64,000 nucleotides of DNA from IMG/VR virus record IMGVR_UViG_3300043827_000628, positions 27,350-91,349 of that record. The stretch is one strand, 5' to 3'. Positions within the stretch are counted from its first letter, which is position 1. Each line of letters opens with the position of its first letter. Shown here piece after piece: positions 1 to 64,000 of this stretch. The notes beneath the pieces were generated by a model, which was not told where the DNA came from, searched no databases, and saw nothing but the letters and a program-made list of their open reading frames with translations. Position numbers and translations under genes: made by a program. The stretch comes from a virus.

Positions 1-48
1 TGGTTATGCTACTTTACCGTAATTTTAATTAAAAATAATAAAATACAA

Positions 49-54
49 GTGTAA
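49..54 (+). promoter_or_regulatory. GTGTAA promoter-like motif
   Basis: GTGTAA followed by an AT-only stretch and, 8 nt later, the ATG of the first gene. No Shine-Dalgarno sequence fits between them. The same hexamer precedes many other genes in the window. Promoter function is inferred from recurrence and position only. Confidence 0.45.
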
Positions 55-62
55 ATATATAT

Positions 63-401
63 ATGAATTTCGACATGGGCACATTATTCAATATAGTTCT
101 TGGGGCTCTCACATTTTTAGGAGGATGGTTATTTACTAGAGTATTTTCGCTTATTGATAATCAAGACGAATTATTAAATAAACTAAATGAAAAAATATTT
201 TCTGATTTTATAACTTTAAGAAAAGAAGTAGAGTCAGAAGGTCGTAAACATCAACAAGAAATAGCTGATTTGGCTCTTAAAGTAAGCACAACTTATGTGA
301 CAAAAGAATCATTTGAAGCTTATTTTGATAGAATCGAAGCAAAACTTGATCGTAATTTTGAGACTATTCAACAACATTTAATTAATAAAAATAAAAATTA
401 A
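63..401 (+). CDS. small membrane-anchored coiled-coil protein
   Basis: A 112-residue protein of unknown function. One hydrophobic segment lies at about residues 7-28 (TLFNIVLGALTFLGGWLF), followed by a charged, heptad-like helical region (about 35-105) rich in Glu, Lys and Leu. This predicts a single membrane anchor with a soluble coiled-coil tail. The size and layout recall small phage holin-accessory or spanin-like membrane proteins, but no family motif is recognised and that role is a guess. The start is preceded by a GTGTAA motif rather than a Shine-Dalgarno sequence. The next gene begins 15 nt downstream on the same strand. Confidence 0.7.
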   Translation: MNFDMGTLFNIVLGALTFLGGWLFTRVFSLIDNQDELLNKLNEKIFSDFITLRKEVESEGRKHQQEIADLALKVSTTYVTKESFEAYFDRIEAKLDRNFETIQQHLINKNKN

Positions 402-415
402 CTGTAATAGTTAAT

Positions 416-931
416 GTGATCGTTTCCGAAATAGATATAAATTTCTTCGCTAAAAAATTAAATTTGTCAGAAGAAAAAACTTTTCTTCTTTTGCAAGACC
501 CAGATTGTCTACCAGAAATTTTGAATAAAATATCAGATCAAGATATAAATGGAATAATTGATATAAGTTTTCCAGTTTTTACAGAGCTAACAATATTCAA
601 GTATTCTAAAGACATAGAATGTTCTTTTCAAGAAAAAGAATACGTTTCAGAAGCTGTAAGTAATAAATTTTATAATTTAATAGAATATCCATTACAAAAC
701 AAATATTTCTTTCAGTTAGAGCATAATGAAGATACTGCAAAATCTGTTTTAGTATTTCTAGGATTTTTCTATAAGAGTTTAGAAAAGCTCAGAAGATCAT
801 ACCCCTCTGAAAGTATATATTATGGTATAGCTAAGAGTGGATTTGAGAATGCAGAAAGAGATGAAGTATCTTATCATTTAAAAGATTGGATCAAAGTCTT
901 AAGAAGAATACATAATGAAGTCTGGTACTAA
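416..931 (+). CDS. hypothetical protein
   Basis: A 171-residue protein with a GTG start; no family recognised. It is mostly charged and aromatic, with no signal peptide or membrane segment. The C-terminal part (about residues 115-171) looks helical, ending in a Trp/Arg-rich stretch (DWIKVLRRIHNEVWY). The reading frame is long, has low-GC codon use like its neighbours, and follows the preceding gene closely, so it is likely real. It is followed by a roughly 400-nt stretch without a convincing protein gene that holds a structured, GC-richer segment. Confidence 0.6.
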   Translation: MIVSEIDINFFAKKLNLSEEKTFLLLQDPDCLPEILNKISDQDINGIIDISFPVFTELTIFKYSKDIECSFQEKEYVSEAVSNKFYNLIEYPLQNKYFFQLEHNEDTAKSVLVFLGFFYKSLEKLRRSYPSESIYYGIAKSGFENAERDEVSYHLKDWIKVLRRIHNEVWY

Positions 932-1009
932 TATCTTAACATATATTATTATACTTTTCTTTGATATCCCATAGAAGACTTTCCCTCAGAAATTTCTTGA
1001 AGTTATGTT

Positions 1010-1219
1010 TAGTCTTTTGTCTCTACTTTTCTTTTGACTCCCATTTCCTTCTTTTGAAGGAACAGACTACGGCACTTATAGATGGGCGAGGTGGCTTGCC
1101 CCTGTACATACTGCCGTCCCATACAGCCACACATTAACTTCTAAGCCATCTTATGCACAAAGAAGGTTTTCATAGTTGCAAGTCTTCACAGCATTGCTAT
1201 CTCTGTAGACAAAGGACTA
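1010..1219. ncRNA. candidate structured non-coding RNA domain
   Basis: This non-coding stretch between two genes is clearly richer in GC than its surroundings. Bases 1010-1022 can pair with 1207-1219 over 13 bp (one G-U), closing a domain of about 210 nt. Inside it are TTCCTTC-TTTT-GAAGGAA (1045-1062) and GGGCGAG-GTGG-CTTGCCC (1084-1101). Three such helices in 210 nt are unlikely by chance. The strand cannot be fixed because the helices form on either strand. No Rfam family is recognised; 6S, SRP and hammerhead consensus features are absent. Read on the minus strand it also encodes a short decayed peptide resembling the end of TnpB, so an omega-RNA-like remnant is an alternative. Confidence 0.45.
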
Positions 1220-1293
1220 AATAATTTTCTATAAAACTATCAAAATTGCCTATAATTAGAAGGCTATGTCAATAGCTTATAATACAAAAATCT

Positions 1294-1322
1294 TTGAATT
1301 TTGTCAAATGTTTTTATATAAT
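1294..1322 (+). promoter_or_regulatory. sigma70-like promoter, leaderless
   Basis: TTGAAT (1294-1299), a 17-bp spacer and TATAAT (1317-1322), followed after 7 nt by the ATG at 1330. Transcription from the expected position would begin at or next to the A of the start codon, giving a leaderless mRNA. Confidence 0.65.
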
Positions 1323-1329
1323 TTTTTTT

Positions 1330-1545
1330 ATGGAAGCGATAAGAAATGAAAAAGCTTGGATAAAATATAAAAAACAAAAAGCTTTAAATTATAATATTGA
1401 TGAAAAAGATATAGACGCTAATTATTATCCAGATCAATATCCATGCCTAGCACAACAGTACTTGAGTTCAGATGCGAATGGAATTAGATTAAAGTTTATA
1501 TTTGTTTATAAAAAAGATTGTCAAAAGTTGATAGGTAAAGTATAA
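1330..1545 (+). CDS. small hypothetical protein
   Basis: A 71-residue basic protein of unknown function. The ATG at 1330 is preferred over a longer TTG-initiated frame because the TTG at 1294 is itself the first three bases of a good -35 box; the TATAAT ends 7 nt before the ATG. There is no Shine-Dalgarno sequence. The N-terminus is Lys/Arg-rich and helical; the middle has DANYYPDQYPCLAQQYLSSD, followed by a beta-like IRLKFIFVYK segment. No motif is recognised. It lies between the structured RNA patch and the tmRNA gene. Confidence 0.6.
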   Translation: MEAIRNEKAWIKYKKQKALNYNIDEKDIDANYYPDQYPCLAQQYLSSDANGIRLKFIFVYKKDCQKLIGKV

Positions 1546-1548
1546 TTT

Positions 1549-1554
1549 GTGTAA
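1549..1554 (+). promoter_or_regulatory. GTGTAA motif upstream of tmRNA
   Basis: GTGTAA lies 24 nt before the tmRNA 5' end. It is a candidate promoter element for this RNA, inferred from the same motif before protein genes. No classical -35/-10 pair was found here. Confidence 0.35.
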
Positions 1555-1578
1555 GTAATTTTATAGTTCTTTCTCATT

Positions 1579-1997
1579 GGGCCAGACTTGGTTTCGATTT
1601 TAGGAATCGAAATTAAAATGCAAGTAGAGTTGAAGTGGACTCTTTAAACAACTTCAAAATACTTAACTGCCAAACCAGCTAAGTTAAAGGGCAGCTTCTC
1701 CTTGAGAGTTTCTCACAAGAAGAACTCCCTAATCGCAGCCTAAAACTCTGCGACCTGTTACCTACGACACATCTACTAGGATAATGGGTATTTAGATGTA
1801 TTAATTTAAATCCTTTTTATTTAATTTTTAAATTAATTATATTGGGTAGATTTGACCAAGGTTAGATCTATTATAAAATAAATAGCTATAGCCCGATTGC
1901 CTGTTCGACACTATAGCGAAAAAACGGAATAGGCTAAACTTGTAGTATTTTAATTTAAGTTCACTAAAAGACGGGGATTCAATCTCCCCCTGGTCCA
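1579..1997 (+). ncRNA. ssrA: transfer-messenger RNA (tmRNA)
   Basis: tmRNA rescues ribosomes stalled on broken mRNAs and tags the nascent peptide for proteolysis. The 5' end GGGCCAG pairs with CTGGTCC (1990-1996), forming a 7-bp acceptor stem with one G-U; the discriminator A is 1997 and CCA is not encoded. GACTTGGTTTCGA near the 5' end matches the tmRNA consensus. A T-arm GGGGA-TTCAATC-TCCCC sits at 1973-1989. The tag frame begins at GCC (1669), preceded by TTAACT as in cyanobacterial-type tmRNAs, and runs 24 codons (AKPAKLKG...NSLIAA) to TAA at 1741. That stop lies in the loop of a TCGCAG/CTGCGA hairpin, the usual helix 5. The tag ends in Ala-Ala, as ClpXP-type degrons do. About 419 nt is normal for the family. 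Confidence 0.93.
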
Positions 1998-2049
1998 AGT
2001 AAACGATTCCTTTGCTCTCCAATTTTATTAGTATACTTTTTAGTTATAA

Positions 2050-2055
2050 GTGTAA
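2050..2055 (+). promoter_or_regulatory. GTGTAA promoter-like motif
   Basis: GTGTAATAAATATATT ends directly before the ATG at 2066, with no Shine-Dalgarno sequence. It is nearly identical to the stretch before the gene at 63. Promoter function is inferred. Confidence 0.5.
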
Positions 2056-2065
2056 TAAATATATT

Positions 2066-2467
2066 ATGGCCAATATTAACATTAACGATCATTCAGAAAA
2101 ACGTATATCACTAGCTTATGATCCTACTACAGATTCTTATAAAGCTCAAGAAATATTAACCATAGACGACCTTACTTCTAAAGGTTCAACAATATCTAAT
2201 TTTGCTATTAGTGGTGCAAATGGTACAGTTTTATTAGCGAATAAAAACAGAGAAGAATTTTATGTCCAAAACCTTGCTACTGGAGCACTATATGTTAAAT
2301 ATGGCGCTAATGCACATAGTAGTAGTTTTAATTTTCTGTTAGCTGGAAATACATCTGCTAACGCTGGCGATGGTGGAAGTTTAAGCGATCTTAATTATAG
2401 TGGTATAGTAAGTGTTAGCGGGGCAAATGCATCTACTCCAAGTTATATAGTTTGGGAACGTTTATAA
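2066..2467 (+). CDS. putative virion decoration-like protein
   Basis: A 133-residue protein. The start at 2066 (MANININDHS) is chosen over an upstream in-frame start because that extension would run through the promoter-like GTGTAA stretch next to the tmRNA. The C-terminal half has the pattern 'LLANKNREEFYVQNLATGALYVKYG ... SGIVSVSGANAS' (described in parts): an N-R pair, a small beta strand with LYVK, and a closing YSGIVSV strand. Small phage head-decoration and virion proteins with a compact beta fold often look like this. It is therefore likely a structural protein, though this is pattern recognition only. The next gene starts 1 nt after its stop codon. Confidence 0.55.
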   Translation: MANININDHSEKRISLAYDPTTDSYKAQEILTIDDLTSKGSTISNFAISGANGTVLLANKNREEFYVQNLATGALYVKYGANAHSSSFNFLLAGNTSANAGDGGSLSDLNYSGIVSVSGANASTPSYIVWERL

Positions 2468-2468
2468 T

Positions 2469-3737
2469 ATGAATAGAAAGGAACTAGAAATTGATTTTAG
2501 TTCTAGTCTAAGTGCTAAAAAAAAGAAAGCACCTCTTAATAAACCATTTCGTCTTCCCTCTGGAAGCAAAAAGAAATTTGGCGTATATGTAAAAAATGAT
2601 AAGGGTAATATTGTAATGGTAAAATTTGGTGATCCAAATATGTCTATTAAAAGAGATAATCCAGCCAGAAGGAAAGCGTATAGGTCAAGACACGGTTGCG
2701 ATAATCCAGGCCCAAAAACTAAAGCAAATTATTGGAGCTGTAAGATGTGGAGCGCAAAACCAGTTAGCAAAATTACTGGAAGCGAAGAAATTACTTTAGA
2801 AGTAGAGATTCAAGCTAAAAGCAAAGGTCTTTGGTATAACATTCAACAAAAAAAGAAAAGAATGGGCAAAAACTATCGTCCAGCACCAAAAGGCTCTAAA
2901 GACCGTCCAACTCAAGAAGCTCTTAAAAAAGCCCAAGCTAATGATTATTTAAATGAAGAATATGAATGGGATGGTGAAACAGAATTTGATCAAGCCGAAC
3001 TTATAAAAATGGACGCCTCATTAGCTCAAGTTGAAGAAGTAGAAGACGAGCTTGAAGACTATAAAGAAGATTTTTATGGCATGATAGTTGGATCAATTAA
3101 TTCTATTTACCAACATGCCAAAAATGTAATGGATAAAGTTAATGACCCAATGGTTAAAGAAAATCTTACCGAACCATTTTTACAATCTATGGCCGCTTTA
3201 GCAGAAGACTACATGATTACAATTCATAATTATGTAATGTTTAATAAAGAAAATGAAGAACCTGAAGAAATGGAAGAAATGAAAGGCGCAACAATGTTTA
3301 AAGTTGGAGATAAAGTTCGCAATGTAAATTCAGATTGTAAGCATTATGGTAGTGAAGGAGTCGTTAAAGAAATACGTACTCTACCAGAAGACATGGGATA
3401 TGCAGTACTTTACGAATGCACAAACGAAGGCTCAAATTGGAAAAAAGGCGATATGCTTGGCAAAACAGAGATTCAATTACAGAAGATTGAAGCCAAGTGG
3501 AGTGTCAAATATAAAAGAAGCATAGATTGTAATAATCCAAAAGGATTCAGTCAAAAACAATACTGCAATAATAAAGCCTCAGAATGTGAATACGAGAATG
3601 ATGAAGAATATAAGAAAATGATAGCAGCAGACGGTAAAAAGTTTAATGAATTTTTAAAGCAATGCATTCCAACAAAACAGGGGGATGATAAAGCCAAGTT
3701 TAAATCTTGCCTACAAGACTACAAAAATAAAAAATAA
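2469..3737 (+). CDS. phage structural-type protein with Cys-rich motifs
   Basis: A 422-residue protein of three visible parts. Residues about 30-100 hold a segment common in large phage genomes (KFGVYVKNDKGN, KFGDPNMSIKRDN, RHGCDNPGPKTKANYW, SCKMW), whose function is not known to me. The middle (about 125-275) is acidic and helical. From about 277, FKVGDKVRNVNSD begins a small KOW/SH3-like beta region, and the last 80 residues contain six Cys (IDCNNPKGFSQKQYC and others). Its place next to the decoration-like gene suggests a head or tail component, possibly a head-maturation factor. The start lies 1 nt after the upstream stop, so translational coupling is likely. Confidence 0.6.
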   Translation: MNRKELEIDFSSSLSAKKKKAPLNKPFRLPSGSKKKFGVYVKNDKGNIVMVKFGDPNMSIKRDNPARRKAYRSRHGCDNPGPKTKANYWSCKMWSAKPVSKITGSEEITLEVEIQAKSKGLWYNIQQKKKRMGKNYRPAPKGSKDRPTQEALKKAQANDYLNEEYEWDGETEFDQAELIKMDASLAQVEEVEDELEDYKEDFYGMIVGSINSIYQHAKNVMDKVNDPMVKENLTEPFLQSMAALAEDYMITIHNYVMFNKENEEPEEMEEMKGATMFKVGDKVRNVNSDCKHYGSEGVVKEIRTLPEDMGYAVLYECTNEGSNWKKGDMLGKTEIQLQKIEAKWSVKYKRSIDCNNPKGFSQKQYCNNKASECEYENDEEYKKMIAADGKKFNEFLKQCIPTKQGDDKAKFKSCLQDYKNKK

Positions 3738-3756
3738 ATTGAACACAATCTCCCTT

Positions 3757-3762
3757 GTGTAA
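3757..3762 (+). promoter_or_regulatory. GTGTAA promoter-like motif
   Basis: GTGTAATCTATAGGAGATA precedes the GTG start at 3776. Here the motif is followed by a GGAG Shine-Dalgarno sequence. Promoter function is inferred from recurrence. Confidence 0.45.
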
Positions 3763-3775
3763 TCTATAGGAGATA

Positions 3776-4309
3776 GTGAATAAGCTTAAAAATTTATTCA
3801 ATTGGTTTGGATGGAAAAGTAAACTAACATTAGCACTTTTAATAAATGGGACAATAGCTTATTATGGAATTCAATTTGGGTTTTATTTAGCAAAAGATCA
3901 TAGTATATCTAAACTTCCTAATTCTTGCTTTGTTGATTCTGTGGCATTTGCTTCTTATGCTAATTATATATTATCTAGTAAAAATACATGGGCTCAAATT
4001 TATGCTTTTCAATATCATTATACAGATGAATTAAATAATTTTTCAACTATTTTTAATAAAAATTTAATAGAGTACACAGCTTCTATACCCAAGTATAGAG
4101 GACACTCAATATGCGTTTTCGAATATAAAGGTATACTTTGGGTTTATGATAGTAATCATGGAACAATGCCAGTTGGTGTTGCTGGTAATAGATCAGAGTA
4201 TCAAATAAGAATAACAAAATGGATTGAAAAGAAATACAAAGCTATAGTTTTCCACAGCATACTAATAGACGATGATGCAGAAAGAACTAAAGCATGGATA
4301 GAAGAGTAA
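3776..4309 (+). CDS. membrane-anchored papain-like protein (putative)
   Basis: A 177-residue protein with a GTG start behind a good GGAG ribosome site. Residues about 17-37 form one membrane segment (LTLALLINGTIAYYGIQFGF). The rest has a possible Cys-His-Asp arrangement: SCFVDSVAF, then RGHSICVFEYKG, then LWVYDSNHGTMPV. The order and surroundings match papain-like or transglutaminase-like folds, in which an 'SC' helix is followed by 'GH' and 'YD' strands. Catalysis is therefore an inference and the family is not identified. The next small membrane gene overlaps its end by 16 nt, which suggests co-translation. Confidence 0.5.
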   Translation: MNKLKNLFNWFGWKSKLTLALLINGTIAYYGIQFGFYLAKDHSISKLPNSCFVDSVAFASYANYILSSKNTWAQIYAFQYHYTDELNNFSTIFNKNLIEYTASIPKYRGHSICVFEYKGILWVYDSNHGTMPVGVAGNRSEYQIRITKWIEKKYKAIVFHSILIDDDAERTKAWIEE

Positions 4310-4479
4310 CCAAATTAATAAGAGATGTTAAATTAATAGCGCCGTCTTGTAATAACACAGAGCATTTTATAGCTGAATTTTGGAAATATCACAAAAGAAA
4401 AAACAAGAAAAGAAACATCTTCTGGTTTTCTGTTTTGGCTGTAATCTTCTTTATATGTTGGATTTTATCAAAAAATTAA
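4294..4479 (+). CDS. small membrane protein
   Basis: A 61-residue protein. Residues 1-40 are strongly basic; residues about 42-59 form one membrane segment (NIFWFSVLAVIFFICWIL). It overlaps both the preceding gene and the start of the next. The nested order of three tiny membrane genes resembles phage lysis or superinfection-exclusion cassettes, but no motif supports a specific role. Confidence 0.5.
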   Translation: MDRRVTKLIRDVKLIAPSCNNTEHFIAEFWKYHKRKNKKRNIFWFSVLAVIFFICWILSKN

Positions 4480-4730
4480 AGGATTGGTGGAATGAACTAC
4501 AACATTACAAGAAGTTCTTTTTTATTGTTTTTATTCCAGCTATTTTGTTTACAATTTACGGAGTCAGCGATTTTTACCTTAATTATTTTGATCTTTTGTC
4601 TAAAGAGCACCATATGGGATTTTTTCTTAGGTTCTTTTTTCCGATCTCTTTAGGTCTTTTAGTTACCAGTTTAGAATATAGAAAAAGAAAAAGATTAATA
4701 AAAGACATTAAAGACTATCTTGATAAATAA
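4455..4730 (+). CDS. small two-segment membrane protein
   Basis: A 91-residue protein. The ATG at 4455 is preferred to an in-frame start 75 nt earlier, because the upstream part would lie inside the previous gene and lacks a ribosome site. Two hydrophobic segments are visible (about residues 20-43, FFFIVFIPAILFTIYGVSDF, and about 56-74, FFLRFFFPISLGLLVTSL), separated by a short loop, with a basic C-terminal tail. A holin-like or other inner-membrane role is possible; no family is recognised. Confidence 0.45.
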   Translation: MLDFIKKLKDWWNELQHYKKFFFIVFIPAILFTIYGVSDFYLNYFDLLSKEHHMGFFLRFFFPISLGLLVTSLEYRKRKRLIKDIKDYLDK

Positions 4731-4807
4731 TTATTTAATTCTCTCTTTTAAATAAAGTATATAAACTAAAACTGTACCACAAATTAGCCAAGAAGCCAGT
4801 GTCATAT

Positions 4808-4850
4808 AAAAAGATTACACTTAGCACCAAGGCTTGAACTTGACGCTAAG
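4808..4850 (-). terminator. possible terminator after Hsp20 gene
   Basis: On the minus strand a stem CTTAGC/GCTAAG (4845-4850 with 4820-4825) with an inner CAAG/CTTG helix forms just past the heat-shock gene's stop codon. A run of five T follows about 8 nt further on. The gap makes it a weak candidate. Confidence 0.35.
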
Positions 4851-4857
4851 ATTATTA

Positions 4858-5208
4858 TTAGTCTATTTTAATTTTATTTTGTAGTTTTTTATTTTCTTTA
4901 ACGAAGGTAATAGTTAGCAAACCATCCTCATGCTTTGCTTTAACTTCAAAAAGATCTACTTTTCTAGGCAAGTAAAAAGATTTTTCATATTTTACTTTGC
5001 CTTCTTTTCTAGTTGCCTTAATTGTTAGATATTCTTGATTTGTTGTAATATCAATATTTTCTTTCTTGAATCCTGCGAGAGGAATTTCAAGAGAATACTG
5101 ATCATTTTCTAAAACAAAGTCAGAATAATTATTATAACTTAAAGTCTCATTTAATATATTATCAAATATATCTAGTGGACTTCTTCCATTTCTTAGTGTC
5201 AATAGCAT
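4858..5208 (-). CDS. small heat-shock protein (Hsp20/alpha-crystallin)
   Basis: A 116-residue ATP-independent chaperone that would hold unfolding proteins in soluble complexes during infection. The alpha-crystallin domain spans about residues 28-116: YSLEIPLAGFKKENIDI, then LTIKATRK, then KSFYLPRKVD, and the diagnostic EDGLLTITFVKE. The N-terminal arm is short. The usual C-terminal I-x-I anchor is represented by KIKID. A strong AAAGGAGG ribosome site precedes the ATG. The gene is monocistronic, on the strand opposite its neighbours, with its own sigma70-like promoter and an inverted repeat at the -35 box, so separate control is likely. Phage Hsp20 genes are known in large tailed phages. Confidence 0.9.
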   Translation of the reverse strand: MLLTLRNGRSPLDIFDNILNETLSYNNYSDFVLENDQYSLEIPLAGFKKENIDITTNQEYLTIKATRKEGKVKYEKSFYLPRKVDLFEVKAKHEDGLLTITFVKENKKLQNKIKID

Positions 5209-5228
5209 ATTTTTCTATGCCTCCTTTA

Positions 5229-5271
5229 TTTATATTTATAAGCAAGATCTATGCCAAGTCTCTACAGAGAC
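5229..5271 (-). promoter_or_regulatory. sigma70-like promoter with inverted repeat
   Basis: Read on the minus strand: TTGGCA (5257-5252), a 17-bp spacer and TATAAA (5234-5229), each 5 of 6 matches to consensus. GTCTCT-AC-AGAGAC (5258-5271), a perfect inverted repeat, abuts the -35 box and could be an operator. It drives the Hsp20 gene. Confidence 0.6.
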
Positions 5272-5372
5272 AAAATAGTAATATAGAGTCAAAATGACAT
5301 AATAATTAATTTGGCTACATTGACAAAATGGCTCACTTCGAGTTTGAAATATTTTATGTGTATATATTATAT

Positions 5373-5798
5373 ATGCCAATACCCCAAAAAAAAGATAACG
5401 AAAAACAAGGTGATTATATGGGGCGTTGCATGGAATTCATGAAAGATGAGAAATATCCTCAAAAACAAAAAGTCGCAATTTGCTTAAATACATTTAATTC
5501 TCCAAAAAAGAAAAGTAAAGGCACAAATGTAGAAATCGACTTTACTGAACAGATTAAGGAATTGAAAGAGAAGAAAGCAAAAGAAGAAGCAGAAAAACAA
5601 GCAAAATCAGAGCCAGTAACTGAACCAGTTGTGGAACAAAAAGTAGAAGCTCCTGCACCAGTTGTAGTAGAGCAAAAAGTTGAGCCAGAATCAGAAGTTA
5701 AAGTAGAAACCCCAGTTGTTGAACCAACACATAATGCAGTAACTGCACCAGCTAAACAAGTATCAGAAGTCAAAGTAGAAGAAAATAAAACTTCTTGA
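5373..5798 (+). CDS. phage protein with Cys motif and Pro/Val/Glu-rich tail
   Basis: A 141-residue protein starting at MPIPQKKDNEKQG. This N-terminus is the conserved one in phage homologues; an in-frame ATG 45 nt upstream lacks support. Residues about 4-42 contain the segment seen in many phage virion and head-associated proteins (GDYMGRCMEFMKDEKYPQ, then KVAICLN), with two Cys that may pair. From about 65 it is low complexity: Lys/Glu helix, then repeats of 'EPVVEQKVE' type rich in Pro, Val and Glu, so the C-terminal half is probably disordered. Function unknown. A weak terminator follows. Confidence 0.6.
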   Translation: MPIPQKKDNEKQGDYMGRCMEFMKDEKYPQKQKVAICLNTFNSPKKKSKGTNVEIDFTEQIKELKEKKAKEEAEKQAKSEPVTEPVVEQKVEAPAPVVVEQKVEPESEVKVETPVVEPTHNAVTAPAKQVSEVKVEENKTS

Positions 5799-5811
5799 TT
5801 TATTAATATAA

Positions 5812-5838
5812 ATATCCTATAATACAGGATATGTTTTT
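5812..5838 (+). terminator. possible intrinsic terminator
   Basis: ATATCCT pairs with AGGATAT across a 7-nt loop and is followed closely by TTTTT. It lies 14 nt past the preceding stop codon. The stem is AT-rich, so it is probably weak. Confidence 0.45.
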
Positions 5839-5869
5839 AATTACCGGTGGATCAGATTTAATAGAATAA
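5831..5869 (+). pseudogene. remnant of an SDR epimerase N-terminus
   Basis: A 12-codon frame MFLITGGSDLIE followed by a stop. It matches the beginning of NAD(P)-dependent sugar epimerases/reductases (M-x-L-I-T-G-G-x-x-x-I-G), including the glycine-rich dinucleotide-binding turn, and is cut off directly after it. It overlaps the terminator-like hairpin and lies at the upstream edge of the glycan module, where intact SDR genes occur further on. A chance match cannot be excluded at this length. Confidence 0.35.
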
Positions 5870-5904
5870 GCTTAAAGAAGGCATTTTAAATAAATGTTGA
5901 TAAT

Positions 5905-6846
5905 ATGAATATAGCAGTTCGACTTGAAGGTGGTCTGGGTGATTGTCTGCTAGGCAATAGATTTGTTCCAGCCATCAAAGAAAAATACAAAGAAGCAGCT
6001 GTAACCGCCTATATAGACAGCGAAGGTAAAACCTTTCAAAAAGAGGGATTAAGCATATTATATCCTTCTATGTATAAACAGATAAATATTATAGAAAGAA
6101 AAAAATATAAATCATTTTGGGTGGACTGCCAATTTGGTACAGATAATTATTACGGAGCATTAGAAAATGTTCCAGACAATATTCAAGAAGAATTTAAGAG
6201 CTATGATAAATTTTACGATTTACATATAGATTCTTTGAAATGGATAGATATGGATTTTGATTGGCTAAGATATTATAGATTTTTTCCAAAACCAGAGCTG
6301 CAAATAGAAAATAATAAAGGAGATTATATTGTATTTCATTTAATATCTTCTACATCTGTAGGTCATAGGTTAGAAGATTGGTATATAGAGAGATTAGTTA
6401 AAGAAGCAGCATTAAAAAATAAAGTATATCTGATATCAACCGAAGACACAAACTGTTTTTACGATAAGGTTAAAGATATAGAAAATGTGCATTTGTTTAA
6501 CGGCTCAATTAAAGAGGTCTGTGAATTAATATCAAATGCAAAATTAATGCTATCAACAGATAGCGGATTTAGATATATAGCCTATGGATATGGTATTCCC
6601 ACGTTAACTTATTCAAAACAATCAACTCAACCATTCACTTCTATACCAAGTCATCAAATAAGATGGCTAATGTTTCCAGAAACATGCTTTCCACTAAATT
6701 ACGATGCAATAAATATCGTAGATATAATTAATAAAATAATTGAAAATAGAGGATATATTTTACTTCCATACTTTAAAGATTTTAATATACAAGCAGTGAA
6801 AAGAATTTATGCAATTAATAAAGAAAAGAGTATAATTACAAAATAA
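5905..6846 (+). CDS. GT9-like glycosyltransferase
   Basis: A 313-residue GT-B-fold transferase resembling the heptosyltransferase family GT9, which passes a sugar from a nucleotide donor to a growing glycan. The N-terminus MNIAVRLEGGLGDCLLGNRF is the typical first strand and glycine loop with GD. The C-terminal half holds YIVFHLISST, then KVYLIST, then LISNAKLMLSTDSGF, the donor-site 'TDSG' loop followed by GYGIPTLT. It opens a plus-strand run of glycan genes. The donor and acceptor cannot be told from sequence. A target could be host LPS, virion proteins or modified DNA. Confidence 0.75.
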   Translation: MNIAVRLEGGLGDCLLGNRFVPAIKEKYKEAAVTAYIDSEGKTFQKEGLSILYPSMYKQINIIERKKYKSFWVDCQFGTDNYYGALENVPDNIQEEFKSYDKFYDLHIDSLKWIDMDFDWLRYYRFFPKPELQIENNKGDYIVFHLISSTSVGHRLEDWYIERLVKEAALKNKVYLISTEDTNCFYDKVKDIENVHLFNGSIKEVCELISNAKLMLSTDSGFRYIAYGYGIPTLTYSKQSTQPFTSIPSHQIRWLMFPETCFPLNYDAINIVDIINKIIENRGYILLPYFKDFNIQAVKRIYAINKEKSIITK

Positions 6847-6850
6847 ATTT

Positions 6851-7498
6851 ATGAATGAATTTGATCTATATAAAGATTATATAAATAGAGGATGTGTAGC
6901 TTATGATATTGGAGCGCATATTGGACAAATAGCCGTCCAGATGTTACAAAAAGAAGCTAAAGTTTACGCATTTGAACCTTCTCCAAATAATTTTCCAATC
7001 TTAAAAGCAAATTGCGAAAGATTGGGAATTAAATGTTTTGATGTAGCCTTACATGACAAAAATTATTCATGTTTAACTCAATTTAAAGATTGTAGAACTG
7101 ATTATACAGACAGTAATGGCAAAAAGAACGACACAATACAGCAAATTTATTATGTTATTTTAGAAGATTTTATAAAAAGTAACGATCTAGAACTTCCAGA
7201 TTTTATTAAACTCGATATCGAAGGTATGGAAAGTCTAGTTCTTAAAACTTTTAAATTTCTATTTGAAGGTAAGAGACCAATTCTATATGTAGAAATTCAT
7301 GCTCAATCAAGGAACTTAGACAATCAAAATTATCCAGATAATCCACATTGGGTATGGCCAGAAGATGGAGGTTTCAATTTCAATAATTTAAAAAATTATA
7401 ATTATAATATAATTATCAATAATAAAATTTTAGACATTAATCAAGATTGGAATCCTAAAGAAAATTCTCATTCAAATATGATATTAAAACCAATATGA
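6851..7498 (+). CDS. FkbM-family methyltransferase
   Basis: A 215-residue SAM-dependent methyltransferase of the FkbM type, which usually methylates hydroxyl groups on sugars or polyketides. Motif I is AYDIGAHIGQIA (about residues 17-28), followed by KVYAFEPSPNNF, where the acidic residue binds the SAM ribose. IKCFDVALHD and FIKLDIEGMESLVL, the FkbM 'D-I-E-G' signature, are also present. It starts 4 nt after the GT9-like gene and its end overlaps the next gene by 4 nt (ATGA), so the run is one operon. A role in capping or decorating a glycan made by the neighbouring transferases is likely. Confidence 0.85.
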   Translation: MNEFDLYKDYINRGCVAYDIGAHIGQIAVQMLQKEAKVYAFEPSPNNFPILKANCERLGIKCFDVALHDKNYSCLTQFKDCRTDYTDSNGKKNDTIQQIYYVILEDFIKSNDLELPDFIKLDIEGMESLVLKTFKFLFEGKRPILYVEIHAQSRNLDNQNYPDNPHWVWPEDGGFNFNNLKNYNYNIIINNKILDINQDWNPKENSHSNMILKPI

Positions 7499-7869
7499 TA
7501 TACGATAAAAAAAGAATATGTATCGCATCGATTCATACAGCGAATATGAATCCTTTAGCGGAAATCACTTGGGATAAAAATAAAAAGATCTATTGTGATT
7601 TTAAAGGATATAGTTACGAAGTCAGAGAGCAAGCTACATGGAGAAAAGAAGAATATAAAGATTTAATTAAGATTATTCCACAGAAATATATGAATGCTTA
7701 TCCATATAGTGAAATTAGAGAGCATCCAAATGGTCTAGAAGATGCAACAGGAATAAATGGAGATTGGAAACCAGGAGACTTAATTATCCATGTGGCAGGA
7801 TTTGGAATTGATTTTTATAAAGAGTGCGTAAATCATTTAAGAAGCTATAATAGTAGGGTAGTAAAATAG
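7495..7869 (+). CDS. shortened GT34-like glycosyltransferase (probably inactive)
   Basis: A 124-residue protein. The N-terminal part (RICIASIHTANMNP, then KIYCDFKGYSYEVR) and the C-terminal part (GDWKPGDLIIHVAGFG, then CVNHLRSY) resemble the two ends of GT34-type galactosyl/mannosyltransferases, which are about 250-300 residues long. The middle, which should carry the metal-binding D-x-D strand, is missing; the two ends meet near residue 60-80. An in-frame internal deletion is the simplest reading, so it is probably catalytically dead or a remnant. It overlaps the FkbM gene by 4 nt. Confidence 0.5.
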   Translation: MIYDKKRICIASIHTANMNPLAEITWDKNKKIYCDFKGYSYEVREQATWRKEEYKDLIKIIPQKYMNAYPYSEIREHPNGLEDATGINGDWKPGDLIIHVAGFGIDFYKECVNHLRSYNSRVVK

Positions 7870-7905
7870 TAGAAGTTTATCTTATAGATAATATAATATT
7901 AATAT

Positions 7906-8568
7906 ATGGAGTTGAGTTTTTTTAAAAGATATGAGAACGGAGATCGAGCTCTAGGTTCTAGATTATCTACATTTAAGATTGCTCTTTCTCTTTTAGATCA
8001 TACTAAAAATAATAATTTTATTGAAACAGGCACTACTAGAAAAAATTATTTAACCACCCCAGACGTATGTGAAAGAGCAGCAGATGGTGGATCTACGTTA
8101 ATCTTTGCCGATTATGTTTCTAGATTTGGAGGGCATGTTTGGACCTGTGATATAGAAAAAAAGAATATAGAGAATTGTAAAATAGCTACAGAACAATATC
8201 AAAAATCTATTACTTACGTAGTTGATGATTCTTTAAATTTTTTAAATAATTTTAATCAGAAAATAGACTTTTTATATTTAGATTCTGTAGATAGTCATTT
8301 GCCGAATGCTAATGAGCACCAATTAAAAGAAATAAAATTAGCGTATAAAAATTTACATAATAAAAGTATAATTCTTTTAGATGATCTTGGAAGTAAAACT
8401 AATTTATCAATACCTTTTCTTAAAGATAAAAATTGGTGTCAAATATTAATTGATGTGCCAAGACCAGCACGATATAATAATCTTATGCAAGGGATATTCG
8501 TAAAAGAAGAATTTTTATATATAGATCATAGTTCAATTCCAGAAGATAAAAGATTTAAAGATGTGTGA
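7906..8568 (+). CDS. class I SAM methyltransferase-like protein
   Basis: A 220-residue protein with a Rossmann-like core. FIETGTTR (about residues 38-45) is the SAM loop, then GGHVWTCDIEKKNIENC carries the acidic ribose-binding residue. ITYVVDDSLNFLNNF and IDFLYLDSVDSH follow, and IILLDDLG gives a possible metal-binding Asp pair. This order matches the Methyltransf_24 and cephalosporin-hydroxylase-like groups, some of which act on glycans. The substrate is unknown. A TATAAT lies 8 nt before the ATG and no ribosome site is seen, so a leaderless start is possible. Confidence 0.7.
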   Translation: MELSFFKRYENGDRALGSRLSTFKIALSLLDHTKNNNFIETGTTRKNYLTTPDVCERAADGGSTLIFADYVSRFGGHVWTCDIEKKNIENCKIATEQYQKSITYVVDDSLNFLNNFNQKIDFLYLDSVDSHLPNANEHQLKEIKLAYKNLHNKSIILLDDLGSKTNLSIPFLKDKNWCQILIDVPRPARYNNLMQGIFVKEEFLYIDHSSIPEDKRFKDV

Positions 8569-8592
8569 AAATAGCTGTAATAAATATATAGT

Positions 8593-8775
8593 ATGAATTT
8601 TATTAATAAATATCAAAAACATAATCTAGGTAAATATAGTTATCTAGAGCCTATTATAAATTCTAATATAGATAATTTTGTACAATTTGGCAAAAACAAC
8701 AACTATAAAATTTTAAAAATTCATGTAGGAGATTCTCAGCCTGTAGATTCTTTTATTGTATACGAAAAGATATAA
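8593..8775 (+). CDS. small protein, probable gene fragment
   Basis: A 60-residue protein. The ending NNNYKILKIHVGDSQPVDSF and its IVYEKI terminus look like the C-terminal strand-turn-strand of a larger Rossmann-type enzyme rather than a self-contained fold. No catalytic motif is present. It sits between a methyltransferase and another clearly shortened gene, so a left-over of a longer methyltransferase or transferase gene is likely. Upstream bases (CTGTAATAAATATATAG) resemble the GTGTAA promoter-like stretches, so it may still be transcribed. Confidence 0.4.
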   Translation: MNFINKYQKHNLGKYSYLEPIINSNIDNFVQFGKNNNYKILKIHVGDSQPVDSFIVYEKI

Positions 8776-8778
8776 AAA

Positions 8779-8961
8779 ATGAAAGTAGCATTACAGATGG
8801 CTGCAAATCCTAGATCTTTTAAAAGATGTTACGCTTCTCTTAAAGATAATATATTAAACACATTAAATCCAGATATATTTATTCATACTTGGAATTTAAA
8901 AGGTCGAGAAAGACCAGACGTTGTTACTGATGGTTCTTGCGAAGAATATATAGAATTCTAA
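8779..8961 (+). pseudogene. truncated glycosyltransferase-like gene
   Basis: A 60-codon frame whose start MKVALQMAANPRSFKRCY, then NPDIFIHTWNLKGRE, matches the first strand-helix-strand of phage and bacterial glycan-related transferases of about 250 residues. It then stops with no recognisable continuation in any frame before the next gene at 9000. It lacks any donor-binding or catalytic motif. It is most likely a pseudogene left by deletion inside the glycan module. Confidence 0.5.
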
Positions 8962-8999
8962 AAGTTTAGGAATATACCGCCTCATGTTTCTATAAATTT

Positions 9000-9800
9000 A
9001 TGATTTACGATTGTTTTACATTTTTTAATGAATTAGATTTATTAGAAATAAGATTGAATACCTTAAACGATATTGTGGATAAATTTATTCTTGTAGAAGC
9101 ATCAAAAACGCAATCTTTACTAGATAAGCCCTTTTATTTTGAAGAAAATAAAGACAGATATTCAAAATTTTTAGACAAAATCATCCATATAAAAGTCACC
9201 GATTATCCCAAGAAAGATGGATGGGCCATGGAAAATTATCAAAGGAACTGCATTGTTCATGGTCTAAAGAAGGCGGATTTAAAAGAGAACGATATTATTG
9301 GTATTTCAGATCTAGACGAAATTTGGGCACCAAAAATTAAAGATAAATTTGAAGAGTATTTTAGTCAAGTAAAATTTTTATCTGTAGGTATGAAATATAT
9401 AGTCTTTTATCTTAACCTAGAAACTGTGGACAAGAATTGGATAGGGACGATATTTGTTCAAGCCAAAGATTTAATTCATTATAGCCCTCAGAATCTTCGA
9501 AATATAAAAGATCACGTTTCTCATGTCGAAGAGGCAGGATGGCATTTTGGATATCAAGGAGGCAAAGAAAAGGTATATCAAAAGTATCTTTCATGTATAG
9601 AGCCTTTAGATAAATCTAAACTACCAACTAAAGAAGTATTTTATAAAGAATTTGAAGAAAGAATTAAAAATGAAGGCAGTTTTATATATTCAGATAATTT
9701 ATCGGATCAATCTATTAAATTAAAAAAAATAAATATAGAAGAAAATCTTCCAAAATATTTAATCGAAAACCAAGAAAAATATAAACACATGTTTGTATGA
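9000..9800 (+). CDS. GT17-like glycosyltransferase
   Basis: A 266-residue transferase of the GT17 type (the family of beta-1,4-mannosyl-glycoprotein N-acetylglucosaminyltransferase). The N-terminus IYDCFTFFNELDLLEIRL is diagnostic, followed by FILVEASKTQS. The metal-binding D-x-D is in IIGISDLDEIWAP (about residues 99-111), and HVEEAGWHFGYQGG (about 171-184) is the conserved C-terminal His/Trp region. A paralogue lies at 11733. Its stop overlaps the next start by 4 nt. It likely adds a sugar made by the reductase and dehydratase next to it; the acceptor is unknown. Confidence 0.85.
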   Translation: MIYDCFTFFNELDLLEIRLNTLNDIVDKFILVEASKTQSLLDKPFYFEENKDRYSKFLDKIIHIKVTDYPKKDGWAMENYQRNCIVHGLKKADLKENDIIGISDLDEIWAPKIKDKFEEYFSQVKFLSVGMKYIVFYLNLETVDKNWIGTIFVQAKDLIHYSPQNLRNIKDHVSHVEEAGWHFGYQGGKEKVYQKYLSCIEPLDKSKLPTKEVFYKEFEERIKNEGSFIYSDNLSDQSIKLKKINIEENLPKYLIENQEKYKHMFV

Positions 9801-10654
9801 AAATACTTCTTTTAGGATATAGAGGATATGTAGGTAATAAGTTTTTTATTTTCTTAAAAAGAAAAGATTTAGAAGTATTTCCGTTAAGCAGAGAGAACTT
9901 TAATCTTTTAGATGAGAATAAATTATATAATGTAGTCAAAAATGTAAATCCAGACTTCATTATAAATTGTGCGGGATATACTGGTAAGCCAAATGTTGAT
10001 GCTTGCGAATCAAACAAACAAGCCTGCTGGCACGGAAATGTTACATTACCAAAAATTATTTCAAAAATTTGTAATTCGTTAAAGATAAAATATATACAAT
10101 TATCCAGTGGTTGTATATATAGCGGGTCAAAAAATGGACAAGGTTTTACGGAAGAAGATCCGCCTAATTTCTGTTTCGATAAACCTCCCTCTTCTTATTA
10201 TAGTGGTACAAAGGCCGTAGCAGAGGATATTTTAATAAAAGATCCATACGCTTATATATGCAGATTACGTATACCTTTTAATAACGAAAAAGATCAAAAG
10301 AATTATATAACTAAATTATTGAATTATGATATCCTTTTGAATGCTCAAAATTCGCTATCAAATATAGATGAATTTATTGAAGCATGTTTTTATTTACTAG
10401 AGAAGAATTGCGATACAGGTATATATAATATAACTAATTCTGGGTGGATTGATACAAAACAAATTACTAGTATGTTAAACGAATATAAGACAAAAAAACA
10501 ATTTAAATTTTTTGAAAATGAAAATGATTTTTACTCAAAAGTAGCAATAACTCCAAGGTCTAATTGCATTTTAGATAATTCCAAGCTTATAAAGACGGGA
10601 TATAAAATGAAAGGCATTAAAGATTCTTTATTAGAATCAATAAAAAAATATTAA
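9797..10654 (+). CDS. RmlD-like NAD(P)-dependent sugar reductase/epimerase
   Basis: A 285-residue extended short-chain dehydrogenase. The dinucleotide-binding motif is ILLLGYRGYVGNKF (G-x-x-G-x-x-G, about residues 3-16). PDFIINCAGYTG follows, then LSSGCIYSG, and the catalytic Tyr-x-x-x-Lys is in YYSGTKAVAEDIL. The compact size and lack of an insertion match dTDP-4-dehydrorhamnose reductase and related nucleotide-sugar reductases. With GDP-mannose 4,6-dehydratase immediately downstream, it could reduce or epimerise a 4-keto-6-deoxy sugar such as the GDP-linked one. The exact product is not determined. Confidence 0.8.
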   Translation: MKILLLGYRGYVGNKFFIFLKRKDLEVFPLSRENFNLLDENKLYNVVKNVNPDFIINCAGYTGKPNVDACESNKQACWHGNVTLPKIISKICNSLKIKYIQLSSGCIYSGSKNGQGFTEEDPPNFCFDKPPSSYYSGTKAVAEDILIKDPYAYICRLRIPFNNEKDQKNYITKLLNYDILLNAQNSLSNIDEFIEACFYLLEKNCDTGIYNITNSGWIDTKQITSMLNEYKTKKQFKFFENENDFYSKVAITPRSNCILDNSKLIKTGYKMKGIKDSLLESIKKY

Positions 10655-10666
10655 TATAATAGATAT

Positions 10667-11716
10667 ATGAGTAAGAATATTATTATTACTGGTATTACAG
10701 GTCAAGACGGATCTTATATGGTAGATTATTTATTGAAAAATACAGATTACAATATTGTTGGAATTAGGCGCAGAAGCTCAAATCCAAATTTACAAAACCT
10801 CAAACATAATTTAAATAATAGTAGATTCAAGATGTTGATTGCCGATCTTTCCGATAGCAATTCAATAGATGAGATTGTTAAGGAAATTATACCACATTAT
10901 TTTATTAATTTTGCCGCCCAGTCTTTCGTTGGAAGTAGTTGGCAAATACCACTTCAAACATTTGACGCCACAGCTTTAGGAGTTTTAAGATGTTTGGAAG
11001 CGATTAGAAAATATGCGCCAAAATGTAGGTTTTATTCTGCAGGTTCAAGCGAGGAAATGGGAGACGTTTTATATACACCTCAAGATTTAAATCATCCAAT
11101 TAGACCTAGAAGCCCTTATGGAGCAGCAAAAGCAGCGGCAAGACATATAACTAAGGTCTACAGAGAATCTTACGATCTTTTCGCTATACATTCTATACTT
11201 TACAACCATGAAAGCGAAAGAAGGGGCGAAGAATTTGTTACGAGAAAAATATCTAAAGGGGTAGCAAATATTTTTAAAGCAATAAAAAACAATGAAGAAA
11301 TAAAGCCAATAGAATTGGGAAATCTTGACTCAAAAAGAGATTGGAGTCATGCAGAAGATTTTATCGAAGGAATTTGGCTGATGTTAAATCAATCAAGCCC
11401 AAAGGAATATATTTTATCTTCTAATGAAACTCATACCATAAGAGAGTTTATACAAGAAGCATTTAAAGTAATTGATATTGAAGGGCATTGGATATATACT
11501 GGAGATGGCAGAGCAGAAGATGAAGCCTTTTATTTAAAAACAGAAAAAGAAAATTATATATCACTTGTTAAAGTAAATCCTAAGTTTTATCGTCCAGCAG
11601 AAGTTAATTTATTACAGGGAGATTCTTCAATCGCTAGACAAGAACTAAATTGGACACCAAAAAATTCGTTTAAAGATCTAGTTCGCAGGATGGTCAATTC
11701 AGACTTAAATCAGTAG
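10667..11716 (+). CDS. gmd: GDP-mannose 4,6-dehydratase
   Basis: A 349-residue enzyme converting GDP-D-mannose to GDP-4-dehydro-6-deoxy-D-mannose, the precursor of GDP-fucose, rhamnose and perosamine. The N-terminus IIITGITGQDGSYMVDYLL is the Gmd signature, followed by GIRRRSSNPNLQNL, the NADP-binding arginines. FINFAAQSFVGSSW is present, and the active site is SAGSSEEMG with SPYGAAKAAA (Tyr-x-x-x-Lys). LYNHESERRGEEFVTRKI and RDWSHAEDFIEG are also typical. Length is normal for the family. A TATAAT ends 6 nt before the ATG, suggesting a leaderless transcript. Confidence 0.95.
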   Translation: MSKNIIITGITGQDGSYMVDYLLKNTDYNIVGIRRRSSNPNLQNLKHNLNNSRFKMLIADLSDSNSIDEIVKEIIPHYFINFAAQSFVGSSWQIPLQTFDATALGVLRCLEAIRKYAPKCRFYSAGSSEEMGDVLYTPQDLNHPIRPRSPYGAAKAAARHITKVYRESYDLFAIHSILYNHESERRGEEFVTRKISKGVANIFKAIKNNEEIKPIELGNLDSKRDWSHAEDFIEGIWLMLNQSSPKEYILSSNETHTIREFIQEAFKVIDIEGHWIYTGDGRAEDEAFYLKTEKENYISLVKVNPKFYRPAEVNLLQGDSSIARQELNWTPKNSFKDLVRRMVNSDLNQ

Positions 11717-11718
11717 TA

Positions 11719-11724
11719 GTGTAA
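11719..11724 (+). promoter_or_regulatory. GTGTAA promoter-like motif
   Basis: GTGTAATTCTTA precedes the GTG start of the second GT17-like gene by 8 nt. Spacing equals that before the genes at 63 and 14489. Confidence 0.4.
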
Positions 11725-11732
11725 TTCTTAGT

Positions 11733-12698
11733 GTGGATAATTTATTAAAAAGATTTGAAGTAAATAAATTTTTTTTTAAAAATAAAAATAAATATAAAAT
11801 ATATGATTGCTTTCTATTTTTAAATGAGAATGATCTACTAGAAATTAGATTAAATGAGTTGTCAGATGTAGTAGATTATTTTATTATTGTGGAGTCAAAG
11901 TTAACATTTACAAAACATGCAAAGCCATTTAATTTTGATATACAAAGATTCGCAAAATTTAAAGATCAAATTATTTATATTCAAGATGAACAATATATCA
12001 AATCCCCAAACCCATGGGAAACAGAAAAATATCAAAGAAATAAATTAATAGAAGGATTAAATTTGCCATATTTAGATATAAAAGCCTCACAACAAGATCT
12101 AATAATATTGAGTGATTTAGATGAAATTCCCAAGAAAGAGTCAATAAAAGATGTCTTTTTTGAAATATATAAAAATAATAAAAAGTATGTTAAATTAAAT
12201 CTTAAAAGCTTTAGATATGCAATTAACAACCAGATGATTACAGATCAAGAATGGGCTGGACCAACCTGTACAAAAAGAATTGATATATCTACAATGCAAG
12301 AATTAAGAAAAGAGAATAATGCATTTTATATTAAAAATTCTGGTTGGCATTATTCATGGATGGGAAATCCAGAAGATATTATATACAAGCTTAGATCCTA
12401 TTCTCATAAAGAAAACGACAAATGGCCTAATAATGATGTAAGTTTTATTAAGGAAAGGATTAGTAAAGGATATTCATGCCTAGGGCATGAAGAATGTCTA
12501 TTTAAAATTATAGATTTAAACAAGAAAAATTGCTCAAAGTATGTCTTGAAAAACAAAGAAAAATATGATAAACTAATATTTAAGCATGAAAAAAGTTCCA
12601 TCTGGGCACAAATTACTTCATTATATCATAAAAAAGTTTGTGAAATCAAAGAATATTCCTTGGGGATACGAAATAAATCAAGCAAAAAAATTAATTAA
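11733..12698 (+). CDS. second GT17-like glycosyltransferase
   Basis: A 321-residue paralogue of the transferase at 9000, with a GTG start. After about 25 Lys/Phe-rich residues it has IYDCFLFLNENDLLEIRL, then YFIIVESKLTFT, the D-x-D strand LIILSDLDEIPKKE (about residues 124-137) and NSGWHYSWMGNPED. The N-terminal leader and a longer C-terminal tail set it apart from the first copy. The 3' end overlaps the next gene by about 110 nt in another frame. The two copies probably add different sugars or use different acceptors. Confidence 0.85.
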   Translation: MDNLLKRFEVNKFFFKNKNKYKIYDCFLFLNENDLLEIRLNELSDVVDYFIIVESKLTFTKHAKPFNFDIQRFAKFKDQIIYIQDEQYIKSPNPWETEKYQRNKLIEGLNLPYLDIKASQQDLIILSDLDEIPKKESIKDVFFEIYKNNKKYVKLNLKSFRYAINNQMITDQEWAGPTCTKRIDISTMQELRKENNAFYIKNSGWHYSWMGNPEDIIYKLRSYSHKENDKWPNNDVSFIKERISKGYSCLGHEECLFKIIDLNKKNCSKYVLKNKEKYDKLIFKHEKSSIWAQITSLYHKKVCEIKEYSLGIRNKSSKKIN

Positions 12699-12930
12699 AT
12701 TTGAAGAGAACGCTTGGTTTTGGCTCAAAATTAAATCAAAAGAATTAAAATCTTTAGATTGGCTATTATCTTATAAAGGAAAAAAGTTTCTTTTAAAAGA
12801 AAAAGCGTTATTAGATGTTGACAAAACTAATAAAATCACATATAATTTAAAAGATGATAAAATCGGAAATGATAAACCTATCGTAAAAAAACCAAAAACA
12901 TTAAAGGAGTTTTTAAATGGCAAGACCTAA
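12586..12930 (+). CDS. conserved hypothetical protein upstream of RecA
   Basis: A 114-residue basic protein. WGYEINQAKKLIKF, then WFWLKIKSKELKSLDWLL, then GKKFLLKE resembles small proteins encoded just before the recombinase in other large phages; function unknown. The ATG at 12586 makes a long overlap with the GT17-like gene. A GTG at 12640 in the same frame is an alternative start. The 3' end contains the ribosome site of the next gene and overlaps it by 14 nt, tying it to the replication operon. Confidence 0.55.
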   Translation: MKKVPSGHKLLHYIIKKFVKSKNIPWGYEINQAKKLIKFEENAWFWLKIKSKELKSLDWLLSYKGKKFLLKEKALLDVDKTNKITYNLKDDKIGNDKPIVKKPKTLKEFLNGKT

Positions 12931-14059
12931 AGCAGTTGTAGAAGAAGTAGCTCAAGGACCTATATCAAATGATAGGTTAAAAGCATTTTTAAAAGATAAT
13001 AAAGAAGACCATTATAATTTTGAAGATGAAATTTACTATAAAGTATCATCTGGCAGCTTAAATTTAGATTTTGTAATGGGAGGAGGATTTAGTCCGGGGT
13101 TACATAGATTTCTTGGAATGAATGAAGGTGGAAAAACATCCGAAGCCTTAGAAGTCATGAAAAACTTCCTTAAAACAGTTACAAATGCAAGAGGAGTTTT
13201 AATTAAAGCTGAAGGTAGACTCTCAAAAGAGATTCAAGAAAGGTCGGGAATCGAATATATAACAGATCCGGACAAATGGAAAGACGGAAATTGTTTTGTA
13301 TTTGAATGTAATATATTTGAAACAGTTTCAGAATTGATGCTTGAACTTGTAAAAAATAACCCTGAAAATAAAAAATATTTATTCATTTTAGATTCTGTAG
13401 ACGGATTAATGCCAAAAAATGACGTAGGGAAAACTCTATCAGACGCAACGAAGGTCGCTGGTGGAGCAGTAATATCCTCAGTTTTAATGAAAAAAATGTC
13501 TATCGCCTTATCTAAGAGAGGTCACATGGCAATCTTTATTAGCCAAGTTCGATCAGATATTAAACTTGATCCATATGCAGTAAATAAAGATATCAGACAA
13601 ACTACTGCTACAGGCGGAAATGCATTATTACATTTTGCAAATTGGATTATTGAATTTGAGCCACGTTTTAATAGAGATCTTATATTAGAGAAACCAAACG
13701 AGAAATACGACTCAATTAAGAATAAAATTATTGGTCATACAGCAAAACTTACAATTAAAAAGTCGACAAATGAAACAACAAATCATAAAGTAGAGTATCC
13801 AATTAAGTATGGACGTAAAAGCGGAACATCTATTTGGAGAGAATATGAAATTATTGATCAACTTATCGCTTGGCAATTTGTTACAGCAAAAGGAGCTTGG
13901 ATTACAGTAGGTGATGATCTAATCAAAGAATTAAAAGATGCAAATCTAGATTTAACTAAACAACATCAAGGAATAGATAATTTTAGAAAATATTTAGAAG
14001 AAAATCCAAAGATCACAGAATATTTATTTGATAAATATAAAAAATTAATACCTGCATGA
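12917..14059 (+). CDS. RecA/UvsX-like recombinase
   Basis: A 380-residue strand-exchange ATPase. Walker A is GMNEGGKTS (about residues 68-76; compare GPESSGKTT of RecA), with the upstream SGSLNLDFVMGGGFSPGLHR typical of the family. Walker B is YLFILDSVDGLMP. AIFISQVRSD follows, then the L2 DNA-binding loop RQTTATGGNALLHFAN. It lacks a long C-terminal RecA domain. It would drive homologous recombination, repair and recombination-dependent replication. AAAGGAG precedes the ATG. It heads the replication cluster; the next gene overlaps its stop by 4 nt. Confidence 0.92.
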   Translation: MARPKAVVEEVAQGPISNDRLKAFLKDNKEDHYNFEDEIYYKVSSGSLNLDFVMGGGFSPGLHRFLGMNEGGKTSEALEVMKNFLKTVTNARGVLIKAEGRLSKEIQERSGIEYITDPDKWKDGNCFVFECNIFETVSELMLELVKNNPENKKYLFILDSVDGLMPKNDVGKTLSDATKVAGGAVISSVLMKKMSIALSKRGHMAIFISQVRSDIKLDPYAVNKDIRQTTATGGNALLHFANWIIEFEPRFNRDLILEKPNEKYDSIKNKIIGHTAKLTIKKSTNETTNHKVEYPIKYGRKSGTSIWREYEIIDQLIAWQFVTAKGAWITVGDDLIKELKDANLDLTKQHQGIDNFRKYLEENPKITEYLFDKYKKLIPA

Positions 14060-14475
14060 GGTTATATAGCGTAAACGGAAAGCTTGTAAACAAAAATGTT
14101 TCAAGATATCTTGTTGATTGGGATAAATCCAGCAGAAGTAAAATTCAATTTAATATAAAAAAATTTTTTGAACAATACTGGAAAAGTCATATTGTATATG
14201 AAGAGTTTCCTGTTTATGGATCTTTAATGAAAGTTGATTTACTTAACGCTACAAAAAAAATCGCAATTGAAGTTAATGGCGAGCAACATGAAAATTTTAA
14301 TGAATTTTTTCACGCAAATTCGCGGATAAATTATTTGCAAAGCATAAAAAGAGATTGCAAAAAAGCAGAATGGTTAGAAAAAAATAATTTTAAATTTATT
14401 GAATTGTATCAAAAAGATTTAAAAAATTTATCGCCAAATTTCTTCTTAGAAAATTTCGATATAAACATATTTTAG
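14056..14475 (+). CDS. PD-(D/E)XK-type nuclease (DUF559/Vsr-like)
   Basis: A 139-residue small nuclease. The core is YEEFPVYGSLMKVDLL, where the Asp is the first metal ligand, followed by KKIAIEVNGEQHEN, the E-x-N/K strand and 'G-E-Q-H' typical of DUF559 and very-short-patch repair nucleases. IKRDCKKAEWLEKNNFKFIEL closes the fold. There is no separate DNA-binding domain. Its overlap with the recombinase gene suggests a role in recombination or repair-intermediate cleavage. A solitary homing-type nuclease is the alternative. Confidence 0.7.
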   Translation: MRLYSVNGKLVNKNVSRYLVDWDKSSRSKIQFNIKKFFEQYWKSHIVYEEFPVYGSLMKVDLLNATKKIAIEVNGEQHENFNEFFHANSRINYLQSIKRDCKKAEWLEKNNFKFIELYQKDLKNLSPNFFLENFDINIF

Positions 14476-14480
14476 TGTAA
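14475..14480 (+). promoter_or_regulatory. GTGTAA promoter-like motif
   Basis: GTGTAA overlaps the stop codon of the nuclease gene and lies 8 nt before the GTG start of the next gene. Confidence 0.4.
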
Positions 14481-14488
14481 AATTTTAT

Positions 14489-14737
14489 GTGCAGAAAGAT
14501 TTTCCGAAGTCGTTGCTTGAATCATTAAATGAAAATTCATTTGGAGGATTTATTTTATTTAATTTTAATGCGGAAGGTGATCCTCAAGTAATGACAAAAT
14601 TTGATAATCAATTAAATGCTATGGCTTTACAGCAATATGTTAATTATTGGGCAGAAGCTATGAACTCATTAAATATAGAATGCACAATACAAAATATTGC
14701 AGAGATCGGCAAAAAGAAACGCAAGAAAAAAGATTAG
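14489..14737 (+). CDS. small hypothetical protein
   Basis: An 82-residue protein with a GTG start. SFGGFILFNFNAEGDPQVM looks like a beta hairpin, followed by a helical NQLNAMALQQYVNYWAEAM, and it ends in a very basic tail (GKKKRKKKD) that could bind nucleic acid. No family is recognised. It stands between the nuclease and the helicase, so an accessory replication role is plausible. It is preceded by a GTGTAA motif and lacks a Shine-Dalgarno sequence. Confidence 0.6.
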   Translation: MQKDFPKSLLESLNENSFGGFILFNFNAEGDPQVMTKFDNQLNAMALQQYVNYWAEAMNSLNIECTIQNIAEIGKKKRKKKD

Positions 14738-14766
14738 TTGACTTAAAAATAAATGCAAGATAAACT
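14738..14766 (+). promoter_or_regulatory. sigma70-like promoter, leaderless
   Basis: TTGACT, 17-bp spacer, TAAACT (4 of 6), then 8 nt to the ATG of the helicase gene. The -35 box overlaps the stop codon of the preceding gene. The -10 box is weak, so confidence is moderate. Confidence 0.45.
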
Positions 14767-14774
14767 TATATAGT

Positions 14775-16265
14775 ATGCCTATATATTCTATTCAAGTAGA
14801 GCGTCATGTTTTAGGAGGACTGATTAGAAATCCAGAAATATTTTTTGATGTTTCAAGATTTATATCTGAAAAAGATTTTTTTAACGATGTTCATACAACA
14901 ATATTTTCTTGTATTAAAGATGAGCTTAATAAAAATAATAAGATAGATAAAGTTTTATTGGCGCAAAAGATAAAAAATCTTGGAATATCCTTTAAAGATG
15001 AAATTGACATTTTCTCTTATATAGAGGCTTTATTTTTAACACAAATAAACGTACAAGGAACATTGAATGCTTGCAAAGAGCTTAGTAAAATAAAGGTTCG
15101 TAGGGAACTGTTTGAAACAGCAGAAAATGTTAAGAAATATGTAAAAGATAATCCAGAAGATGGAATTGATTCAATAGTATCAAAAGTAGATGAAATCTAT
15201 AATAATAAAGTATCTCAATATTATATTGAAGGCGAGCCAGTAAATCTTTTTGAAGAAATGGAGAATATTATTGAAGAGATCGGTAACAATCCAAGAGAAG
15301 AGACGGGTTTAAAGACCCCTTATAATAATTTTAATAATTTATATGGAGGACTAAAACAAGGGAATATTTATTCTATAGTAAGTAGACCTGGACAAGGAAA
15401 ATCAACTTGGCTTAATGATATTGCATATAAAACAGCTAATATGTGCAATAAAAATACAAAAGCCTTAATTCTAGATACCGAAATGTCTACTCTTGATACG
15501 CAAATGAGATTAGTAGCAAGTATTTCTGGAGTACCCTTATGGTTTATTGAAACGGGCAATTGGAGAAAGAATCCAGAGATGATTCAAAAAGTAAGAGATG
15601 CTTGGCCAAAGGTCAAGGGAATGACGCATTATCATTATCATGTTGCAAATAAGAATATTGATGAAGTTGCTTCAATTATTCGCAGATGGTATTATACCAA
15701 AGCCGGTAGAGGTAAGCAAGCCTTGATTGCATATGACTATATAAAATTAACTGGTGAAAAAGTTAGCCAAAATTGGGCAGAGCACCAAGCGATTGGTGAA
15801 AAGATTGACAAGCTTAAAAGAATTTCAGAGGAAATTAAATGTCCAGTTATTACTGCGATGCAATTAAACAGAACTGGAGAAAACTTTAATAGAAGTGCAA
15901 ATCAAGTAACAGACGATAGTTCTGCTATTGCATTATCAGATCGTATGCAATGGTTCGCTTCATTTGTAGGCATCTTTAGAAGAAAAACTCAAGACGAAAT
16001 CCAAACAGATGGAGAACAGTTTGGCACACATAAATTAATTGCAATTAAAACAAGATTCCAAGGCAGAGAAGGCACAGGGCATCATGATTTAGTTCGCCGA
16101 AGAACTGGCGAAAATGAATTCAAATACTTTAATAATTACATAAACTTTGAAGTAGGTAATTTTAACGTAGAAGAAAGAGGAACTTTGCGTGAAATCGTAG
16201 ATGCAGAAAATGAAAGACTAGATTTTGATCAAGGCGGTCAAAATGAAGATGGAGAATTATTATGA
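14775..16265 (+). CDS. dnaB: replicative DNA helicase (DnaB family)
   Basis: A 496-residue hexameric helicase. The N-terminal helical domain starts SIQVERHVLGGLIRNPEIFF (about residues 4-23), then DFFNDVHTTIFSCI. A linker leads to the RecA-like motor: Walker A SRPGQGKSTWLND (about residues 203-215), the H1a segment ILDTEMSTLDTQMR with the catalytic Glu, Walker B ALIAYDYIKL, and VITAMQLNR with the sensor residues. Length is normal for DnaB. Its stop overlaps the thyX start (ATGA-type). It unwinds the fork ahead of the phage polymerase III and should pair with the primase three genes on. Confidence 0.95.
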   Translation: MPIYSIQVERHVLGGLIRNPEIFFDVSRFISEKDFFNDVHTTIFSCIKDELNKNNKIDKVLLAQKIKNLGISFKDEIDIFSYIEALFLTQINVQGTLNACKELSKIKVRRELFETAENVKKYVKDNPEDGIDSIVSKVDEIYNNKVSQYYIEGEPVNLFEEMENIIEEIGNNPREETGLKTPYNNFNNLYGGLKQGNIYSIVSRPGQGKSTWLNDIAYKTANMCNKNTKALILDTEMSTLDTQMRLVASISGVPLWFIETGNWRKNPEMIQKVRDAWPKVKGMTHYHYHVANKNIDEVASIIRRWYYTKAGRGKQALIAYDYIKLTGEKVSQNWAEHQAIGEKIDKLKRISEEIKCPVITAMQLNRTGENFNRSANQVTDDSSAIALSDRMQWFASFVGIFRRKTQDEIQTDGEQFGTHKLIAIKTRFQGREGTGHHDLVRRRTGENEFKYFNNYINFEVGNFNVEERGTLREIVDAENERLDFDQGGQNEDGELL

Positions 16266-16918
16266 ATGTAAAATTAATATCTATAACTCAACCATATATT
16301 GATGGCATCAATAATGCCGAAGACTTGGTTGCTTATTGTGCAAGAGTCAGCAATCCATCCAATCAAATGAATACGGAGACTGCACCAAGATTGTTGAGCT
16401 TCTTAATCAAGCATAAGCATTGGTCCCCTTTTGAACTTGTAGATATGACAGTAGAAATAAAGACAAGTAGAGCTATAGCTGCACAAATTTTGAGGCATCG
16501 CTCATTTTCTTTTCAAGAATTTAGTCAAAGATATAGCGTAGCTGCAGAGTTTGAGGATATTGAATTAAGATTACAGGGCGATAAAAATAGACAAGTTGGT
16601 GAGAATCTTATGCCAGTCACAAATCCTGCATACAAAAATATTAGCAATTTAATTGGAGAATCAATAGCATTATCTCATCATTGTTATGAAACGATGATTG
16701 AAAATGGCGTAGCGAAAGAAGTAGCAAGAATGGTTTTACCACTTACAACAGAAACAACAATGTATATGAAAGGTTCTCTGCGAAGCTGGATTCATTATCT
16801 TGAGCTAAGAACAGAGCAAAACACGCAAAAAGAACACAGAATAATTGCAGATAGATGTAAGAAAATCTTTATTAAAGAATTTCCTCTCATTAGCGAAGCT
16901 TTACAATGGAAAACATAA
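16262..16918 (+). CDS. thyX: FAD-dependent thymidylate synthase
   Basis: A 218-residue ThyX, which methylates dUMP to dTMP using FAD and methylenetetrahydrofolate. The signature RHR-x-x-S-x4-S-x-R is seen as LRHRSFSFQEFSQRYS (about residues 78-93), and LPLTTETTMYMKGSLRSW with the C-terminal HRIIADRC are also conserved. It overlaps the helicase by 4 nt and the primase by 13 nt. It raises the thymidine supply for an AT-rich genome. Phage-encoded ThyX is common in large phages. Confidence 0.96.
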   Translation: MNVKLISITQPYIDGINNAEDLVAYCARVSNPSNQMNTETAPRLLSFLIKHKHWSPFELVDMTVEIKTSRAIAAQILRHRSFSFQEFSQRYSVAAEFEDIELRLQGDKNRQVGENLMPVTNPAYKNISNLIGESIALSHHCYETMIENGVAKEVARMVLPLTTETTMYMKGSLRSWIHYLELRTEQNTQKEHRIIADRCKKIFIKEFPLISEALQWKT

Positions 16919-17814
16919 AAGAAATTTTATCGAATCTTGGATATAACCTTAAGGAATATTCTAAGGAATATCGTACAAGACCATTGTATAGAGATTCAGA
17001 TAATGAAAATGTATTAGTTATTTATAAAGATTCTGGAAGATGGGTAGATTTTAAAGAAAATTTAACTGGTAATTTACAAGACCTAGTTAGGATTACCTTA
17101 AATTTATCTAATAATGTAGAAGCAAAAGAATGGATTAGTCAAAAAGCCCCAAATACAAATACTTATACTGTATATAAAAAACCAGAAATCAAACAAGTAA
17201 AATGCTATTCTCCAGAAGTTTTACTTAAACTTGTCAAAGACCACGGTTTTTGGAACAAACGAAGTATATCAAATGAAACAATGGAAGCATTTGAAGGAGG
17301 AATCTTGCAAGAAGGCAGAATGAAAGGCAGATATGTTTTTCCAATTTTTGATAAGGAAAGACAATTGATTGGAGTTGCGGGTAGAGATATTCTTAATAGA
17401 AGCGAAAAAATATGTCCTAAATGGAAACTTGTGGGTGATAAAATTAATTGGAAATATCCATTACAAGTAAATTTAAAAATATTATCTGAATCAAAAAGTG
17501 TTATTTTAATTGAAAGTATTGGAGATATGTTGGCCTTATGGGAAGCAGGAATTAAAAATACAATTGTTACATTTGGATTAAATTTAAATACAGGAATATT
17601 AAATACTTTATTAATATTGAATCCAAGTAAAATCTATATATCATTTAATAATGATTCAACTAAAAATAATGCTGGCAATTTGGCAGCCGAAAAAGCAAAA
17701 GAAAAATTATTGAAACATTTTGATAAACATCAAATATCAATAATATTACCCACACAAAAAGACTTTGGAGAAATGACAAGACAAGAAATTATTCAATGGA
17801 AAACAAATCTATAA
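16906..17814 (+). CDS. TOPRIM DNA primase
   Basis: A 302-residue primase. The N-terminal part (about residues 20-85) resembles the CHC2 fold (LYRDSDNENVLVIYKDSGRW, then GNLQDLVRI) but has no zinc-binding Cys set. The middle has GRMKGRYVFPIFDKERQLIG, the usual strand before the catalytic core. The TOPRIM part is SVILIESIGDMLALWEAG (Glu in IES-x-G-D) and KIYISFNNDSTKN, where the normal D-x-D reads N-x-D. It overlaps genes on both sides. It makes primers for the phage replisome; the altered TOPRIM acidic pair deserves a check. Confidence 0.8.
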   Translation: MENIKEILSNLGYNLKEYSKEYRTRPLYRDSDNENVLVIYKDSGRWVDFKENLTGNLQDLVRITLNLSNNVEAKEWISQKAPNTNTYTVYKKPEIKQVKCYSPEVLLKLVKDHGFWNKRSISNETMEAFEGGILQEGRMKGRYVFPIFDKERQLIGVAGRDILNRSEKICPKWKLVGDKINWKYPLQVNLKILSESKSVILIESIGDMLALWEAGIKNTIVTFGLNLNTGILNTLLILNPSKIYISFNNDSTKNNAGNLAAEKAKEKLLKHFDKHQISIILPTQKDFGEMTRQEIIQWKTNL

Positions 17815-18788
17815 AAATTTTATCGGCTTCAAGAATTAAAACTCTAGAAACATGCTCTTGGGTCTATTGGAATAATTATCACACTAAAGTTCCTCAAACC
17901 CAAAATGATGGGGCATTAAGAGGCATAGTATGTCATAAGATATTTGAAATTCTATCAAATAAAAAGCATAAAAAACATTTTAACTCAATAATAAAAAAGA
18001 ACTCTATAAAAGGTAGTAAAGCTATAGAAAGATTAACTAAAAAATTAATAAATCAGGCTCCGTTAGATATGAACAATTTTGAAATAATTGATGAAATGAT
18101 TCTAGTTGGATTAAAACATGATTTTTATGGTGAAGACGGCAAAATCGTATCTCCAGAATATGCTTTTGAGATCAAAAGTGAAAATCCAAAATACCATGTT
18201 AAAGGATTTATTGATAAGCCTATTAAAATCAAAAATAAAATGCTTATAATTGACTACAAGAGCTCCAAAGCTAAATTTAGGGGTGATGACCTTGAAGCCA
18301 ATATTCAAGCAATGATGTATAGTTTAGCTAGTAAAAAATTATGGCCTAAACTTAAGCCTATAGTTCGTTTTTTATTTTTAAGATTTCCAAAACAACCAGT
18401 CCAAGAACTTGAATTTGATGATAATCAAATAAAAGGATTCGAACATTATCTTGAATATGTCAATGCCCATATTAATAATTTTAATATTGATAGTGCACAA
18501 TCTAATTTTGCAGTAGACAATCCTAAAAGCAAATGGATGTGCGGTGTTGGTAATTGGAAATGTCCATACAAAGATTTATTTGAATATTACGTTAAATTAA
18601 ATGATAAGGATGAAATCATTGAATCTAATTTCGATGGTAAATTTAAAGTTATAGAAGGATTTAAAATAGAAAAAAGAAAATACGCTGGATGTCCAAGGTT
18701 TAATAATGTTTCCATCAATCAATCAACAGATGATATTTTAGATGAAATTACATCAAAATCAAAAGACGCATTTGATGATTTATCTTGA
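17796..18788 (+). CDS. PD-(D/E)XK nuclease with Fe-S-type Cys set (Cas4/RecB-like)
   Basis: A 330-residue nuclease. Motifs in order: ILSASRIKTLETCSWVYW with a first Cys (about residue 20), GIVCHKIFEIL (the G-x-x-x-H element), VKGFIDKP (metal Asp), MLIIDYKSSKA (D-x-K) and NIQAMMYSLAS (Q-x-x-x-Y). Three further Cys follow near the C-terminus (WMCGVGNWKCPYKD, then YAGCPRF). One N-terminal and three C-terminal Cys is the layout of the 4Fe-4S cluster in AddB, Cas4 and Dna2 nucleases. It overlaps the primase by 19 nt and probably resects or processes ends during recombination-linked replication. Confidence 0.85.
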   Translation: MENKSIKILSASRIKTLETCSWVYWNNYHTKVPQTQNDGALRGIVCHKIFEILSNKKHKKHFNSIIKKNSIKGSKAIERLTKKLINQAPLDMNNFEIIDEMILVGLKHDFYGEDGKIVSPEYAFEIKSENPKYHVKGFIDKPIKIKNKMLIIDYKSSKAKFRGDDLEANIQAMMYSLASKKLWPKLKPIVRFLFLRFPKQPVQELEFDDNQIKGFEHYLEYVNAHINNFNIDSAQSNFAVDNPKSKWMCGVGNWKCPYKDLFEYYVKLNDKDEIIESNFDGKFKVIEGFKIEKRKYAGCPRFNNVSINQSTDDILDEITSKSKDAFDDLS

Positions 18789-18813
18789 CATATCAACTAA
18801 AATATAGTATAAA
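18785..18813 (+). promoter_or_regulatory. sigma70 promoter, leaderless
   Basis: TTGACA (perfect), 17-bp spacer, TATAAA (5 of 6), then 6 nt to the ATG of the PHP-domain gene. Transcription should start on the A of the start codon. The -35 box overlaps the stop codon of the nuclease gene. Confidence 0.75.
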
Positions 18814-18819
18814 TAAAAC

Positions 18820-19581
18820 ATGTGTAATATAATACCTTTATTTAAAAGTCATTTTTCAATAGGTAAAAGTATATTGACTCTTGAAGAAAAAAATGAAGAA
18901 GAGAATGAACCAGATTCAATCATACAAATTGCTAGAGACAACAAGTTAAAAAAGGTATTTCTTGTCGAGGACTGTTTTAGTGGTTTTCTGCAAGCTTATA
19001 AAAATCTAAAAGCAGTGAATATTGATCTCGTATTCGGTATTAAATTTGTATTTTGTGATAATATAGCAAATAAGAACGAGGAAGAATTAAAAAAGCATCA
19101 TAAATTAATATTATTTGCTAATGGTGACGAAGGATACACAACATTAATTAAATTATGGACAAAAGCTAATACTGATGGTTTTTACTATACGCCTAGATTG
19201 GATATGAATATTTTAAAAGAAAACTTTAATGATGGTATTAAAATTGCTATACCATTTTATGATAATTTTATATTTAACAATTCTTTGAAAGGATATCAAT
19301 GTCTGCCTTTTATTGAAAACTATAAACCATTTGTTTTTATAGAAAATAATAAATTAATTTTTGATGGTTTAATCAAGAATAAGATGGAAGATTTTGCAAA
19401 ATTAAACAAATTAGATTTAATAAAAACAAAGAGTATTTATTACAAAAATAAAAAAGATTTTAAAAGTTTTCTAACTTTTAGATGCATTAATAATCGAACC
19501 ACCTTGAACAAACCAGAAATGGAACATATGTCTAGTAATGAATTTTGTTTCGAAAGTTGGAAGGAGCAAAATCATGGATGA
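18820..19581 (+). CDS. separate PHP-like domain of DNA polymerase III
   Basis: A 253-residue protein matching the N-terminal PHP domain of bacterial DnaE/PolC as a stand-alone gene. The start IIPLFKSHFSIGKSILTL replaces the usual 'HLHSHYSLLDG' metal-binding loop. KKVFLVEDCFSGFLQAYKNL and LVFGIKFVF keep the following strand-helix-strand, and LILFANGDEGYTTLIKLWT matches the later part. The first metal-binding His pair and the 'TDHG' loop are changed, so metal-dependent catalysis is probably lost. It likely associates with the polymerase core downstream as a structural subunit. Confidence 0.65.
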   Translation: MCNIIPLFKSHFSIGKSILTLEEKNEEENEPDSIIQIARDNKLKKVFLVEDCFSGFLQAYKNLKAVNIDLVFGIKFVFCDNIANKNEEELKKHHKLILFANGDEGYTTLIKLWTKANTDGFYYTPRLDMNILKENFNDGIKIAIPFYDNFIFNNSLKGYQCLPFIENYKPFVFIENNKLIFDGLIKNKMEDFAKLNKLDLIKTKSIYYKNKKDFKSFLTFRCINNRTTLNKPEMEHMSSNEFCFESWKEQNHG

Positions 19582-20215
19582 ACATCTTTTAAGATTTGAT
19601 AAAAGTAAGACTTTTTTATTTATAGATTGCGAGACATTTAATTTATGTTTGAATTTTTGTCATAATCTACCTTGGGAAATTGCTATGTTAAAATGTCAAA
19701 GCGACAGAATCATAGATTCTAAAGACATTTATTTAAAATGGAAAACTCATTTAAAAATAAGTAAAGATGCAGCAAAAATTACAAGATTTGATCCTAAAAC
19801 AATAAAAAAAAATGGTATTGATCCCGAAGCATTTTTTCCTACATTAAAAGATTGGATAGATAAGACAGATTATATTGTTGGTCATAATATAATAGGATTT
19901 GATCTATATATAATAAATGAATATTATAAATTTATGGGTATAAATCCAATTGATTTTTTGTCTAAATCTATAGATACGAATTTATTGTATAAAGGAATCA
20001 AGACGGGAATATCTTATGATTCTAAAAAAGAAAGTTTACAAGAATATATGTATAAACTTTACCATACGAAATTTAAAAATGTAAGGACAAATTTAACTGC
20101 TGCTGGAAAAGATTTAGATATTCAGCATGATTATGAATCTTTGCACAATGCGCTCTCAGATCTAGAGTTGAATTTCAAAGTCTGGAATAAAATTAAATAT
20201 ATGGTCAACATTTGA
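19574..20215 (+). CDS. DnaQ-like 3'-5' proofreading exonuclease
   Basis: A 213-residue DEDDh exonuclease. The ATG at 19574 is chosen because GGAAGGAG stands 7 nt upstream; a longer in-frame start has no ribosome site. Exo I is FLFIDCETFNL (D-x-E, about residues 15-25). Exo II is YIVGHNIIGFDLYI. Exo III is HNALSDLELNF with HDYESLH, the His/Asp pair. It overlaps the PHP gene by 8 nt and would proofread for the phage polymerase III, equivalent to the epsilon subunit or the internal exonuclease of PolC. Confidence 0.88.
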   Translation: MDEHLLRFDKSKTFLFIDCETFNLCLNFCHNLPWEIAMLKCQSDRIIDSKDIYLKWKTHLKISKDAAKITRFDPKTIKKNGIDPEAFFPTLKDWIDKTDYIVGHNIIGFDLYIINEYYKFMGINPIDFLSKSIDTNLLYKGIKTGISYDSKKESLQEYMYKLYHTKFKNVRTNLTAAGKDLDIQHDYESLHNALSDLELNFKVWNKIKYMVNI

Positions 20216-20244
20216 TTGCGTTCTAGATAAAAAAGGAATATAAT
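20216..20244 (+). promoter_or_regulatory. possible sigma70-like promoter, leaderless
   Basis: TTGCGT (3 of 6), 17-bp spacer, TATAAT (perfect), then 8 nt to the ATG at 20253. The weak -35 box limits confidence. Confidence 0.35.
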
Positions 20245-20252
20245 AACTAATT

Positions 20253-20507
20253 ATGGCATCAATGGATTTTATATACGATATTCTCAATAAATTTGAGAAA
20301 GAAAATATTGATTATCTTTTAATAACATTGCAACATGGAAAAACTAATAGTAAAGCAGATGTATTTTATTCATTGAACAATGAAGAAAAATCATTTATAG
20401 CTCTTAAACAAGGACTAACAGAGTTTCAATCAAATTTAGATAGATCTATCAACAGACACAGTTCAAACAAAAAACGTAAAAGAAAAAAGGATGATGACGA
20501 ATATTGA
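20253..20507 (+). CDS. small hypothetical protein between exonuclease and polymerase
   Basis: An 84-residue protein with no recognised family. It has a helical N-terminal half (MDFIYDILNKFEKENIDY) and a short beta segment (KADVFYSLN). The C-terminus is highly basic then acidic (KKRKRKKDDDEY). Its end overlaps the polymerase start by 17 nt, so it may be translationally coupled. It could be an accessory replisome subunit; that is position-based inference. Confidence 0.55.
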   Translation: MASMDFIYDILNKFEKENIDYLLITLQHGKTNSKADVFYSLNNEEKSFIALKQGLTEFQSNLDRSINRHSSNKKRKRKKDDDEY

Positions 20508-23028
20508 TTTTATAAATTCATTTAAAAAGATTGAATTGCCTCTCTATGGGGTAAGACTTCCGGAATTTAAAGTTAAATCAGAGTACAAAAGGAATCTAGG
20601 TTTATCTGAAGATGCCTCTAATACCAACTTTTTAAAGAAATTGGCATATTCAAAATTGCCTATAGGTAAAGAATATAAAAAGCGTCTTGATTATGAGTTC
20701 GAGATTATCGAAGACTTAGGATTTATTGATTATATTATTTTGGTTTGGCTGGTCATCAATTACTGCAAAGAAAATAAAATTCCTACAGGTCTAGGAAGAG
20801 GAAGCGCAGCTGGAAGTCTTATTTTATTTTTAATAGGAGTAACTAAAATTGATCCTATTAAACATGATCTTTACTTCGAAAGGTTTATATCTAAAATTAG
20901 AGCGAAAAAGCAAACTGTAGATGGAATAACATATTTGGACGGAAGTTTGATGTGTGATGTTGATTTGGATATCTGTTATTATAATCGTCATAAAGTAATT
21001 GATTTCTTGAACGAAATATTTCCAAATAGAATTAGTAAAATACTGACATTTAACACGCTTAGTGGAAAATTATTAATCAAAGAGTGTGGAAAAATAGTAG
21101 AAGAAAAAAGTGAAACAGAGATGACTAGTGTTAGCTCCTTGATTCCAAAGATATTCGGGCAGGTAAAAGACATTTCTGAAGCTTATCAAGATGTTGGAAA
21201 ATTTAAAGAGTGGTGTGATGAAAATCTTGAGATTTATAGTATAGCTCTGAAATTAAGAAACTTAATTAAGAATAAAGGCGTTCACCCTTCTGGAGTTCAG
21301 ATTTCTCATAGTCCTTTGTCAGAAACTTGCCCATTAGAATTATCCTCAGACAAAGAACAAGTAAGTGCTTTTGATATGAATGATATCAGTCAGTTTAATG
21401 TTAAGCTAGACCTTTTAGGCTTAAGAAGTGTTTCTGTAGTTTATGATGTATGCAGTATGATAAATAAAAACATTGAAGATATAGATACAGAAGATAATTT
21501 TATATATCAACAATTACAATTTTTAAGAAATCCACATGGACTATTTCAAATTGAAGCAGACACAAATTTTAAAGTTTGCAAAAAAGTTAAGCCAAGAAAT
21601 TCAGAAGAGTTAAGCGCGGTACTAGCTTTAGCAAGACCTGGAGCTTTGCAATTCGTAGATCAATATGCAAAATATGTAGAGACTGGAGAATTCCAATCTA
21701 TCCATCCATTCTTTGATGATATTTTAAAACGAACAGGTGGAGTAGCTTTGTATCAAGAGCAGCTAATGCAAATGGCGAGTAAGATAGGTTTTACTTTAGA
21801 CGAAGCAGAAATATTGAGAAGAATTGTAGGAAAGAAAAAGACCGAAGAGATCAAAACCTGGAAAGAAAAAATCGAAAAGAAATGCGTTAAAAATAATTTA
21901 CCAAAAGAAGTAGGTGAAGTTCTATGGAAAATTCTAGAAGACTCTGCAAACTATTCTTTTAATGCAAGTCATAGTCAAAGTTATGCAGCACTAGCTGCAA
22001 TTACTATCTACTTAAAATTTAAGTATCCTAAAGAATTTTTCTTATCCCTACTTAAAATGACTAGATTTGAACCCGATCCAATAACTGAAATATCTAAGAT
22101 CCATAAAGAGATGGATTTGTTTGATATTAAATTATTACCTCCACACATCATTAAATCTGAAATGGACTTTAGTGTTGAAGAAAATAATATAAGATTTGGA
22201 CTTCTTTCAATAAAAGGTATTTCAGACAAATCAATTGAAAGACTAAATAATTTTAGAAATAAGTATGCTACAAAATTTGACGTATTTAAATCTGCGCAGC
22301 AAGCAAAATTATCTATTAGAGTTTTATCTCCTCTCATACAAGCTGGAGCGTTAGAAAACTTTAAACAATCAAGAAGCAAAGTTGTATTAGAAGCTCAATT
22401 ATGGAATATACTGACTCAAAATGAGCAAAAATATGCTATGATGTATGGAGAAAAGTTTGATTACGATTTATTCAAAATTATTAAATTTCTTAGCGCCACA
22501 AAAGACGAAAAAGGTAAATTCATAATTAAAGAAACCAGACTTGAAACAATTAGAAAATCTTATGATCCATATAAAAAGATATATGAGCAGAATAGCAAGA
22601 ATGAAAGATTCGCTAATTGGTATTATGAAAATAAATTATTAGGTTATACATATAACACCACACTAAAAGATATTTTTTCAGATCAAAAGCCAGATCTTCT
22701 TAATATAAGAGAGATCAATGAAGCTCCTCAAAATCTACCAGTATTATTTATAGGAGTTATTAAAGATCAATATTTAGGTACATCTAATAATAGTAAGAAA
22801 ACAAGGTATTTAAGATTAAATGTTCAAGATGAGACATCAACAATCAATACTCTTATATTTAATGATAAGATTGAGGAATGTAAAGAGATGAACAGTTTTC
22901 TACCTAAAGAAAATAATATTGTTATTGTAAAAGGCAAAAAGAAAAGTGAAGATGCTGTTTTTGCGGATCTTATAGCTGTTCAAGATCATAAAATATTTAT
23001 GAAATTAGGCGAAATTAAAGAAAAATAA
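20491..23028 (+). CDS. dnaE: DNA polymerase III alpha, polymerase core without PHP domain
   Basis: An 845-residue family C DNA polymerase. Bacterial DnaE is about 1160 residues; the missing N-terminal 260-300 correspond to the PHP domain encoded separately at 18820. The palm has GLGRGSAAGSLILFL (about residues 99-113) and CDVDLDICYYNRHKVI with the two catalytic Asp, then FNVKLDLLGLRS with the third. GGVALYQEQLMQMA, NASHSQSYAALAA and a thumb/finger region follow. The C-terminal part (about 745-845) looks like an OB fold (YLRLNVQDETSTINTLIF, then IVIVKGKK). The start has an AAAAAAGG site; ATG 20491 and 20494 are both possible. Confidence 0.92.
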   Translation: MMTNIDFINSFKKIELPLYGVRLPEFKVKSEYKRNLGLSEDASNTNFLKKLAYSKLPIGKEYKKRLDYEFEIIEDLGFIDYIILVWLVINYCKENKIPTGLGRGSAAGSLILFLIGVTKIDPIKHDLYFERFISKIRAKKQTVDGITYLDGSLMCDVDLDICYYNRHKVIDFLNEIFPNRISKILTFNTLSGKLLIKECGKIVEEKSETEMTSVSSLIPKIFGQVKDISEAYQDVGKFKEWCDENLEIYSIALKLRNLIKNKGVHPSGVQISHSPLSETCPLELSSDKEQVSAFDMNDISQFNVKLDLLGLRSVSVVYDVCSMINKNIEDIDTEDNFIYQQLQFLRNPHGLFQIEADTNFKVCKKVKPRNSEELSAVLALARPGALQFVDQYAKYVETGEFQSIHPFFDDILKRTGGVALYQEQLMQMASKIGFTLDEAEILRRIVGKKKTEEIKTWKEKIEKKCVKNNLPKEVGEVLWKILEDSANYSFNASHSQSYAALAAITIYLKFKYPKEFFLSLLKMTRFEPDPITEISKIHKEMDLFDIKLLPPHIIKSEMDFSVEENNIRFGLLSIKGISDKSIERLNNFRNKYATKFDVFKSAQQAKLSIRVLSPLIQAGALENFKQSRSKVVLEAQLWNILTQNEQKYAMMYGEKFDYDLFKIIKFLSATKDEKGKFIIKETRLETIRKSYDPYKKIYEQNSKNERFANWYYENKLLGYTYNTTLKDIFSDQKPDLLNIREINEAPQNLPVLFIGVIKDQYLGTSNNSKKTRYLRLNVQDETSTINTLIFNDKIEECKEMNSFLPKENNIVIVKGKKKSEDAVFADLIAVQDHKIFMKLGEIKEK

Positions 23029-23065
23029 CTTGATTTATAATTTAGTAATTGATATCATATAATAT

Positions 23066-23647
23066 ATGATACAAATTTATAAACCTACTCCTCGTAATAC
23101 TGGCACTGCTTGTAGCTTTTCCTTTAATAATTTAGATGGTAATTTTTATTTAAATTTAATTAAACAAGCTTCTTGGAATGACCAAAAAAAGATAGGTAGC
23201 TTTTCCGAGAACGCCCAAAATCCAGAAAAGAAGGTCGTTGTAAAACTGTCTAAGATCGAAGTATGTGGTATTCTAGATGCATTAGATAATAATAGAACTA
23301 CAGATTTCTTTCACAATTCTGAAAACCAAAAATTAGGTATAAAATTTTCTCCATATATTCGCGATGATAAACAAGTGGGATATAGTTTAAACGTTATTAA
23401 AAATTCTAAAACACAGACTACTCAACCTGCGGTTAGCTTTCTCATTGGTTTTACATTTGCTGAAGCTAGAATGGTAACAGAATATATTAAGTTTGGGCTA
23501 AGTCATATATTTTCTACAGAACGCAGTGAAGAGATTAAAAAACTTAAAAATGCAAAATCAAAAGCTATTGAGAACAAAAAGCAAAAGGATCAAGTAGAAG
23601 ATATTGCAGAAGACGGTGATCTTTCTGAAGAAGAAGATCTCTGGTAA
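23066..23647 (+). CDS. putative single-stranded DNA-binding protein
   Basis: A 193-residue protein. IYKPTPRNTGTACSFSFNN (about residues 4-22), ASWNDQKKIGSFSEN and KKVVVKLSKIEVCGILDALD form a beta-rich core seen in non-OB phage ssDNA-binding proteins. FTFAEARMVTEYIKFGL adds a C-terminal helix. It ends in a charged linker and an acidic tail finishing EEEDLW, the kind of tail SSBs use to recruit partners. It lies directly after the polymerase gene. The role is inferred from layout and tail. TATAAT ends 2 nt before the ATG. Confidence 0.6.
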   Translation: MIQIYKPTPRNTGTACSFSFNNLDGNFYLNLIKQASWNDQKKIGSFSENAQNPEKKVVVKLSKIEVCGILDALDNNRTTDFFHNSENQKLGIKFSPYIRDDKQVGYSLNVIKNSKTQTTQPAVSFLIGFTFAEARMVTEYIKFGLSHIFSTERSEEIKKLKNAKSKAIENKKQKDQVEDIAEDGDLSEEEDLW

Positions 23648-23652
23648 GAATA

Positions 23653-25572
23653 ATGCGCAAAAAAGTAGTTTTTCAATCTGATTTTGCTTTGGCAAAAACA
23701 GGTTTTGGAAGAAACTCTAAAGCAATATTAAAGTATTTATACAAAACTGGTAAATATGATCTTATTAATTATTGCTGCGGCATGCAAAAAGGTAATGATC
23801 AATTAGATAGAACTCCATGGAAAAGCTTAGGATCATTGCCTAATACTCAGCAAGAAATAGATAAATTAAACAAAGATCCGCACTTAGCTAGAATAGCAAG
23901 TTACGGAGCGTATCTTATTGATGAGATTATTAAAGAAGAAAAACCAGATGTTTATATTGCTGTGCAGGATATATGGGGAGTAGATTTCGCAATAGATAAA
24001 CCTTGGTTTAACAAAATCAATTCTGTCATATGGACGACATTAGATTCTTTGCCCATCTTAGACTCAGCAGTAAAATATGCGCCAAAAATTAAAAATTATT
24101 GGATTTGGAGCGATTTTGCAACCCAAGCTTTACATAAGCTTGGACATAAACATGTAAAAACTGTGCATGGAGCATTAGATATAGAAAACTTTTACAGACT
24201 ATCAAATGAAGATAGGTTAAAACTAAGATCAAAATTTGGCATTGATAAAGATAAATTTATAGTAGGTTTTGTATTTAGAAATCAGTTAAGGAAAAGCGTT
24301 CCTAATTTATTAGAAGGATATGCTTTATGGAAAAAGAATAACAACATTAAAAATTCTGGATTATTATTGCATACTCATTTTGGAGAAGGTTGGAACATTA
24401 TCAAACTTGCAAAAGAGTATGGTATTGATACTAAAGAGATATATACAACTTATATTTGTAAAAGTTGCGGCTCTTACGAAGTTAAAAGTTTTGAAGGACA
24501 AGATTTAAATTGCAAATTCTGCGACACAGAAAAATCGCAGGTAACTACAAATGTAGGTTTAGGTATATCAGAGAAAGAATTAAATGAAGTATACAATCTT
24601 ATGGATGTATACTGTCATCCATTTACAAGTGGTGGTCAAGAAATACCAATTCAAGAAGCGAAATTGACAGAACTAATTACCCTTGTAACAAATTATTCCT
24701 GTGGCGAAGAGATGTGCAAAAATGAAGCAGCAAGCTTGTCTCTTAATTGGTTTAAATATAGAGAGCACGGGACAGAATTTATTAAAGCTTCAACTGATCC
24801 AAAATCAATAGCAGAAAATATACAGAAAGTATATTTCATGGATCTGGAAAGTAGATTAAAGCTTGGTAAACAAGCAAGACAATGGACAATAGAGAACTAT
24901 TCTGTTGAAATTATAGGAAAAATTATTGAAGAATTTATCGACTCTTGTCCGTTTATTGATAAACAAATGTCTTTCAAGATAGAAGAAAAAAATCCTTATC
25001 ACACCGTTCCCGAAATTAAAGATGATTCTGAATGGGTAAAATATCTTTATCACAATATCTTAAATACAAAAAATGTAGATGAAAAAGATGAAGGACATAA
25101 ATACTGGATGCAAGAGATAAAGAAGGGAATGAAACGAATAGATATTGAGAATTATTTTCGTCAAATAGCTCTTCAAGATAACAATAAAAATAAGACGGTA
25201 TCTTTTGACGATGTCTTAGATAAAGATGACGCTGGTAAAAGATTACTTTTTGTCATGCCAGAAAGCATTGGGGATGTATTCTTGTCAACAAGTTTATTCA
25301 AATCAATTAAAGAACAATATCCAGAATATAATTTATATGTTGCTACAAAACCAGAATATTTTGAAGTATTAGAAGGAAACCCATATATACATAAAACCAT
25401 ACAATACATTTCTCAAATGGATAGTCTAGTTTGGTTAGAAGGAATTGGCTCACATAAAGGATATTTTGAAATTGCTCTTTTACCTTATTCTCAGACTCAA
25501 AGATTCTTGACATATCTTCATAATGGTAAAACAAATATAGCTTATAAGGATTATAAATATGCATCTAGTTGA
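23653..25572 (+). CDS. GT4-like glycosyltransferase fused to N-half of a GT9-like domain
   Basis: A 639-residue protein. Residues about 1-430 are a GT4-like GT-B transferase (KTGFGRNSKAILKYL, then TTLDSLPILDS, then FIVGFVFRNQLRKSVPNLL, then CHPFTSGGQEIPIQEAKLT, the donor-site E-x7-E). It is interrupted at about 268-296 by a zinc-ribbon-like insert with two C-x-x-C pairs (CKSCGS and CKFCDT). Residues about 525-639 are the N-terminal half of a GT9-like domain (LLFVMPESIGDVFLSTSLF). The frame ends at a TGA, while the second half of that domain begins in a different frame 14 nt earlier. It may be a split gene, a +1 frameshift, or a decayed fusion. It lies in the replication region rather than the glycan module. 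Confidence 0.75.
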   Translation: MRKKVVFQSDFALAKTGFGRNSKAILKYLYKTGKYDLINYCCGMQKGNDQLDRTPWKSLGSLPNTQQEIDKLNKDPHLARIASYGAYLIDEIIKEEKPDVYIAVQDIWGVDFAIDKPWFNKINSVIWTTLDSLPILDSAVKYAPKIKNYWIWSDFATQALHKLGHKHVKTVHGALDIENFYRLSNEDRLKLRSKFGIDKDKFIVGFVFRNQLRKSVPNLLEGYALWKKNNNIKNSGLLLHTHFGEGWNIIKLAKEYGIDTKEIYTTYICKSCGSYEVKSFEGQDLNCKFCDTEKSQVTTNVGLGISEKELNEVYNLMDVYCHPFTSGGQEIPIQEAKLTELITLVTNYSCGEEMCKNEAASLSLNWFKYREHGTEFIKASTDPKSIAENIQKVYFMDLESRLKLGKQARQWTIENYSVEIIGKIIEEFIDSCPFIDKQMSFKIEEKNPYHTVPEIKDDSEWVKYLYHNILNTKNVDEKDEGHKYWMQEIKKGMKRIDIENYFRQIALQDNNKNKTVSFDDVLDKDDAGKRLLFVMPESIGDVFLSTSLFKSIKEQYPEYNLYVATKPEYFEVLEGNPYIHKTIQYISQMDSLVWLEGIGSHKGYFEIALLPYSQTQRFLTYLHNGKTNIAYKDYKYASS

Positions 25573-26731
25573 AACATACGCCTTAAATTGTGGATTAAAA
25601 ATTGATAAGCCTTTTATATATGAAAAGTATTGCCCAATACCATTCAATAAATATATATCTTTTCAACCGTGCAGTAAATATGATTCTAAAAGCTATGATC
25701 TTTGGCAAGAAGTAATTAATCAAATTCATCCAAAATTAATAGAAAAAGATATTCATATCATTCAAATTGGCGGAAAAGATGAAAAGCCAGTAGATAATTG
25801 TTACCACTTGCAAGGGAAAACAACGATTAATCAAGCTGCTTACATTATTAAAAGGGCAATAATGCACTTTGGAGCAGATAGCTTCGGAGTACATATCGCT
25901 AGTAGTTATGATAAACCTATTGTGGCTCTTTATTCTAATGGTAGGCCAGAAAATGCAGGGCCTTATTTTGGTAATAAAAATAATGTAAAATTAATAGAAA
26001 TTGACAAGAAAGACCGTAGACCTAGTTATTCGGCCCAAGAAAGTCCCAAGACTATTAATGAAATTGATCCAATTGAAGTGGCTAATTCAATATTGAAATT
26101 TTTAGATCTAGAAGATGTTAAATTAAAAACATTGTATATTGGGAATGAATATCATAGAAAATTAATTGAAGCTGTTCCAGACTCTGTTATATCTGATATC
26201 TCTAAACTAGGAGTAAATTCCTTGATTATGAGATTAGATTACGAGTTTAATGAAAATGCGCTAGTAGAACAACTGAAAAGAAATAATTGTTCAATCTATA
26301 CTAATAAGCCAATTAAATATAGTATATTAAATCAATATAAAAATAATATAGCGCAAATCATTTATAATTTAGATGAAAATCATGATATTAACTTTGTTAA
26401 AGATCTGAAAAAATTAGCAAAACCATTTGTGGTTTTGACTTATCTTTCTGATGATTTCGTTCAGTCTATTAAATATGATTATATGGAGTATAGTAAAATA
26501 TTAAAATTAAATAAAACAATTAAAAATAATATACCTCAGTTAAAGGATCGAGACCTAACAAATGTATATTATAAATCTAATAAAATTACTATAAGTAAAG
26601 GAAAAGTATATAATTCTAAAGCTACTTATAAAACTGGTATAATATATGAGGGTAAACCTATAAAAGTAGTAGATAATCCGGACTTTTGGGAAGAAGCAAA
26701 ATATTTTTACATATTTGAGTTGACAACTTAA
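25559..26731 (+). CDS. C-half of GT9-like glycosyltransferase plus extra domain
   Basis: A 390-residue protein. Residues about 1-180 are the C-terminal half of a GT9-like transferase: PFNKYISFQPCSKYDSKSYD, then IIQIGGKDEKP, then AIMHFGADSFGVHIASSYDK with the donor loop, then PIVALYSNGRP. The N-terminal half lies at the end of the previous gene in another frame; the ATG is 14 nt inside that gene. Residues about 185-390 form a second part of alternating short strands and helices of unknown family. The two products could reassemble, or a single base change has split one ancestral gene. Confidence 0.7.
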   Translation: MHLVETYALNCGLKIDKPFIYEKYCPIPFNKYISFQPCSKYDSKSYDLWQEVINQIHPKLIEKDIHIIQIGGKDEKPVDNCYHLQGKTTINQAAYIIKRAIMHFGADSFGVHIASSYDKPIVALYSNGRPENAGPYFGNKNNVKLIEIDKKDRRPSYSAQESPKTINEIDPIEVANSILKFLDLEDVKLKTLYIGNEYHRKLIEAVPDSVISDISKLGVNSLIMRLDYEFNENALVEQLKRNNCSIYTNKPIKYSILNQYKNNIAQIIYNLDENHDINFVKDLKKLAKPFVVLTYLSDDFVQSIKYDYMEYSKILKLNKTIKNNIPQLKDRDLTNVYYKSNKITISKGKVYNSKATYKTGIIYEGKPIKVVDNPDFWEEAKYFYIFELTT

Positions 26732-26748
26732 TAAAATAGTGGTACCAT
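26720..26748 (+). promoter_or_regulatory. sigma70-like promoter, leaderless
   Basis: TTGACA (perfect), 17-bp spacer, TACCAT (4 of 6), then 6 nt to the ATG. The -35 box lies in the last codons of the preceding gene. It probably gives a leaderless transcript. Confidence 0.6.
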
Positions 26749-26754
26749 TCTTAA

Positions 26755-27546
26755 ATGGAAGAATCAATATCTATTAATAGTACAGAGTTAGCTAAAGCGA
26801 CAATCCAGAATGTTGATGATCTTACTGTTGTTCAACCTAGAGTTAGTCCACCAAAGTTCTTTGTAAGAAATTGTTATGGTCTTATTGAAAATGATAATAT
26901 CAACTATGTATTCAATGATGATGGATCTATCAATTGGAGAGGAATGGTTAAGCAGCAATATCTTGTACCAAATCGTCAAAGAACACAAGAAACAGATGTT
27001 TCAAAATTGGAGGATAAAGATCTTCTTATCCTTTTGGGTGGGATTAAAGAGCTAGCTCAAATCAGAGGTTTTACAAGTGTTGAATATAAAGTCGTTACAG
27101 CAACAGACAATTATTTTGCAACATCTTGTAAGATTACATGGGCTCCTAACTATGAGACAGAGAATCGTCCAGTAGTGTTCGAAGCCCTTGCGGATGCTTC
27201 TCTTGTGAACACAAAAGACTTTGCTCGTTACTTCTTGGCGGCAATCGCAGAGAATAGGGCATTTGTTAGATGTGTCCGTAATTTTTTAAAGATTAATATT
27301 GTTTCCCAAGAAGAGCTTGGAGATGTAAAACTTGGGCTTGTAGCAAAAGAAAACTTTGAAAAAGAAAACCCAATGAATCCAACACTTCTTCTAGAGAAGA
27401 TTATGCAGGATAAAGGGATCACTTTTGATGTTCTAAAAAAGAGATTAGTAAAAGAAAAATTTGACAGTGCAGATAATTTTAATTCAATTAAAGATGTACC
27501 AAAAAGTAAAGTTTTTGAATTAATTGAAAGAATTAAAAAGGTTTAA
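26755..27546 (+). CDS. putative recombination/annealing protein
   Basis: A 263-residue protein. PPKFFVRNCYGLIENDN leads into a conserved-looking central part: GGIKELAQIRGFTSVEYKVV, then SCKITWAPNYETENRP, then AAIAENRAFVRCVRNFL and KINIVSQEEL. 'E-N-R-A-x-V-R-x-V-R-N-x-L' followed by 'I-V-S-x-E-E-L' recalls single-strand annealing and Rad52-like proteins of phages, in which an 'A-x-x-R-A-x-x-R-x-x-R' helix precedes a GIVS-E-E-L strand. The last 60 residues are a helix-hairpin-like DNA-binding candidate. It has higher GC codon use than its neighbours, as if highly expressed. The assignment is tentative. Confidence 0.5.
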   Translation: MEESISINSTELAKATIQNVDDLTVVQPRVSPPKFFVRNCYGLIENDNINYVFNDDGSINWRGMVKQQYLVPNRQRTQETDVSKLEDKDLLILLGGIKELAQIRGFTSVEYKVVTATDNYFATSCKITWAPNYETENRPVVFEALADASLVNTKDFARYFLAAIAENRAFVRCVRNFLKINIVSQEELGDVKLGLVAKENFEKENPMNPTLLLEKIMQDKGITFDVLKKRLVKEKFDSADNFNSIKDVPKSKVFELIERIKKV

Positions 27547-30500
27547 CTAACAATTTTTAGCGTACCACTTTGGACGTAAATTGCTCCTCTTGGTAAACCT
27601 ACCGAAGATGTAGGAATATTATTAACATCAAAATGGATTGGAGAAACTCCAGGATTTACCCCAGTTATATAAATACCACTAGCAAAATGCATAGTTAATG
27701 TATTTGTACCAAGATTTCTTTTTGTAGAAGTTGTGCTATCTCCAAGAACTAAACACCCACTCTGATTAATATTAATATTTCTACCAACTCCATAACTGTA
27801 AGAACCATTGATAATATTATCACTTCCACCAACTATTGCAGAATATGATCCAGATATGACATTAGATTTTCCTCCTAATATTGCTGAACTTAAACTTTCA
27901 TTAGGAGTAGATCTATCAGTATTTTGAATATAATTTCTTTCTCCACCTACGATAACTGCATTTTGAACACTACCAGTAATTATATTTAAATTACCAGCGA
28001 GAACACCGCAGAAAGCAGTCTTTGGGGCTTCAATTTCGCTAACGAAATCAGAGATAATATTTGAACGACCACCAGGAATAACATTATAATCTCCAAAAAT
28101 TATATTTTTAACGCCTCCTCCAATAACAGAAACAAGTCCTTTAATATAATTACCTGTTCCTCCACCAATTGTAGAACTTCCTACGTCATCAAATCCAAAT
28201 CCTGCAAGTCTTCCGTATGAACTTTCGCCTAAAAAGTTTCTTGTTAATACTAAATCTCTTGTTAAGTCTGTTATAATATAATCATAATTTAAATCTAATA
28301 ATTCTTGACCAGATATATTATCAGAAATTTTTATATTAAATCTGGAACGATTAGCAGAAGTAAAGATATTATAATATAAATTATTATTCGAAGTTGCACG
28401 ACCAAATACTTTGACTTCTGCAGATGCAGAATTTTCAGTACCAATTACAATTTCATTCGATAATGTATAATTCTCATAGCCTAATATCTTGCTAACAGCA
28501 GAATATTCTTGATATCCTGTGCCCTCTACAGCAAGATAATTAACTCTTACTCGTTCTCCACTATTTAAATTTTTTGATAATTTTATAGAGAATCCTGTTT
28601 TTGTTATATCTTGAATATTAACAATATAATAATTTGTTTCATTTATATTTTGTAAATTAAATAATACCTCTGGTTTTTTATTCAATGTTAAATTAAATGG
28701 AATGTCAAATGTATTTTCTACTCCTGATATAATTGTTGAAGAAGCATAATGATATCCAGAGTCAAATGGGTATCGACCAGATCTATAAATACCTATATTA
28801 AATCCAATATTTTCAAGGAGATTTGCGCCAAAATTAATATCAAAAGTGTTTGTACCATGATTTGACGTAGAATAAGGATAGAAATTTTCTCCTGTTATCA
28901 TCTCATCAATAATTGGAATATATTCAACGCTACTATATCCAGAAAGTAGATCTATAGTATAACTTGAATTTCCAAGAGATAATCCAGTACTATATACTTG
29001 TAGATTATCATTAATAATCGTACCAGTATAACTTACAGCATCCAAAAAGATATATTCATTCGAAGAATCAATATCATTATTTAATTTTATTTTTAAAATA
29101 TTTTTTCCTGTTTCACGTATCTTGGCTATATAAAGATCATTTGAATCTGGTTTGAAAACATTTTGGAAAACATGTGAAGCTCTTGCTATAGGAATATCAA
29201 AATGAACTCCAGTACCGAATATCATATTATTAAAAGGTTTAATACTACCGATTTCTAAAATTTTGCCGCTATTTTCGTTAACACCTGTAAAGTAGCCTTT
29301 GTTTCCTGCGAAGAAATGAACTATAACATTTTCATCTAGATTCTTAGAAAATACTATATTAAATCCAGATCTATCAATACCTGTAATGTAATTTTTATAA
29401 AAATCTTGAGATTGTATGGTATTTAATACAATTAGATCGTCTGTATCAACAAAAGGTGTATTAAAATTAATTTTCACATCTTTATTTCCAGCATTAATTC
29501 CAGTTTTAAATACTTTAAATTGACAAACCTTATCATCTTCTTGGAAAGACCCAGAATAAAGATTTTCAGATAAAATGCTTACCCAAGACAATAGATTAAT
29601 TGTTAAATCTTCTGTATCAAGAATATTAGCAAATTCAACATCATAGCTTGTAGATGTAATATTACCATATTTAATATCATAGAAATCTTCTTCACCAGTT
29701 TTTTCTATGTTATGTAATACAGCTAATTGATTGGTATAAAGAAATAATGGATATTTAATATTTAGAATTTGTTGACCTGTTACTGGCACAGAAAAGATTT
29801 GATTTCCAATTCCAGCAAGACCAGTTGATAAAGCATCTACAACATTTGCTCTACCTCCACCAATATTACAAAACGATCCGATAATTTTATTATTCTTTCC
29901 GCCAACAATATTAGAGTCTTCAGAATTAAATACGTCAAGACCAGTAATTAAATTGTCTTGTCCTGCTACGATTGAAGATCTTTTGGTTCCTGTAGCAAAA
30001 TTACTTGTGCCGAATATAAATACGTTATCAGAACCAGTTTCAATAACGTTATTTAGTCCGAGAGCTACAGAATGGTTAGATCTAACAACATTGTTCGCAT
30101 TTGTAATATCTCTAGAAGTTGTAAGAATACCAGAAAGTGGTCCAACAATATCTAAACCAAGACCATTAAATTTAATATAATTTTCTGAATTTCCAACTCT
30201 AAATTTTGGTTTATAAGGATTATCAGTATTGTCATAACCTAAAAAGAATCCACTTCCAAGATTTGAATCTATATCATTTACGCTTTTTATAATACCACTA
30301 GGAATTCCAAGTCTTCCTACATTAACTAACGATGTGATATTAGACTGTTCTGCAAGTAAAATTTGAGTAGCTGTAGCGCTGAACTCATTTGAAAAAGCAA
30401 TCCAATTTATATTTGAAGGACCAGGAATTGAATTAATATTTGTAATTGCTGCATACCAGTAATTTGCTCCATTAGGATATTTTACAACATCTCTACGCAC

Positions 30501-32969
30501 ATTATCTGCTACATATCCAATAGATGGGTCCCACTCTCCACGATAAACAATTCCAGGTCCAGCTAATGATCTTCCAGAAGATCCAAAATTAGCTTGCAAT
30601 ATCATTCCCTCGTTAGGCTTCTCTCCATCAAGAGCTCTTATTTTAATATAATAATTTCCACCGCTAGTTGGTACACCATAAATTTGATTAGATGAATTTA
30701 AGCTAGGACTTATTCCTGGAGGAAATATTTCTTCTCCAACGCCAGATAAAGTTGTTGCAGAAATTTCAAAACTTGTTGCTCTTGAAGTTGTTTGAATTTG
30801 ATAAAAAAATGCTTGGTCCAATGGATTTGTAACAATACTTGGACTTGTAAATATATCTGAATTTGGTGGACGATATCCACTAATATTTGCTATTTTAATT
30901 TTACGATCTCTAGTTATAATTAAATTTTCATAACCAATACCTGTATCGTAATAAGTATTATATAAAAATAACTCTCCGCTCCCTGTAATATCTCCACCTA
31001 ATTTTGCCTCGATTACTGTATATCCAGTTGTATTATCTCCACCAGTAATCTGTATTACGTTTTTGCTTACTATTTCTAATGGGTAATAATTTATGTCTTT
31101 AAAGCCAAAAATATTTTTTGTGCCACTATAACCACTAAAATAAATCTGATTAACACTAGAAGCATTGATTCCAGAAATGGTAATATATCCTAAACTATTG
31201 TATAACGTATTAGAAGGGGTAACATCAAAGATTGTAGGAAAAATATCTATTGATTTTTCTGAAGATAAAAGGTATTCATCATTAAATTTATTTCTTTTGA
31301 TTTTAATTCTTGCTTGAGGATTTTTTACTTCTTTTGGAATTCTGATTCTTATACCAGTTGCAGTATTAGATTCTTTTATTCCACTAACTAAATATGAACC
31401 TGTAACTGTTGCTAATCCAGTTATTGAAAGAAAATAAATATCTGAATTTGAAAGATTACCATAATCGCCAGAGGTTGCAGTTGGAGAATAAATTTCTATT
31501 TGATCTAAATATTTTGCTCCTTGTACACCAGATAAATATCTTATATTAACATTAGCAGGATTAAGTTTAACCGATGCTATAAGTAAATTATTTGTATTTG
31601 ATGAAGATATTAATGTACCAGAGTTTGGAAAATCCTGAGAAAAAAGTCTAAGTTCTGTGGTTTTATAATTATCTGGAAGTGAAAAACTAGCACGAGTACC
31701 CGTATTGACTACAGAAATTTTATTTCTTAATAGATTTTGTTGCCCTATATTAATGTAGTTTGTTCTTTGAAGATATTTTCCAGAAATTGAGATAGAAGCT
31801 CCTGTACCTAGCAATATATCATTAGGGCTAAATCCACTAACAATAACAGATGGATATAAAACATTTAATACTGAAACGCTTTCTGCAGAGCCATATTTTC
31901 CAGAAATAAAAATTTTATTAGTCTCTGCATAATTAGGTAATAAGAAATTTATTCCTGTATTACCAACTTTATTAAATTGTATATCAAGATCATCTAAGTA
32001 AACTTTATCTATAAAACTTAAATTATCTCCAGAGATAGTAATGCTTGTTGAATCTACCGTTCCAGTTCTAGGAAAAAATTCGTCAAGATAAGGAATTCCA
32101 ATTACTTTAAATCCTGTAAATGTATTCTGAACAATATCTTTATATTTTAAATTTTCTACTACACCAGAAATCTCCCCTCTTATATTTAAAGGAACTTGGA
32201 ACTCTATAAATTCTATTTGTTCAGTTGTTAAATATTTTTCATACTCTAAACTAACCTTGGCATCTCTACCATTGGCTCCTACCAACTCAATAGGCATAGA
32301 TAAATCTGGAATAGTAAATATACCTGAATTTAATATATTAAAACTAGCTAAAGATCCACTGATTCCTGTTGTAGTTACTTCTAAACTAGCCGCTGTATTG
32401 GGTAAATAAGTTTTTAGCCCAGAAAAGTATATTATTTCTCCAACATTATAACCAGTCCCAAAATCTGTTAATTCTACAGAGGATAATTTATATAATCCAC
32501 TATCTTGATAAGTAGGTGATACTTCTACACCTTCATTATCAAATAATTTTAGATTAGGAGAAGGATAAAAATTTGTTCCGCTAACTCGAATATATTGAAA
32601 AGGAAAACCAGAAATAAAGTCAATTCCAGAAACTCTTGGTCTATCAACAATATGTAAATCAACAAAATTAGAAGATTTACCATAACTATTAAATAAATAT
32701 AAATTATATTTCGATGGACTAACACCAGTAGGGATAGTAAACTCTATAGCATCTTCATAAATTGTATTATTAATTCCAGAAATATTTTGTTTGTCTTGAC
32801 CGTAAACATTAAAAAATAGGTCAGAATTGAAAATACTTTGACCAGAAATTTGTAGAATGTTCTTCTTAAACGCTTCTCCAGAAATAATAATTTTTTCACC
32901 AGTAATACCAAATAAATTATTTGATGATATTATTGGCTCGGCTTGTCTTAATTCAAAAAATGTACTCAT
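27543..32969 (-). CDS. giant tail fibre/adhesin with TIG and YadA-like head repeats
   Basis: A 1808-residue virion adhesin. The N-terminal part (about residues 1-680) is a string of IPT/TIG beta domains, each opened by a strand such as GITGEKIIISGEAF, STSITISGDNL, TGASISISGKYL or LGYITISGINA. A CBM5/12-like module lies at about 810-860 (YRGEWDPSIGYVADNV, then YWYAA). Two stretches of YadA-head-type repeats (about 955-1060 and 1600-1745) show the left-handed roll pattern SVALGLNNVIETGSDN, SIVAGQDNLITG, SNIVGGKNNKIIG, with H-lectin-like modules between. It overlaps the next upstream gene by 4 nt. A host-binding role is likely. Confidence 0.75.
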   Translation of the reverse strand: MSTFFELRQAEPIISSNNLFGITGEKIIISGEAFKKNILQISGQSIFNSDLFFNVYGQDKQNISGINNTIYEDAIEFTIPTGVSPSKYNLYLFNSYGKSSNFVDLHIVDRPRVSGIDFISGFPFQYIRVSGTNFYPSPNLKLFDNEGVEVSPTYQDSGLYKLSSVELTDFGTGYNVGEIIYFSGLKTYLPNTAASLEVTTTGISGSLASFNILNSGIFTIPDLSMPIELVGANGRDAKVSLEYEKYLTTEQIEFIEFQVPLNIRGEISGVVENLKYKDIVQNTFTGFKVIGIPYLDEFFPRTGTVDSTSITISGDNLSFIDKVYLDDLDIQFNKVGNTGINFLLPNYAETNKIFISGKYGSAESVSVLNVLYPSVIVSGFSPNDILLGTGASISISGKYLQRTNYINIGQQNLLRNKISVVNTGTRASFSLPDNYKTTELRLFSQDFPNSGTLISSSNTNNLLIASVKLNPANVNIRYLSGVQGAKYLDQIEIYSPTATSGDYGNLSNSDIYFLSITGLATVTGSYLVSGIKESNTATGIRIRIPKEVKNPQARIKIKRNKFNDEYLLSSEKSIDIFPTIFDVTPSNTLYNSLGYITISGINASSVNQIYFSGYSGTKNIFGFKDINYYPLEIVSKNVIQITGGDNTTGYTVIEAKLGGDITGSGELFLYNTYYDTGIGYENLIITRDRKIKIANISGYRPPNSDIFTSPSIVTNPLDQAFFYQIQTTSRATSFEISATTLSGVGEEIFPPGISPSLNSSNQIYGVPTSGGNYYIKIRALDGEKPNEGMILQANFGSSGRSLAGPGIVYRGEWDPSIGYVADNVRRDVVKYPNGANYWYAAITNINSIPGPSNINWIAFSNEFSATATQILLAEQSNITSLVNVGRLGIPSGIIKSVNDIDSNLGSGFFLGYDNTDNPYKPKFRVGNSENYIKFNGLGLDIVGPLSGILTTSRDITNANNVVRSNHSVALGLNNVIETGSDNVFIFGTSNFATGTKRSSIVAGQDNLITGLDVFNSEDSNIVGGKNNKIIGSFCNIGGGRANVVDALSTGLAGIGNQIFSVPVTGQQILNIKYPLFLYTNQLAVLHNIEKTGEEDFYDIKYGNITSTSYDVEFANILDTEDLTINLLSWVSILSENLYSGSFQEDDKVCQFKVFKTGINAGNKDVKINFNTPFVDTDDLIVLNTIQSQDFYKNYITGIDRSGFNIVFSKNLDENVIVHFFAGNKGYFTGVNENSGKILEIGSIKPFNNMIFGTGVHFDIPIARASHVFQNVFKPDSNDLYIAKIRETGKNILKIKLNNDIDSSNEYIFLDAVSYTGTIINDNLQVYSTGLSLGNSSYTIDLLSGYSSVEYIPIIDEMITGENFYPYSTSNHGTNTFDINFGANLLENIGFNIGIYRSGRYPFDSGYHYASSTIISGVENTFDIPFNLTLNKKPEVLFNLQNINETNYYIVNIQDITKTGFSIKLSKNLNSGERVRVNYLAVEGTGYQEYSAVSKILGYENYTLSNEIVIGTENSASAEVKVFGRATSNNNLYYNIFTSANRSRFNIKISDNISGQELLDLNYDYIITDLTRDLVLTRNFLGESSYGRLAGFGFDDVGSSTIGGGTGNYIKGLVSVIGGGVKNIIFGDYNVIPGGRSNIISDFVSEIEAPKTAFCGVLAGNLNIITGSVQNAVIVGGERNYIQNTDRSTPNESLSSAILGGKSNVISGSYSAIVGGSDNIINGSYSYGVGRNININQSGCLVLGDSTTSTKRNLGTNTLTMHFASGIYITGVNPGVSPIHFDVNNIPTSSVGLPRGAIYVQSGTLKIVS

Positions 32970-34627
32970 TCAAATAAACTCCCATCTTCAGAGATCATTT
33001 GAATTGCATATCTTCCTGATGGAAAATTTTCAAATGGTATAAGACCGCTTAATGTATCATGGCTCATGAGAAGGAAATCTGTTGAAAAACTATTGTTATT
33101 CTGTTGATATATGTTATCGGCATATCTAAATTTTACAGATACATAGTTGTAATCTCCAGTTCCATCATTTAAAATTACTTTTTTGAAACTTTTGCCAGAA
33201 ATTATTATGTTTGTTCCTCTTGTTCCAAAAGGAGGGAAAACCCCTGTTGGTAAAGGACTTTCAAAAAATTTATCATTAGTTTCTACATTGATATCTATAG
33301 GTCCTAAAAATCCTATTTTTCCATTTATATAAGACTCTGTATATGGAACTTTTAATCTAGAAGCATTTTTATTTAAAATTTCGTATTCTGCAATAGGAAT
33401 TCTTTCAACAAATGTTTCAGCATTTCCGCTATAAAGATATATTTTTTTATAAAATCCAGATTTTCCAACGTAGCTAAATGTATTATAATCAATTTGATTA
33501 TTGATAATCGTACAATAATTTAATTTTAAATTATAATTTCCTGTAGCAAATGGTATGTTTAAATTAAATCTATCTTTACTTAAATTTGATACATTAGTTT
33601 TATATGCATTACCTTGTCCAGAATACTCTACGCTTGTTATAAGAAATGGAGGATAATTTTTATTTGTAGATAAATTGATACCGGTTATATAAATTCCAGT
33701 TCCTATGTTAATACCTGTACTATTGTAAATTCCATTATCAAAATTAATTCCTGTATTTTGTAATACTAAAAAATTTACATATCCAGTTTCATTAATATTT
33801 TTATCAAAATTAATATAAAAATTGTTTACGTTTTTGCCAGATATATATGAATCATAATTTAGTCCAGTCATTTCTTGAGTATAAAAAACGGAATAATTTG
33901 TATCAGGTAAACTTATGGGTAAATTAACTAAATACGATTGAAAACCTGTAGGTATAGTATAAGAAAAGGTTTGAAATCCAGTTACTCTTAAAGATGGAAA
34001 AGTGAATATATGATTTTCATAATATTTAGAATTTATCAGAGAAATTTGCACATTGATATTTTTACCGCTTGCATTATCATAATCAAATATTTTTTTAACA
34101 CCATAGAAGCCAGTAGAATTATTTAAATTAATATTTTGAGCGTAAATAAATGTTGAATTTTTTAATTCACTTGCGTTAGTAATATTAAATTGACCATTAG
34201 AACCCGTAAATATATATTCTATATCATCAAAAATAGGCTGTGCATATAAATATGCCCCAGTTGCTGTATTTATAGCTTTGCCTATTATGTTAATCCATTC
34301 TCCAGAAGCAGAATTATTTGGAGTAAAATTTTCAATAAAAGGTATTGGATAAAAAGTTATAGGATTACCAGTTACTGTAAATTCCGTAGAACTAGCTACG
34401 ATATTTCCAGATTCTGGATCGTTAGGAATAACTATATTTAAGGTATTAATATCAATTAAATTAAAATTACAATTCATTCCTGCTAAAGTAATAGAATCAA
34501 TATAATCTAAATCATTTCCAAAAATTTGTATATTTTCATTTATATTACCAGTCGGACTTGAAACTCCGTTGATAAAAGGATTAGGAGGTATAAACTGAAA
34601 TATTCCTGTAGAAGTTACTAGTCCCAT
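32966..34627 (-). CDS. TIG-domain virion protein
   Basis: A 553-residue beta-rich protein. TIG domains are visible near the N-terminus (NENIQIFGNDLDYIDSITLA, then SGEWINIIGKA) and the C-terminus (GTRGTNIIISGKSFKKVILN). Between them are repeats like SYISGKNVNNFYINFDKNI and LSKDRFNLNIPFATGNYNLK, which resemble the H-lectin-like modules of the giant adhesin. It overlaps that adhesin by 4 nt (ATGA-type) and follows the tail-tube-like gene by 1 nt, so all are co-translated. It is probably a shaft or baseplate-surface component that carries the adhesin. Confidence 0.65.
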   Translation of the reverse strand: MGLVTSTGIFQFIPPNPFINGVSSPTGNINENIQIFGNDLDYIDSITLAGMNCNFNLIDINTLNIVIPNDPESGNIVASSTEFTVTGNPITFYPIPFIENFTPNNSASGEWINIIGKAINTATGAYLYAQPIFDDIEYIFTGSNGQFNITNASELKNSTFIYAQNINLNNSTGFYGVKKIFDYDNASGKNINVQISLINSKYYENHIFTFPSLRVTGFQTFSYTIPTGFQSYLVNLPISLPDTNYSVFYTQEMTGLNYDSYISGKNVNNFYINFDKNINETGYVNFLVLQNTGINFDNGIYNSTGINIGTGIYITGINLSTNKNYPPFLITSVEYSGQGNAYKTNVSNLSKDRFNLNIPFATGNYNLKLNYCTIINNQIDYNTFSYVGKSGFYKKIYLYSGNAETFVERIPIAEYEILNKNASRLKVPYTESYINGKIGFLGPIDINVETNDKFFESPLPTGVFPPFGTRGTNIIISGKSFKKVILNDGTGDYNYVSVKFRYADNIYQQNNNSFSTDFLLMSHDTLSGLIPFENFPSGRYAIQMISEDGSLFE

Positions 34628-34628
34628 A

Positions 34629-35597
34629 TTATGCTAATGTTAATAGTTTAATCTTATTTTCTAGTTTTTTTAATCTAGGTATTTTTACTTTTAATCCAGT
34701 CGTACCTATAATTTGAAAATTTGTTGCTTCTGCATCTTCAAAAAAGATTCCAGCAACACCTTGAAAATTTTCTCCTTTGATAAAAACTTCGTCATTATAT
34801 CTACCGGATATAGGAAAAAAATCTTCAATTACTGCTTCTTCTAATTGATTAAATTGACGTATTGTTATTTCAGTAGTTAAATTTTCTTCTACTCTTGCGC
34901 CAAAACTTTTCTTTATTAGAAATCCAGTGCAACTATAAGTTTCTGTTATGGTTGGAGAACTTAATGGTTTTAAACCAAAAGCAATAGCTACTCTTTCTCC
35001 AGACACTTTTACAAGTGGATTTAAATTATCGCAATTTATAGTTGCAATTGTCTCTCTTATACCAAACACTCCACGTTCTTCTTGAATTTTATCTATATGA
35101 ACTTCTGGACGAATATCTGTGCTATAAATAATATTTGCATTTAAGTAAGATCCTGTTATATATTCATTATTAAAGTTGAAAATACTAATATTATTTAAAT
35201 GAACAAAATTTCTTGCATCATTATTTGTGTCATAAACTGGAACAAAATTTCCAGTTGGAGATCTAAAAAATATTATATCTGCAGCGCATAAAACAGGATT
35301 GTGAGGATTAAATCTTACATTTAAATTTCTTAAATAACCAGTTTGCTTGATACCTCCAAAATCAAACATTAAGCCGTTATCTTCATGAATGTATTTTTTA
35401 AGAGGATCTTGCCCACTATAATAGTAACTAAAACTAAGATTTCCTTGAATTAAGTTATCTGGGCTAATTGTATCTGCGTGTCTTTGATCAACTTCGATAT
35501 AAGGAGTTACTTGAGCTTCATAAGATAATTGAGCTTCTGTAGCCGTTATAGGCACATCATTTATTTTGATTAAAAGATTTTTTGCAGAATAGAACAT
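34629..35597 (-). CDS. tail-tube-like protein with C-terminal TIG domain
   Basis: A 322-residue protein. The N-terminal two-thirds (KNLLIKINDVPITATEAQLS, then GNLSFSYYYSGQDPL, then GYLRNLNVRFNPHNPVLCAA) has the strand pattern of phage tail-tube and tube-terminator folds. About residues 245-322 add a TIG domain (FPISGRYNDEVFIKGENFQG, then VAGIFFEDAEATNF). A tube-fold domain carrying an Ig-like appendage is typical of siphovirus tail decoration. One nt separates it from each neighbour. Function is inferred from fold pattern and position. Confidence 0.6.
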   Translation of the reverse strand: MFYSAKNLLIKINDVPITATEAQLSYEAQVTPYIEVDQRHADTISPDNLIQGNLSFSYYYSGQDPLKKYIHEDNGLMFDFGGIKQTGYLRNLNVRFNPHNPVLCAADIIFFRSPTGNFVPVYDTNNDARNFVHLNNISIFNFNNEYITGSYLNANIIYSTDIRPEVHIDKIQEERGVFGIRETIATINCDNLNPLVKVSGERVAIAFGLKPLSSPTITETYSCTGFLIKKSFGARVEENLTTEITIRQFNQLEEAVIEDFFPISGRYNDEVFIKGENFQGVAGIFFEDAEATNFQIIGTTGLKVKIPRLKKLENKIKLLTLA

Positions 35598-35598
35598 T

Positions 35599-36387
35599 TT
35601 AGTAGTGCTGAGTTATAGTCTTAGTTGTCCTTACGATATCATCAAGATTTGATTCAATCGTAGAATTGTTAATATAAGCGTCTGGCATTTCAATGCTAAA
35701 TGTGTTTGAGTCTAAAATACCAGAGATATTTATACGTAATGGTATGTTTTCACCAGTATAAACTAGTTTTGTAAATAAATTTTCTGTCATATTTACTGTT
35801 TCTTGTGCTCGTATTGGTTTTACTTCTATTGGATCTTCATTTCCTAAAGTATAAATAGGATTTAAATTAACAGCAAATGTGTAAGTTAGATTATATGTAT
35901 CTCCATTTAAAGCTTTACCTGAGATAACAGCGCTTTTAGAACTATGAGCTATACTATCAGCTGAAGCAGTATTAGGGTTTGTTTTTGTATTTAGATTACC
36001 ACTTATTTTATTATAAGTAACATAAGTCGTTTGAGCAACGATAACATTATTAGGTTCAACTTTTAAATTATAATTATTTAAATAACAATTATATCCTGTA
36101 ATCCCAGCTAAAGCTATAGTTACTCCATTATAAGAAGAGGGAGCAGAAATTAAATTTTTTATTTCTTTGACTATATTAAACCCAGGGTCACCTGTTGGAT
36201 TTATAAGATAAGAGAATTGAAATGTACCATTTTTTGGTCCAGTTGTGACTTGTCTTTTAAAAGGTTTTCTTTTCCCTAAAGTGTAAACTGGGCCTAAAGT
36301 TATATCAGTATTTAGACTTGCTGTTGTAGCTAAAACTCCAGTATTGTTAATGCTAATTTCACATTGATCGTAATATATTCTTGACAT
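35599..36387 (-). CDS. tail-tube-like protein (paralogue)
   Basis: A 262-residue protein with the pattern of tail-tube-fold proteins: CEISINNTGVLATTASLNTD, then GPKNGTFQFSYLINPTGDPG, then YNCYLNNYNLKVEPNNVIVA, then QETVNMTENLFTKLVYTGEN. It is similar in size and strand order to its two neighbours on the same strand. A GTGTAA motif and AAGG-type ribosome site (GGTAAAAGG) precede it. It probably adds to the tail tip or distal tube; no specific homologue is recognised. Confidence 0.55.
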   Translation of the reverse strand: MSRIYYDQCEISINNTGVLATTASLNTDITLGPVYTLGKRKPFKRQVTTGPKNGTFQFSYLINPTGDPGFNIVKEIKNLISAPSSYNGVTIALAGITGYNCYLNNYNLKVEPNNVIVAQTTYVTYNKISGNLNTKTNPNTASADSIAHSSKSAVISGKALNGDTYNLTYTFAVNLNPIYTLGNEDPIEVKPIRAQETVNMTENLFTKLVYTGENIPLRINISGILDSNTFSIEMPDAYINNSTIESNLDDIVRTTKTITQHY

Positions 36388-36414
36388 AACCTTTTACCTT
36401 ATTCCTTTCATAAA

Positions 36415-36420
36415 TTACAC
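36415..36420 (-). promoter_or_regulatory. GTGTAA promoter-like motif
   Basis: Minus-strand GTGTAATTTATGAAAGG, with the ribosome-site-like GGTAAAAGG before the ATG 27 nt downstream. It is closely similar to the motif upstream of the next gene on this strand. Confidence 0.5.
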
Positions 36421-36422
36421 TA

Positions 36423-37229
36423 TCATCTTGATATAACACTTTCGTAAGTTAATTGAACCAAAGCGCTTCCATCGGTGTCAGCATTATAATCTTCTTTTAT
36501 AAGATTAGCGTCTTTGATATTAAAGCTATTAACTACAGTTGAAGTGTTGTGCTTGTTTAAATTGATATTAAAATCAAAAATATGCTCATTTTTTGGGTAA
36601 TCAAATAAATTCTTCATTTTATAATCATGTAAAGATATACCAAAGGTTGTGGTTATAATCAATGGATGTTGTAGTTTAACATCTACTGGTTTAACTTTAC
36701 TTACGTCATATATAGGGAGTCTATTTGATTTAATATTAATGCTAATATTATTAATTTTTTCTGAATCTAGTTCGTTAAAATTCACTTCTATATCACCAGG
36801 ATTTACAATATTTAGATCATATTCCTTCATAACAAATGGAGTATTTGAAGCTATGCCGCTACCAAACTCATTGTAAATATTCCATTTTGTGGCTATAGTA
36901 GGGATTGTGCCAATTGCACATGAAAATGTATATTCTGCTAAATACCCACTATTCATTACAAATATATTATTATCATATTGTATTTTAATATTTGCCCCAA
37001 GATCACCAGTATATTTTATAAAAGGATCCGTATTAATAAATAAAGTATCTAAATTTAAAGCCCCAATATATAATCCTATAGGAGCAGTTGTTAAGGATGT
37101 GGTATTTGACCCTAAATATTTGACATTTTGAATAGGAGCATCGTAACTAGCCACTATAGATTGAGCCCCTGTTATAGGGTTATCATCTATAAAAATATGA
37201 TTAAATTCTCTGGTGTATCTAGATAACAT
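36423..37229 (-). CDS. tail-tube-like protein (paralogue)
   Basis: A 268-residue protein starting at MLSRYTREFNHIFID. The ATG at 37229 is preferred to one six codons earlier because AAAGGTAAAAGGA, a ribosome-site-like stretch, directly precedes it and would otherwise be coding. Beta-rich throughout (VKYLGSNTTSLTTAPIGLYI, then GYLAEYTFSCAIGTIP, then EHIFDFNINLNKHNTS, then GSALVQLTYESVISR), with the strand order of tail-tube-fold proteins. It is the first gene of the minus-strand adhesin block, under the divergent promoter. Confidence 0.55.
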   Translation of the reverse strand: MLSRYTREFNHIFIDDNPITGAQSIVASYDAPIQNVKYLGSNTTSLTTAPIGLYIGALNLDTLFINTDPFIKYTGDLGANIKIQYDNNIFVMNSGYLAEYTFSCAIGTIPTIATKWNIYNEFGSGIASNTPFVMKEYDLNIVNPGDIEVNFNELDSEKINNISINIKSNRLPIYDVSKVKPVDVKLQHPLIITTTFGISLHDYKMKNLFDYPKNEHIFDFNINLNKHNTSTVVNSFNIKDANLIKEDYNADTDGSALVQLTYESVISR

Positions 37230-37250
37230 TCCTTTTACCTTTATCATAAA

Positions 37251-37270
37251 TTACACCCCATTAGGTGTAA
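37251..37270. promoter_or_regulatory. bidirectional GTGTAA promoter, inverted pair
   Basis: TTACACC (37251-37257) and GGTGTAA (37264-37270) form an inverted repeat around CCATTA. The minus-strand copy faces the tail-tube-like gene, the plus-strand copy faces the M-like gene. Each is followed within 30 nt by an AAGG-type ribosome site and a start codon. The symmetry strongly suggests one element driving both blocks. Confidence 0.65.
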
Positions 37271-37293
37271 ATATATAAAAGGAATAAGGTTAT

Positions 37294-37848
37294 ATGGCGT
37301 CTATAAATGATAATATAGAGAATTGGAATAACTTATCTATAGGGTATTCTTTTAGAAAAAATGATATAGTTAAATACCATGGTTTTTTTTGGTATTGTTT
37401 AAAAGACCATGTTAAAGTTGGTCCTAGTACAGATGAACCCGATACATCTCCTGGTGCAGAATATTGGGGTGGAATTACTCAATTGCAAAATGGAGTAAAA
37501 ATACCAATTTTCATATGGGTAGCTTCATATACATCTACAGTTCAACATAAACCATCTACAACTTCAATAAGATTTGGAAATGGTTACGAACAAAGGATAT
37601 CTAAAACAATTAATCCGGATTTGAAAGCTTTTCAATTGACTTTTGATCAAAGAACAGAACATGAGGCGAGAGCAATTATACATTTCTTAAAAGATAAAAC
37701 TGGATCAAAATCATTCGCTTATAATCCTCCTGGCATCTATTCTGAAACAACTTATAGAACAAAATTTGTATGTAGAGAATGGGAAACAAATTTCACTTTT
37801 AAAGAAAATTATTCAATTAGAGCAAAACTAGAAGAGGTTTCTGGATAA
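37294..37848 (+). CDS. minor tail protein M-like with CBM5/12-like N-terminus
   Basis: A 184-residue tail-tip protein. Residues about 8-65 look like a CBM5/12-type carbohydrate module (ENWNNLSIGYSFRKNDIVKY, then GFFWYCLKDHV, then PGAEYWGG). Residues about 70-184 match lambda gpM and the phage minor-tail-protein family: SIRFGNGYEQRISKTINPDL, then FDQRTEHEARAIIHFLKD, then SFAYNPPG, then FVCREWETNF. An AAGGAATAAGG ribosome site precedes the ATG. It is first in the plus-strand M-L-K-I-J run, at the distal end of the tail. Confidence 0.8.
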   Translation: MASINDNIENWNNLSIGYSFRKNDIVKYHGFFWYCLKDHVKVGPSTDEPDTSPGAEYWGGITQLQNGVKIPIFIWVASYTSTVQHKPSTTSIRFGNGYEQRISKTINPDLKAFQLTFDQRTEHEARAIIHFLKDKTGSKSFAYNPPGIYSETTYRTKFVCREWETNFTFKENYSIRAKLEEVSG

Positions 37849-37857
37849 TAATATATT

Positions 37858-40230
37858 ATGTCATATACAGCGAATGTAATTTCTCCTCCACCAAGTGTAG
37901 AGCAACTTGCAGCAACAAGTATTCAGCCAAGCGAATATTTTTTACGAACTCTTGAAGCTCAAAAGTCAATTAATACTCATATTCATGAAATTGAACCTTC
38001 AACACCAATTTTTCTTTATGAGATAAACTTAAATCAAATTCGACCAGAGTCTATAAATTATCCGACTACAGAAGGTCCAATTAAAAATGGTATTTTACGT
38101 ATTCATAATGATTTTAATTTATTCAACATAAATCGAGGAATTATTAAGTGGAAAGGAGAATATTATTTTCCATTTCCAATTTATGGAGAACAATTTGACA
38201 TAACTTCTAATGGTACAATACCTACTCCAAAAGTAAAATTTTCTAGTCAATTTTTAGATGACGAATTTAATTCATTTTACAAATATATTCGCATGCAAAT
38301 GAATGAATTAAAGGATATTGTTGGCTCAAAAGTTACTAGAATAAAAACTTTTGTTAGATATCTTAGCGCAGATAATTTTGAAGGAAACGTTAATCCATTT
38401 AATGAAAACGTTTTAGTTCCTTGGGCTTCTCGAGATGGAGATGTTTTGACTGTAAGATCTACAAAACGCGTTCCAACATTTTTTTCTAAATGGTTAGTTT
38501 ACTATCCAATTCCAAATTATAATAATAAATTAAAAATTTTTAGCTCTTTAAAAACATATGATAAAACTAGAACTTTAAATATTCAAAATCAAATTCAAAA
38601 TCATACCGTAGAATCTACAGACTTTATAAGTTTATATATAAATCAGTTAATTAACACTACTCTAGAAGTTCCAGAAACGTTTTCTATAGATATTTTTTCT
38701 TTTTCTGGATCAAATAATTTTACGTCTATCATACCTGATCAAGCCAAAGAATTTACACAAATAAATACATCAAATAAATTAAAATTATTTTGTCAAATAT
38801 ATAGCGATGTTTTTTCGCCAACGTCGTCATTTATAACAACTCCAGCTTTTCCTGTATCATTTACTCAATCTCCAGATAGTTTAATTTCTTTCATATCTGC
38901 AAAATCAAATACAGAAGGATTTGCTCAATCTTTTAATTACGATATAACAAATCAAACTCAAACAGGTTTTCAAGCTAATTTTTCTCAACCAATTAGTGGA
39001 AATTTAGATTTAAATTATTTAACAATTCCAACGGGTGCATACACAGGCATTAATCCTTATTCAAACGAATCAACAAATTTAATTGCTATAAAAATTGTTA
39101 ATAATTTTGGATCAGCTTCATCTGGAGAATATAATATTCAATTTCCTTTGGTATTTAATAATGTACCAAAAATACTATTTAATGCTCAATCTACTTCTGG
39201 ATTTATATTTAATCAATATTTAAAAAATATATCTAATACAGGATGCACTTTTGTAGCAACAAATACAGGAATAAGCAATTTTAGCTTAGGTCTACAAAGT
39301 GGATTTTTACTAGCTACAGACTATTTCGTAGAAGACTCTACTCCAACAGGTGCGCCTCAAATATTCTCTGCGGCAGCAAATTTAGCTCTTAGTTCTTTAG
39401 ATAACATTAACGATAATACACTCGGTTCTCAAGAGATAGAGCTCGCCCCAGATATTTATTATATAGATAGAAAAGTGCAAGAAGATTCTGTAAATGTAGT
39501 TTATGAACTTGCATCTTTACTTGATATAGAAGGAGTAAAATTACCTTCTAGGATTTTATTATCAAAAAATTGTCCATTTACATATAGAGGCGAAGGTTGT
39601 CTTTATGAAAGAGGTGATAGATTAACTTCTGTTCATTCTGGGGTGTATGGAAGCATAGAAGGAATAGCGAAATATGAGAGTGGAGAAGCAAATACAAATA
39701 ATATCAATTTAAGCGATGAGCAAATATGTATCGGTTTAAAATCTGCCCCTCCAGTAGCAGATTCAAGTGATGCTACGTTTACAAATGAAATAAGTAGTAG
39801 TAATTGGATAGACAAAGGAGCTTGGGTAGATGGAACAAGTTATAATTCTGGAAACTTTATATACATTGAAAAAAATGAAATAAAATATTATTTTGTTTGT
39901 CAAAAAAATCATATTGGGGATTCCATTAGCTCTCCACCTAATCTTAATTATTGGAAATCAGATACATGCTCGAAAACTTTAAAAGGTTGTAAATTGCGTT
40001 GGAAAAATAATCCAAATTTCCCAACAATTAGAATAAGTGGATCATATATCTACTCAGGCTATTCAGAAGTTCATCAAAGAAATATGAGTATTTCTGATGT
40101 TCTTTTTGCTGACACGATTGCTGCCCCAAAAGATTATTATGATAATCAATTAATAGGCATATTACCATTTGGAGGATTTCCATCTGTAGAAGGTAAATAT
40201 AGATCTCAACAAGGACCCGAAGGCGGCTAA
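37858..40230 (+). CDS. minor tail protein L-like, enlarged
   Basis: A 790-residue tail-tip protein; lambda gpL is only about 230. The gpL core is split: an N-terminal part (about 50-170, SPIFLYEINLN-like, then FEGNVNPF) and a C-terminal part with the Fe-S-type Cys set LLSKNCPFTYRGEGCLYERG and CSKTLKGCKLRW, ending LPFGGFPSVEGKYR. Lambda gpL is known to bind an iron-sulfur cluster. Between are beta modules (PLVFNNVPKILFNAQSTSG, then YLKNISNTGCTF) like the H-lectin-like units of the minus-strand adhesin, and a CBM5/12-like unit at about 655-705 (NWIDKGAWVDGTSYNSGNF). Confidence 0.75.
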   Translation: MSYTANVISPPPSVEQLAATSIQPSEYFLRTLEAQKSINTHIHEIEPSTPIFLYEINLNQIRPESINYPTTEGPIKNGILRIHNDFNLFNINRGIIKWKGEYYFPFPIYGEQFDITSNGTIPTPKVKFSSQFLDDEFNSFYKYIRMQMNELKDIVGSKVTRIKTFVRYLSADNFEGNVNPFNENVLVPWASRDGDVLTVRSTKRVPTFFSKWLVYYPIPNYNNKLKIFSSLKTYDKTRTLNIQNQIQNHTVESTDFISLYINQLINTTLEVPETFSIDIFSFSGSNNFTSIIPDQAKEFTQINTSNKLKLFCQIYSDVFSPTSSFITTPAFPVSFTQSPDSLISFISAKSNTEGFAQSFNYDITNQTQTGFQANFSQPISGNLDLNYLTIPTGAYTGINPYSNESTNLIAIKIVNNFGSASSGEYNIQFPLVFNNVPKILFNAQSTSGFIFNQYLKNISNTGCTFVATNTGISNFSLGLQSGFLLATDYFVEDSTPTGAPQIFSAAANLALSSLDNINDNTLGSQEIELAPDIYYIDRKVQEDSVNVVYELASLLDIEGVKLPSRILLSKNCPFTYRGEGCLYERGDRLTSVHSGVYGSIEGIAKYESGEANTNNINLSDEQICIGLKSAPPVADSSDATFTNEISSSNWIDKGAWVDGTSYNSGNFIYIEKNEIKYYFVCQKNHIGDSISSPPNLNYWKSDTCSKTLKGCKLRWKNNPNFPTIRISGSYIYSGYSEVHQRNMSISDVLFADTIAAPKDYYDNQLIGILPFGGFPSVEGKYRSQQGPEGG

Positions 40231-40231
40231 A

Positions 40232-40972
40232 ATGAATATTGAATTTAATCTTCAATTAAAAGAAAAAATCAAAAGAGAAGCTTTAAAAAATTCGCCCTAT
40301 GAATCTTGTGGTTTTATTTATTTAGATAAACAGACTTTAAAATTTGAAGTTTTTCCATGTAAAAATGTAGCTTCCAATAAAATGAATATGTTTTCTATCT
40401 CACCTCAACAATATATTGCATGTAGTTCTTTAGGGGAAATTACCTCCTGTTATCATTCTCATACGAATGACAATTTAGACTTTAGTGAAATAGATAAGGA
40501 AAATAGTAATAAATATAATATGCATTACATATTATATAATACAAAAAAAGATATATTCAATTTTTACAGTCCAAATTCAGAAAAAAATCCATATATTGGA
40601 AGGCCATTTATCCTAGGAATTTCAGATTGTTTTACATTAATGAAAGACTACGCGCAAAAAGAAAGAAATGTACTTTTAAATTTTCCAAAATATACAGCTT
40701 ATCCAAAAGATATAAAAGAAATTGGAGCCTTATATGAAAAACATTTTTTAGAAAATGGATTTGTTAAACTAGATAAAAATGTTAAATTAGAGAAAGACGA
40801 TGGTATTATGATGATATTTCCTGCGGTATGCGAAGACTATCCAACTCATGCAGCAGCTTATATAGGAGACAATATAATCTTACATCAGCCTTTAAATTCT
40901 TTTTCTTGTGTAAATATATATGATAATTTCTATAAAAAACATACTAGTTATGTATTAAGGTATAGAGGTTAA
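40232..40972 (+). CDS. tail-tip K-like protein: JAMM peptidase plus NlpC/P60
   Basis: A 246-residue two-domain enzyme like lambda gpK. The N-terminal JAB/MPN domain has SPYESCGFIYL (the Glu) and CYHSHTNDNLDFSEID, a complete H-x-H-x10-D zinc site. The C-terminal NlpC/P60 domain has ILGISDCFTLMKDYA (nucleophile Cys) and PTHAAAYIGDNIILHQP (His). It would cleave peptidoglycan cross-links or process tail-tip proteins during assembly and entry. It starts 1 nt after the L-like gene. All key catalytic residues are present. Confidence 0.88.
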   Translation: MNIEFNLQLKEKIKREALKNSPYESCGFIYLDKQTLKFEVFPCKNVASNKMNMFSISPQQYIACSSLGEITSCYHSHTNDNLDFSEIDKENSNKYNMHYILYNTKKDIFNFYSPNSEKNPYIGRPFILGISDCFTLMKDYAQKERNVLLNFPKYTAYPKDIKEIGALYEKHFLENGFVKLDKNVKLEKDDGIMMIFPAVCEDYPTHAAAYIGDNIILHQPLNSFSCVNIYDNFYKKHTSYVLRYRG

Positions 40973-40980
40973 AAAGGCAT

Positions 40981-42285
40981 ATGGTAAACATTAAATTACA
41001 TGGTATTCTAGGAGAAGAAATAGGTCAAGACTGGAATCTTGATGTTAATAGCGTTGCAGAAGCGTTTAGAGCTATAGAAGCAAACACTCAAAAATTAACT
41101 AAAACATTAATTAAACACGCAGAAAATAATTTAAAGTACGAAATTCTAATTAATAATAGACCTATTTGGGTTGCAAAGGCGCAAGATTTACCAGAGGCAA
41201 ATAAAGATGTAAAAAAAGAACATTTTGAAATGCTTGGTAATTCAGAATTTTGTATGAATTTCGGTCATAATCTAAAAAGTATAGATGTAGTACCTGTTTT
41301 GGAAGGCGCAGGTGGTGGTGGTGGTGGTGGGGGAAATAGTTGTTTTCCAGCTGGCACAAAAATTCTAACTCCTAATGGAGAAAAAAATATAGAAAATCTT
41401 AGCATCGGAGATGAAATTTTATCTTTTGATAAAGATAAAAATGTACAAAAAGATACAATTGAAGAAGTATTTTATCATAAAAATAATAAAATTTTAAAAA
41501 TAACTTTATGGGATGGACATGTTATTAGAGCAACTCCTAATCATTGGTTTCTAAACGAGTATAATAGATTTGCTCCAATTGAAAATTTTAAAGTTGGGGA
41601 TGTTCTTATACATAAAAGTGGAGATGTATTGCCAATAGAAAAAATTGAAGAAGATGGTTTTGAAGATGCGTATAATTTCCATGTTAAAAGTAATCATACT
41701 TATATTGCTAATAATATTTTAGTCCATAATGGAGGAGGTGGTAAAGGTGGAGGAGGTGGTAAAGGTGGAATGAGTAGCGCAAAAGGAATTTTTGCAATCT
41801 TTTTAGCGATTCTTTTAATTCCATTTGGCGGACCATTATTTGGGTTGACTTTGATGCAACTAATGCCAGCAATTTTAGGATTATTAGCTCTAGGAGTATC
41901 TATGCTTTTAATGAAACCACCACCAATGGTTAGTCCGCAAACTATCGCAAATCCTTCTGCAGATTTTGAAGCTTCTCCAGAATCTGGTGGAGAACCTTCT
42001 TACACATTTAATGGTCCAGTAAATACTGTTGGTGAAGGTGGACCAATTCCTATAGGATATGGAAGATTAATAATAGGAAGTCATCAAGTATTTAGCTCTT
42101 ATGATCAATTATACAGAATTCAGTCAAGAGAAAATAGATATGGATCTGATGGCAGACCACCAACAGATGCCGGAGCAGATAATTACCCAACAAAAAGCTT
42201 TTACTTTAATCATTATGGAAGTGCAATAGATATTCAAGATTTCCAAGGAAATTCTTTATCTCAATCTTCATTACAAGGCGCATAA
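40981..42285 (+). CDS. tail assembly protein I-like, with internal Hint domain
   Basis: A 434-residue protein. Residues 1-115 match lambda gpI's beta-grasp-like start (MVNIKLHGILGEEIGQDWNL, then AEAFRAIEANTQKL). A glycine run then leads to a 130-residue Hint domain (121-250), and after it a second glycine/lysine run, a long hydrophobic stretch (about 270-315) and a Pro/Gly-rich tail (GEGGPIPIGYGRLIIGS) typical of gpI. The Hint domain sits exactly in the flexible linker of the protein. Whether it splices, cleaves or does nothing is not visible; see the domain entry. Confidence 0.8.
   Translation: MVNIKLHGILGEEIGQDWNLDVNSVAEAFRAIEANTQKLTKTLIKHAENNLKYEILINNRPIWVAKAQDLPEANKDVKKEHFEMLGNSEFCMNFGHNLKSIDVVPVLEGAGGGGGGGGNSCFPAGTKILTPNGEKNIENLSIGDEILSFDKDKNVQKDTIEEVFYHKNNKILKITLWDGHVIRATPNHWFLNEYNRFAPIENFKVGDVLIHKSGDVLPIEKIEEDGFEDAYNFHVKSNHTYIANNILVHNGGGGKGGGGGKGGMSSAKGIFAIFLAILLIPFGGPLFGLTLMQLMPAILGLLALGVSMLLMKPPPMVSPQTIANPSADFEASPESGGEPSYTFNGPVNTVGEGGPIPIGYGRLIIGSHQVFSSYDQLYRIQSRENRYGSDGRPPTDAGADNYPTKSFYFNHYGSAIDIQDFQGNSLSQSSLQGA
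41341..41730 (+). other. Hint/bacterial intein-like domain in the I-like gene
   Basis: A 130-residue domain begins at Cys (CFPAGTKILTPNGEKNIENL) and ends ANNILVHN. Block B is RATPNHWF (T-x-x-H). There is no endonuclease insert. The penultimate His and last Asn are intact, but the +1 residue is Gly, whereas classical inteins need Cys, Ser or Thr. Family knowledge says bacterial intein-like (BIL) domains tolerate this and cleave or splice unusually. It is flanked on both sides by glycine-rich linkers. Confidence 0.8.
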
Positions 42286-42286
42286 T

Positions 42287-45200
42287 ATGGCAAAAAAATG
42301 TAAAGATTGCGATCCAAATAAATATATTGAAGGAGTTGCTTATAGAGGAAGAAATGGGCATTCTTTTGACGGAGTATATTCCTATAATGATGTTGGTCAG
42401 CCATATGATAGTAATGAAAATCCAACTACAGATATGCTTGCTAATGTATCAGATATGTTAGATGCATACAATCCAATTTTTACTTCAAAATTTGCAACAG
42501 GCTTATCTGATTCTTTAAATAATCCACTATATGTTAAGGGTATAGATAAAGATCGAGGATTTTGGTTTATATGGAGTTTTATAGATGGAATCGTTGCTTA
42601 TAATTCTCCAAGAAGTTCTGTTACTGCTCCAGCAATCATAAGTTCAGGAACAACAACAGCGAAACTCAACCAAAATTTTAATTTTTCAATTCAAACAGAT
42701 AAAATTCCTTCGATATTAACTTATACAAATTTTGGACAATTTGCAGATCAAGATAGTTCTGATAAACTAAGATTTTCAAAAAGCTTAACTAATCAATCTT
42801 ATACTCAAACAGGAGAAAATATTACAATAACTTTATCAAATAATTCAATTTTTACTTTAGGAGAATTTGTTTTTTGTAAATTTATTTCTGGATCTCAAAA
42901 TAAACATGATTCCTATCAAATTATAGGTGCTACTTCGACAACGATTACAATTCGAATCCCAGGATCCTTAACGACATCTGGATCAGTAGATTTATATTCT
43001 TTTAAATATTTTAATCCTAGCAGTACAAATAATTCTCTTTTAAAGAATAAGATAAATTACGTAGGCTATTATACAGGTTTTATAAATGCTACATTAATAG
43101 GCACTACCGCGAATTATACTAGTAAAAAAAGTTTAACGATTAAATCTTTATCATCAGATGGAACGGAGCCTATTTATGTTACAAGTAACCCAACTATACA
43201 TGCGTTCCGTGGAAATAGTTTCGTTTATCAAATTACTACCAATTTAGATATATCTCAATATGATGTATTAATGAGTAGGGCTCAACTAGATATAATTAAT
43301 AATTTAAACTTAACATGGAATAGTGAAACCAAAGTTATTCAAGGGACTATAAATCCACAAATAGATGCTGAATTAAAAACTGAAGCTTGGACATTTGAAA
43401 TTAGAGCAAAGAGAGGTGCAGATGTTGGAAATAGAACTACTTTTAATTTAAATATTCTAAAAGGAAATCTAAATGCCAGTATAAATTTTCCTGGAGTTCC
43501 AGGAGCGTTTACTCCTTATAGTTTGACTGGTACTGTAGGCAAATCTTTTAACTCTAAGCTGTCTATTCATAATTCAAACATTGTAGGAATATCAAATTTA
43601 CCAGAAGGATTAAATTTTAATTCTTCAAATAATTTAATTACAGGAACTCCAAAACATGCAGGTGTATTTACTTCTAAAATAAGCGCTTCAAATGCTAGAG
43701 GAACAAATCAAGGAACAATCATATTTACTTTCAGTCCATTCGAAGAAAATAATCGACCATCTGGTACAACCTATCCATCAGAAATTCAACTTTTACAAAA
43801 TAGTTATTCTGTTCTAAGAAATAATAAGATAACATTAAGGCTACGTTCTAAAAGAACAAGAATGGTCTCTCCGCAGCCACCAAAGCCTTCAGAAGAAATA
43901 TATTTCAAAAAAATAAACAAAAGTGAATATAATTATATAAAACAAAATAATTTTCCTGCGCCATTTTCAGCAAATTATATATATAACGCTAATTCTCCAA
44001 CGGTTATTTTTTCTTTAAATAGTCCTCATAATTTCGTTGTTGGAACTTACTTAGATGTTACATTCCAAGCAAATAGTTCTCTTAAAGCTGGAAGGTTTTT
44101 AATCACGAGTATTATAAATAATACTACAGTTGAAGTAAATTTAGGAGATAAAACATCTAATAAATCAACAGCGAGTGAAACAGCTACAGTATCGTCTTAC
44201 GTTGTGGCTTTAAATGGAACAGATATAAGTAACATATCATTTGTTCCTAGAGACTCTCTAGAAGCAGAAACTAATTTTTGGATTTACATAATAGATACAA
44301 ACACAACTGATGCATTTCCAATAGAAATTGAAGGATCTTATGATATATCTTCAATCCTTCCTGCTCAAATTGATGGTATAGGAAATGCTTGTTTTGCGCC
44401 TCAAAATAGTGAAGCTAAAGGAGCAGTATCAACTCCTTTCACACAAGAAATTGCAGTTACAGCTTCTTCGCTCGTAAAATCTGCCTGGAGTGCAAATCCT
44501 GCGGAAAATATACCAGTAATATCTTTTAATCCTGGACCAAATCTAGAGCATCAAATTATATTTCTAAGTGGTCCCTTAGAAGTACAAACTGCTTTTGCAA
44601 ATCAAACTCTACCTAAAAGTGGAGTTAAAAAATATCCTAATGGTGTTCCTACATCAAATGGTACGTATACTTTTTTTATTAGATTATTTGATACTTGTAC
44701 ATTTAATAGAGTAACAAGCGAATTCGTATTATTTTTAGGAACATATACTCCTAGAGTAGGAGATGTATACGTTTGTACATATAGAGCAACGTGTTTTACT
44801 AAAAAAATGCGAGTCAATACTCCTAAAGGCAAAATTAATATAGATAAATTAAAAATTGGAAATGAAGTATATGCATTTGATGAAGATAAAAATATTCATA
44901 TATCAAAAATAATTAAAATTATAGATCATAATAAAATTTCTCAACCAGTATTTAAAGTAAAATTAGAAAATGGAACTGTTTTAGAAAGCACATTATCTCA
45001 TCAATTTTTAGATGGAGATGGTAATTTTAAGTTTCTTGGCGAAATGAAAGCTGGAGAATATTTATTTTCATTTGGTAAAAAAGTAAAAATTTTAAGCATA
45101 GACCAAAGTCATATGGAAGAAGTTTACAACTTTGAAATAGATAAATATCATACATATATAGTAGAAGATATATTTGTTCATAATGGGGGGCATGCGCCCC

Positions 45201-47806
45201 GAAAAAACTCGTACAACTATAACGCTAATTATACTCTAACTAGTAATTCTATCCCAGGCAATTGCCATACTCTAGTATCAAGAATAGGAGATACTATAAC
45301 TTATAATAACTACGCTTATCAATATAGAAATAATTTATCTGAATCTAAGGACATTGGAATTACTTCTTTAACAAACATATCTTTATTAGATATTTTAGGT
45401 GAAGGACCAATAGAAGGTATTGTAAACTATGAAATCAAACCGAGACCCGGGTATCAGAAAGGAGATATAGGATATAAAAATGGGGTTGATTTAGTCAAAT
45501 ATCCAGGTCAAAATTCCTTTATAAGATCTATTTATTGGAATGAAACAGCTCTTGCAGATGATACTTTTCCAAATCCAGGTAGTGTTAATTTTGATTTTAT
45601 TAAGCTAAAATTTGATAATGCCGATTGTGCTCCTCGTCATGCAGATATTACTCAGTTATCCAATATAAGACTAGAAGAAGAGTTTTATTCAAAAAAAGCA
45701 GGAAATGGTATTTATGTCAATCATCTAGAATTTAGAGATCAAAATAATAATCTTTTATCTAGCTTCGCTAAATTACCAAGAAGATTGACTAGCACAAAAA
45801 CTGTAGGCACAAGATTATTTGGTAAACGCAAATTCCAAGATAACACAGAGAGAAGTTATAAAAAATCTATTAATATTTTAACAAAAGATCTTTATGGATT
45901 AAGACTTCATATTAAAGTAATTAGTCTTTTTAAACAAATTGTAGACTTAAGAATTTTTGAAAGCGCAAGTGAAGCGGAATCAAACAGTGAAGGAGGTAGA
46001 ATTGATCGTCAAAGTGTAACTTTTAACATTACATTAAAAAGAATTGATAAAGGTAGTGGATCGGAAGGTTTTATTATTACCCCAATAAATGTAGGAGCAA
46101 ATAAAACATCTTTACCTCTAGTGATAACTGGCAGATTAAATTCTGGTCCGTATATTGAAACATTTGAATGGACAGGTTTGACTACGGTTTCAAATCAAAG
46201 AACAGTTGGATGGGAAATAGAAATAGAACCAACATATACAGAACCAATAGACAATAATGTAGTGTTAAAAACTGGTATAGATTCAATTACAGAAACTTAT
46301 AACGAGCTTTTAATTTTACCTAATACAGCAGCAATTATGACAACATTTGATGCTAGATTTTTTTCAAGTATTCCGCAAAGATCTTACGATACTAGATTAT
46401 TGAAAGTCAAAGTACCATTAAACTATAATCCTTATTCTAAAACTTATGATGGTATCTGGAATGGAGCATTTAAACTTGCGTGGACAGATAATCCCGCCTG
46501 GTGTTTTTATGATCTTTTAACGAACAGAAGATATGGTTTAGGTAAGTATGTAGACCCAAGATATACAGATAAATGGACTTTGTATGAAATAGGAAAATAT
46601 TGTGATCAATTGGTTAGCGATGGAAAAGGAGGTCTTGAGCCAAGATTTACATGCAATATGCTAATCTCAACAAGAGAAGATGCTTATAAAGTTGTAAATG
46701 ATATGGCAAGTATATTTAGAGGTTTAGTATATTACAGTGCAGGGTTAATTATGATTTCTCAAGATAGACCAAAAGATGCAATTTATATATTTAACAATAG
46801 CAATGTCAAAGATGGAGAATTTACATATAGTAATACTAGCAGAAGAGTAAGAAGAAATATTGCGCTTGTAAGATATAATGATAAAGATAATTTTTTTAAA
46901 CCAGCAGTTAAATATGTAGAAAATAGAGAAGGAATTATTAGATATGGTATAAGAGAAACTGAAGTGAGCGCATTTGGTTGCACAAGCGAAGGCCAAGCTG
47001 AACGACTAGGAAAATGGACTTTAATATCTGAGAATTCAGAATCCGAATTAGTGAGTTTTGAAACAAGTTTACCTGCAATGTATTTAAAGCCTGGAGATAT
47101 AGTGTTAATTCAAGATCAAAACAGGCAAAATAAAATTTTGGGTGGTAGAACATACGAATTAAATAAAAATTATGCAATATTAGATGTAAAATATGAAAAT
47201 ATATCTGGATATCTTCCAGTAATTAGCGGTTGTAAATTTAATATATTAACTCCCGCAGGTAATATAGAAATAGGAACTCCTAGTGGTAATTATCTCACAG
47301 ATTTACAAGAGCAACAACAGGCTAACGTATTTAAAGAAAGAGTTTTAAATGATATAGAATTTATGACTACAGAAGGCATGCAATCTGGGATAAATACATC
47401 TGTAATTAGAAGAAAACAGATACAAACAATTAATTATAATATTGAAAATGATGATACTTCTAGTAATTCTTTTGGCGCGTATGTAAGTTTAGAAACAGGA
47501 ATTAATTACAATGGCTATACAAAACTAAGCTTTGGAAGCGCAAGATTAGATGACAAAGAACACACATTGTTGCAAAATACAGTTTGGACTATAGAGCTTG
47601 ATCCAAAAAAATATGATCATACAAAAAGTCCAAGTATATCAGGCAAAAGCAGTGCATCACTTTATCCTGGAGCAAGTCTAGAACCATATATAGATAGAAC
47701 TCAAAAATTTAGGGTACTTGATATCGAAGAGCAAGAAGAATATAGATATAAAATTACAGCACTTCAATATGAGGAATCTAAATATGATATGGGAGATGAT
47801 ATATAA
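42287..47806 (+). CDS. tail tip protein J-like (host specificity), with internal Hint domain
   Basis: A 1839-residue protein. The J homology lies C-terminal (about residues 1000-1839): ISLLDILGEGPIEGIVNYEI, then NGAFKLAWTDNPAWCFYDLL, then GLVYYSAGLIMISQDRPKDA, then SEGQAERLGKWTL, then MYLKPGDIVLIQDQ. The first 835 residues are unusual for J: an N-terminal four-Cys segment, a J-like stretch, then Ig-like 'putative Ig' domains (GTPKHAGVFTSKISASNARG). A 131-residue Hint domain (836-966) joins the two parts. It starts 1 nt after the I-like gene. It forms the tip that contacts the host receptor. Confidence 0.85.
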   Translation: MAKKCKDCDPNKYIEGVAYRGRNGHSFDGVYSYNDVGQPYDSNENPTTDMLANVSDMLDAYNPIFTSKFATGLSDSLNNPLYVKGIDKDRGFWFIWSFIDGIVAYNSPRSSVTAPAIISSGTTTAKLNQNFNFSIQTDKIPSILTYTNFGQFADQDSSDKLRFSKSLTNQSYTQTGENITITLSNNSIFTLGEFVFCKFISGSQNKHDSYQIIGATSTTITIRIPGSLTTSGSVDLYSFKYFNPSSTNNSLLKNKINYVGYYTGFINATLIGTTANYTSKKSLTIKSLSSDGTEPIYVTSNPTIHAFRGNSFVYQITTNLDISQYDVLMSRAQLDIINNLNLTWNSETKVIQGTINPQIDAELKTEAWTFEIRAKRGADVGNRTTFNLNILKGNLNASINFPGVPGAFTPYSLTGTVGKSFNSKLSIHNSNIVGISNLPEGLNFNSSNNLITGTPKHAGVFTSKISASNARGTNQGTIIFTFSPFEENNRPSGTTYPSEIQLLQNSYSVLRNNKITLRLRSKRTRMVSPQPPKPSEEIYFKKINKSEYNYIKQNNFPAPFSANYIYNANSPTVIFSLNSPHNFVVGTYLDVTFQANSSLKAGRFLITSIINNTTVEVNLGDKTSNKSTASETATVSSYVVALNGTDISNISFVPRDSLEAETNFWIYIIDTNTTDAFPIEIEGSYDISSILPAQIDGIGNACFAPQNSEAKGAVSTPFTQEIAVTASSLVKSAWSANPAENIPVISFNPGPNLEHQIIFLSGPLEVQTAFANQTLPKSGVKKYPNGVPTSNGTYTFFIRLFDTCTFNRVTSEFVLFLGTYTPRVGDVYVCTYRATCFTKKMRVNTPKGKINIDKLKIGNEVYAFDEDKNIHISKIIKIIDHNKISQPVFKVKLENGTVLESTLSHQFLDGDGNFKFLGEMKAGEYLFSFGKKVKILSIDQSHMEEVYNFEIDKYHTYIVEDIFVHNGGHAPRKNSYNYNANYTLTSNSIPGNCHTLVSRIGDTITYNNYAYQYRNNLSESKDIGITSLTNISLLDILGEGPIEGIVNYEIKPRPGYQKGDIGYKNGVDLVKYPGQNSFIRSIYWNETALADDTFPNPGSVNFDFIKLKFDNADCAPRHADITQLSNIRLEEEFYSKKAGNGIYVNHLEFRDQNNNLLSSFAKLPRRLTSTKTVGTRLFGKRKFQDNTERSYKKSINILTKDLYGLRLHIKVISLFKQIVDLRIFESASEAESNSEGGRIDRQSVTFNITLKRIDKGSGSEGFIITPINVGANKTSLPLVITGRLNSGPYIETFEWTGLTTVSNQRTVGWEIEIEPTYTEPIDNNVVLKTGIDSITETYNELLILPNTAAIMTTFDARFFSSIPQRSYDTRLLKVKVPLNYNPYSKTYDGIWNGAFKLAWTDNPAWCFYDLLTNRRYGLGKYVDPRYTDKWTLYEIGKYCDQLVSDGKGGLEPRFTCNMLISTREDAYKVVNDMASIFRGLVYYSAGLIMISQDRPKDAIYIFNNSNVKDGEFTYSNTSRRVRRNIALVRYNDKDNFFKPAVKYVENREGIIRYGIRETEVSAFGCTSEGQAERLGKWTLISENSESELVSFETSLPAMYLKPGDIVLIQDQNRQNKILGGRTYELNKNYAILDVKYENISGYLPVISGCKFNILTPAGNIEIGTPSGNYLTDLQEQQQANVFKERVLNDIEFMTTEGMQSGINTSVIRRKQIQTINYNIENDDTSSNSFGAYVSLETGINYNGYTKLSFGSARLDDKEHTLLQNTVWTIELDPKKYDHTKSPSISGKSSASLYPGASLEPYIDRTQKFRVLDIEEQEEYRYKITALQYEESKYDMGDDI
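44792..45184 (+). other. Hint/bacterial intein-like domain in the J-like gene
   Basis: A 131-residue domain begins CFTKKMRVNTPKGKINIDKL and ends VEDIFVHN, followed by Gly-Gly-His. Block B is STLSHQFL (T-x-x-H). As in the I-like gene, Cys1, penultimate His and terminal Asn are intact, no endonuclease is present and the +1 residue is Gly. Its sequence is clearly related to, but well diverged from, the first copy, which fits separate long-term residence rather than recent duplication. Confidence 0.8.
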
Positions 47807-50800
47807 TGAGCCAGTATCCCTCTAAATTACCAGAAGCTTCTGTAAATTTAATTAATATTACGGACAATAGCAAAGGTTTTGAAGTAGTAATTAAACCTAT
47901 TGAAAATATAGAAAATATAGAATCTTATAGAATATATTTAAGTAATTATGCTTTTTATACAGAGCCAAACACAAATCCAAATCAATTTTTAATAAAAGAA
48001 ATACCTTATTCGACAAAGGATGAATATTTTTATTATGTACCAAGAAATACTGGTATTCATTATTTAACAGTATTTTCAAAAAATAATTTAGGCTTTGAAT
48101 CTACTGGAGTATTATTTTCTGAAGTTATACCAGTACAAAATCCAATTAATGAAGTGTTGTTGCATAATTTAAATTACTATTCTGATTTAATTTTATTGTC
48201 TGATAATATTAATTATTCTGGAGGAATGTCTAATATATCAGTTGATAATAAAAAAGAAATTACTGTATATACTCCATACGCATACTTAGCTTGGCAATTA
48301 GATACAGTCGCAGAGACAACAAACGATATTAAAAAAAATTCTCCAGAGAACAATGAATATGATTTTACAAAATATTTCAAAGATAATTCAATTAATTTTT
48401 ATATTAGAGTTATACCAGGTTTAGATCAAAATAGTGGCATATTAACTGATAATACTGTTCTTAGAAATAATTCTAATGATATTTATCGTATTACCACAGC
48501 TTGTTTAACTCCTAAATTAAGTGTAAACGCTAGCGATTTACAAATACAAAAATTTAATTTAACAAAAAGTGGAGATATTATTTCTGAAGTAGAGATAAAA
48601 ACTCCAGAAATTATTAGTGAAAATAATAGATATTTTCTTTTTGATTACGGAATTAATTACGACTCATATTTAATTAATAATACAATTCACGTTGAAGCTA
48701 CTGATGATTCAAATACTTTAACTTTTAATCCAGAAGTGCAAAATACAGGAGATTTTTTAAACGAGTTATTAACTTTAACTGGATCAGGAATTGGTCCTAA
48801 ATCATATGTCAAAATATCTCAACCTGGACATTATAATAATTATTATGTGTCTATAGAAGCCGTAGACGATGACGGAAATTCATCCGCAGGAGGAAATATA
48901 AATATATACGATTCACAAAGATATACAAATGAAAAAGGTTACAAATTAGTTAAAGTTAATCATAATAAAATATCAAAAAATAATGTATTAAAAATATTTA
49001 AAAATTATTATAGAGAAGGCAACAATAAAATTGTTTTTGAAATTAAAGATTTATTACCTGTGCATGTTGGTTTGGATTCAATCATCATTTTTCCAAAAAA
49101 ATATAGAGAAAATATAAATTTAGAAGAACAAACCGAATATTATGATAAATATATATTTTTACGTAATCTAAAGAATATTGATATCTTAAATTTAAATCCT
49201 AATTATAAAATTGAATCTCTGGATGATCAAAATACTACTCATTTTAAAATAACATGCACACTCAGTACAGATAGTTTACTTGTAAATGATAATATATTTT
49301 CTATTAAATTATATTATTTGAACAGTTTGGAAGCACAAGCTTTAAACTTTTATACTAGATTTGCTGGTGTATCAAATGAAGCAGTATTTAATTATTTAAA
49401 CACTACTGATCTCGTTGACAAATATGTAACATTAAATAAATTTGTTAAAGATAATAAAAATTATACATCTACAATAGCTGCAAGTTATCAAGGGTTAGTA
49501 TACTTTTTTACTCCAGAAAGTTATCCATATATTGCATGGCCTAATGAAGAGTATAGAAATACATATTTCAATAGAGATGGAGCAAGAATGCTTGATTTTA
49601 AAGATGATGGTGTTGCTTCTGGTCCTCAATTTTTTGATTATTTTCCATTAGCGCAAGCTAGAATTAATGGTCAATTTCCTAATGAGAATAAATATAAAAC
49701 AACATATAGGTGCTTAGATAGTTATAAATATAATGCAACAACTAATTTTGTTAGTTTTGAGCCAGAAGATGTTCCTCCTAGTGGGGTTAATAATAATCCT
49801 AGTTATCTTGGAGCTTATGATCCTGGCAATATTGGAGATTTAGAATCTCCAGAAACAGTAGATTTTAAATATGTTAAAGATGATTTAAAATATTTTGCAG
49901 CAAAAAATATATATTCAGTCAAATTACTAAGCGTAGGCATACAGAAAGAAGATGCTTATGCTATTGTAGAATTTATATTAGATATACCTGATGCACAAGA
50001 TTTTATTGTGCAAGGCATATCTGGAACGGATACAGTTCTTGAAAAAGGCGTTAAAGAAATTAACGGCACAAATTATCATTATTTTATTGCAAAATTTGTT
50101 TCTTCTTGTGGTGTAGATGCAGATCCAATTCTTAATGGTGAAAATATAGATGTTAAGAATATTGTAGATTCAAAGAAGATGATCTCTTTTGTTGTGTATC
50201 CTACAAAATTTAAGATTATCGAAGATCCATCGGATGTGCCATTTTTTGGAGATTTTTATCTGCTATCTAATAGCATAAATAATAAAGAATTTAATTTATT
50301 AAAAATTTGTCCAAGAACATTATTAACAAATAATACTGATTGCGTAAAAACATGTTGCGTAGAGGATACAGATACAATTAATTTTAGATCTGAATTTAAA
50401 CAATTTTTTATTATAAGTAAATATGTTCCAAATCAAACAGAGAGCAATTACCCTTATGGTAAGATCTGTGGTATGAATAAATATGTATTTGGATCTAGAA
50501 GTTGGAGATATTCCGCTTTTGATTATACTGGTTCTAATATAACTTTATATTACAAGAAACCAACTGATTCGATTAATTCTCTCAATTTAGGCATATTATG
50601 CCACCCAGAACATAATGTAGGAATACACAAGATATTAATATATTTAAAGCAAATTAATAATATTGATTCTATAACTTGGTCTAGTTCAGATTTAATAGAT
50701 TCTTATACTTTTGAAGAAGTAATTAAATATTACTCAATATATTTAGATATACCAGATTTTGATTTCTCTAATAGAACATCTGAAATCTATGAGAAGATAA

Positions 50801-50922
50801 TTAAAAATTATAATTCTTGGGTAAATCAAGGTCTAAAATTTGCAATAAAAATTATGGTTATAGATAATTCTGGTGATTCGATAGATCAAACTTTTATATT
50901 TCAAAATGATGAAAATTGTTAA
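47806..50922 (+). CDS. large tail-tip-associated protein
   Basis: A 1038-residue protein encoded directly behind the J-like gene (start and stop codons share one base). It looks beta-rich, with a fibronectin-III-like start (LPEASVNLINITDNSKGFEV, then IESYRIYLSNYAFY, then GIHYLTVFSKNNLGFESTG). A Cys cluster occurs late (NTDCVKTCCVEDTD, then YGKICGMNKYVFGS). No family is recognised. The position suggests a central fibre or a J-bound receptor-binding subunit. Its stop codon shares TTAA with the convergent tape-measure gene. Confidence 0.6.
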   Translation: MSQYPSKLPEASVNLINITDNSKGFEVVIKPIENIENIESYRIYLSNYAFYTEPNTNPNQFLIKEIPYSTKDEYFYYVPRNTGIHYLTVFSKNNLGFESTGVLFSEVIPVQNPINEVLLHNLNYYSDLILLSDNINYSGGMSNISVDNKKEITVYTPYAYLAWQLDTVAETTNDIKKNSPENNEYDFTKYFKDNSINFYIRVIPGLDQNSGILTDNTVLRNNSNDIYRITTACLTPKLSVNASDLQIQKFNLTKSGDIISEVEIKTPEIISENNRYFLFDYGINYDSYLINNTIHVEATDDSNTLTFNPEVQNTGDFLNELLTLTGSGIGPKSYVKISQPGHYNNYYVSIEAVDDDGNSSAGGNINIYDSQRYTNEKGYKLVKVNHNKISKNNVLKIFKNYYREGNNKIVFEIKDLLPVHVGLDSIIIFPKKYRENINLEEQTEYYDKYIFLRNLKNIDILNLNPNYKIESLDDQNTTHFKITCTLSTDSLLVNDNIFSIKLYYLNSLEAQALNFYTRFAGVSNEAVFNYLNTTDLVDKYVTLNKFVKDNKNYTSTIAASYQGLVYFFTPESYPYIAWPNEEYRNTYFNRDGARMLDFKDDGVASGPQFFDYFPLAQARINGQFPNENKYKTTYRCLDSYKYNATTNFVSFEPEDVPPSGVNNNPSYLGAYDPGNIGDLESPETVDFKYVKDDLKYFAAKNIYSVKLLSVGIQKEDAYAIVEFILDIPDAQDFIVQGISGTDTVLEKGVKEINGTNYHYFIAKFVSSCGVDADPILNGENIDVKNIVDSKKMISFVVYPTKFKIIEDPSDVPFFGDFYLLSNSINNKEFNLLKICPRTLLTNNTDCVKTCCVEDTDTINFRSEFKQFFIISKYVPNQTESNYPYGKICGMNKYVFGSRSWRYSAFDYTGSNITLYYKKPTDSINSLNLGILCHPEHNVGIHKILIYLKQINNIDSITWSSSDLIDSYTFEEVIKYYSIYLDIPDFDFSNRTSEIYEKIIKNYNSWVNQGLKFAIKIMVIDNSGDSIDQTFIFQNDENC

Positions 50923-53900
50923 CGGCCTAAATCTCTGCCCTTAGAGCCTTGATATAATACTCCACCTGGACGCTGTTCTTCTACTATTACTTTTAATATC
51001 TGTTGCCTTAATAATTCGGCTAATATCCTAGATCTTTCCATAGTCTTCTTGAACTTCTCTTGGTCATTCATATCATTTCCTTCGCTATCTTGACTTTCAT
51101 CTTTCTTATCTTGAGATGTTTGACCATTTTGATCAACATTAACGCTTATTGTTATATTATTTGTTACTCCGCCAGCTTGTGTTGTGTCGGTTACTGTAGC
51201 TTCAGTTTCAGTTTTATCTTTCATCTCTTTTGTTTGATCTTCTACAGTCCTATTTAATTGATCAAGAGATTTCAATAATTTAGTCATAGCGTCTACAAAT
51301 TGAGCTCTAGAGTTATCTTGATTATTCTGTTCTCCGCCTAAACCAATACTAGGCAAACTAGTTCCTACTGGACCACCTTCTGCAAATCCTTGGACTTGTC
51401 CTCTATTTAAACGATTGAAGAAAAGTTCACCCATTCTATCTACAACGTCTTTGCGTATAACATATTCTCCACCCATTAACATAGCTGGAACATCATCTTT
51501 AGTGGAAGTTCCTCCGTAAATCATTCCACCAGTAGCTCTACTTGCCCAACTTGGAGTAATACCTAATCTACTTCCTGTAGAGAACCAATTACTAAAAGGG
51601 ATTCCCGTAGAAGAACTAAATCCATAATTTGCTCCACCAAAATTACCAAATCCTCCAAAATATCTACTACCAAATGCAAAAGGAGAAAGAGCATTAGGAG
51701 TTCTAGGAAACTTAAATGATCCAAGTTGTCCAGTTGTAGAACCTGTAAATCCTAAATAATTTAAATAATTATTAAATCCTAATTGACCATAGCTAGATTT
51801 ACCCATAAAAGCCATTGGATCTGTACCTAATAATAATCTATTATAAGGTTGATTAGTATAAAAAGATGAAAATCTTGCTTGCAAGCCTTTTTCTAAATTT
51901 GTAACATTTTTTGTATCCATCAATGCTCCAACTGCTCTGTATAAATCTTGAGGCGCAAGTTCTTCTTGTTTTATTAAATCTGCTAAATTTTTTTGATATT
52001 CTTCTGCAAATTCTGGATCTGCAAAAGGATTAAAGTCTTGTTTTGTCACTTTTTGAGATGATGGTAGACCTCCTGGCTTATATGCTTTAGGTGGTTGCAT
52101 CATTGCTCTATTTGATGGTGGAATTCCTGGTTTTCCAGGATATCCTGGAAAACCATTTGGATATAAACGTTTTATAGCATCTGTTACAACTTCCCAAGGT
52201 TTTCCTACCGTTTCCCAAGGTTGAGGAAGATCAACTGGAATTTCTGGTATTGATAATGCTTGCGGAGCTCCGCGAGCATATCTACGAGGATTTTCATAAA
52301 GTCTTGATATTTGCGTTCTGGCAGGTAAACTAGTTCCTGCTGTAACAACTGGTGGATTAGTCCCTGCTATTTGAGGTGTAGAGATTGGAAATGCTGGCAT
52401 AGGCATAGTTGATCTTGATGGAAAAGGCATATTAACTACACCTTGCGGACTCTGCATCGCTTTCTTTGCTGCTTCTGGTGTCAAAAATCCAAGATCTACT
52501 TGTCTTTGCAATTCTGGGGGTAAACCAGCTATAGAAACTTGTGGCATGGCAGGAAATGTGCCTTTTGGACCACCACCAGTTGTAGCTATACCTTCTGGAT
52601 CTATACTTATAGGTAATGTAGATCTAGCTTGTGGAAGATAAGATCTAAGAGCTTTTGCAGTGCCTGCTACTTTAGTAGCATAAGCTCCTTCTGGCAACTT
52701 ACCAGCATAGCCTTGTCTCGCTAAAATATCAGCTCTTTTTGCAACATCAGTAACTCCTAGAGCTTCTTTGTATCTAGGCTTTTTCATGAATTGAATAAAA
52801 TCTTCGGTAAATTCATTTAAATCTTTATATTTTCTGTATACATTTGGACTTAACTCTCCTCTAGCTCTTTCATCTGCATTTGCTGGTAAAGTTATAGTAT
52901 CTCCTTTGTATCCTCCTCCAGCTTTAATTCCTGCTAAATTAAATCCAAATCTAGCTAATTCAGACATTCCATAATCACTTTCAAGTGCAAATTGAGCTAG
53001 AACAGCTTCTGGTGTAGTTCCAAGTTTCTGAGCTATAAGAAAAGCAATAGGATAATTTTGATCAACAAATGCTTGTTTTTTTACGTCTGCTCCAGTCCTA
53101 TATCCTTTAACTTTACCTCCAATTGCATATCTTCCAGCGGCAGCTTGACCAAATATTTGTTCGTATGGATTAGTTAATATTGGAGCGACATTACCTCTGG
53201 CATAGAATAATGGATCAACAGGTCTTGCAAACATCATAAAATAATCTTGAGCTGCATTTTGAGTATATGTTTTATAACCAGCAGGGGCACCCAAACCAAC
53301 ATTAAAAGCTAAACCTTGGTAAGTAGAAGATGGGGCTCCTCCCATCATTTGAAAACCGCCAGGGCCAAATCCTATTCCTCCTGCACCAGGTCCATACTGA
53401 GGTAATAATTGCATTTGTTTTGCGAATGGATCTCTAAACCCAGATAATTGACCCATTTCTACTTGTCTTTTTATTTCTTTTGTCTGTTCGTCTGTTAACC
53501 CAGGAATAGAAGTTTGCATACCGCTGTATTGACCTATAGAGCCCATTACAGTTTTACCAATGTCTTGAAAAAATCCTAAAAATGTATTTCCTATACTACC
53601 ACCACCCCCCCCACCCCCAAAAAGACTACCTAAACCTGAACCAAATTTTCCAACACTTGCCATTGAACCAAAAAGTCCCATTCCAACTCCTAATAATCCT
53701 CCAATAAATCCTTGTGTTACTTGACGATTATAAGCTGCCATTCTTTCAGAATTAATTCTATTCGCTTCTTCTTGAGCTTTCCTACGCATCTCTTCAACTT
53801 GACGCATTTGTTCATTATAGCTTGTTTTAAAATTACTTACTTGTTGCTGATAATTTTGCATTCCCATAAATCTTTCTGATCTTAATGCGTTCATAGGATT

Positions 53901-56900
53901 ATTTTCATCAGTTATAGCTCTTGTACTTAAAAGATCAGAGATATTAAATCTACCTGTTAGCGCTGGAACATTAGCTAATTCTTCCGGAGCATTTACTGTA
54001 GTTTTAAATGCTTCATCTGTAAATGGTCTAGTTAGTCTTTCTCCTTGAACTCCATAAAAATCATATTGATTTACAAGCAGACTGTTAATACTTCCACCTG
54101 TTGCATAACCTCTAATTCTGCCACCTTTAGACAAGATATTATCTCCACCGCCAGGGAAAGGGTAATATCCTTGTTCGGCCATCCATTGATCAAATAAATC
54201 AAGATTACCAAATATTCCTCCTGCAACTCCAAGCATTTTGACTCCTGTCTTTAATAAAGGACTACCAAATCTTGTAATCTTATCTTGATATCTCATCAGG
54301 CTTTTTAATAATGGATGTTGTGAAACTGGTATAGCTTTTGTTGAATCTCCTACTAATCTTGCATATGGTTTCGCAATTTTTGGTAATAATACCTCTGGTG
54401 ATGCCATTTCACTAGATTTAACGCCAAATTGTATATTTTCTCCTAAAGCTGCACGTACTTTACTAGGATCAAAGGGAGAGCTTGTATCATGTAAACCTTG
54501 ATAAGCACGAGCTCTTGCTTGCTGTAAAGGTTTAAGACGAACCCAGTCTGGAAGGTTTTTTGGAGGCTTAGCTCCCATGCCTCCAGCTGTTTTTGGATAA
54601 CTCAGACCTTTCTCATCATCCAAGATTGAATATTTTCCTTCAAGATATTTAAATTGACTCATTGTTAAGTTTTTGCCTTTAAATAATGCTGGAGTTTTAT
54701 CTTCTATACCAAAATTTCCATAAATTGGAGTCTGGGCAGGATTAACACCATAAAGTGCGGCTTGTCTTATACTACCTTGTTGAACACCTTTAAACATTGG
54801 TAAAACTCTAGATGGATTTGCTTCAGCTGCTCTCCCCCCAGCAGAAGATGTAATTGTACTACCATATTGTGAGCCTATTTTTACTCGAGGAGACGCCATC
54901 ATTCCTCCTAATGGTTCTCCTTTAACTGACACGCTAGGATCTGCTAACATAAATCCTCGAGCTACAGTATTTCCTGAATTAAATTGATTCCATGGTTGTC
55001 CATATTGATTAGCTGCCGATTGAATAAAACCGCTTATAGTTCTATCTGAAATATCATATAAAGTTTTTAGCCTAAATCCACCAGCTAAAGTCCCAGGTAT
55101 ATTAGCTTTAATTCCACCTTGCAATCTTGTTATGCCATATAGTTGTTGATTTAGTTGTTTATTCATACTTAATGGCAATGATTCTGCGGTGACTTTTGCT
55201 CCAGTAGAATATCCTTTTATCATTCCGCCCTGATTAAGCATATTTAGAGCATTTATACCATATTTATTAACAGCGCTTTTTCTTAATACATATTCGCCAT
55301 CTGTAAGCATAGCTGGAACGTCATCTTTTACTCCACTCCCGCCATCTACATAACCGCCACCACTATATTTTTTAATTAATCCTCCTTTAGCTTTGCCACC
55401 GCCAAATATACTATTAAATATACCACCTAATAATCCTCCACTATTATTTGCTGTGCCACCAAATCCGCCCCCACCAGTTAATCCTCCAAGAAGACTACGC
55501 ATACCGATGCTAAATTGTTCTTTAATTATCTGTTGTGAAATGCTAAGTGCCATGTCTCTAAATGCATCTTCAGCAGTTTTTGTTCCATCAAGAAATGCAC
55601 CAAATGCATCTTCAAAACCAGTTTGCATATTTTCAGCAAGATTAGCAAAAGATTCATTAATTTTTCTAGCAGTTGTTTGGGCATTATCGCCAAATCTATC
55701 AAAGAAAGATGTTACAGGTTGAAACCCTTCTTGAAGCTTGCCCTGTTTTAATAAATCATTAAAATAATTTTGTCTTGCCTCAGCTCTTTCACTAGAAAAC
55801 ATTTTAGATGCATTTGTTTGAAAAGTTATAGCATCAGATCTTAATTTAAGCTCTGCAAAAGCATCATTAACGCTCATAGTTTTATCTTTTACTTTATTGA
55901 CAATCTCTGCGTAACTTTTTGTAAACTCTTCTAATTGTTTCATTCCTGTAGATGTATTACCTACTTGATAATATAAATCTGTATATTGTTTGGTAAAATC
56001 TTGTTCAAAACCTTTGCTAACACCAGCTTGAAGACTCTGATTAACATCTGTAAATCTAACTCTTTCTAAATCTCTTGGACTAATTGGTACATTTCCTGTT
56101 CTTCCAAGTAGTCCAGATAAACCTTCCATAGTAGTGATATTTCTTGTTGCAGCAATTTGATTAATTTTGTTTTGTAAATTCTCATATTCTATTCTTCTAT
56201 TTTCCATAGCTATAAAGGCTTCTATGACTGGGGTAAGATCTCTTTTTCCTTCTTCTATTAAGGCTGTTAGAGCTTCTGCTTGATCTTTTGGTAAACCAAG
56301 AGTATTTATTCCATCGCTAATGCTAGCAATTCCTTGTTTAGCATTTTCTGCAGCATTTTGAATCTTTCTAGCATCTTCTTGAGTCAATTGTTTTTCAGTT
56401 ATAGCTTCATAATATGTTTCTAAAGATTTAGCTTGCTGATCTACCAAATTTTGAAATCTTATTTTTTGTTCTTTATCTAGTTCTCTGAATGTTTTATCTC
56501 CAGTTAAAAATCCAAATCTATCCATTAATTCTGCTCTATCCATTCCTCCTTTTAAAAATGCTCCTTTACTTTCAGCAATGTTTAAAGTCCCTCTACTTTC
56601 AGCAAGAGCTAAATTGATTCTTTCTCTTAATTCTGCTGTATTACCTAATTGAACATATAAATTTTTTACTTCTTCCGCTGTCTTTGGAGATACCATAGCT
56701 ATTTGGTTCAAACCGTCAACAATATCACTATTAGCTTTTTGTATTAATCTAACTTTAGTTTCTGTAGATAAATCTGGTCTTTCTTCTAAAGTATTTAAAG
56801 TTTCTAAAGATGTATTTAATGTTTGTGCACCAACAGTTAAATTATTAAAATTCTCTTTTGCTATTTCAATTTCTTTTGCAACTTCTGGCATTATATCTTT

Positions 56901-59900
56901 AAGTTCTGATATAACATTGTAGACTGCTAATCCTCCAGCCGCAACTCCTGCAGCTCCAATAGTCATAGGTCCACCGCCTAATGCTGCTGCCGTTCCAACT
57001 GCGCCAAGAGTACCAAATGCGCCAGTAACACCAGCTCTTGTTGCTCTTCCACCTCTACTAACGTCATCTCCTACGTATTGACTAATAATTCCACCAATAA
57101 TAGGCGCTGCAATTGTTGCGGCTGCTCCATATCTAGAACCAAATCTTCCTATAGCACCGCCAACCCCACCTCTTCGATTAAAATCTACTCTTCTTTCTAA
57201 TGCTGTACTACCAACGCCTAAAATTGGACCTTCTCTAGAAGCTTGTTGGCGATAATTTGCTAAATTAACTGTTGCACTCTCTAGTTGTTTTCTAGCGTTA
57301 GAAATAGCTTGTTCATCATTTGCAGAACTTCTTTCAATATTTTTTAAATTATTTAAAGCTTTATTTCTCTCTCTTAATAGATCTTTATATTTAATTTGTT
57401 CAATTCTTGTTTGTTGTAATGTTGCAGCTTGCTCTTCTGTTCTACGTTGGCCAAGCAATAAAAGCATTAATGAAGTTGGATCAAAACCTCCTAAACCAAC
57501 TCCAGCAAAATTAGGTATAAATCCATTTGTCATCATTCCTTGAATTTTTTTAGAGTTTTGTATAGCATTACTAATTCCTTCTGGATGGTCTCTCATTACT
57601 GCTGCAAAATTTGGTTGAGTTTTTCCATCTCTTACATAGAGTCCAAGACCCTCTTTATAATCTAAAGTTGGTTTTCCACCAAGACTTTTTTCTGTACTAA
57701 AAGCTTTATCTAATGGTGAAAAATTAGGAATAAAACCTAATGCTTTTTTAGTTTTAGCCTGAGATTTTAATGGATATCCTTGATTAGAAGCAATTTTGTT
57801 CGCCATAGATTGAGCCTGATCAGGATTTAGAGCGTTTTTTACTTCTCCAAATTTAAATTTATTTAAAACTTCTGCGCCTTTAAAAGTTTTAGCAATTCTA
57901 TTTAATTCATCTTTTGTTAAATCTAATGGCGCATTAGGATCTTCAACTGCACTGAAAATTGCAGATTTTAATCCTGCTTCAAAAACGCTTCCTATTGCAG
58001 CTTCAATAGTAGATCTATTAAAATTTGAATCTACATAATTCTTAAATTGACCACTTCTAACTAAATTTTCTGGATTTAAAGCTGCATTATTAATGAATGT
58101 ATATACTGCGCCTTTTAATTTTTTCTCAATATCAGTATATAGTTCTGCTCCTAAACCACCTTTTCCACCTGGAAAACCAAAAGTTGAAAATATAAATTCT
58201 GGATTTGGATCTCCTCTCTTTCCCATATATTTATCTGCTGTTGCTTTTGTAGATCCTAAACCAGTTCCTCCAAAAGATGGATAAACAAGTACCGCACCAG
58301 TCTGGTTAATTTCATCTTTTGATAAAACTCCTTTACCTAAACCAAGTGCTCTAGCCTCTGTTTGAGTTTTATAATAACTCAAAGCGTTATCTTTTACGCT
58401 ATTTTTTAAAAAAGATCCCCCTTCAGATGTTCCGCCGATTAAATACTGCTTAAATGGACTATTTTTTTTATTTAATTCATCGTAAATATTTTTAGAAATT
58501 GGGATATATCCTCTTTCAACCATTGCATCATAAGAAGCAAAATTAGGAATAAACCCTCTATTTGCATAAGGATCTATACCATATCTACCTTTAAATTTTT
58601 GTTTATATGCTTTACCTGCTTCACTATTCGCTGGTGGCATTATTCCTGGTTGAGAAAGACCAGAAAATTTTTTAACAGTTTCCGCATCATTATATGTGAC
58701 TCTACCATAATTTGGTATATTCATAGAGCGAACTTCTCCTGGCATATACCCACCAGATATTGCTCCCATTATTTCTTTATTTGCATTAAAATTAGGTATA
58801 AAACCTCGACTTTTATTCCTTGTTGTTGCTGGGGCAGTAATAACACCTTTTTCTGTAGAAACGACTCCACGAGTAACAAGACCTTTAGTTAATGAAGCAG
58901 CAATTGCGTTAGATTGTTGTCTTGCCGCAGATTGAGCTTGAATAACAGTTAGTATATCTTTTTCAACTTGCAATAATGAAATCTGTTTGTTAACAATATT
59001 TTGTACTAATTGTGGATTTTGAGTTAAAATACTATTTATCCTTTCTTGAATTTTAGCTTGTTCTTGACCAGCTTTACCAAGTCCTAAAAATGTTTTTGTT
59101 GCGTCTGCAGTAAATTTAGTTAAATTAATAAATATTTTTGTAAAAACTGCGCCAAGCAATAATAATCCAGGACCTACTATAAAATCACCAATACCTTCTA
59201 AAATACCTTTTCCAATTTTATTTCCTAAACCACTTCCTCCTTTAAAATCAAAACTTTCTAAAACTCCATTTAAAGTACCGAGAACCCTTTCGATTGCTGG
59301 AGCTAATGTCAATGATCCAATATCGCTTCCAGCTTTTGTTAAATTTGCTATAGTCTTATTAATTAATGCAGATAAAGTTTTATTTAATTCTTCATTTCTT
59401 TTTATAGCTTCATCTGTAGCACCGCTAGATATCTTTAAAGCGTTACCATATACAGAATATTCCCTACTTAAATCTCCTAAAGCTGCTTTTAAAACGTTTA
59501 TTTGGAAGACGCCGCCGACCAACTCTGCAATTTGAGCTTTTTGAGCCGCTCCTAATTGATCGAATTTAGTAGCAAGACCGGTTAAAATTTGAATAGCTGG
59601 AGCTGTATTTCCTTGTAAATCTCTAACAGCAATACCTAAACCTTCTAATTGATCTAACACATCAGTTCTTTGGACTCTAGTGAAAATAGTTTTTAATGAG
59701 TTGCCGATAACTGCTCCACCTCGCGCGGTAGTTTGATTAACACTAGCAACAATAGCTAATAATTGATCGAAACTGACTCCTACATCTTGCGCTGAACTAC
59801 CAACTCGTTTTAAGGCTTCAGCAAGATCTGCAGAACTAACTGCAAATGCAGCATCAACGCTCGCTAATTTATTTACGATTTGAGTAGAATCTAAAGCTGA

Positions 59901-60464
59901 ATTATTAAAAGAATTTATTGAAGCAGTTAAAGCTTCTACGCTAGAAGCAGCATCAAGACCAGAAAGACGAGCTAAAATTAATGCATCACTTGTTCTCTTT
60001 AAAGTTTGTTCAAGACTTAAACCTTGACGAGCTAATTCTCCGGCTGCAGTAGCTACTGTTGAAAATGCTTGACCACTATTTTTTGCTATTTCAAAAAGTC
60101 GATTTCCAAACTGATCGAGACTTTTTGCGCTAACGCCTAAAATAACATTAATATCTGCTAAAGATTTCTGTACTTCTATTGTACTTCCAATTAAAGTTAT
60201 AAAAGCTCTTTGAACATTATATATTGCTCCTGCAGAGGCACCGAATGCAATAACACGGGCGTTGGATGCATCTAACGATTTTTGGAACTCATTTGCTGCT
60301 CCCGTAATTCTACCTAAAGGTTGAGTAAAAGCTCTAGAATTTATTCCTTGTCCTAAATTAAATCCTCTGCTTTCTAATCTTTTTAAAGCTGCAGATACTT
60401 CCCTTTCCATTTGGGAAGTATTAACTGATAGATTAATCTGCGCCTCACCTATATTTTGAGCCAT
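50919..60464 (-). CDS. tape measure protein with glucosaminidase domain
   Basis: A 3181-residue tape measure, the largest gene here. Residues about 90-400 form the TP901-type core (GASAGAIYNVQRAFITLIG, then LADINVILGVSAKSLDQFG, then ARGGAVIGNSLKTIFTRVQR). Hydrophobic segments follow at about 430 and 1110-1190. A FlgJ-type glucosaminidase lies at about 2455-2610 (LGTTPEAVLAQFALESDYGM, then ARFGFNLAGIKA), likely digesting cell wall during DNA injection. Four GFIPNF peptides lie at about 555, 638, 912 and 982. A DDVPAML-x-x-GEYV unit occurs twice (about 1715 and 2993). A GGAAAAAGG-type ribosome site precedes the ATG. Confidence 0.92.
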   Translation of the reverse strand: MAQNIGEAQINLSVNTSQMEREVSAALKRLESRGFNLGQGINSRAFTQPLGRITGAANEFQKSLDASNARVIAFGASAGAIYNVQRAFITLIGSTIEVQKSLADINVILGVSAKSLDQFGNRLFEIAKNSGQAFSTVATAAGELARQGLSLEQTLKRTSDALILARLSGLDAASSVEALTASINSFNNSALDSTQIVNKLASVDAAFAVSSADLAEALKRVGSSAQDVGVSFDQLLAIVASVNQTTARGGAVIGNSLKTIFTRVQRTDVLDQLEGLGIAVRDLQGNTAPAIQILTGLATKFDQLGAAQKAQIAELVGGVFQINVLKAALGDLSREYSVYGNALKISSGATDEAIKRNEELNKTLSALINKTIANLTKAGSDIGSLTLAPAIERVLGTLNGVLESFDFKGGSGLGNKIGKGILEGIGDFIVGPGLLLLGAVFTKIFINLTKFTADATKTFLGLGKAGQEQAKIQERINSILTQNPQLVQNIVNKQISLLQVEKDILTVIQAQSAARQQSNAIAASLTKGLVTRGVVSTEKGVITAPATTRNKSRGFIPNFNANKEIMGAISGGYMPGEVRSMNIPNYGRVTYNDAETVKKFSGLSQPGIMPPANSEAGKAYKQKFKGRYGIDPYANRGFIPNFASYDAMVERGYIPISKNIYDELNKKNSPFKQYLIGGTSEGGSFLKNSVKDNALSYYKTQTEARALGLGKGVLSKDEINQTGAVLVYPSFGGTGLGSTKATADKYMGKRGDPNPEFIFSTFGFPGGKGGLGAELYTDIEKKLKGAVYTFINNAALNPENLVRSGQFKNYVDSNFNRSTIEAAIGSVFEAGLKSAIFSAVEDPNAPLDLTKDELNRIAKTFKGAEVLNKFKFGEVKNALNPDQAQSMANKIASNQGYPLKSQAKTKKALGFIPNFSPLDKAFSTEKSLGGKPTLDYKEGLGLYVRDGKTQPNFAAVMRDHPEGISNAIQNSKKIQGMMTNGFIPNFAGVGLGGFDPTSLMLLLLGQRRTEEQAATLQQTRIEQIKYKDLLRERNKALNNLKNIERSSANDEQAISNARKQLESATVNLANYRQQASREGPILGVGSTALERRVDFNRRGGVGGAIGRFGSRYGAAATIAAPIIGGIISQYVGDDVSRGGRATRAGVTGAFGTLGAVGTAAALGGGPMTIGAAGVAAGGLAVYNVISELKDIMPEVAKEIEIAKENFNNLTVGAQTLNTSLETLNTLEERPDLSTETKVRLIQKANSDIVDGLNQIAMVSPKTAEEVKNLYVQLGNTAELRERINLALAESRGTLNIAESKGAFLKGGMDRAELMDRFGFLTGDKTFRELDKEQKIRFQNLVDQQAKSLETYYEAITEKQLTQEDARKIQNAAENAKQGIASISDGINTLGLPKDQAEALTALIEEGKRDLTPVIEAFIAMENRRIEYENLQNKINQIAATRNITTMEGLSGLLGRTGNVPISPRDLERVRFTDVNQSLQAGVSKGFEQDFTKQYTDLYYQVGNTSTGMKQLEEFTKSYAEIVNKVKDKTMSVNDAFAELKLRSDAITFQTNASKMFSSERAEARQNYFNDLLKQGKLQEGFQPVTSFFDRFGDNAQTTARKINESFANLAENMQTGFEDAFGAFLDGTKTAEDAFRDMALSISQQIIKEQFSIGMRSLLGGLTGGGGFGGTANNSGGLLGGIFNSIFGGGKAKGGLIKKYSGGGYVDGGSGVKDDVPAMLTDGEYVLRKSAVNKYGINALNMLNQGGMIKGYSTGAKVTAESLPLSMNKQLNQQLYGITRLQGGIKANIPGTLAGGFRLKTLYDISDRTISGFIQSAANQYGQPWNQFNSGNTVARGFMLADPSVSVKGEPLGGMMASPRVKIGSQYGSTITSSAGGRAAEANPSRVLPMFKGVQQGSIRQAALYGVNPAQTPIYGNFGIEDKTPALFKGKNLTMSQFKYLEGKYSILDDEKGLSYPKTAGGMGAKPPKNLPDWVRLKPLQQARARAYQGLHDTSSPFDPSKVRAALGENIQFGVKSSEMASPEVLLPKIAKPYARLVGDSTKAIPVSQHPLLKSLMRYQDKITRFGSPLLKTGVKMLGVAGGIFGNLDLFDQWMAEQGYYPFPGGGDNILSKGGRIRGYATGGSINSLLVNQYDFYGVQGERLTRPFTDEAFKTTVNAPEELANVPALTGRFNISDLLSTRAITDENNPMNALRSERFMGMQNYQQQVSNFKTSYNEQMRQVEEMRRKAQEEANRINSERMAAYNRQVTQGFIGGLLGVGMGLFGSMASVGKFGSGLGSLFGGGGGGGSIGNTFLGFFQDIGKTVMGSIGQYSGMQTSIPGLTDEQTKEIKRQVEMGQLSGFRDPFAKQMQLLPQYGPGAGGIGFGPGGFQMMGGAPSSTYQGLAFNVGLGAPAGYKTYTQNAAQDYFMMFARPVDPLFYARGNVAPILTNPYEQIFGQAAAGRYAIGGKVKGYRTGADVKKQAFVDQNYPIAFLIAQKLGTTPEAVLAQFALESDYGMSELARFGFNLAGIKAGGGYKGDTITLPANADERARGELSPNVYRKYKDLNEFTEDFIQFMKKPRYKEALGVTDVAKRADILARQGYAGKLPEGAYATKVAGTAKALRSYLPQARSTLPISIDPEGIATTGGGPKGTFPAMPQVSIAGLPPELQRQVDLGFLTPEAAKKAMQSPQGVVNMPFPSRSTMPMPAFPISTPQIAGTNPPVVTAGTSLPARTQISRLYENPRRYARGAPQALSIPEIPVDLPQPWETVGKPWEVVTDAIKRLYPNGFPGYPGKPGIPPSNRAMMQPPKAYKPGGLPSSQKVTKQDFNPFADPEFAEEYQKNLADLIKQEELAPQDLYRAVGALMDTKNVTNLEKGLQARFSSFYTNQPYNRLLLGTDPMAFMGKSSYGQLGFNNYLNYLGFTGSTTGQLGSFKFPRTPNALSPFAFGSRYFGGFGNFGGANYGFSSSTGIPFSNWFSTGSRLGITPSWASRATGGMIYGGTSTKDDVPAMLMGGEYVIRKDVVDRMGELFFNRLNRGQVQGFAEGGPVGTSLPSIGLGGEQNNQDNSRAQFVDAMTKLLKSLDQLNRTVEDQTKEMKDKTETEATVTDTTQAGGVTNNITISVNVDQNGQTSQDKKDESQDSEGNDMNDQEKFKKTMERSRILAELLRQQILKVIVEEQRPGGVLYQGSKGRDLGR

Positions 60465-60486
60465 AATGCCTTTTTCCTATAACAAA

Positions 60487-60492
60487 TTACAC
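60487..60492 (-). promoter_or_regulatory. GTGTAA promoter-like motif
   Basis: Minus-strand GTGTAATTTGTTATAGG, then an AAAAAGG ribosome site and the tape-measure ATG 22 nt after the motif. It would allow transcription of the tape measure separately from the upstream chaperone genes. Confidence 0.5.
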
Positions 60493-60532
60493 ATTTATTG
60501 TAAAAATATTAGGTTAGTATATAATATTTCTC

Positions 60533-61546
60533 TTATAATCCATGCAATTTTATAAGATCTTGCATGTCTAATTTTCCACCTTTTTTACTAGCTTCTTTGG
60601 CTAAATCTATTGTATTGGATGTATCTTTTTCCTCTTTAATACCCAAACGCTTTAAGTCTTCAGTTGTAGCCCCTACAATAGAAGTTGCTATATTATCTTT
60701 TTGGCTTATTTTACTATTCTTGTTTAATACTTCCTCTACATTTTTTGAGCCTTCGAACCATTCTATAAGTTTATCTGGATCTTGGGTTAAATAATCTGGA
60801 GGTCTAGTTTTAGCGTTTTGTATGATATTTTTAAAATACCTTCCATAACTAAATAATTCAATTTGATAAAAACTTAATTCAACCAAAGGTTTGCCATAGA
60901 ATATATAAGGATCATCTTGACTAAGATAAAATATATTAGAAAAATATCCTGCTAAACTTATCTTTTTTAAATTTAAATCATTAAATTTATCATTTACTTC
61001 ATTATAATTTTTTATTAAATTAACTATATCTTTATTATCTAACTCTTCATAATCTACTTCGCTAAAGAATTTATCTTTTAGGTCTTCAGATTTATATAAA
61101 GACATATACATATAATATTCATTAATTTTTTTAGCGGTATATTCTTCCGCTGTAAATCCTATTAGAGCTTTCTTGTCCATTTCTAAAGCTTTTAACTCGG
61201 TTTCATTTTTATCAATTTCTGCACCTATCTGATCTAATTGCGATTTAAGAAATAATTTACTTTTAGTAGATTTTAAGTTGAGAATAAACTTTTTAAGTTC
61301 AGATATCTTTTTATTTTTAGACTCTTCCCAAAGACCTTCTTTGATTAGATATTCTTCTTGTTCTTGATGCGTGGGCAAACCCATACTCTTGGCTTTCTCT
61401 AAAAACTGCTGATTATATATATCAATCTCAGCAGAATCCTGATTGTTGATATGTTTGAAAAATAAAGTGCCAGTCCCATTGATATTCTTTTTAGAATATC
61501 CTTTGATTATTTCAGAAAAAATAATCTTTAGATTTGATCCTATCAT
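60533..61546 (-). CDS. candidate second tail-assembly chaperone
   Basis: A 337-residue, highly charged and mostly helical protein (KKISELKKFILNLKSTKSKL, then KNETELKALEMDKKALIGFT, then YFSNIFYLSQDDPYIF). It occupies the place of lambda gpGT, between the first chaperone and the tape measure. The start overlaps the upstream stop by 4 nt (ATGA), so it is coupled rather than made by a visible -1 frameshift. Sequence homology to known chaperones is not recognised; the assignment rests on position. The last 40 residues are basic and may be an unstructured tail. Confidence 0.55.
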   Translation of the reverse strand: MIGSNLKIIFSEIIKGYSKKNINGTGTLFFKHINNQDSAEIDIYNQQFLEKAKSMGLPTHQEQEEYLIKEGLWEESKNKKISELKKFILNLKSTKSKLFLKSQLDQIGAEIDKNETELKALEMDKKALIGFTAEEYTAKKINEYYMYMSLYKSEDLKDKFFSEVDYEELDNKDIVNLIKNYNEVNDKFNDLNLKKISLAGYFSNIFYLSQDDPYIFYGKPLVELSFYQIELFSYGRYFKNIIQNAKTRPPDYLTQDPDKLIEWFEGSKNVEEVLNKNSKISQKDNIATSIVGATTEDLKRLGIKEEKDTSNTIDLAKEASKKGGKLDMQDLIKLHGL

Positions 61547-62331
61547 TCATTTGAGCCGGTTTTTGCCTCGGGTTTGATTTCTTCAGTAGGATTTTCAAAA
61601 GCTATAGTTGCAAGCTTTTCAAACTCTTCTTGAGAAGATGCTCGGCCTACATACCAAAAGCTTACGAAGTAAGCAAGTTTACGACAAACAAGAGCTTCAA
61701 AATCAGTTCCGTTTTCTTCCATATGATCATAAATTCTTAGTTTACTTTCATAAAATCCATCTCCAAAAAATGGATACTCTTCGCCTTTATCATTTAATCC
61801 ATAAGCTAGTTGCAATACCCACCATAAAATAGTTTTATTTCTAGCTCTATTTTCAGCGGTTTGATCAAACAAGCTAGCTTGAGCAGTTTCAAAATCTTGA
61901 ATTTCAGTCCTAAGTTCTGTAAGCTCATTGATTACTTCTTTGTATCTTATATTTTCTGCTTCTGTTCTTTCTGATTCATCTTTAATGCTTAATTTTTGAA
62001 ATTCATTCTGCTTTTCAAACATGCTAACATAAAGCGTAGCGTATGCATTTTTTTCCTCCTCACTAAGAACTCCTCCATCATTTGTGAATCTTTTAGATAG
62101 TAGAGCTCTAGTTAGCAATCCGGCTTTAATCCCTTCTGATAAGCGAACTCCATAAAATAATTCCGCCTCATCAAAAAGCGCACGCGTTGGTTTGCGAAGA
62201 AAGATTTTAACCTGTTCTTTTTTTTTAACTTTTTTAGTAGTTTTTATTTCTTCACCTTTTTCATTTTTAGAGATTTCAATTTCTTCAACTTCAACCTCTT
62301 TTGGCACCACAAATTCAAATAGCTTTTTCAT
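61543..62331 (-). CDS. tail-assembly chaperone candidate (G-like)
   Basis: A 262-residue protein starting at MKKLFEFVVPKEVEVEEIEI. The ATG at 62331 is preferred to one six codons upstream, because that stretch (AAAGGGATAAGGA) reads as the ribosome site. KIFLRKPTRALFDEAELFYG, then GIKAGLLTRALLSKRF, then ILWWVLQLAYG resembles first tail-assembly chaperones of large phages, which bind the tape measure before tube polymerisation. The 3' end is acidic. Overlap with the next gene by 4 nt supports coupled expression. Confidence 0.65.
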   Translation of the reverse strand: MKKLFEFVVPKEVEVEEIEISKNEKGEEIKTTKKVKKKEQVKIFLRKPTRALFDEAELFYGVRLSEGIKAGLLTRALLSKRFTNDGGVLSEEEKNAYATLYVSMFEKQNEFQKLSIKDESERTEAENIRYKEVINELTELRTEIQDFETAQASLFDQTAENRARNKTILWWVLQLAYGLNDKGEEYPFFGDGFYESKLRIYDHMEENGTDFEALVCRKLAYFVSFWYVGRASSQEEFEKLATIAFENPTEEIKPEAKTGSNE

Positions 62332-62590
62332 ATTCCTTATCCCTTTCAATTGATTCTATATATTTTTTAACTTTTTTAAATTGCACCCTACCACCTAGTA
62401 AGGATATAAATTTATTTTGTTTTTCCTTGTTCCATTTATCATAATTTTTACTTAAAAAGTTTGGGTTTGTTACTACTTCAAAAGTAGGTCTTAGTACTCC
62501 ATACTCTTTAAGAGATCTCTGAATTGATTGCAATTCAAGATTATTACGAATAACAGCTTCTTCTGAAAACTTAAAAATCATCTTTCTCAT
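62315..62590 (-). CDS. small tail-module protein
   Basis: A 91-residue basic protein (MRKMIFKFSEEAVIRNNLEL, then FLSKNYDKWNKEKQNKFISL, then VKKYIESIERDKEYE). No family recognised. It overlaps its neighbours on both sides by a few bases, as usual for this minus-strand block, and lies between the tube-side gene and the first chaperone, where many siphoviruses have small tail-completion genes. Confidence 0.6.
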   Translation of the reverse strand: MRKMIFKFSEEAVIRNNLELQSIQRSLKEYGVLRPTFEVVTNPNFLSKNYDKWNKEKQNKFISLLGGRVQFKKVKKYIESIERDKEYEKAI

Positions 62591-62817
62591 TTTAAATTAA
62601 AATCAAATTTTTCTAATTCTTCCTCTATTTCACGAATTGTATCATTGCCGTGATCAAGTATTCTTTTACGATATTTTTGATATGATTCATTATCCATATT
62701 ATAGTTAGAATTTACAGTATCTTCAAGAATAAAAAGACAATGCTTATATAAATTTGTTACTTTTCTACGAAATTGGAATAATACATATTCCCTTAATTTA
62801 GGGTCACCTTTTTCCAT
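62587..62817 (-). CDS. small helical phage protein
   Basis: A 76-residue helical protein. YQKYRKRILDHGNDTIREIE, a conserved-looking segment of small proteins near tail genes of large phages, ends in an acidic tail. The function is unknown. It is the first gene of the tape-measure operon, behind a GTGTAA motif and a GGAAAAAGG ribosome-site-like stretch 9 nt before the ATG. Confidence 0.6.
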   Translation of the reverse strand: MEKGDPKLREYVLFQFRRKVTNLYKHCLFILEDTVNSNYNMDNESYQKYRKRILDHGNDTIREIEEELEKFDFNLK

Positions 62818-62845
62818 AATATTTAACCTTTTTCCTTACTTTATA

Positions 62846-62851
62846 TTACAC
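62846..62851 (-). promoter_or_regulatory. GTGTAA promoter-like motif
   Basis: Minus-strand GTGTAATATAAAGTAAGG, placed immediately after the terminator of the tail-tube gene and 28 nt before the next ATG. It restarts transcription into the chaperone and tape-measure genes. Confidence 0.55.
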
Positions 62852-62852
62852 T

Positions 62853-62890
62853 AAAAAAATACCCCGTCAAGGATTAACCTGACGGGGTAT
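62853..62890 (-). terminator. strong intrinsic terminator
   Basis: On the minus strand TACCCCGTCA pairs with TGACGGGGTA (10 bp, mostly GC), with an inner GG/CC step and a short loop, followed by a run of seven T. It lies 19 nt past the tail-tube stop codon. It should limit read-through so the tube gene can be expressed at a higher level than the genes after it. Confidence 0.85.
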
Positions 62891-62908
62891 ATAATATATA
62901 ACTATTTA

Positions 62909-64000
62909 CTATTCTTTTACACCGCTCATAAACAAGCCACGATCCGTTTGATTTGGACCACCGATTTGTGTAGAGAAGTTTAATGTAACCGATTTGTTAT
63001 CACCGATAGAACTACTAAACTCTTGACTATCAAGTTTTGCTTTTTCTAGTTTGTAAGAAACTTGATTTGCAGAAGTTGTTGGGTTCTTGATGTTAATTTG
63101 TAGATTATAATCTTTGTCTGCGCCAATGATATCAGCAAGATTACCAGTTGTTAGATCTCCAACAAGAGCGTCTATAGAGAGCGAAACAGTGACTGGGAAT
63201 GTAATCTCTCTTGCAAATGCGAACTTACTTCCTAACTTCTGGAGTGGCTCACGAGCAAGATCAAAGTTTAATGTGTAGCTTTGTATTTTTGCATCAGAGA
63301 TTTTAACGCCACCCTCATCATAACCAAGTTCAAATGTGATATCGCCTGGGCGAAGAGCGCTTACGCCAGTAGCGCCAACAGATGAAGAGACTGGGTTTAA
63401 TGCATATTGTTTTGTAGTAATTTTACTTCCGTCTGTTGATAGAACAGCTGGAATGTGATTACCTGTAACGCCATTATCAAATGACATATTTAAACCTTCA
63501 ACATTAACTGTTACAGTTGGGAAATTACCAATAGAGCCCTCTGTTGAATATGAGGTTAAGAAACCATTTCCGATACAAATAACGTTTTGATTGCTTGCGC
63601 CTGCTCCTACTCCAAGAGCATCTGTTCCTTCGGATACAGTACGGATGAAGTAATTCTTTTCGTCTTGAGTCTTATTGAGGATTCCAGAGATACATGTAAC
63701 ATCAAACGAATCCAATGGAGCAAAACCTAACAATTCTTCGTTAGCGAAACTGTTAAGTAGATAACTGAAGTCAAGCGATACAGTTGGGGATTCTAGAATA
63801 ACGCGGTCTATAGCTGCTAATTCGCCAAATTGATTAACGTCTTGACGAGTGATGTTGAAACTATAATTTGCAGTTTGAATACGATGCAATTGATTAACTA
63901 GATTATCACCTGTATTACCGGAGCTAAAATGATCGCCAGTAGCTGGGGTTGGACCAACGTAAAGCGCTTCAGATTGATAAATAATTCTATTTCTTGGCAT
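62909..64000 (-). CDS. major tail tube protein
   Basis: A 363-residue protein at the window edge; the ATG is the last triplet, so the start may not be the true one. It has clearly higher GC and more regular codon use than its neighbours, as abundant virion proteins do. Strand-rich segments typical of tube proteins are seen: ANYSFNITRQDVNQFGELAA, then ESPTVSLDFSYLLNSFANEE, then YTLNFDLAREPLQKLG, then FAREITFPVTVSLSID, then SVTLNFSTQIGG. It is placed as lambda gpV is, upstream of the chaperones and tape measure, and ends in a strong terminator. Confidence 0.8.
   Translation of the reverse strand: MPRNRIIYQSEALYVGPTPATGDHFSSGNTGDNLVNQLHRIQTANYSFNITRQDVNQFGELAAIDRVILESPTVSLDFSYLLNSFANEELLGFAPLDSFDVTCISGILNKTQDEKNYFIRTVSEGTDALGVGAGASNQNVICIGNGFLTSYSTEGSIGNFPTVTVNVEGLNMSFDNGVTGNHIPAVLSTDGSKITTKQYALNPVSSSVGATGVSALRPGDITFELGYDEGGVKISDAKIQSYTLNFDLAREPLQKLGSKFAFAREITFPVTVSLSIDALVGDLTTGNLADIIGADKDYNLQINIKNPTTSANQVSYKLEKAKLDSQEFSSSIGDNKSVTLNFSTQIGGPNQTDRGLFMSGVKE

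Follow-up and report, generated by a model that had tools for sequence, protein, structure and literature searches.

A phage tmRNA with a long basic tag of conserved front and, beside it, a probable new structured RNA

Introduction

The peptide tags of tmRNA are usually viewed as degradation labels whose end is the important part. In addition to SmpB, tmRNA needs host AlaRS, EF-Tu, RNase P and the CCA-adding enzyme. Genes for tmRNA are also carried by phages. Among isolated phages, they have been described in the mycobacteriophages Bxz1, Cali and Wildcat and in Bacillus phage G (PMC4131195), and huge phages carry tmRNA, in some cases together with SmpB (PMC7162821). A preliminary, sequence-only reading of the locus described here had stated that a few phages carry ssrA. 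Phages do carry it, but the number was understated, given that a 2021 survey recorded tmRNA in 402 of 18,146 phage genomes (PMC9004378). The commonest tag length in the current tmRNA database is 10 amino acids (PMC11915505).

Here, we analyze a tmRNA gene in a DNA stretch of 64,000 nucleotides (the window), which corresponds to positions 27350-91349 of a virus record, an uncultured metagenome contig that is linear and 91,349 bases long. We describe the gene, its unusual tag and a second RNA located just upstream on the opposite strand, and weigh what the tag might do for the phage.

Results and discussion

The plus strand of the window contains a complete tmRNA (ssrA) of the one-piece form. 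The Rfam covariance model for tmRNA, RF00023, matches positions 1579-1998 over its full length (model positions 1-374) with 101 bits, against a gathering score of 47 bits, and an E-value of 2.7e-38. The mature form without its CCA tail spans 1579-1997, and the gene lacks the tail, with AGT directly after TCCA. The complete acceptor stem, the T arm and the resume codon GCC at 1669 that the sequence-only reading had identified are confirmed at exactly these coordinates by the Rfam match and by direct reading of the sequence. ARAGORN, a program named in that reading, gave a divided answer. It makes no tmRNA call on the window copy but succeeds in 52 of 55 related loci, among them that of L103, a close relative whose tag frame is the same, and the miss on the window copy is therefore a matter of sensitivity. 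The Rfam scan found no glutamine riboswitch or any other riboswitch.

The structure derived from the window forms in 86.5% of cells across 53 phage homologues, and both partners vary in 38 pairs. These pairing and covariation values exceed those of all 500 shuffles, and sliding the partners by one to three columns reduces pairing to 32-50%. Thus, the E-value and the covariation together exclude a chance match. The 5' strand of the acceptor stem (1579-1585) pairs with 1990-1996 and contains the G3-U70 wobble of alanine identity; six acceptor cells are unpaired at G3-U70, all in relatives whose sequences were trimmed one base too short for the alignment. The window copy pairs GGGCCAG with CUGGUCC, and the compensatory variants in the alignment comprise this pair, GGGCCCG/CGGGUCC and GGGCGCG/CGCGUCC. 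The most clearly supported elements are the T arm, helix 5 and the pseudoknot PK4. The T arm (GGGGA-UUCAAUC-UCCCC, 1973-1989) is 98.3% paired and covaries in all five pairs. Helix 5 (1733-1753; stem 1733-1738/1748-1753) is paired in 100% of cells with three covarying pairs, and it encloses the stop codon, as had been predicted, with TAA in the apical loop and not in the stem. PK4 (1885-1934; 1885-1891/1911-1917 and 1899-1906/1927-1934) is 92-97% paired with compensatory changes in nine sequences, namely the window and eight other aligned sequences, and is deleted in most relatives with tmRNAs of 386-390 nt. Covariation among the homologues also supports pseudoknot PK1 at 1626-1656 (1626-1630/1639-1643 and 1631-1636/1651-1656). 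In the PK2 region, one of the pairings is resolved and a stem at 1769-1799 (1769-1775/1793-1799) is 100% paired; the PK3 region reads as a hairpin.

The tmRNA loci of this group are mosaic, in that exchange of the tRNA-like ends and of the PK2-PK4 part has proceeded separately from the tag half. L158 and L119, for example, are 99% identical in the tag, 49% in PK2/3 and 29% in PK4. In the mosaic loci L117, L152, L158, L187 and others, both acceptor ends change together.

A putative sigma-70-type promoter of the tmRNA, TTGTCA-17-TATAAT, lies at 1518-1546 on the plus strand with 11 of 12 consensus matches. Its -10 element overlaps the stop codon of a small plus-strand ORF of 71 amino acids (1330-1545), which is located between the two RNAs. 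In this AT-rich region, promoter matches are as frequent as expected (6 found, 6.4 expected) and single matches are non-significant, so that the case for the promoter rests on its position and recurrence: many relatives contain TATAAT with TTG[C/T]CA at the same or a similar distance from the tmRNA.

The tag frame extends from the resume codon to TAA at 1741-1743 (1669-1743, plus strand; AKPAKLKGSFSLRVSHKKNSLIAA). Its product was described in the sequence-only reading as a long, basic tag of 24 residues, and it is indeed both: the 24 amino acids include six K/R and no D/E, and the length exceeds the commonest one of 10 (PMC11915505). The tag start, written as a degenerate DNA pattern (AAYTGCNAARNCNGCNAARTWNAARGG), matches 76 viral contigs, 73 of which encode exactly 24 residues; the matches in L162, L171 and L182 were rejected as chance. 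Five more relatives outside the pattern (L101, L313, L315, L321 and L323) also have 24-codon tags, and the frame is free of indels in the 73 contigs and in these five. Other long tags, of approximately 26-35 residues, occur in phages of the same polymerase group that are more distantly related. Examples from these relatives (L085 1501-1898, L084, L086, L087 and L090) are ANDNVDMAPSVAEADEILARFGFQEAALAA and the very basic AKNRVRALGLKNRLAAKRFGFKSRKLALAA, the start of which is a guess.

Comparison with the tmRNAs of related phages thus reveals a 24-codon frame in about 75 phage contigs, and this frame is under purifying selection. The 53 distinct tag sequences encode 27 distinct peptides, and variation at their third codon positions is double that at the first two. 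For the whole tag, the large clade has a pN/pS of 0.20 (bootstrap interval 0.04-0.49); the two incorrect frames give 2.3 and 1.0. Residues 1-16 (1669-1716, plus strand) exhibit a pN/pS of 0.065 in each clade. For residues 17-24, the value is 0.56 in the large clade and 1.3 in the window clade, the latter from only six sequences. Variation inside residues 17-24 is confined to residues 17-21, and the final residues are fixed by clade as IAA (window clade) or SVA (sister clade), with SVV as a single exception. The tag can be divided into two modules, a 16-residue front that is basic and conserved, AKxAKxKGx[FIL]S[LAT]R[VA]S, and a short hydrophobic end, which are joined by a variable linker. These substitution patterns indicate that the peptide, and not the RNA alone, is under selection and that the front is its most constrained part. 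Such constraint argues that the peptide matters and leaves aside what it does, although conservation of residues 1-16 would fit an extra recognition function, and the tag may retarget rescued peptides, as the sequence-only reading had suggested.

A second RNA of approximately 320 nt, which contains pseudoknots, is encoded on the minus strand at about 1272-953, between the ORF at 416-931 and the small ORF at 1330-1545; its start is placed by the promoter and its 3' end is approximate. The stretch is conserved in more than 35 phage contigs, and its motif occurs in 53 viral contigs, the majority of them with the tmRNA as well. The stretch outperforms shuffled sequences in folding on both strands (z of -4.1 for plus and -2.3 for minus). 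However, an 8-bp hairpin with six covarying pairs is complete only on the minus strand, where G-U pairs stand in place of A-C on the plus strand, and the minus-strand sense of the RNA follows from this hairpin. The structure comprises ten helices, two of which are pseudoknots, with 95.6% of cells paired and covariation in 24 of 56 pairs, values that no shuffle matches but that are somewhat favorable to the structure because its sources were a single member and helices identified on the same sequences. The putative promoter, TTGACA-17-TATTAT (1279-1307, minus strand), has 11 of 12 consensus matches, and all 44 distinct homologues have the -35 TTGACA and the 17-nt spacer. No Rfam family matches the second RNA at gathering, and only chance-level matches appear up to an E-value of 5. 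BLAST searches retrieved nothing for the second RNA among phages, nothing for either RNA among plasmids and no nucleotide similarity to the tmRNA among 50,697 phage records. The second RNA is probably a new structured RNA, and its strong covariation and conserved promoter make it a good candidate for a new RNA class.

What does the phage gain from its own label on rescued peptides? The locus makes this question testable. We consider it likely, from the conservation and completeness of the gene, that the tmRNA is a working one that the phages maintain, and we infer its transcription, its charging and its part in rescue and tagging. Its own sigma-70-type promoter would drive its transcription, and host enzymes would trim it and add the CCA tail, with host AlaRS charging it with alanine via G3-U70. 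Host SmpB would then deliver the phage tmRNA to ribosomes stalled on broken mRNAs, which are expected to be plentiful if infection destroys host mRNA. The stalled ribosomes would switch to GCC at 1669, add alanine and the 24-residue tag and terminate at TAA. In its simplest role, the tmRNA would make ribosomes available again for phage translation and mark the peptides that they had abandoned. The least certain step concerns the front module, on which a host protease or its adaptor might dock; we offer this assignment tentatively, as somewhat less probable than its absence. Bolder still, and in our judgment unlikely, is the combination of both RNAs into a phage translation-takeover module, in which a tmRNA with a phage-evolved 16-residue front would act with a pseudoknotted RNA of a new class, transcribed immediately upstream on the other strand. 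The same low estimate covers, jointly with that module, a front peptide that would dock to a host protease, an adaptor or the ribosome.

Of the alternatives to this reading, the most probable concerns the fate of the product: the tag would slow or redirect degradation, so that tagged peptides survive or reach another protease. Redirection has a precedent in Mesoplasma florum, where a long tag is read by a different protease, Lon, and variants of the E. coli tag with altered last three residues serve as tuned degradation tags (PMC9382460). The sister clade, with SVA in place of a final AA, could belong here. The window copy ends in LIAA, which resembles the end of ordinary proteolysis tags and therefore counts against the escape from host proteases that the sequence-only reading had suggested; for this copy, the suggestion finds no support. 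On balance, we regard slowed or redirected degradation as a minority possibility.

A less probable alternative makes the RNA itself the effector. As an SmpB decoy, it would mainly poison or titrate the host system, and the tag would be incidental. Such a role has been proposed for the tmRNA of mycobacteriophage DS6A, which consists of the tRNA-like domain only (PMC4131195, PMC11915505). As the sequence-only reading had recommended, we searched for SmpB; with 10 bacterial positive controls scoring, none was found in the record itself (a 91-kb linear piece, beyond which the gene could lie) or in 27 relatives. Host SmpB is therefore expected to be the partner, and the phage tmRNA, if expressed, would compete for it. 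However, the full mRNA-like domain is retained and selection acts on the peptide and not on the RNA alone, which makes a pure decoy improbable.

Recent capture of a host ssrA, as a passenger or an integration relic without a phage-specific role, is more improbable again. Prophages often integrate at ssrA and can acquire it (PMC9004378), and an identical host tmRNA had been named in the sequence-only reading as a sign of such an event. The tag pattern has no match in a one-per-species genome collection of 84,980 bacterial and archaeal species, searched in contigs of at least 3 kb, in contrast to its 76 viral contigs, 73 with the intact 24-codon frame; the pattern demands exact residues, and a host tag that differs at a few positions would escape it. 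Purifying selection on the tag and long divergence within phages also oppose capture, which on these comparisons appears largely refuted already. Among the matches listed when genome contigs were scanned with the DNA polymerase, the search for a host produced a single relevant hit, a contig of a Flavobacteriaceae MAG with 49% identity. Two distinct TerL genes of the phage type studied here occur in the bin of this MAG, so that mis-binning is possible. Furthermore, parsed Bacteroidota tags have 9-15 amino acids, unlike the phage tag, and TTGACA/TATAAT promoters misfit the Bacteroidota consensus. For these three reasons, Bacteroidota is not named as the host.

The gene content of the record agrees with its description as phage-encoded in the sequence-only reading. 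The record encodes a terminase large subunit (TerL), virion and tail genes, a UvsX-like recombinase, DnaB, ThyX, ribonucleotide reductase and a DnaE-type (phage-type) DNA polymerase. The polymerase has 140 relatives in IMG/VR, of which the best 80 were retained for comparison, and its matches in isolated phages are distant only (<60%). A tmRNA above the Rfam threshold is present in 23 of 50 related virus records and, among the 11 that measure 90 kb or more, in 8, and the neighborhood nrdA-nrdB-orf112-orf171 is kept around it. The notion that the locus is mis-binned bacterial DNA, for which the origin of the record as an uncultured metagenome contig could be cited, is refuted in practice by the TerL, tail and virion genes, phage-type polymerase and UvsX-like recombinase that share the record with the tmRNA and by the recurrence of the tmRNA locus in dozens of virus contigs.

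Other parts of the record and its relatives have features of their own. The tail assembly protein at 40981-42285 of the window is apparently interrupted by an intein, with a Hint domain at approximately residues 120-250 between two tail-protein segments. A 3181-amino-acid ORF occupies 50919-60464 of the window on the minus strand, in DNA with a local G+C content of 33-37%, above that of the rest of the window. In L003 (1609-8638, minus strand), upstream of the window, lie three adjoining ORFs of 774-784 amino acids; the two that were searched match the same tail-fiber/virion families.

Comparison with known systems

The phage tmRNA shares with the bacterial one-piece tmRNA (RF00023) the G3-U70 acceptor, T arm, H2, PK1, tag frame, helix 5 with the stop codon and downstream pseudoknots. 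It differs in that its tag is basic and has 24 amino acids, whereas the commonest length elsewhere is 10 (PMC11915505), and in that this tag is conserved in its front and not at its end alone. In addition, most of the sister clade has lost PK4, and no SmpB was found in the phage. As a phage-borne ssrA, the gene resembles those of Bxz1, Cali, Wildcat and phage G. Like the tmRNA of Melnitz and SAR11 phages, it is an aquatic phage tmRNA common to a phage group, but the latter are permuted two-piece tmRNAs with a glutamine riboswitch (PMC9004378), whereas the window tmRNA is of the one-piece form. The tag of M. florum is also longer than usual; it is bacterial, ends in NYAFA, is read by Lon (PMC9382460) and is unrelated in sequence to the phage tag. 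Given that phage tmRNAs are already known, what is new at this locus is a phage-only tag of fixed 24-residue length, its constrained front and the adjacent RNA: a large phage group keeps this tag and constrains its first 16 residues while the linker before the end drifts.
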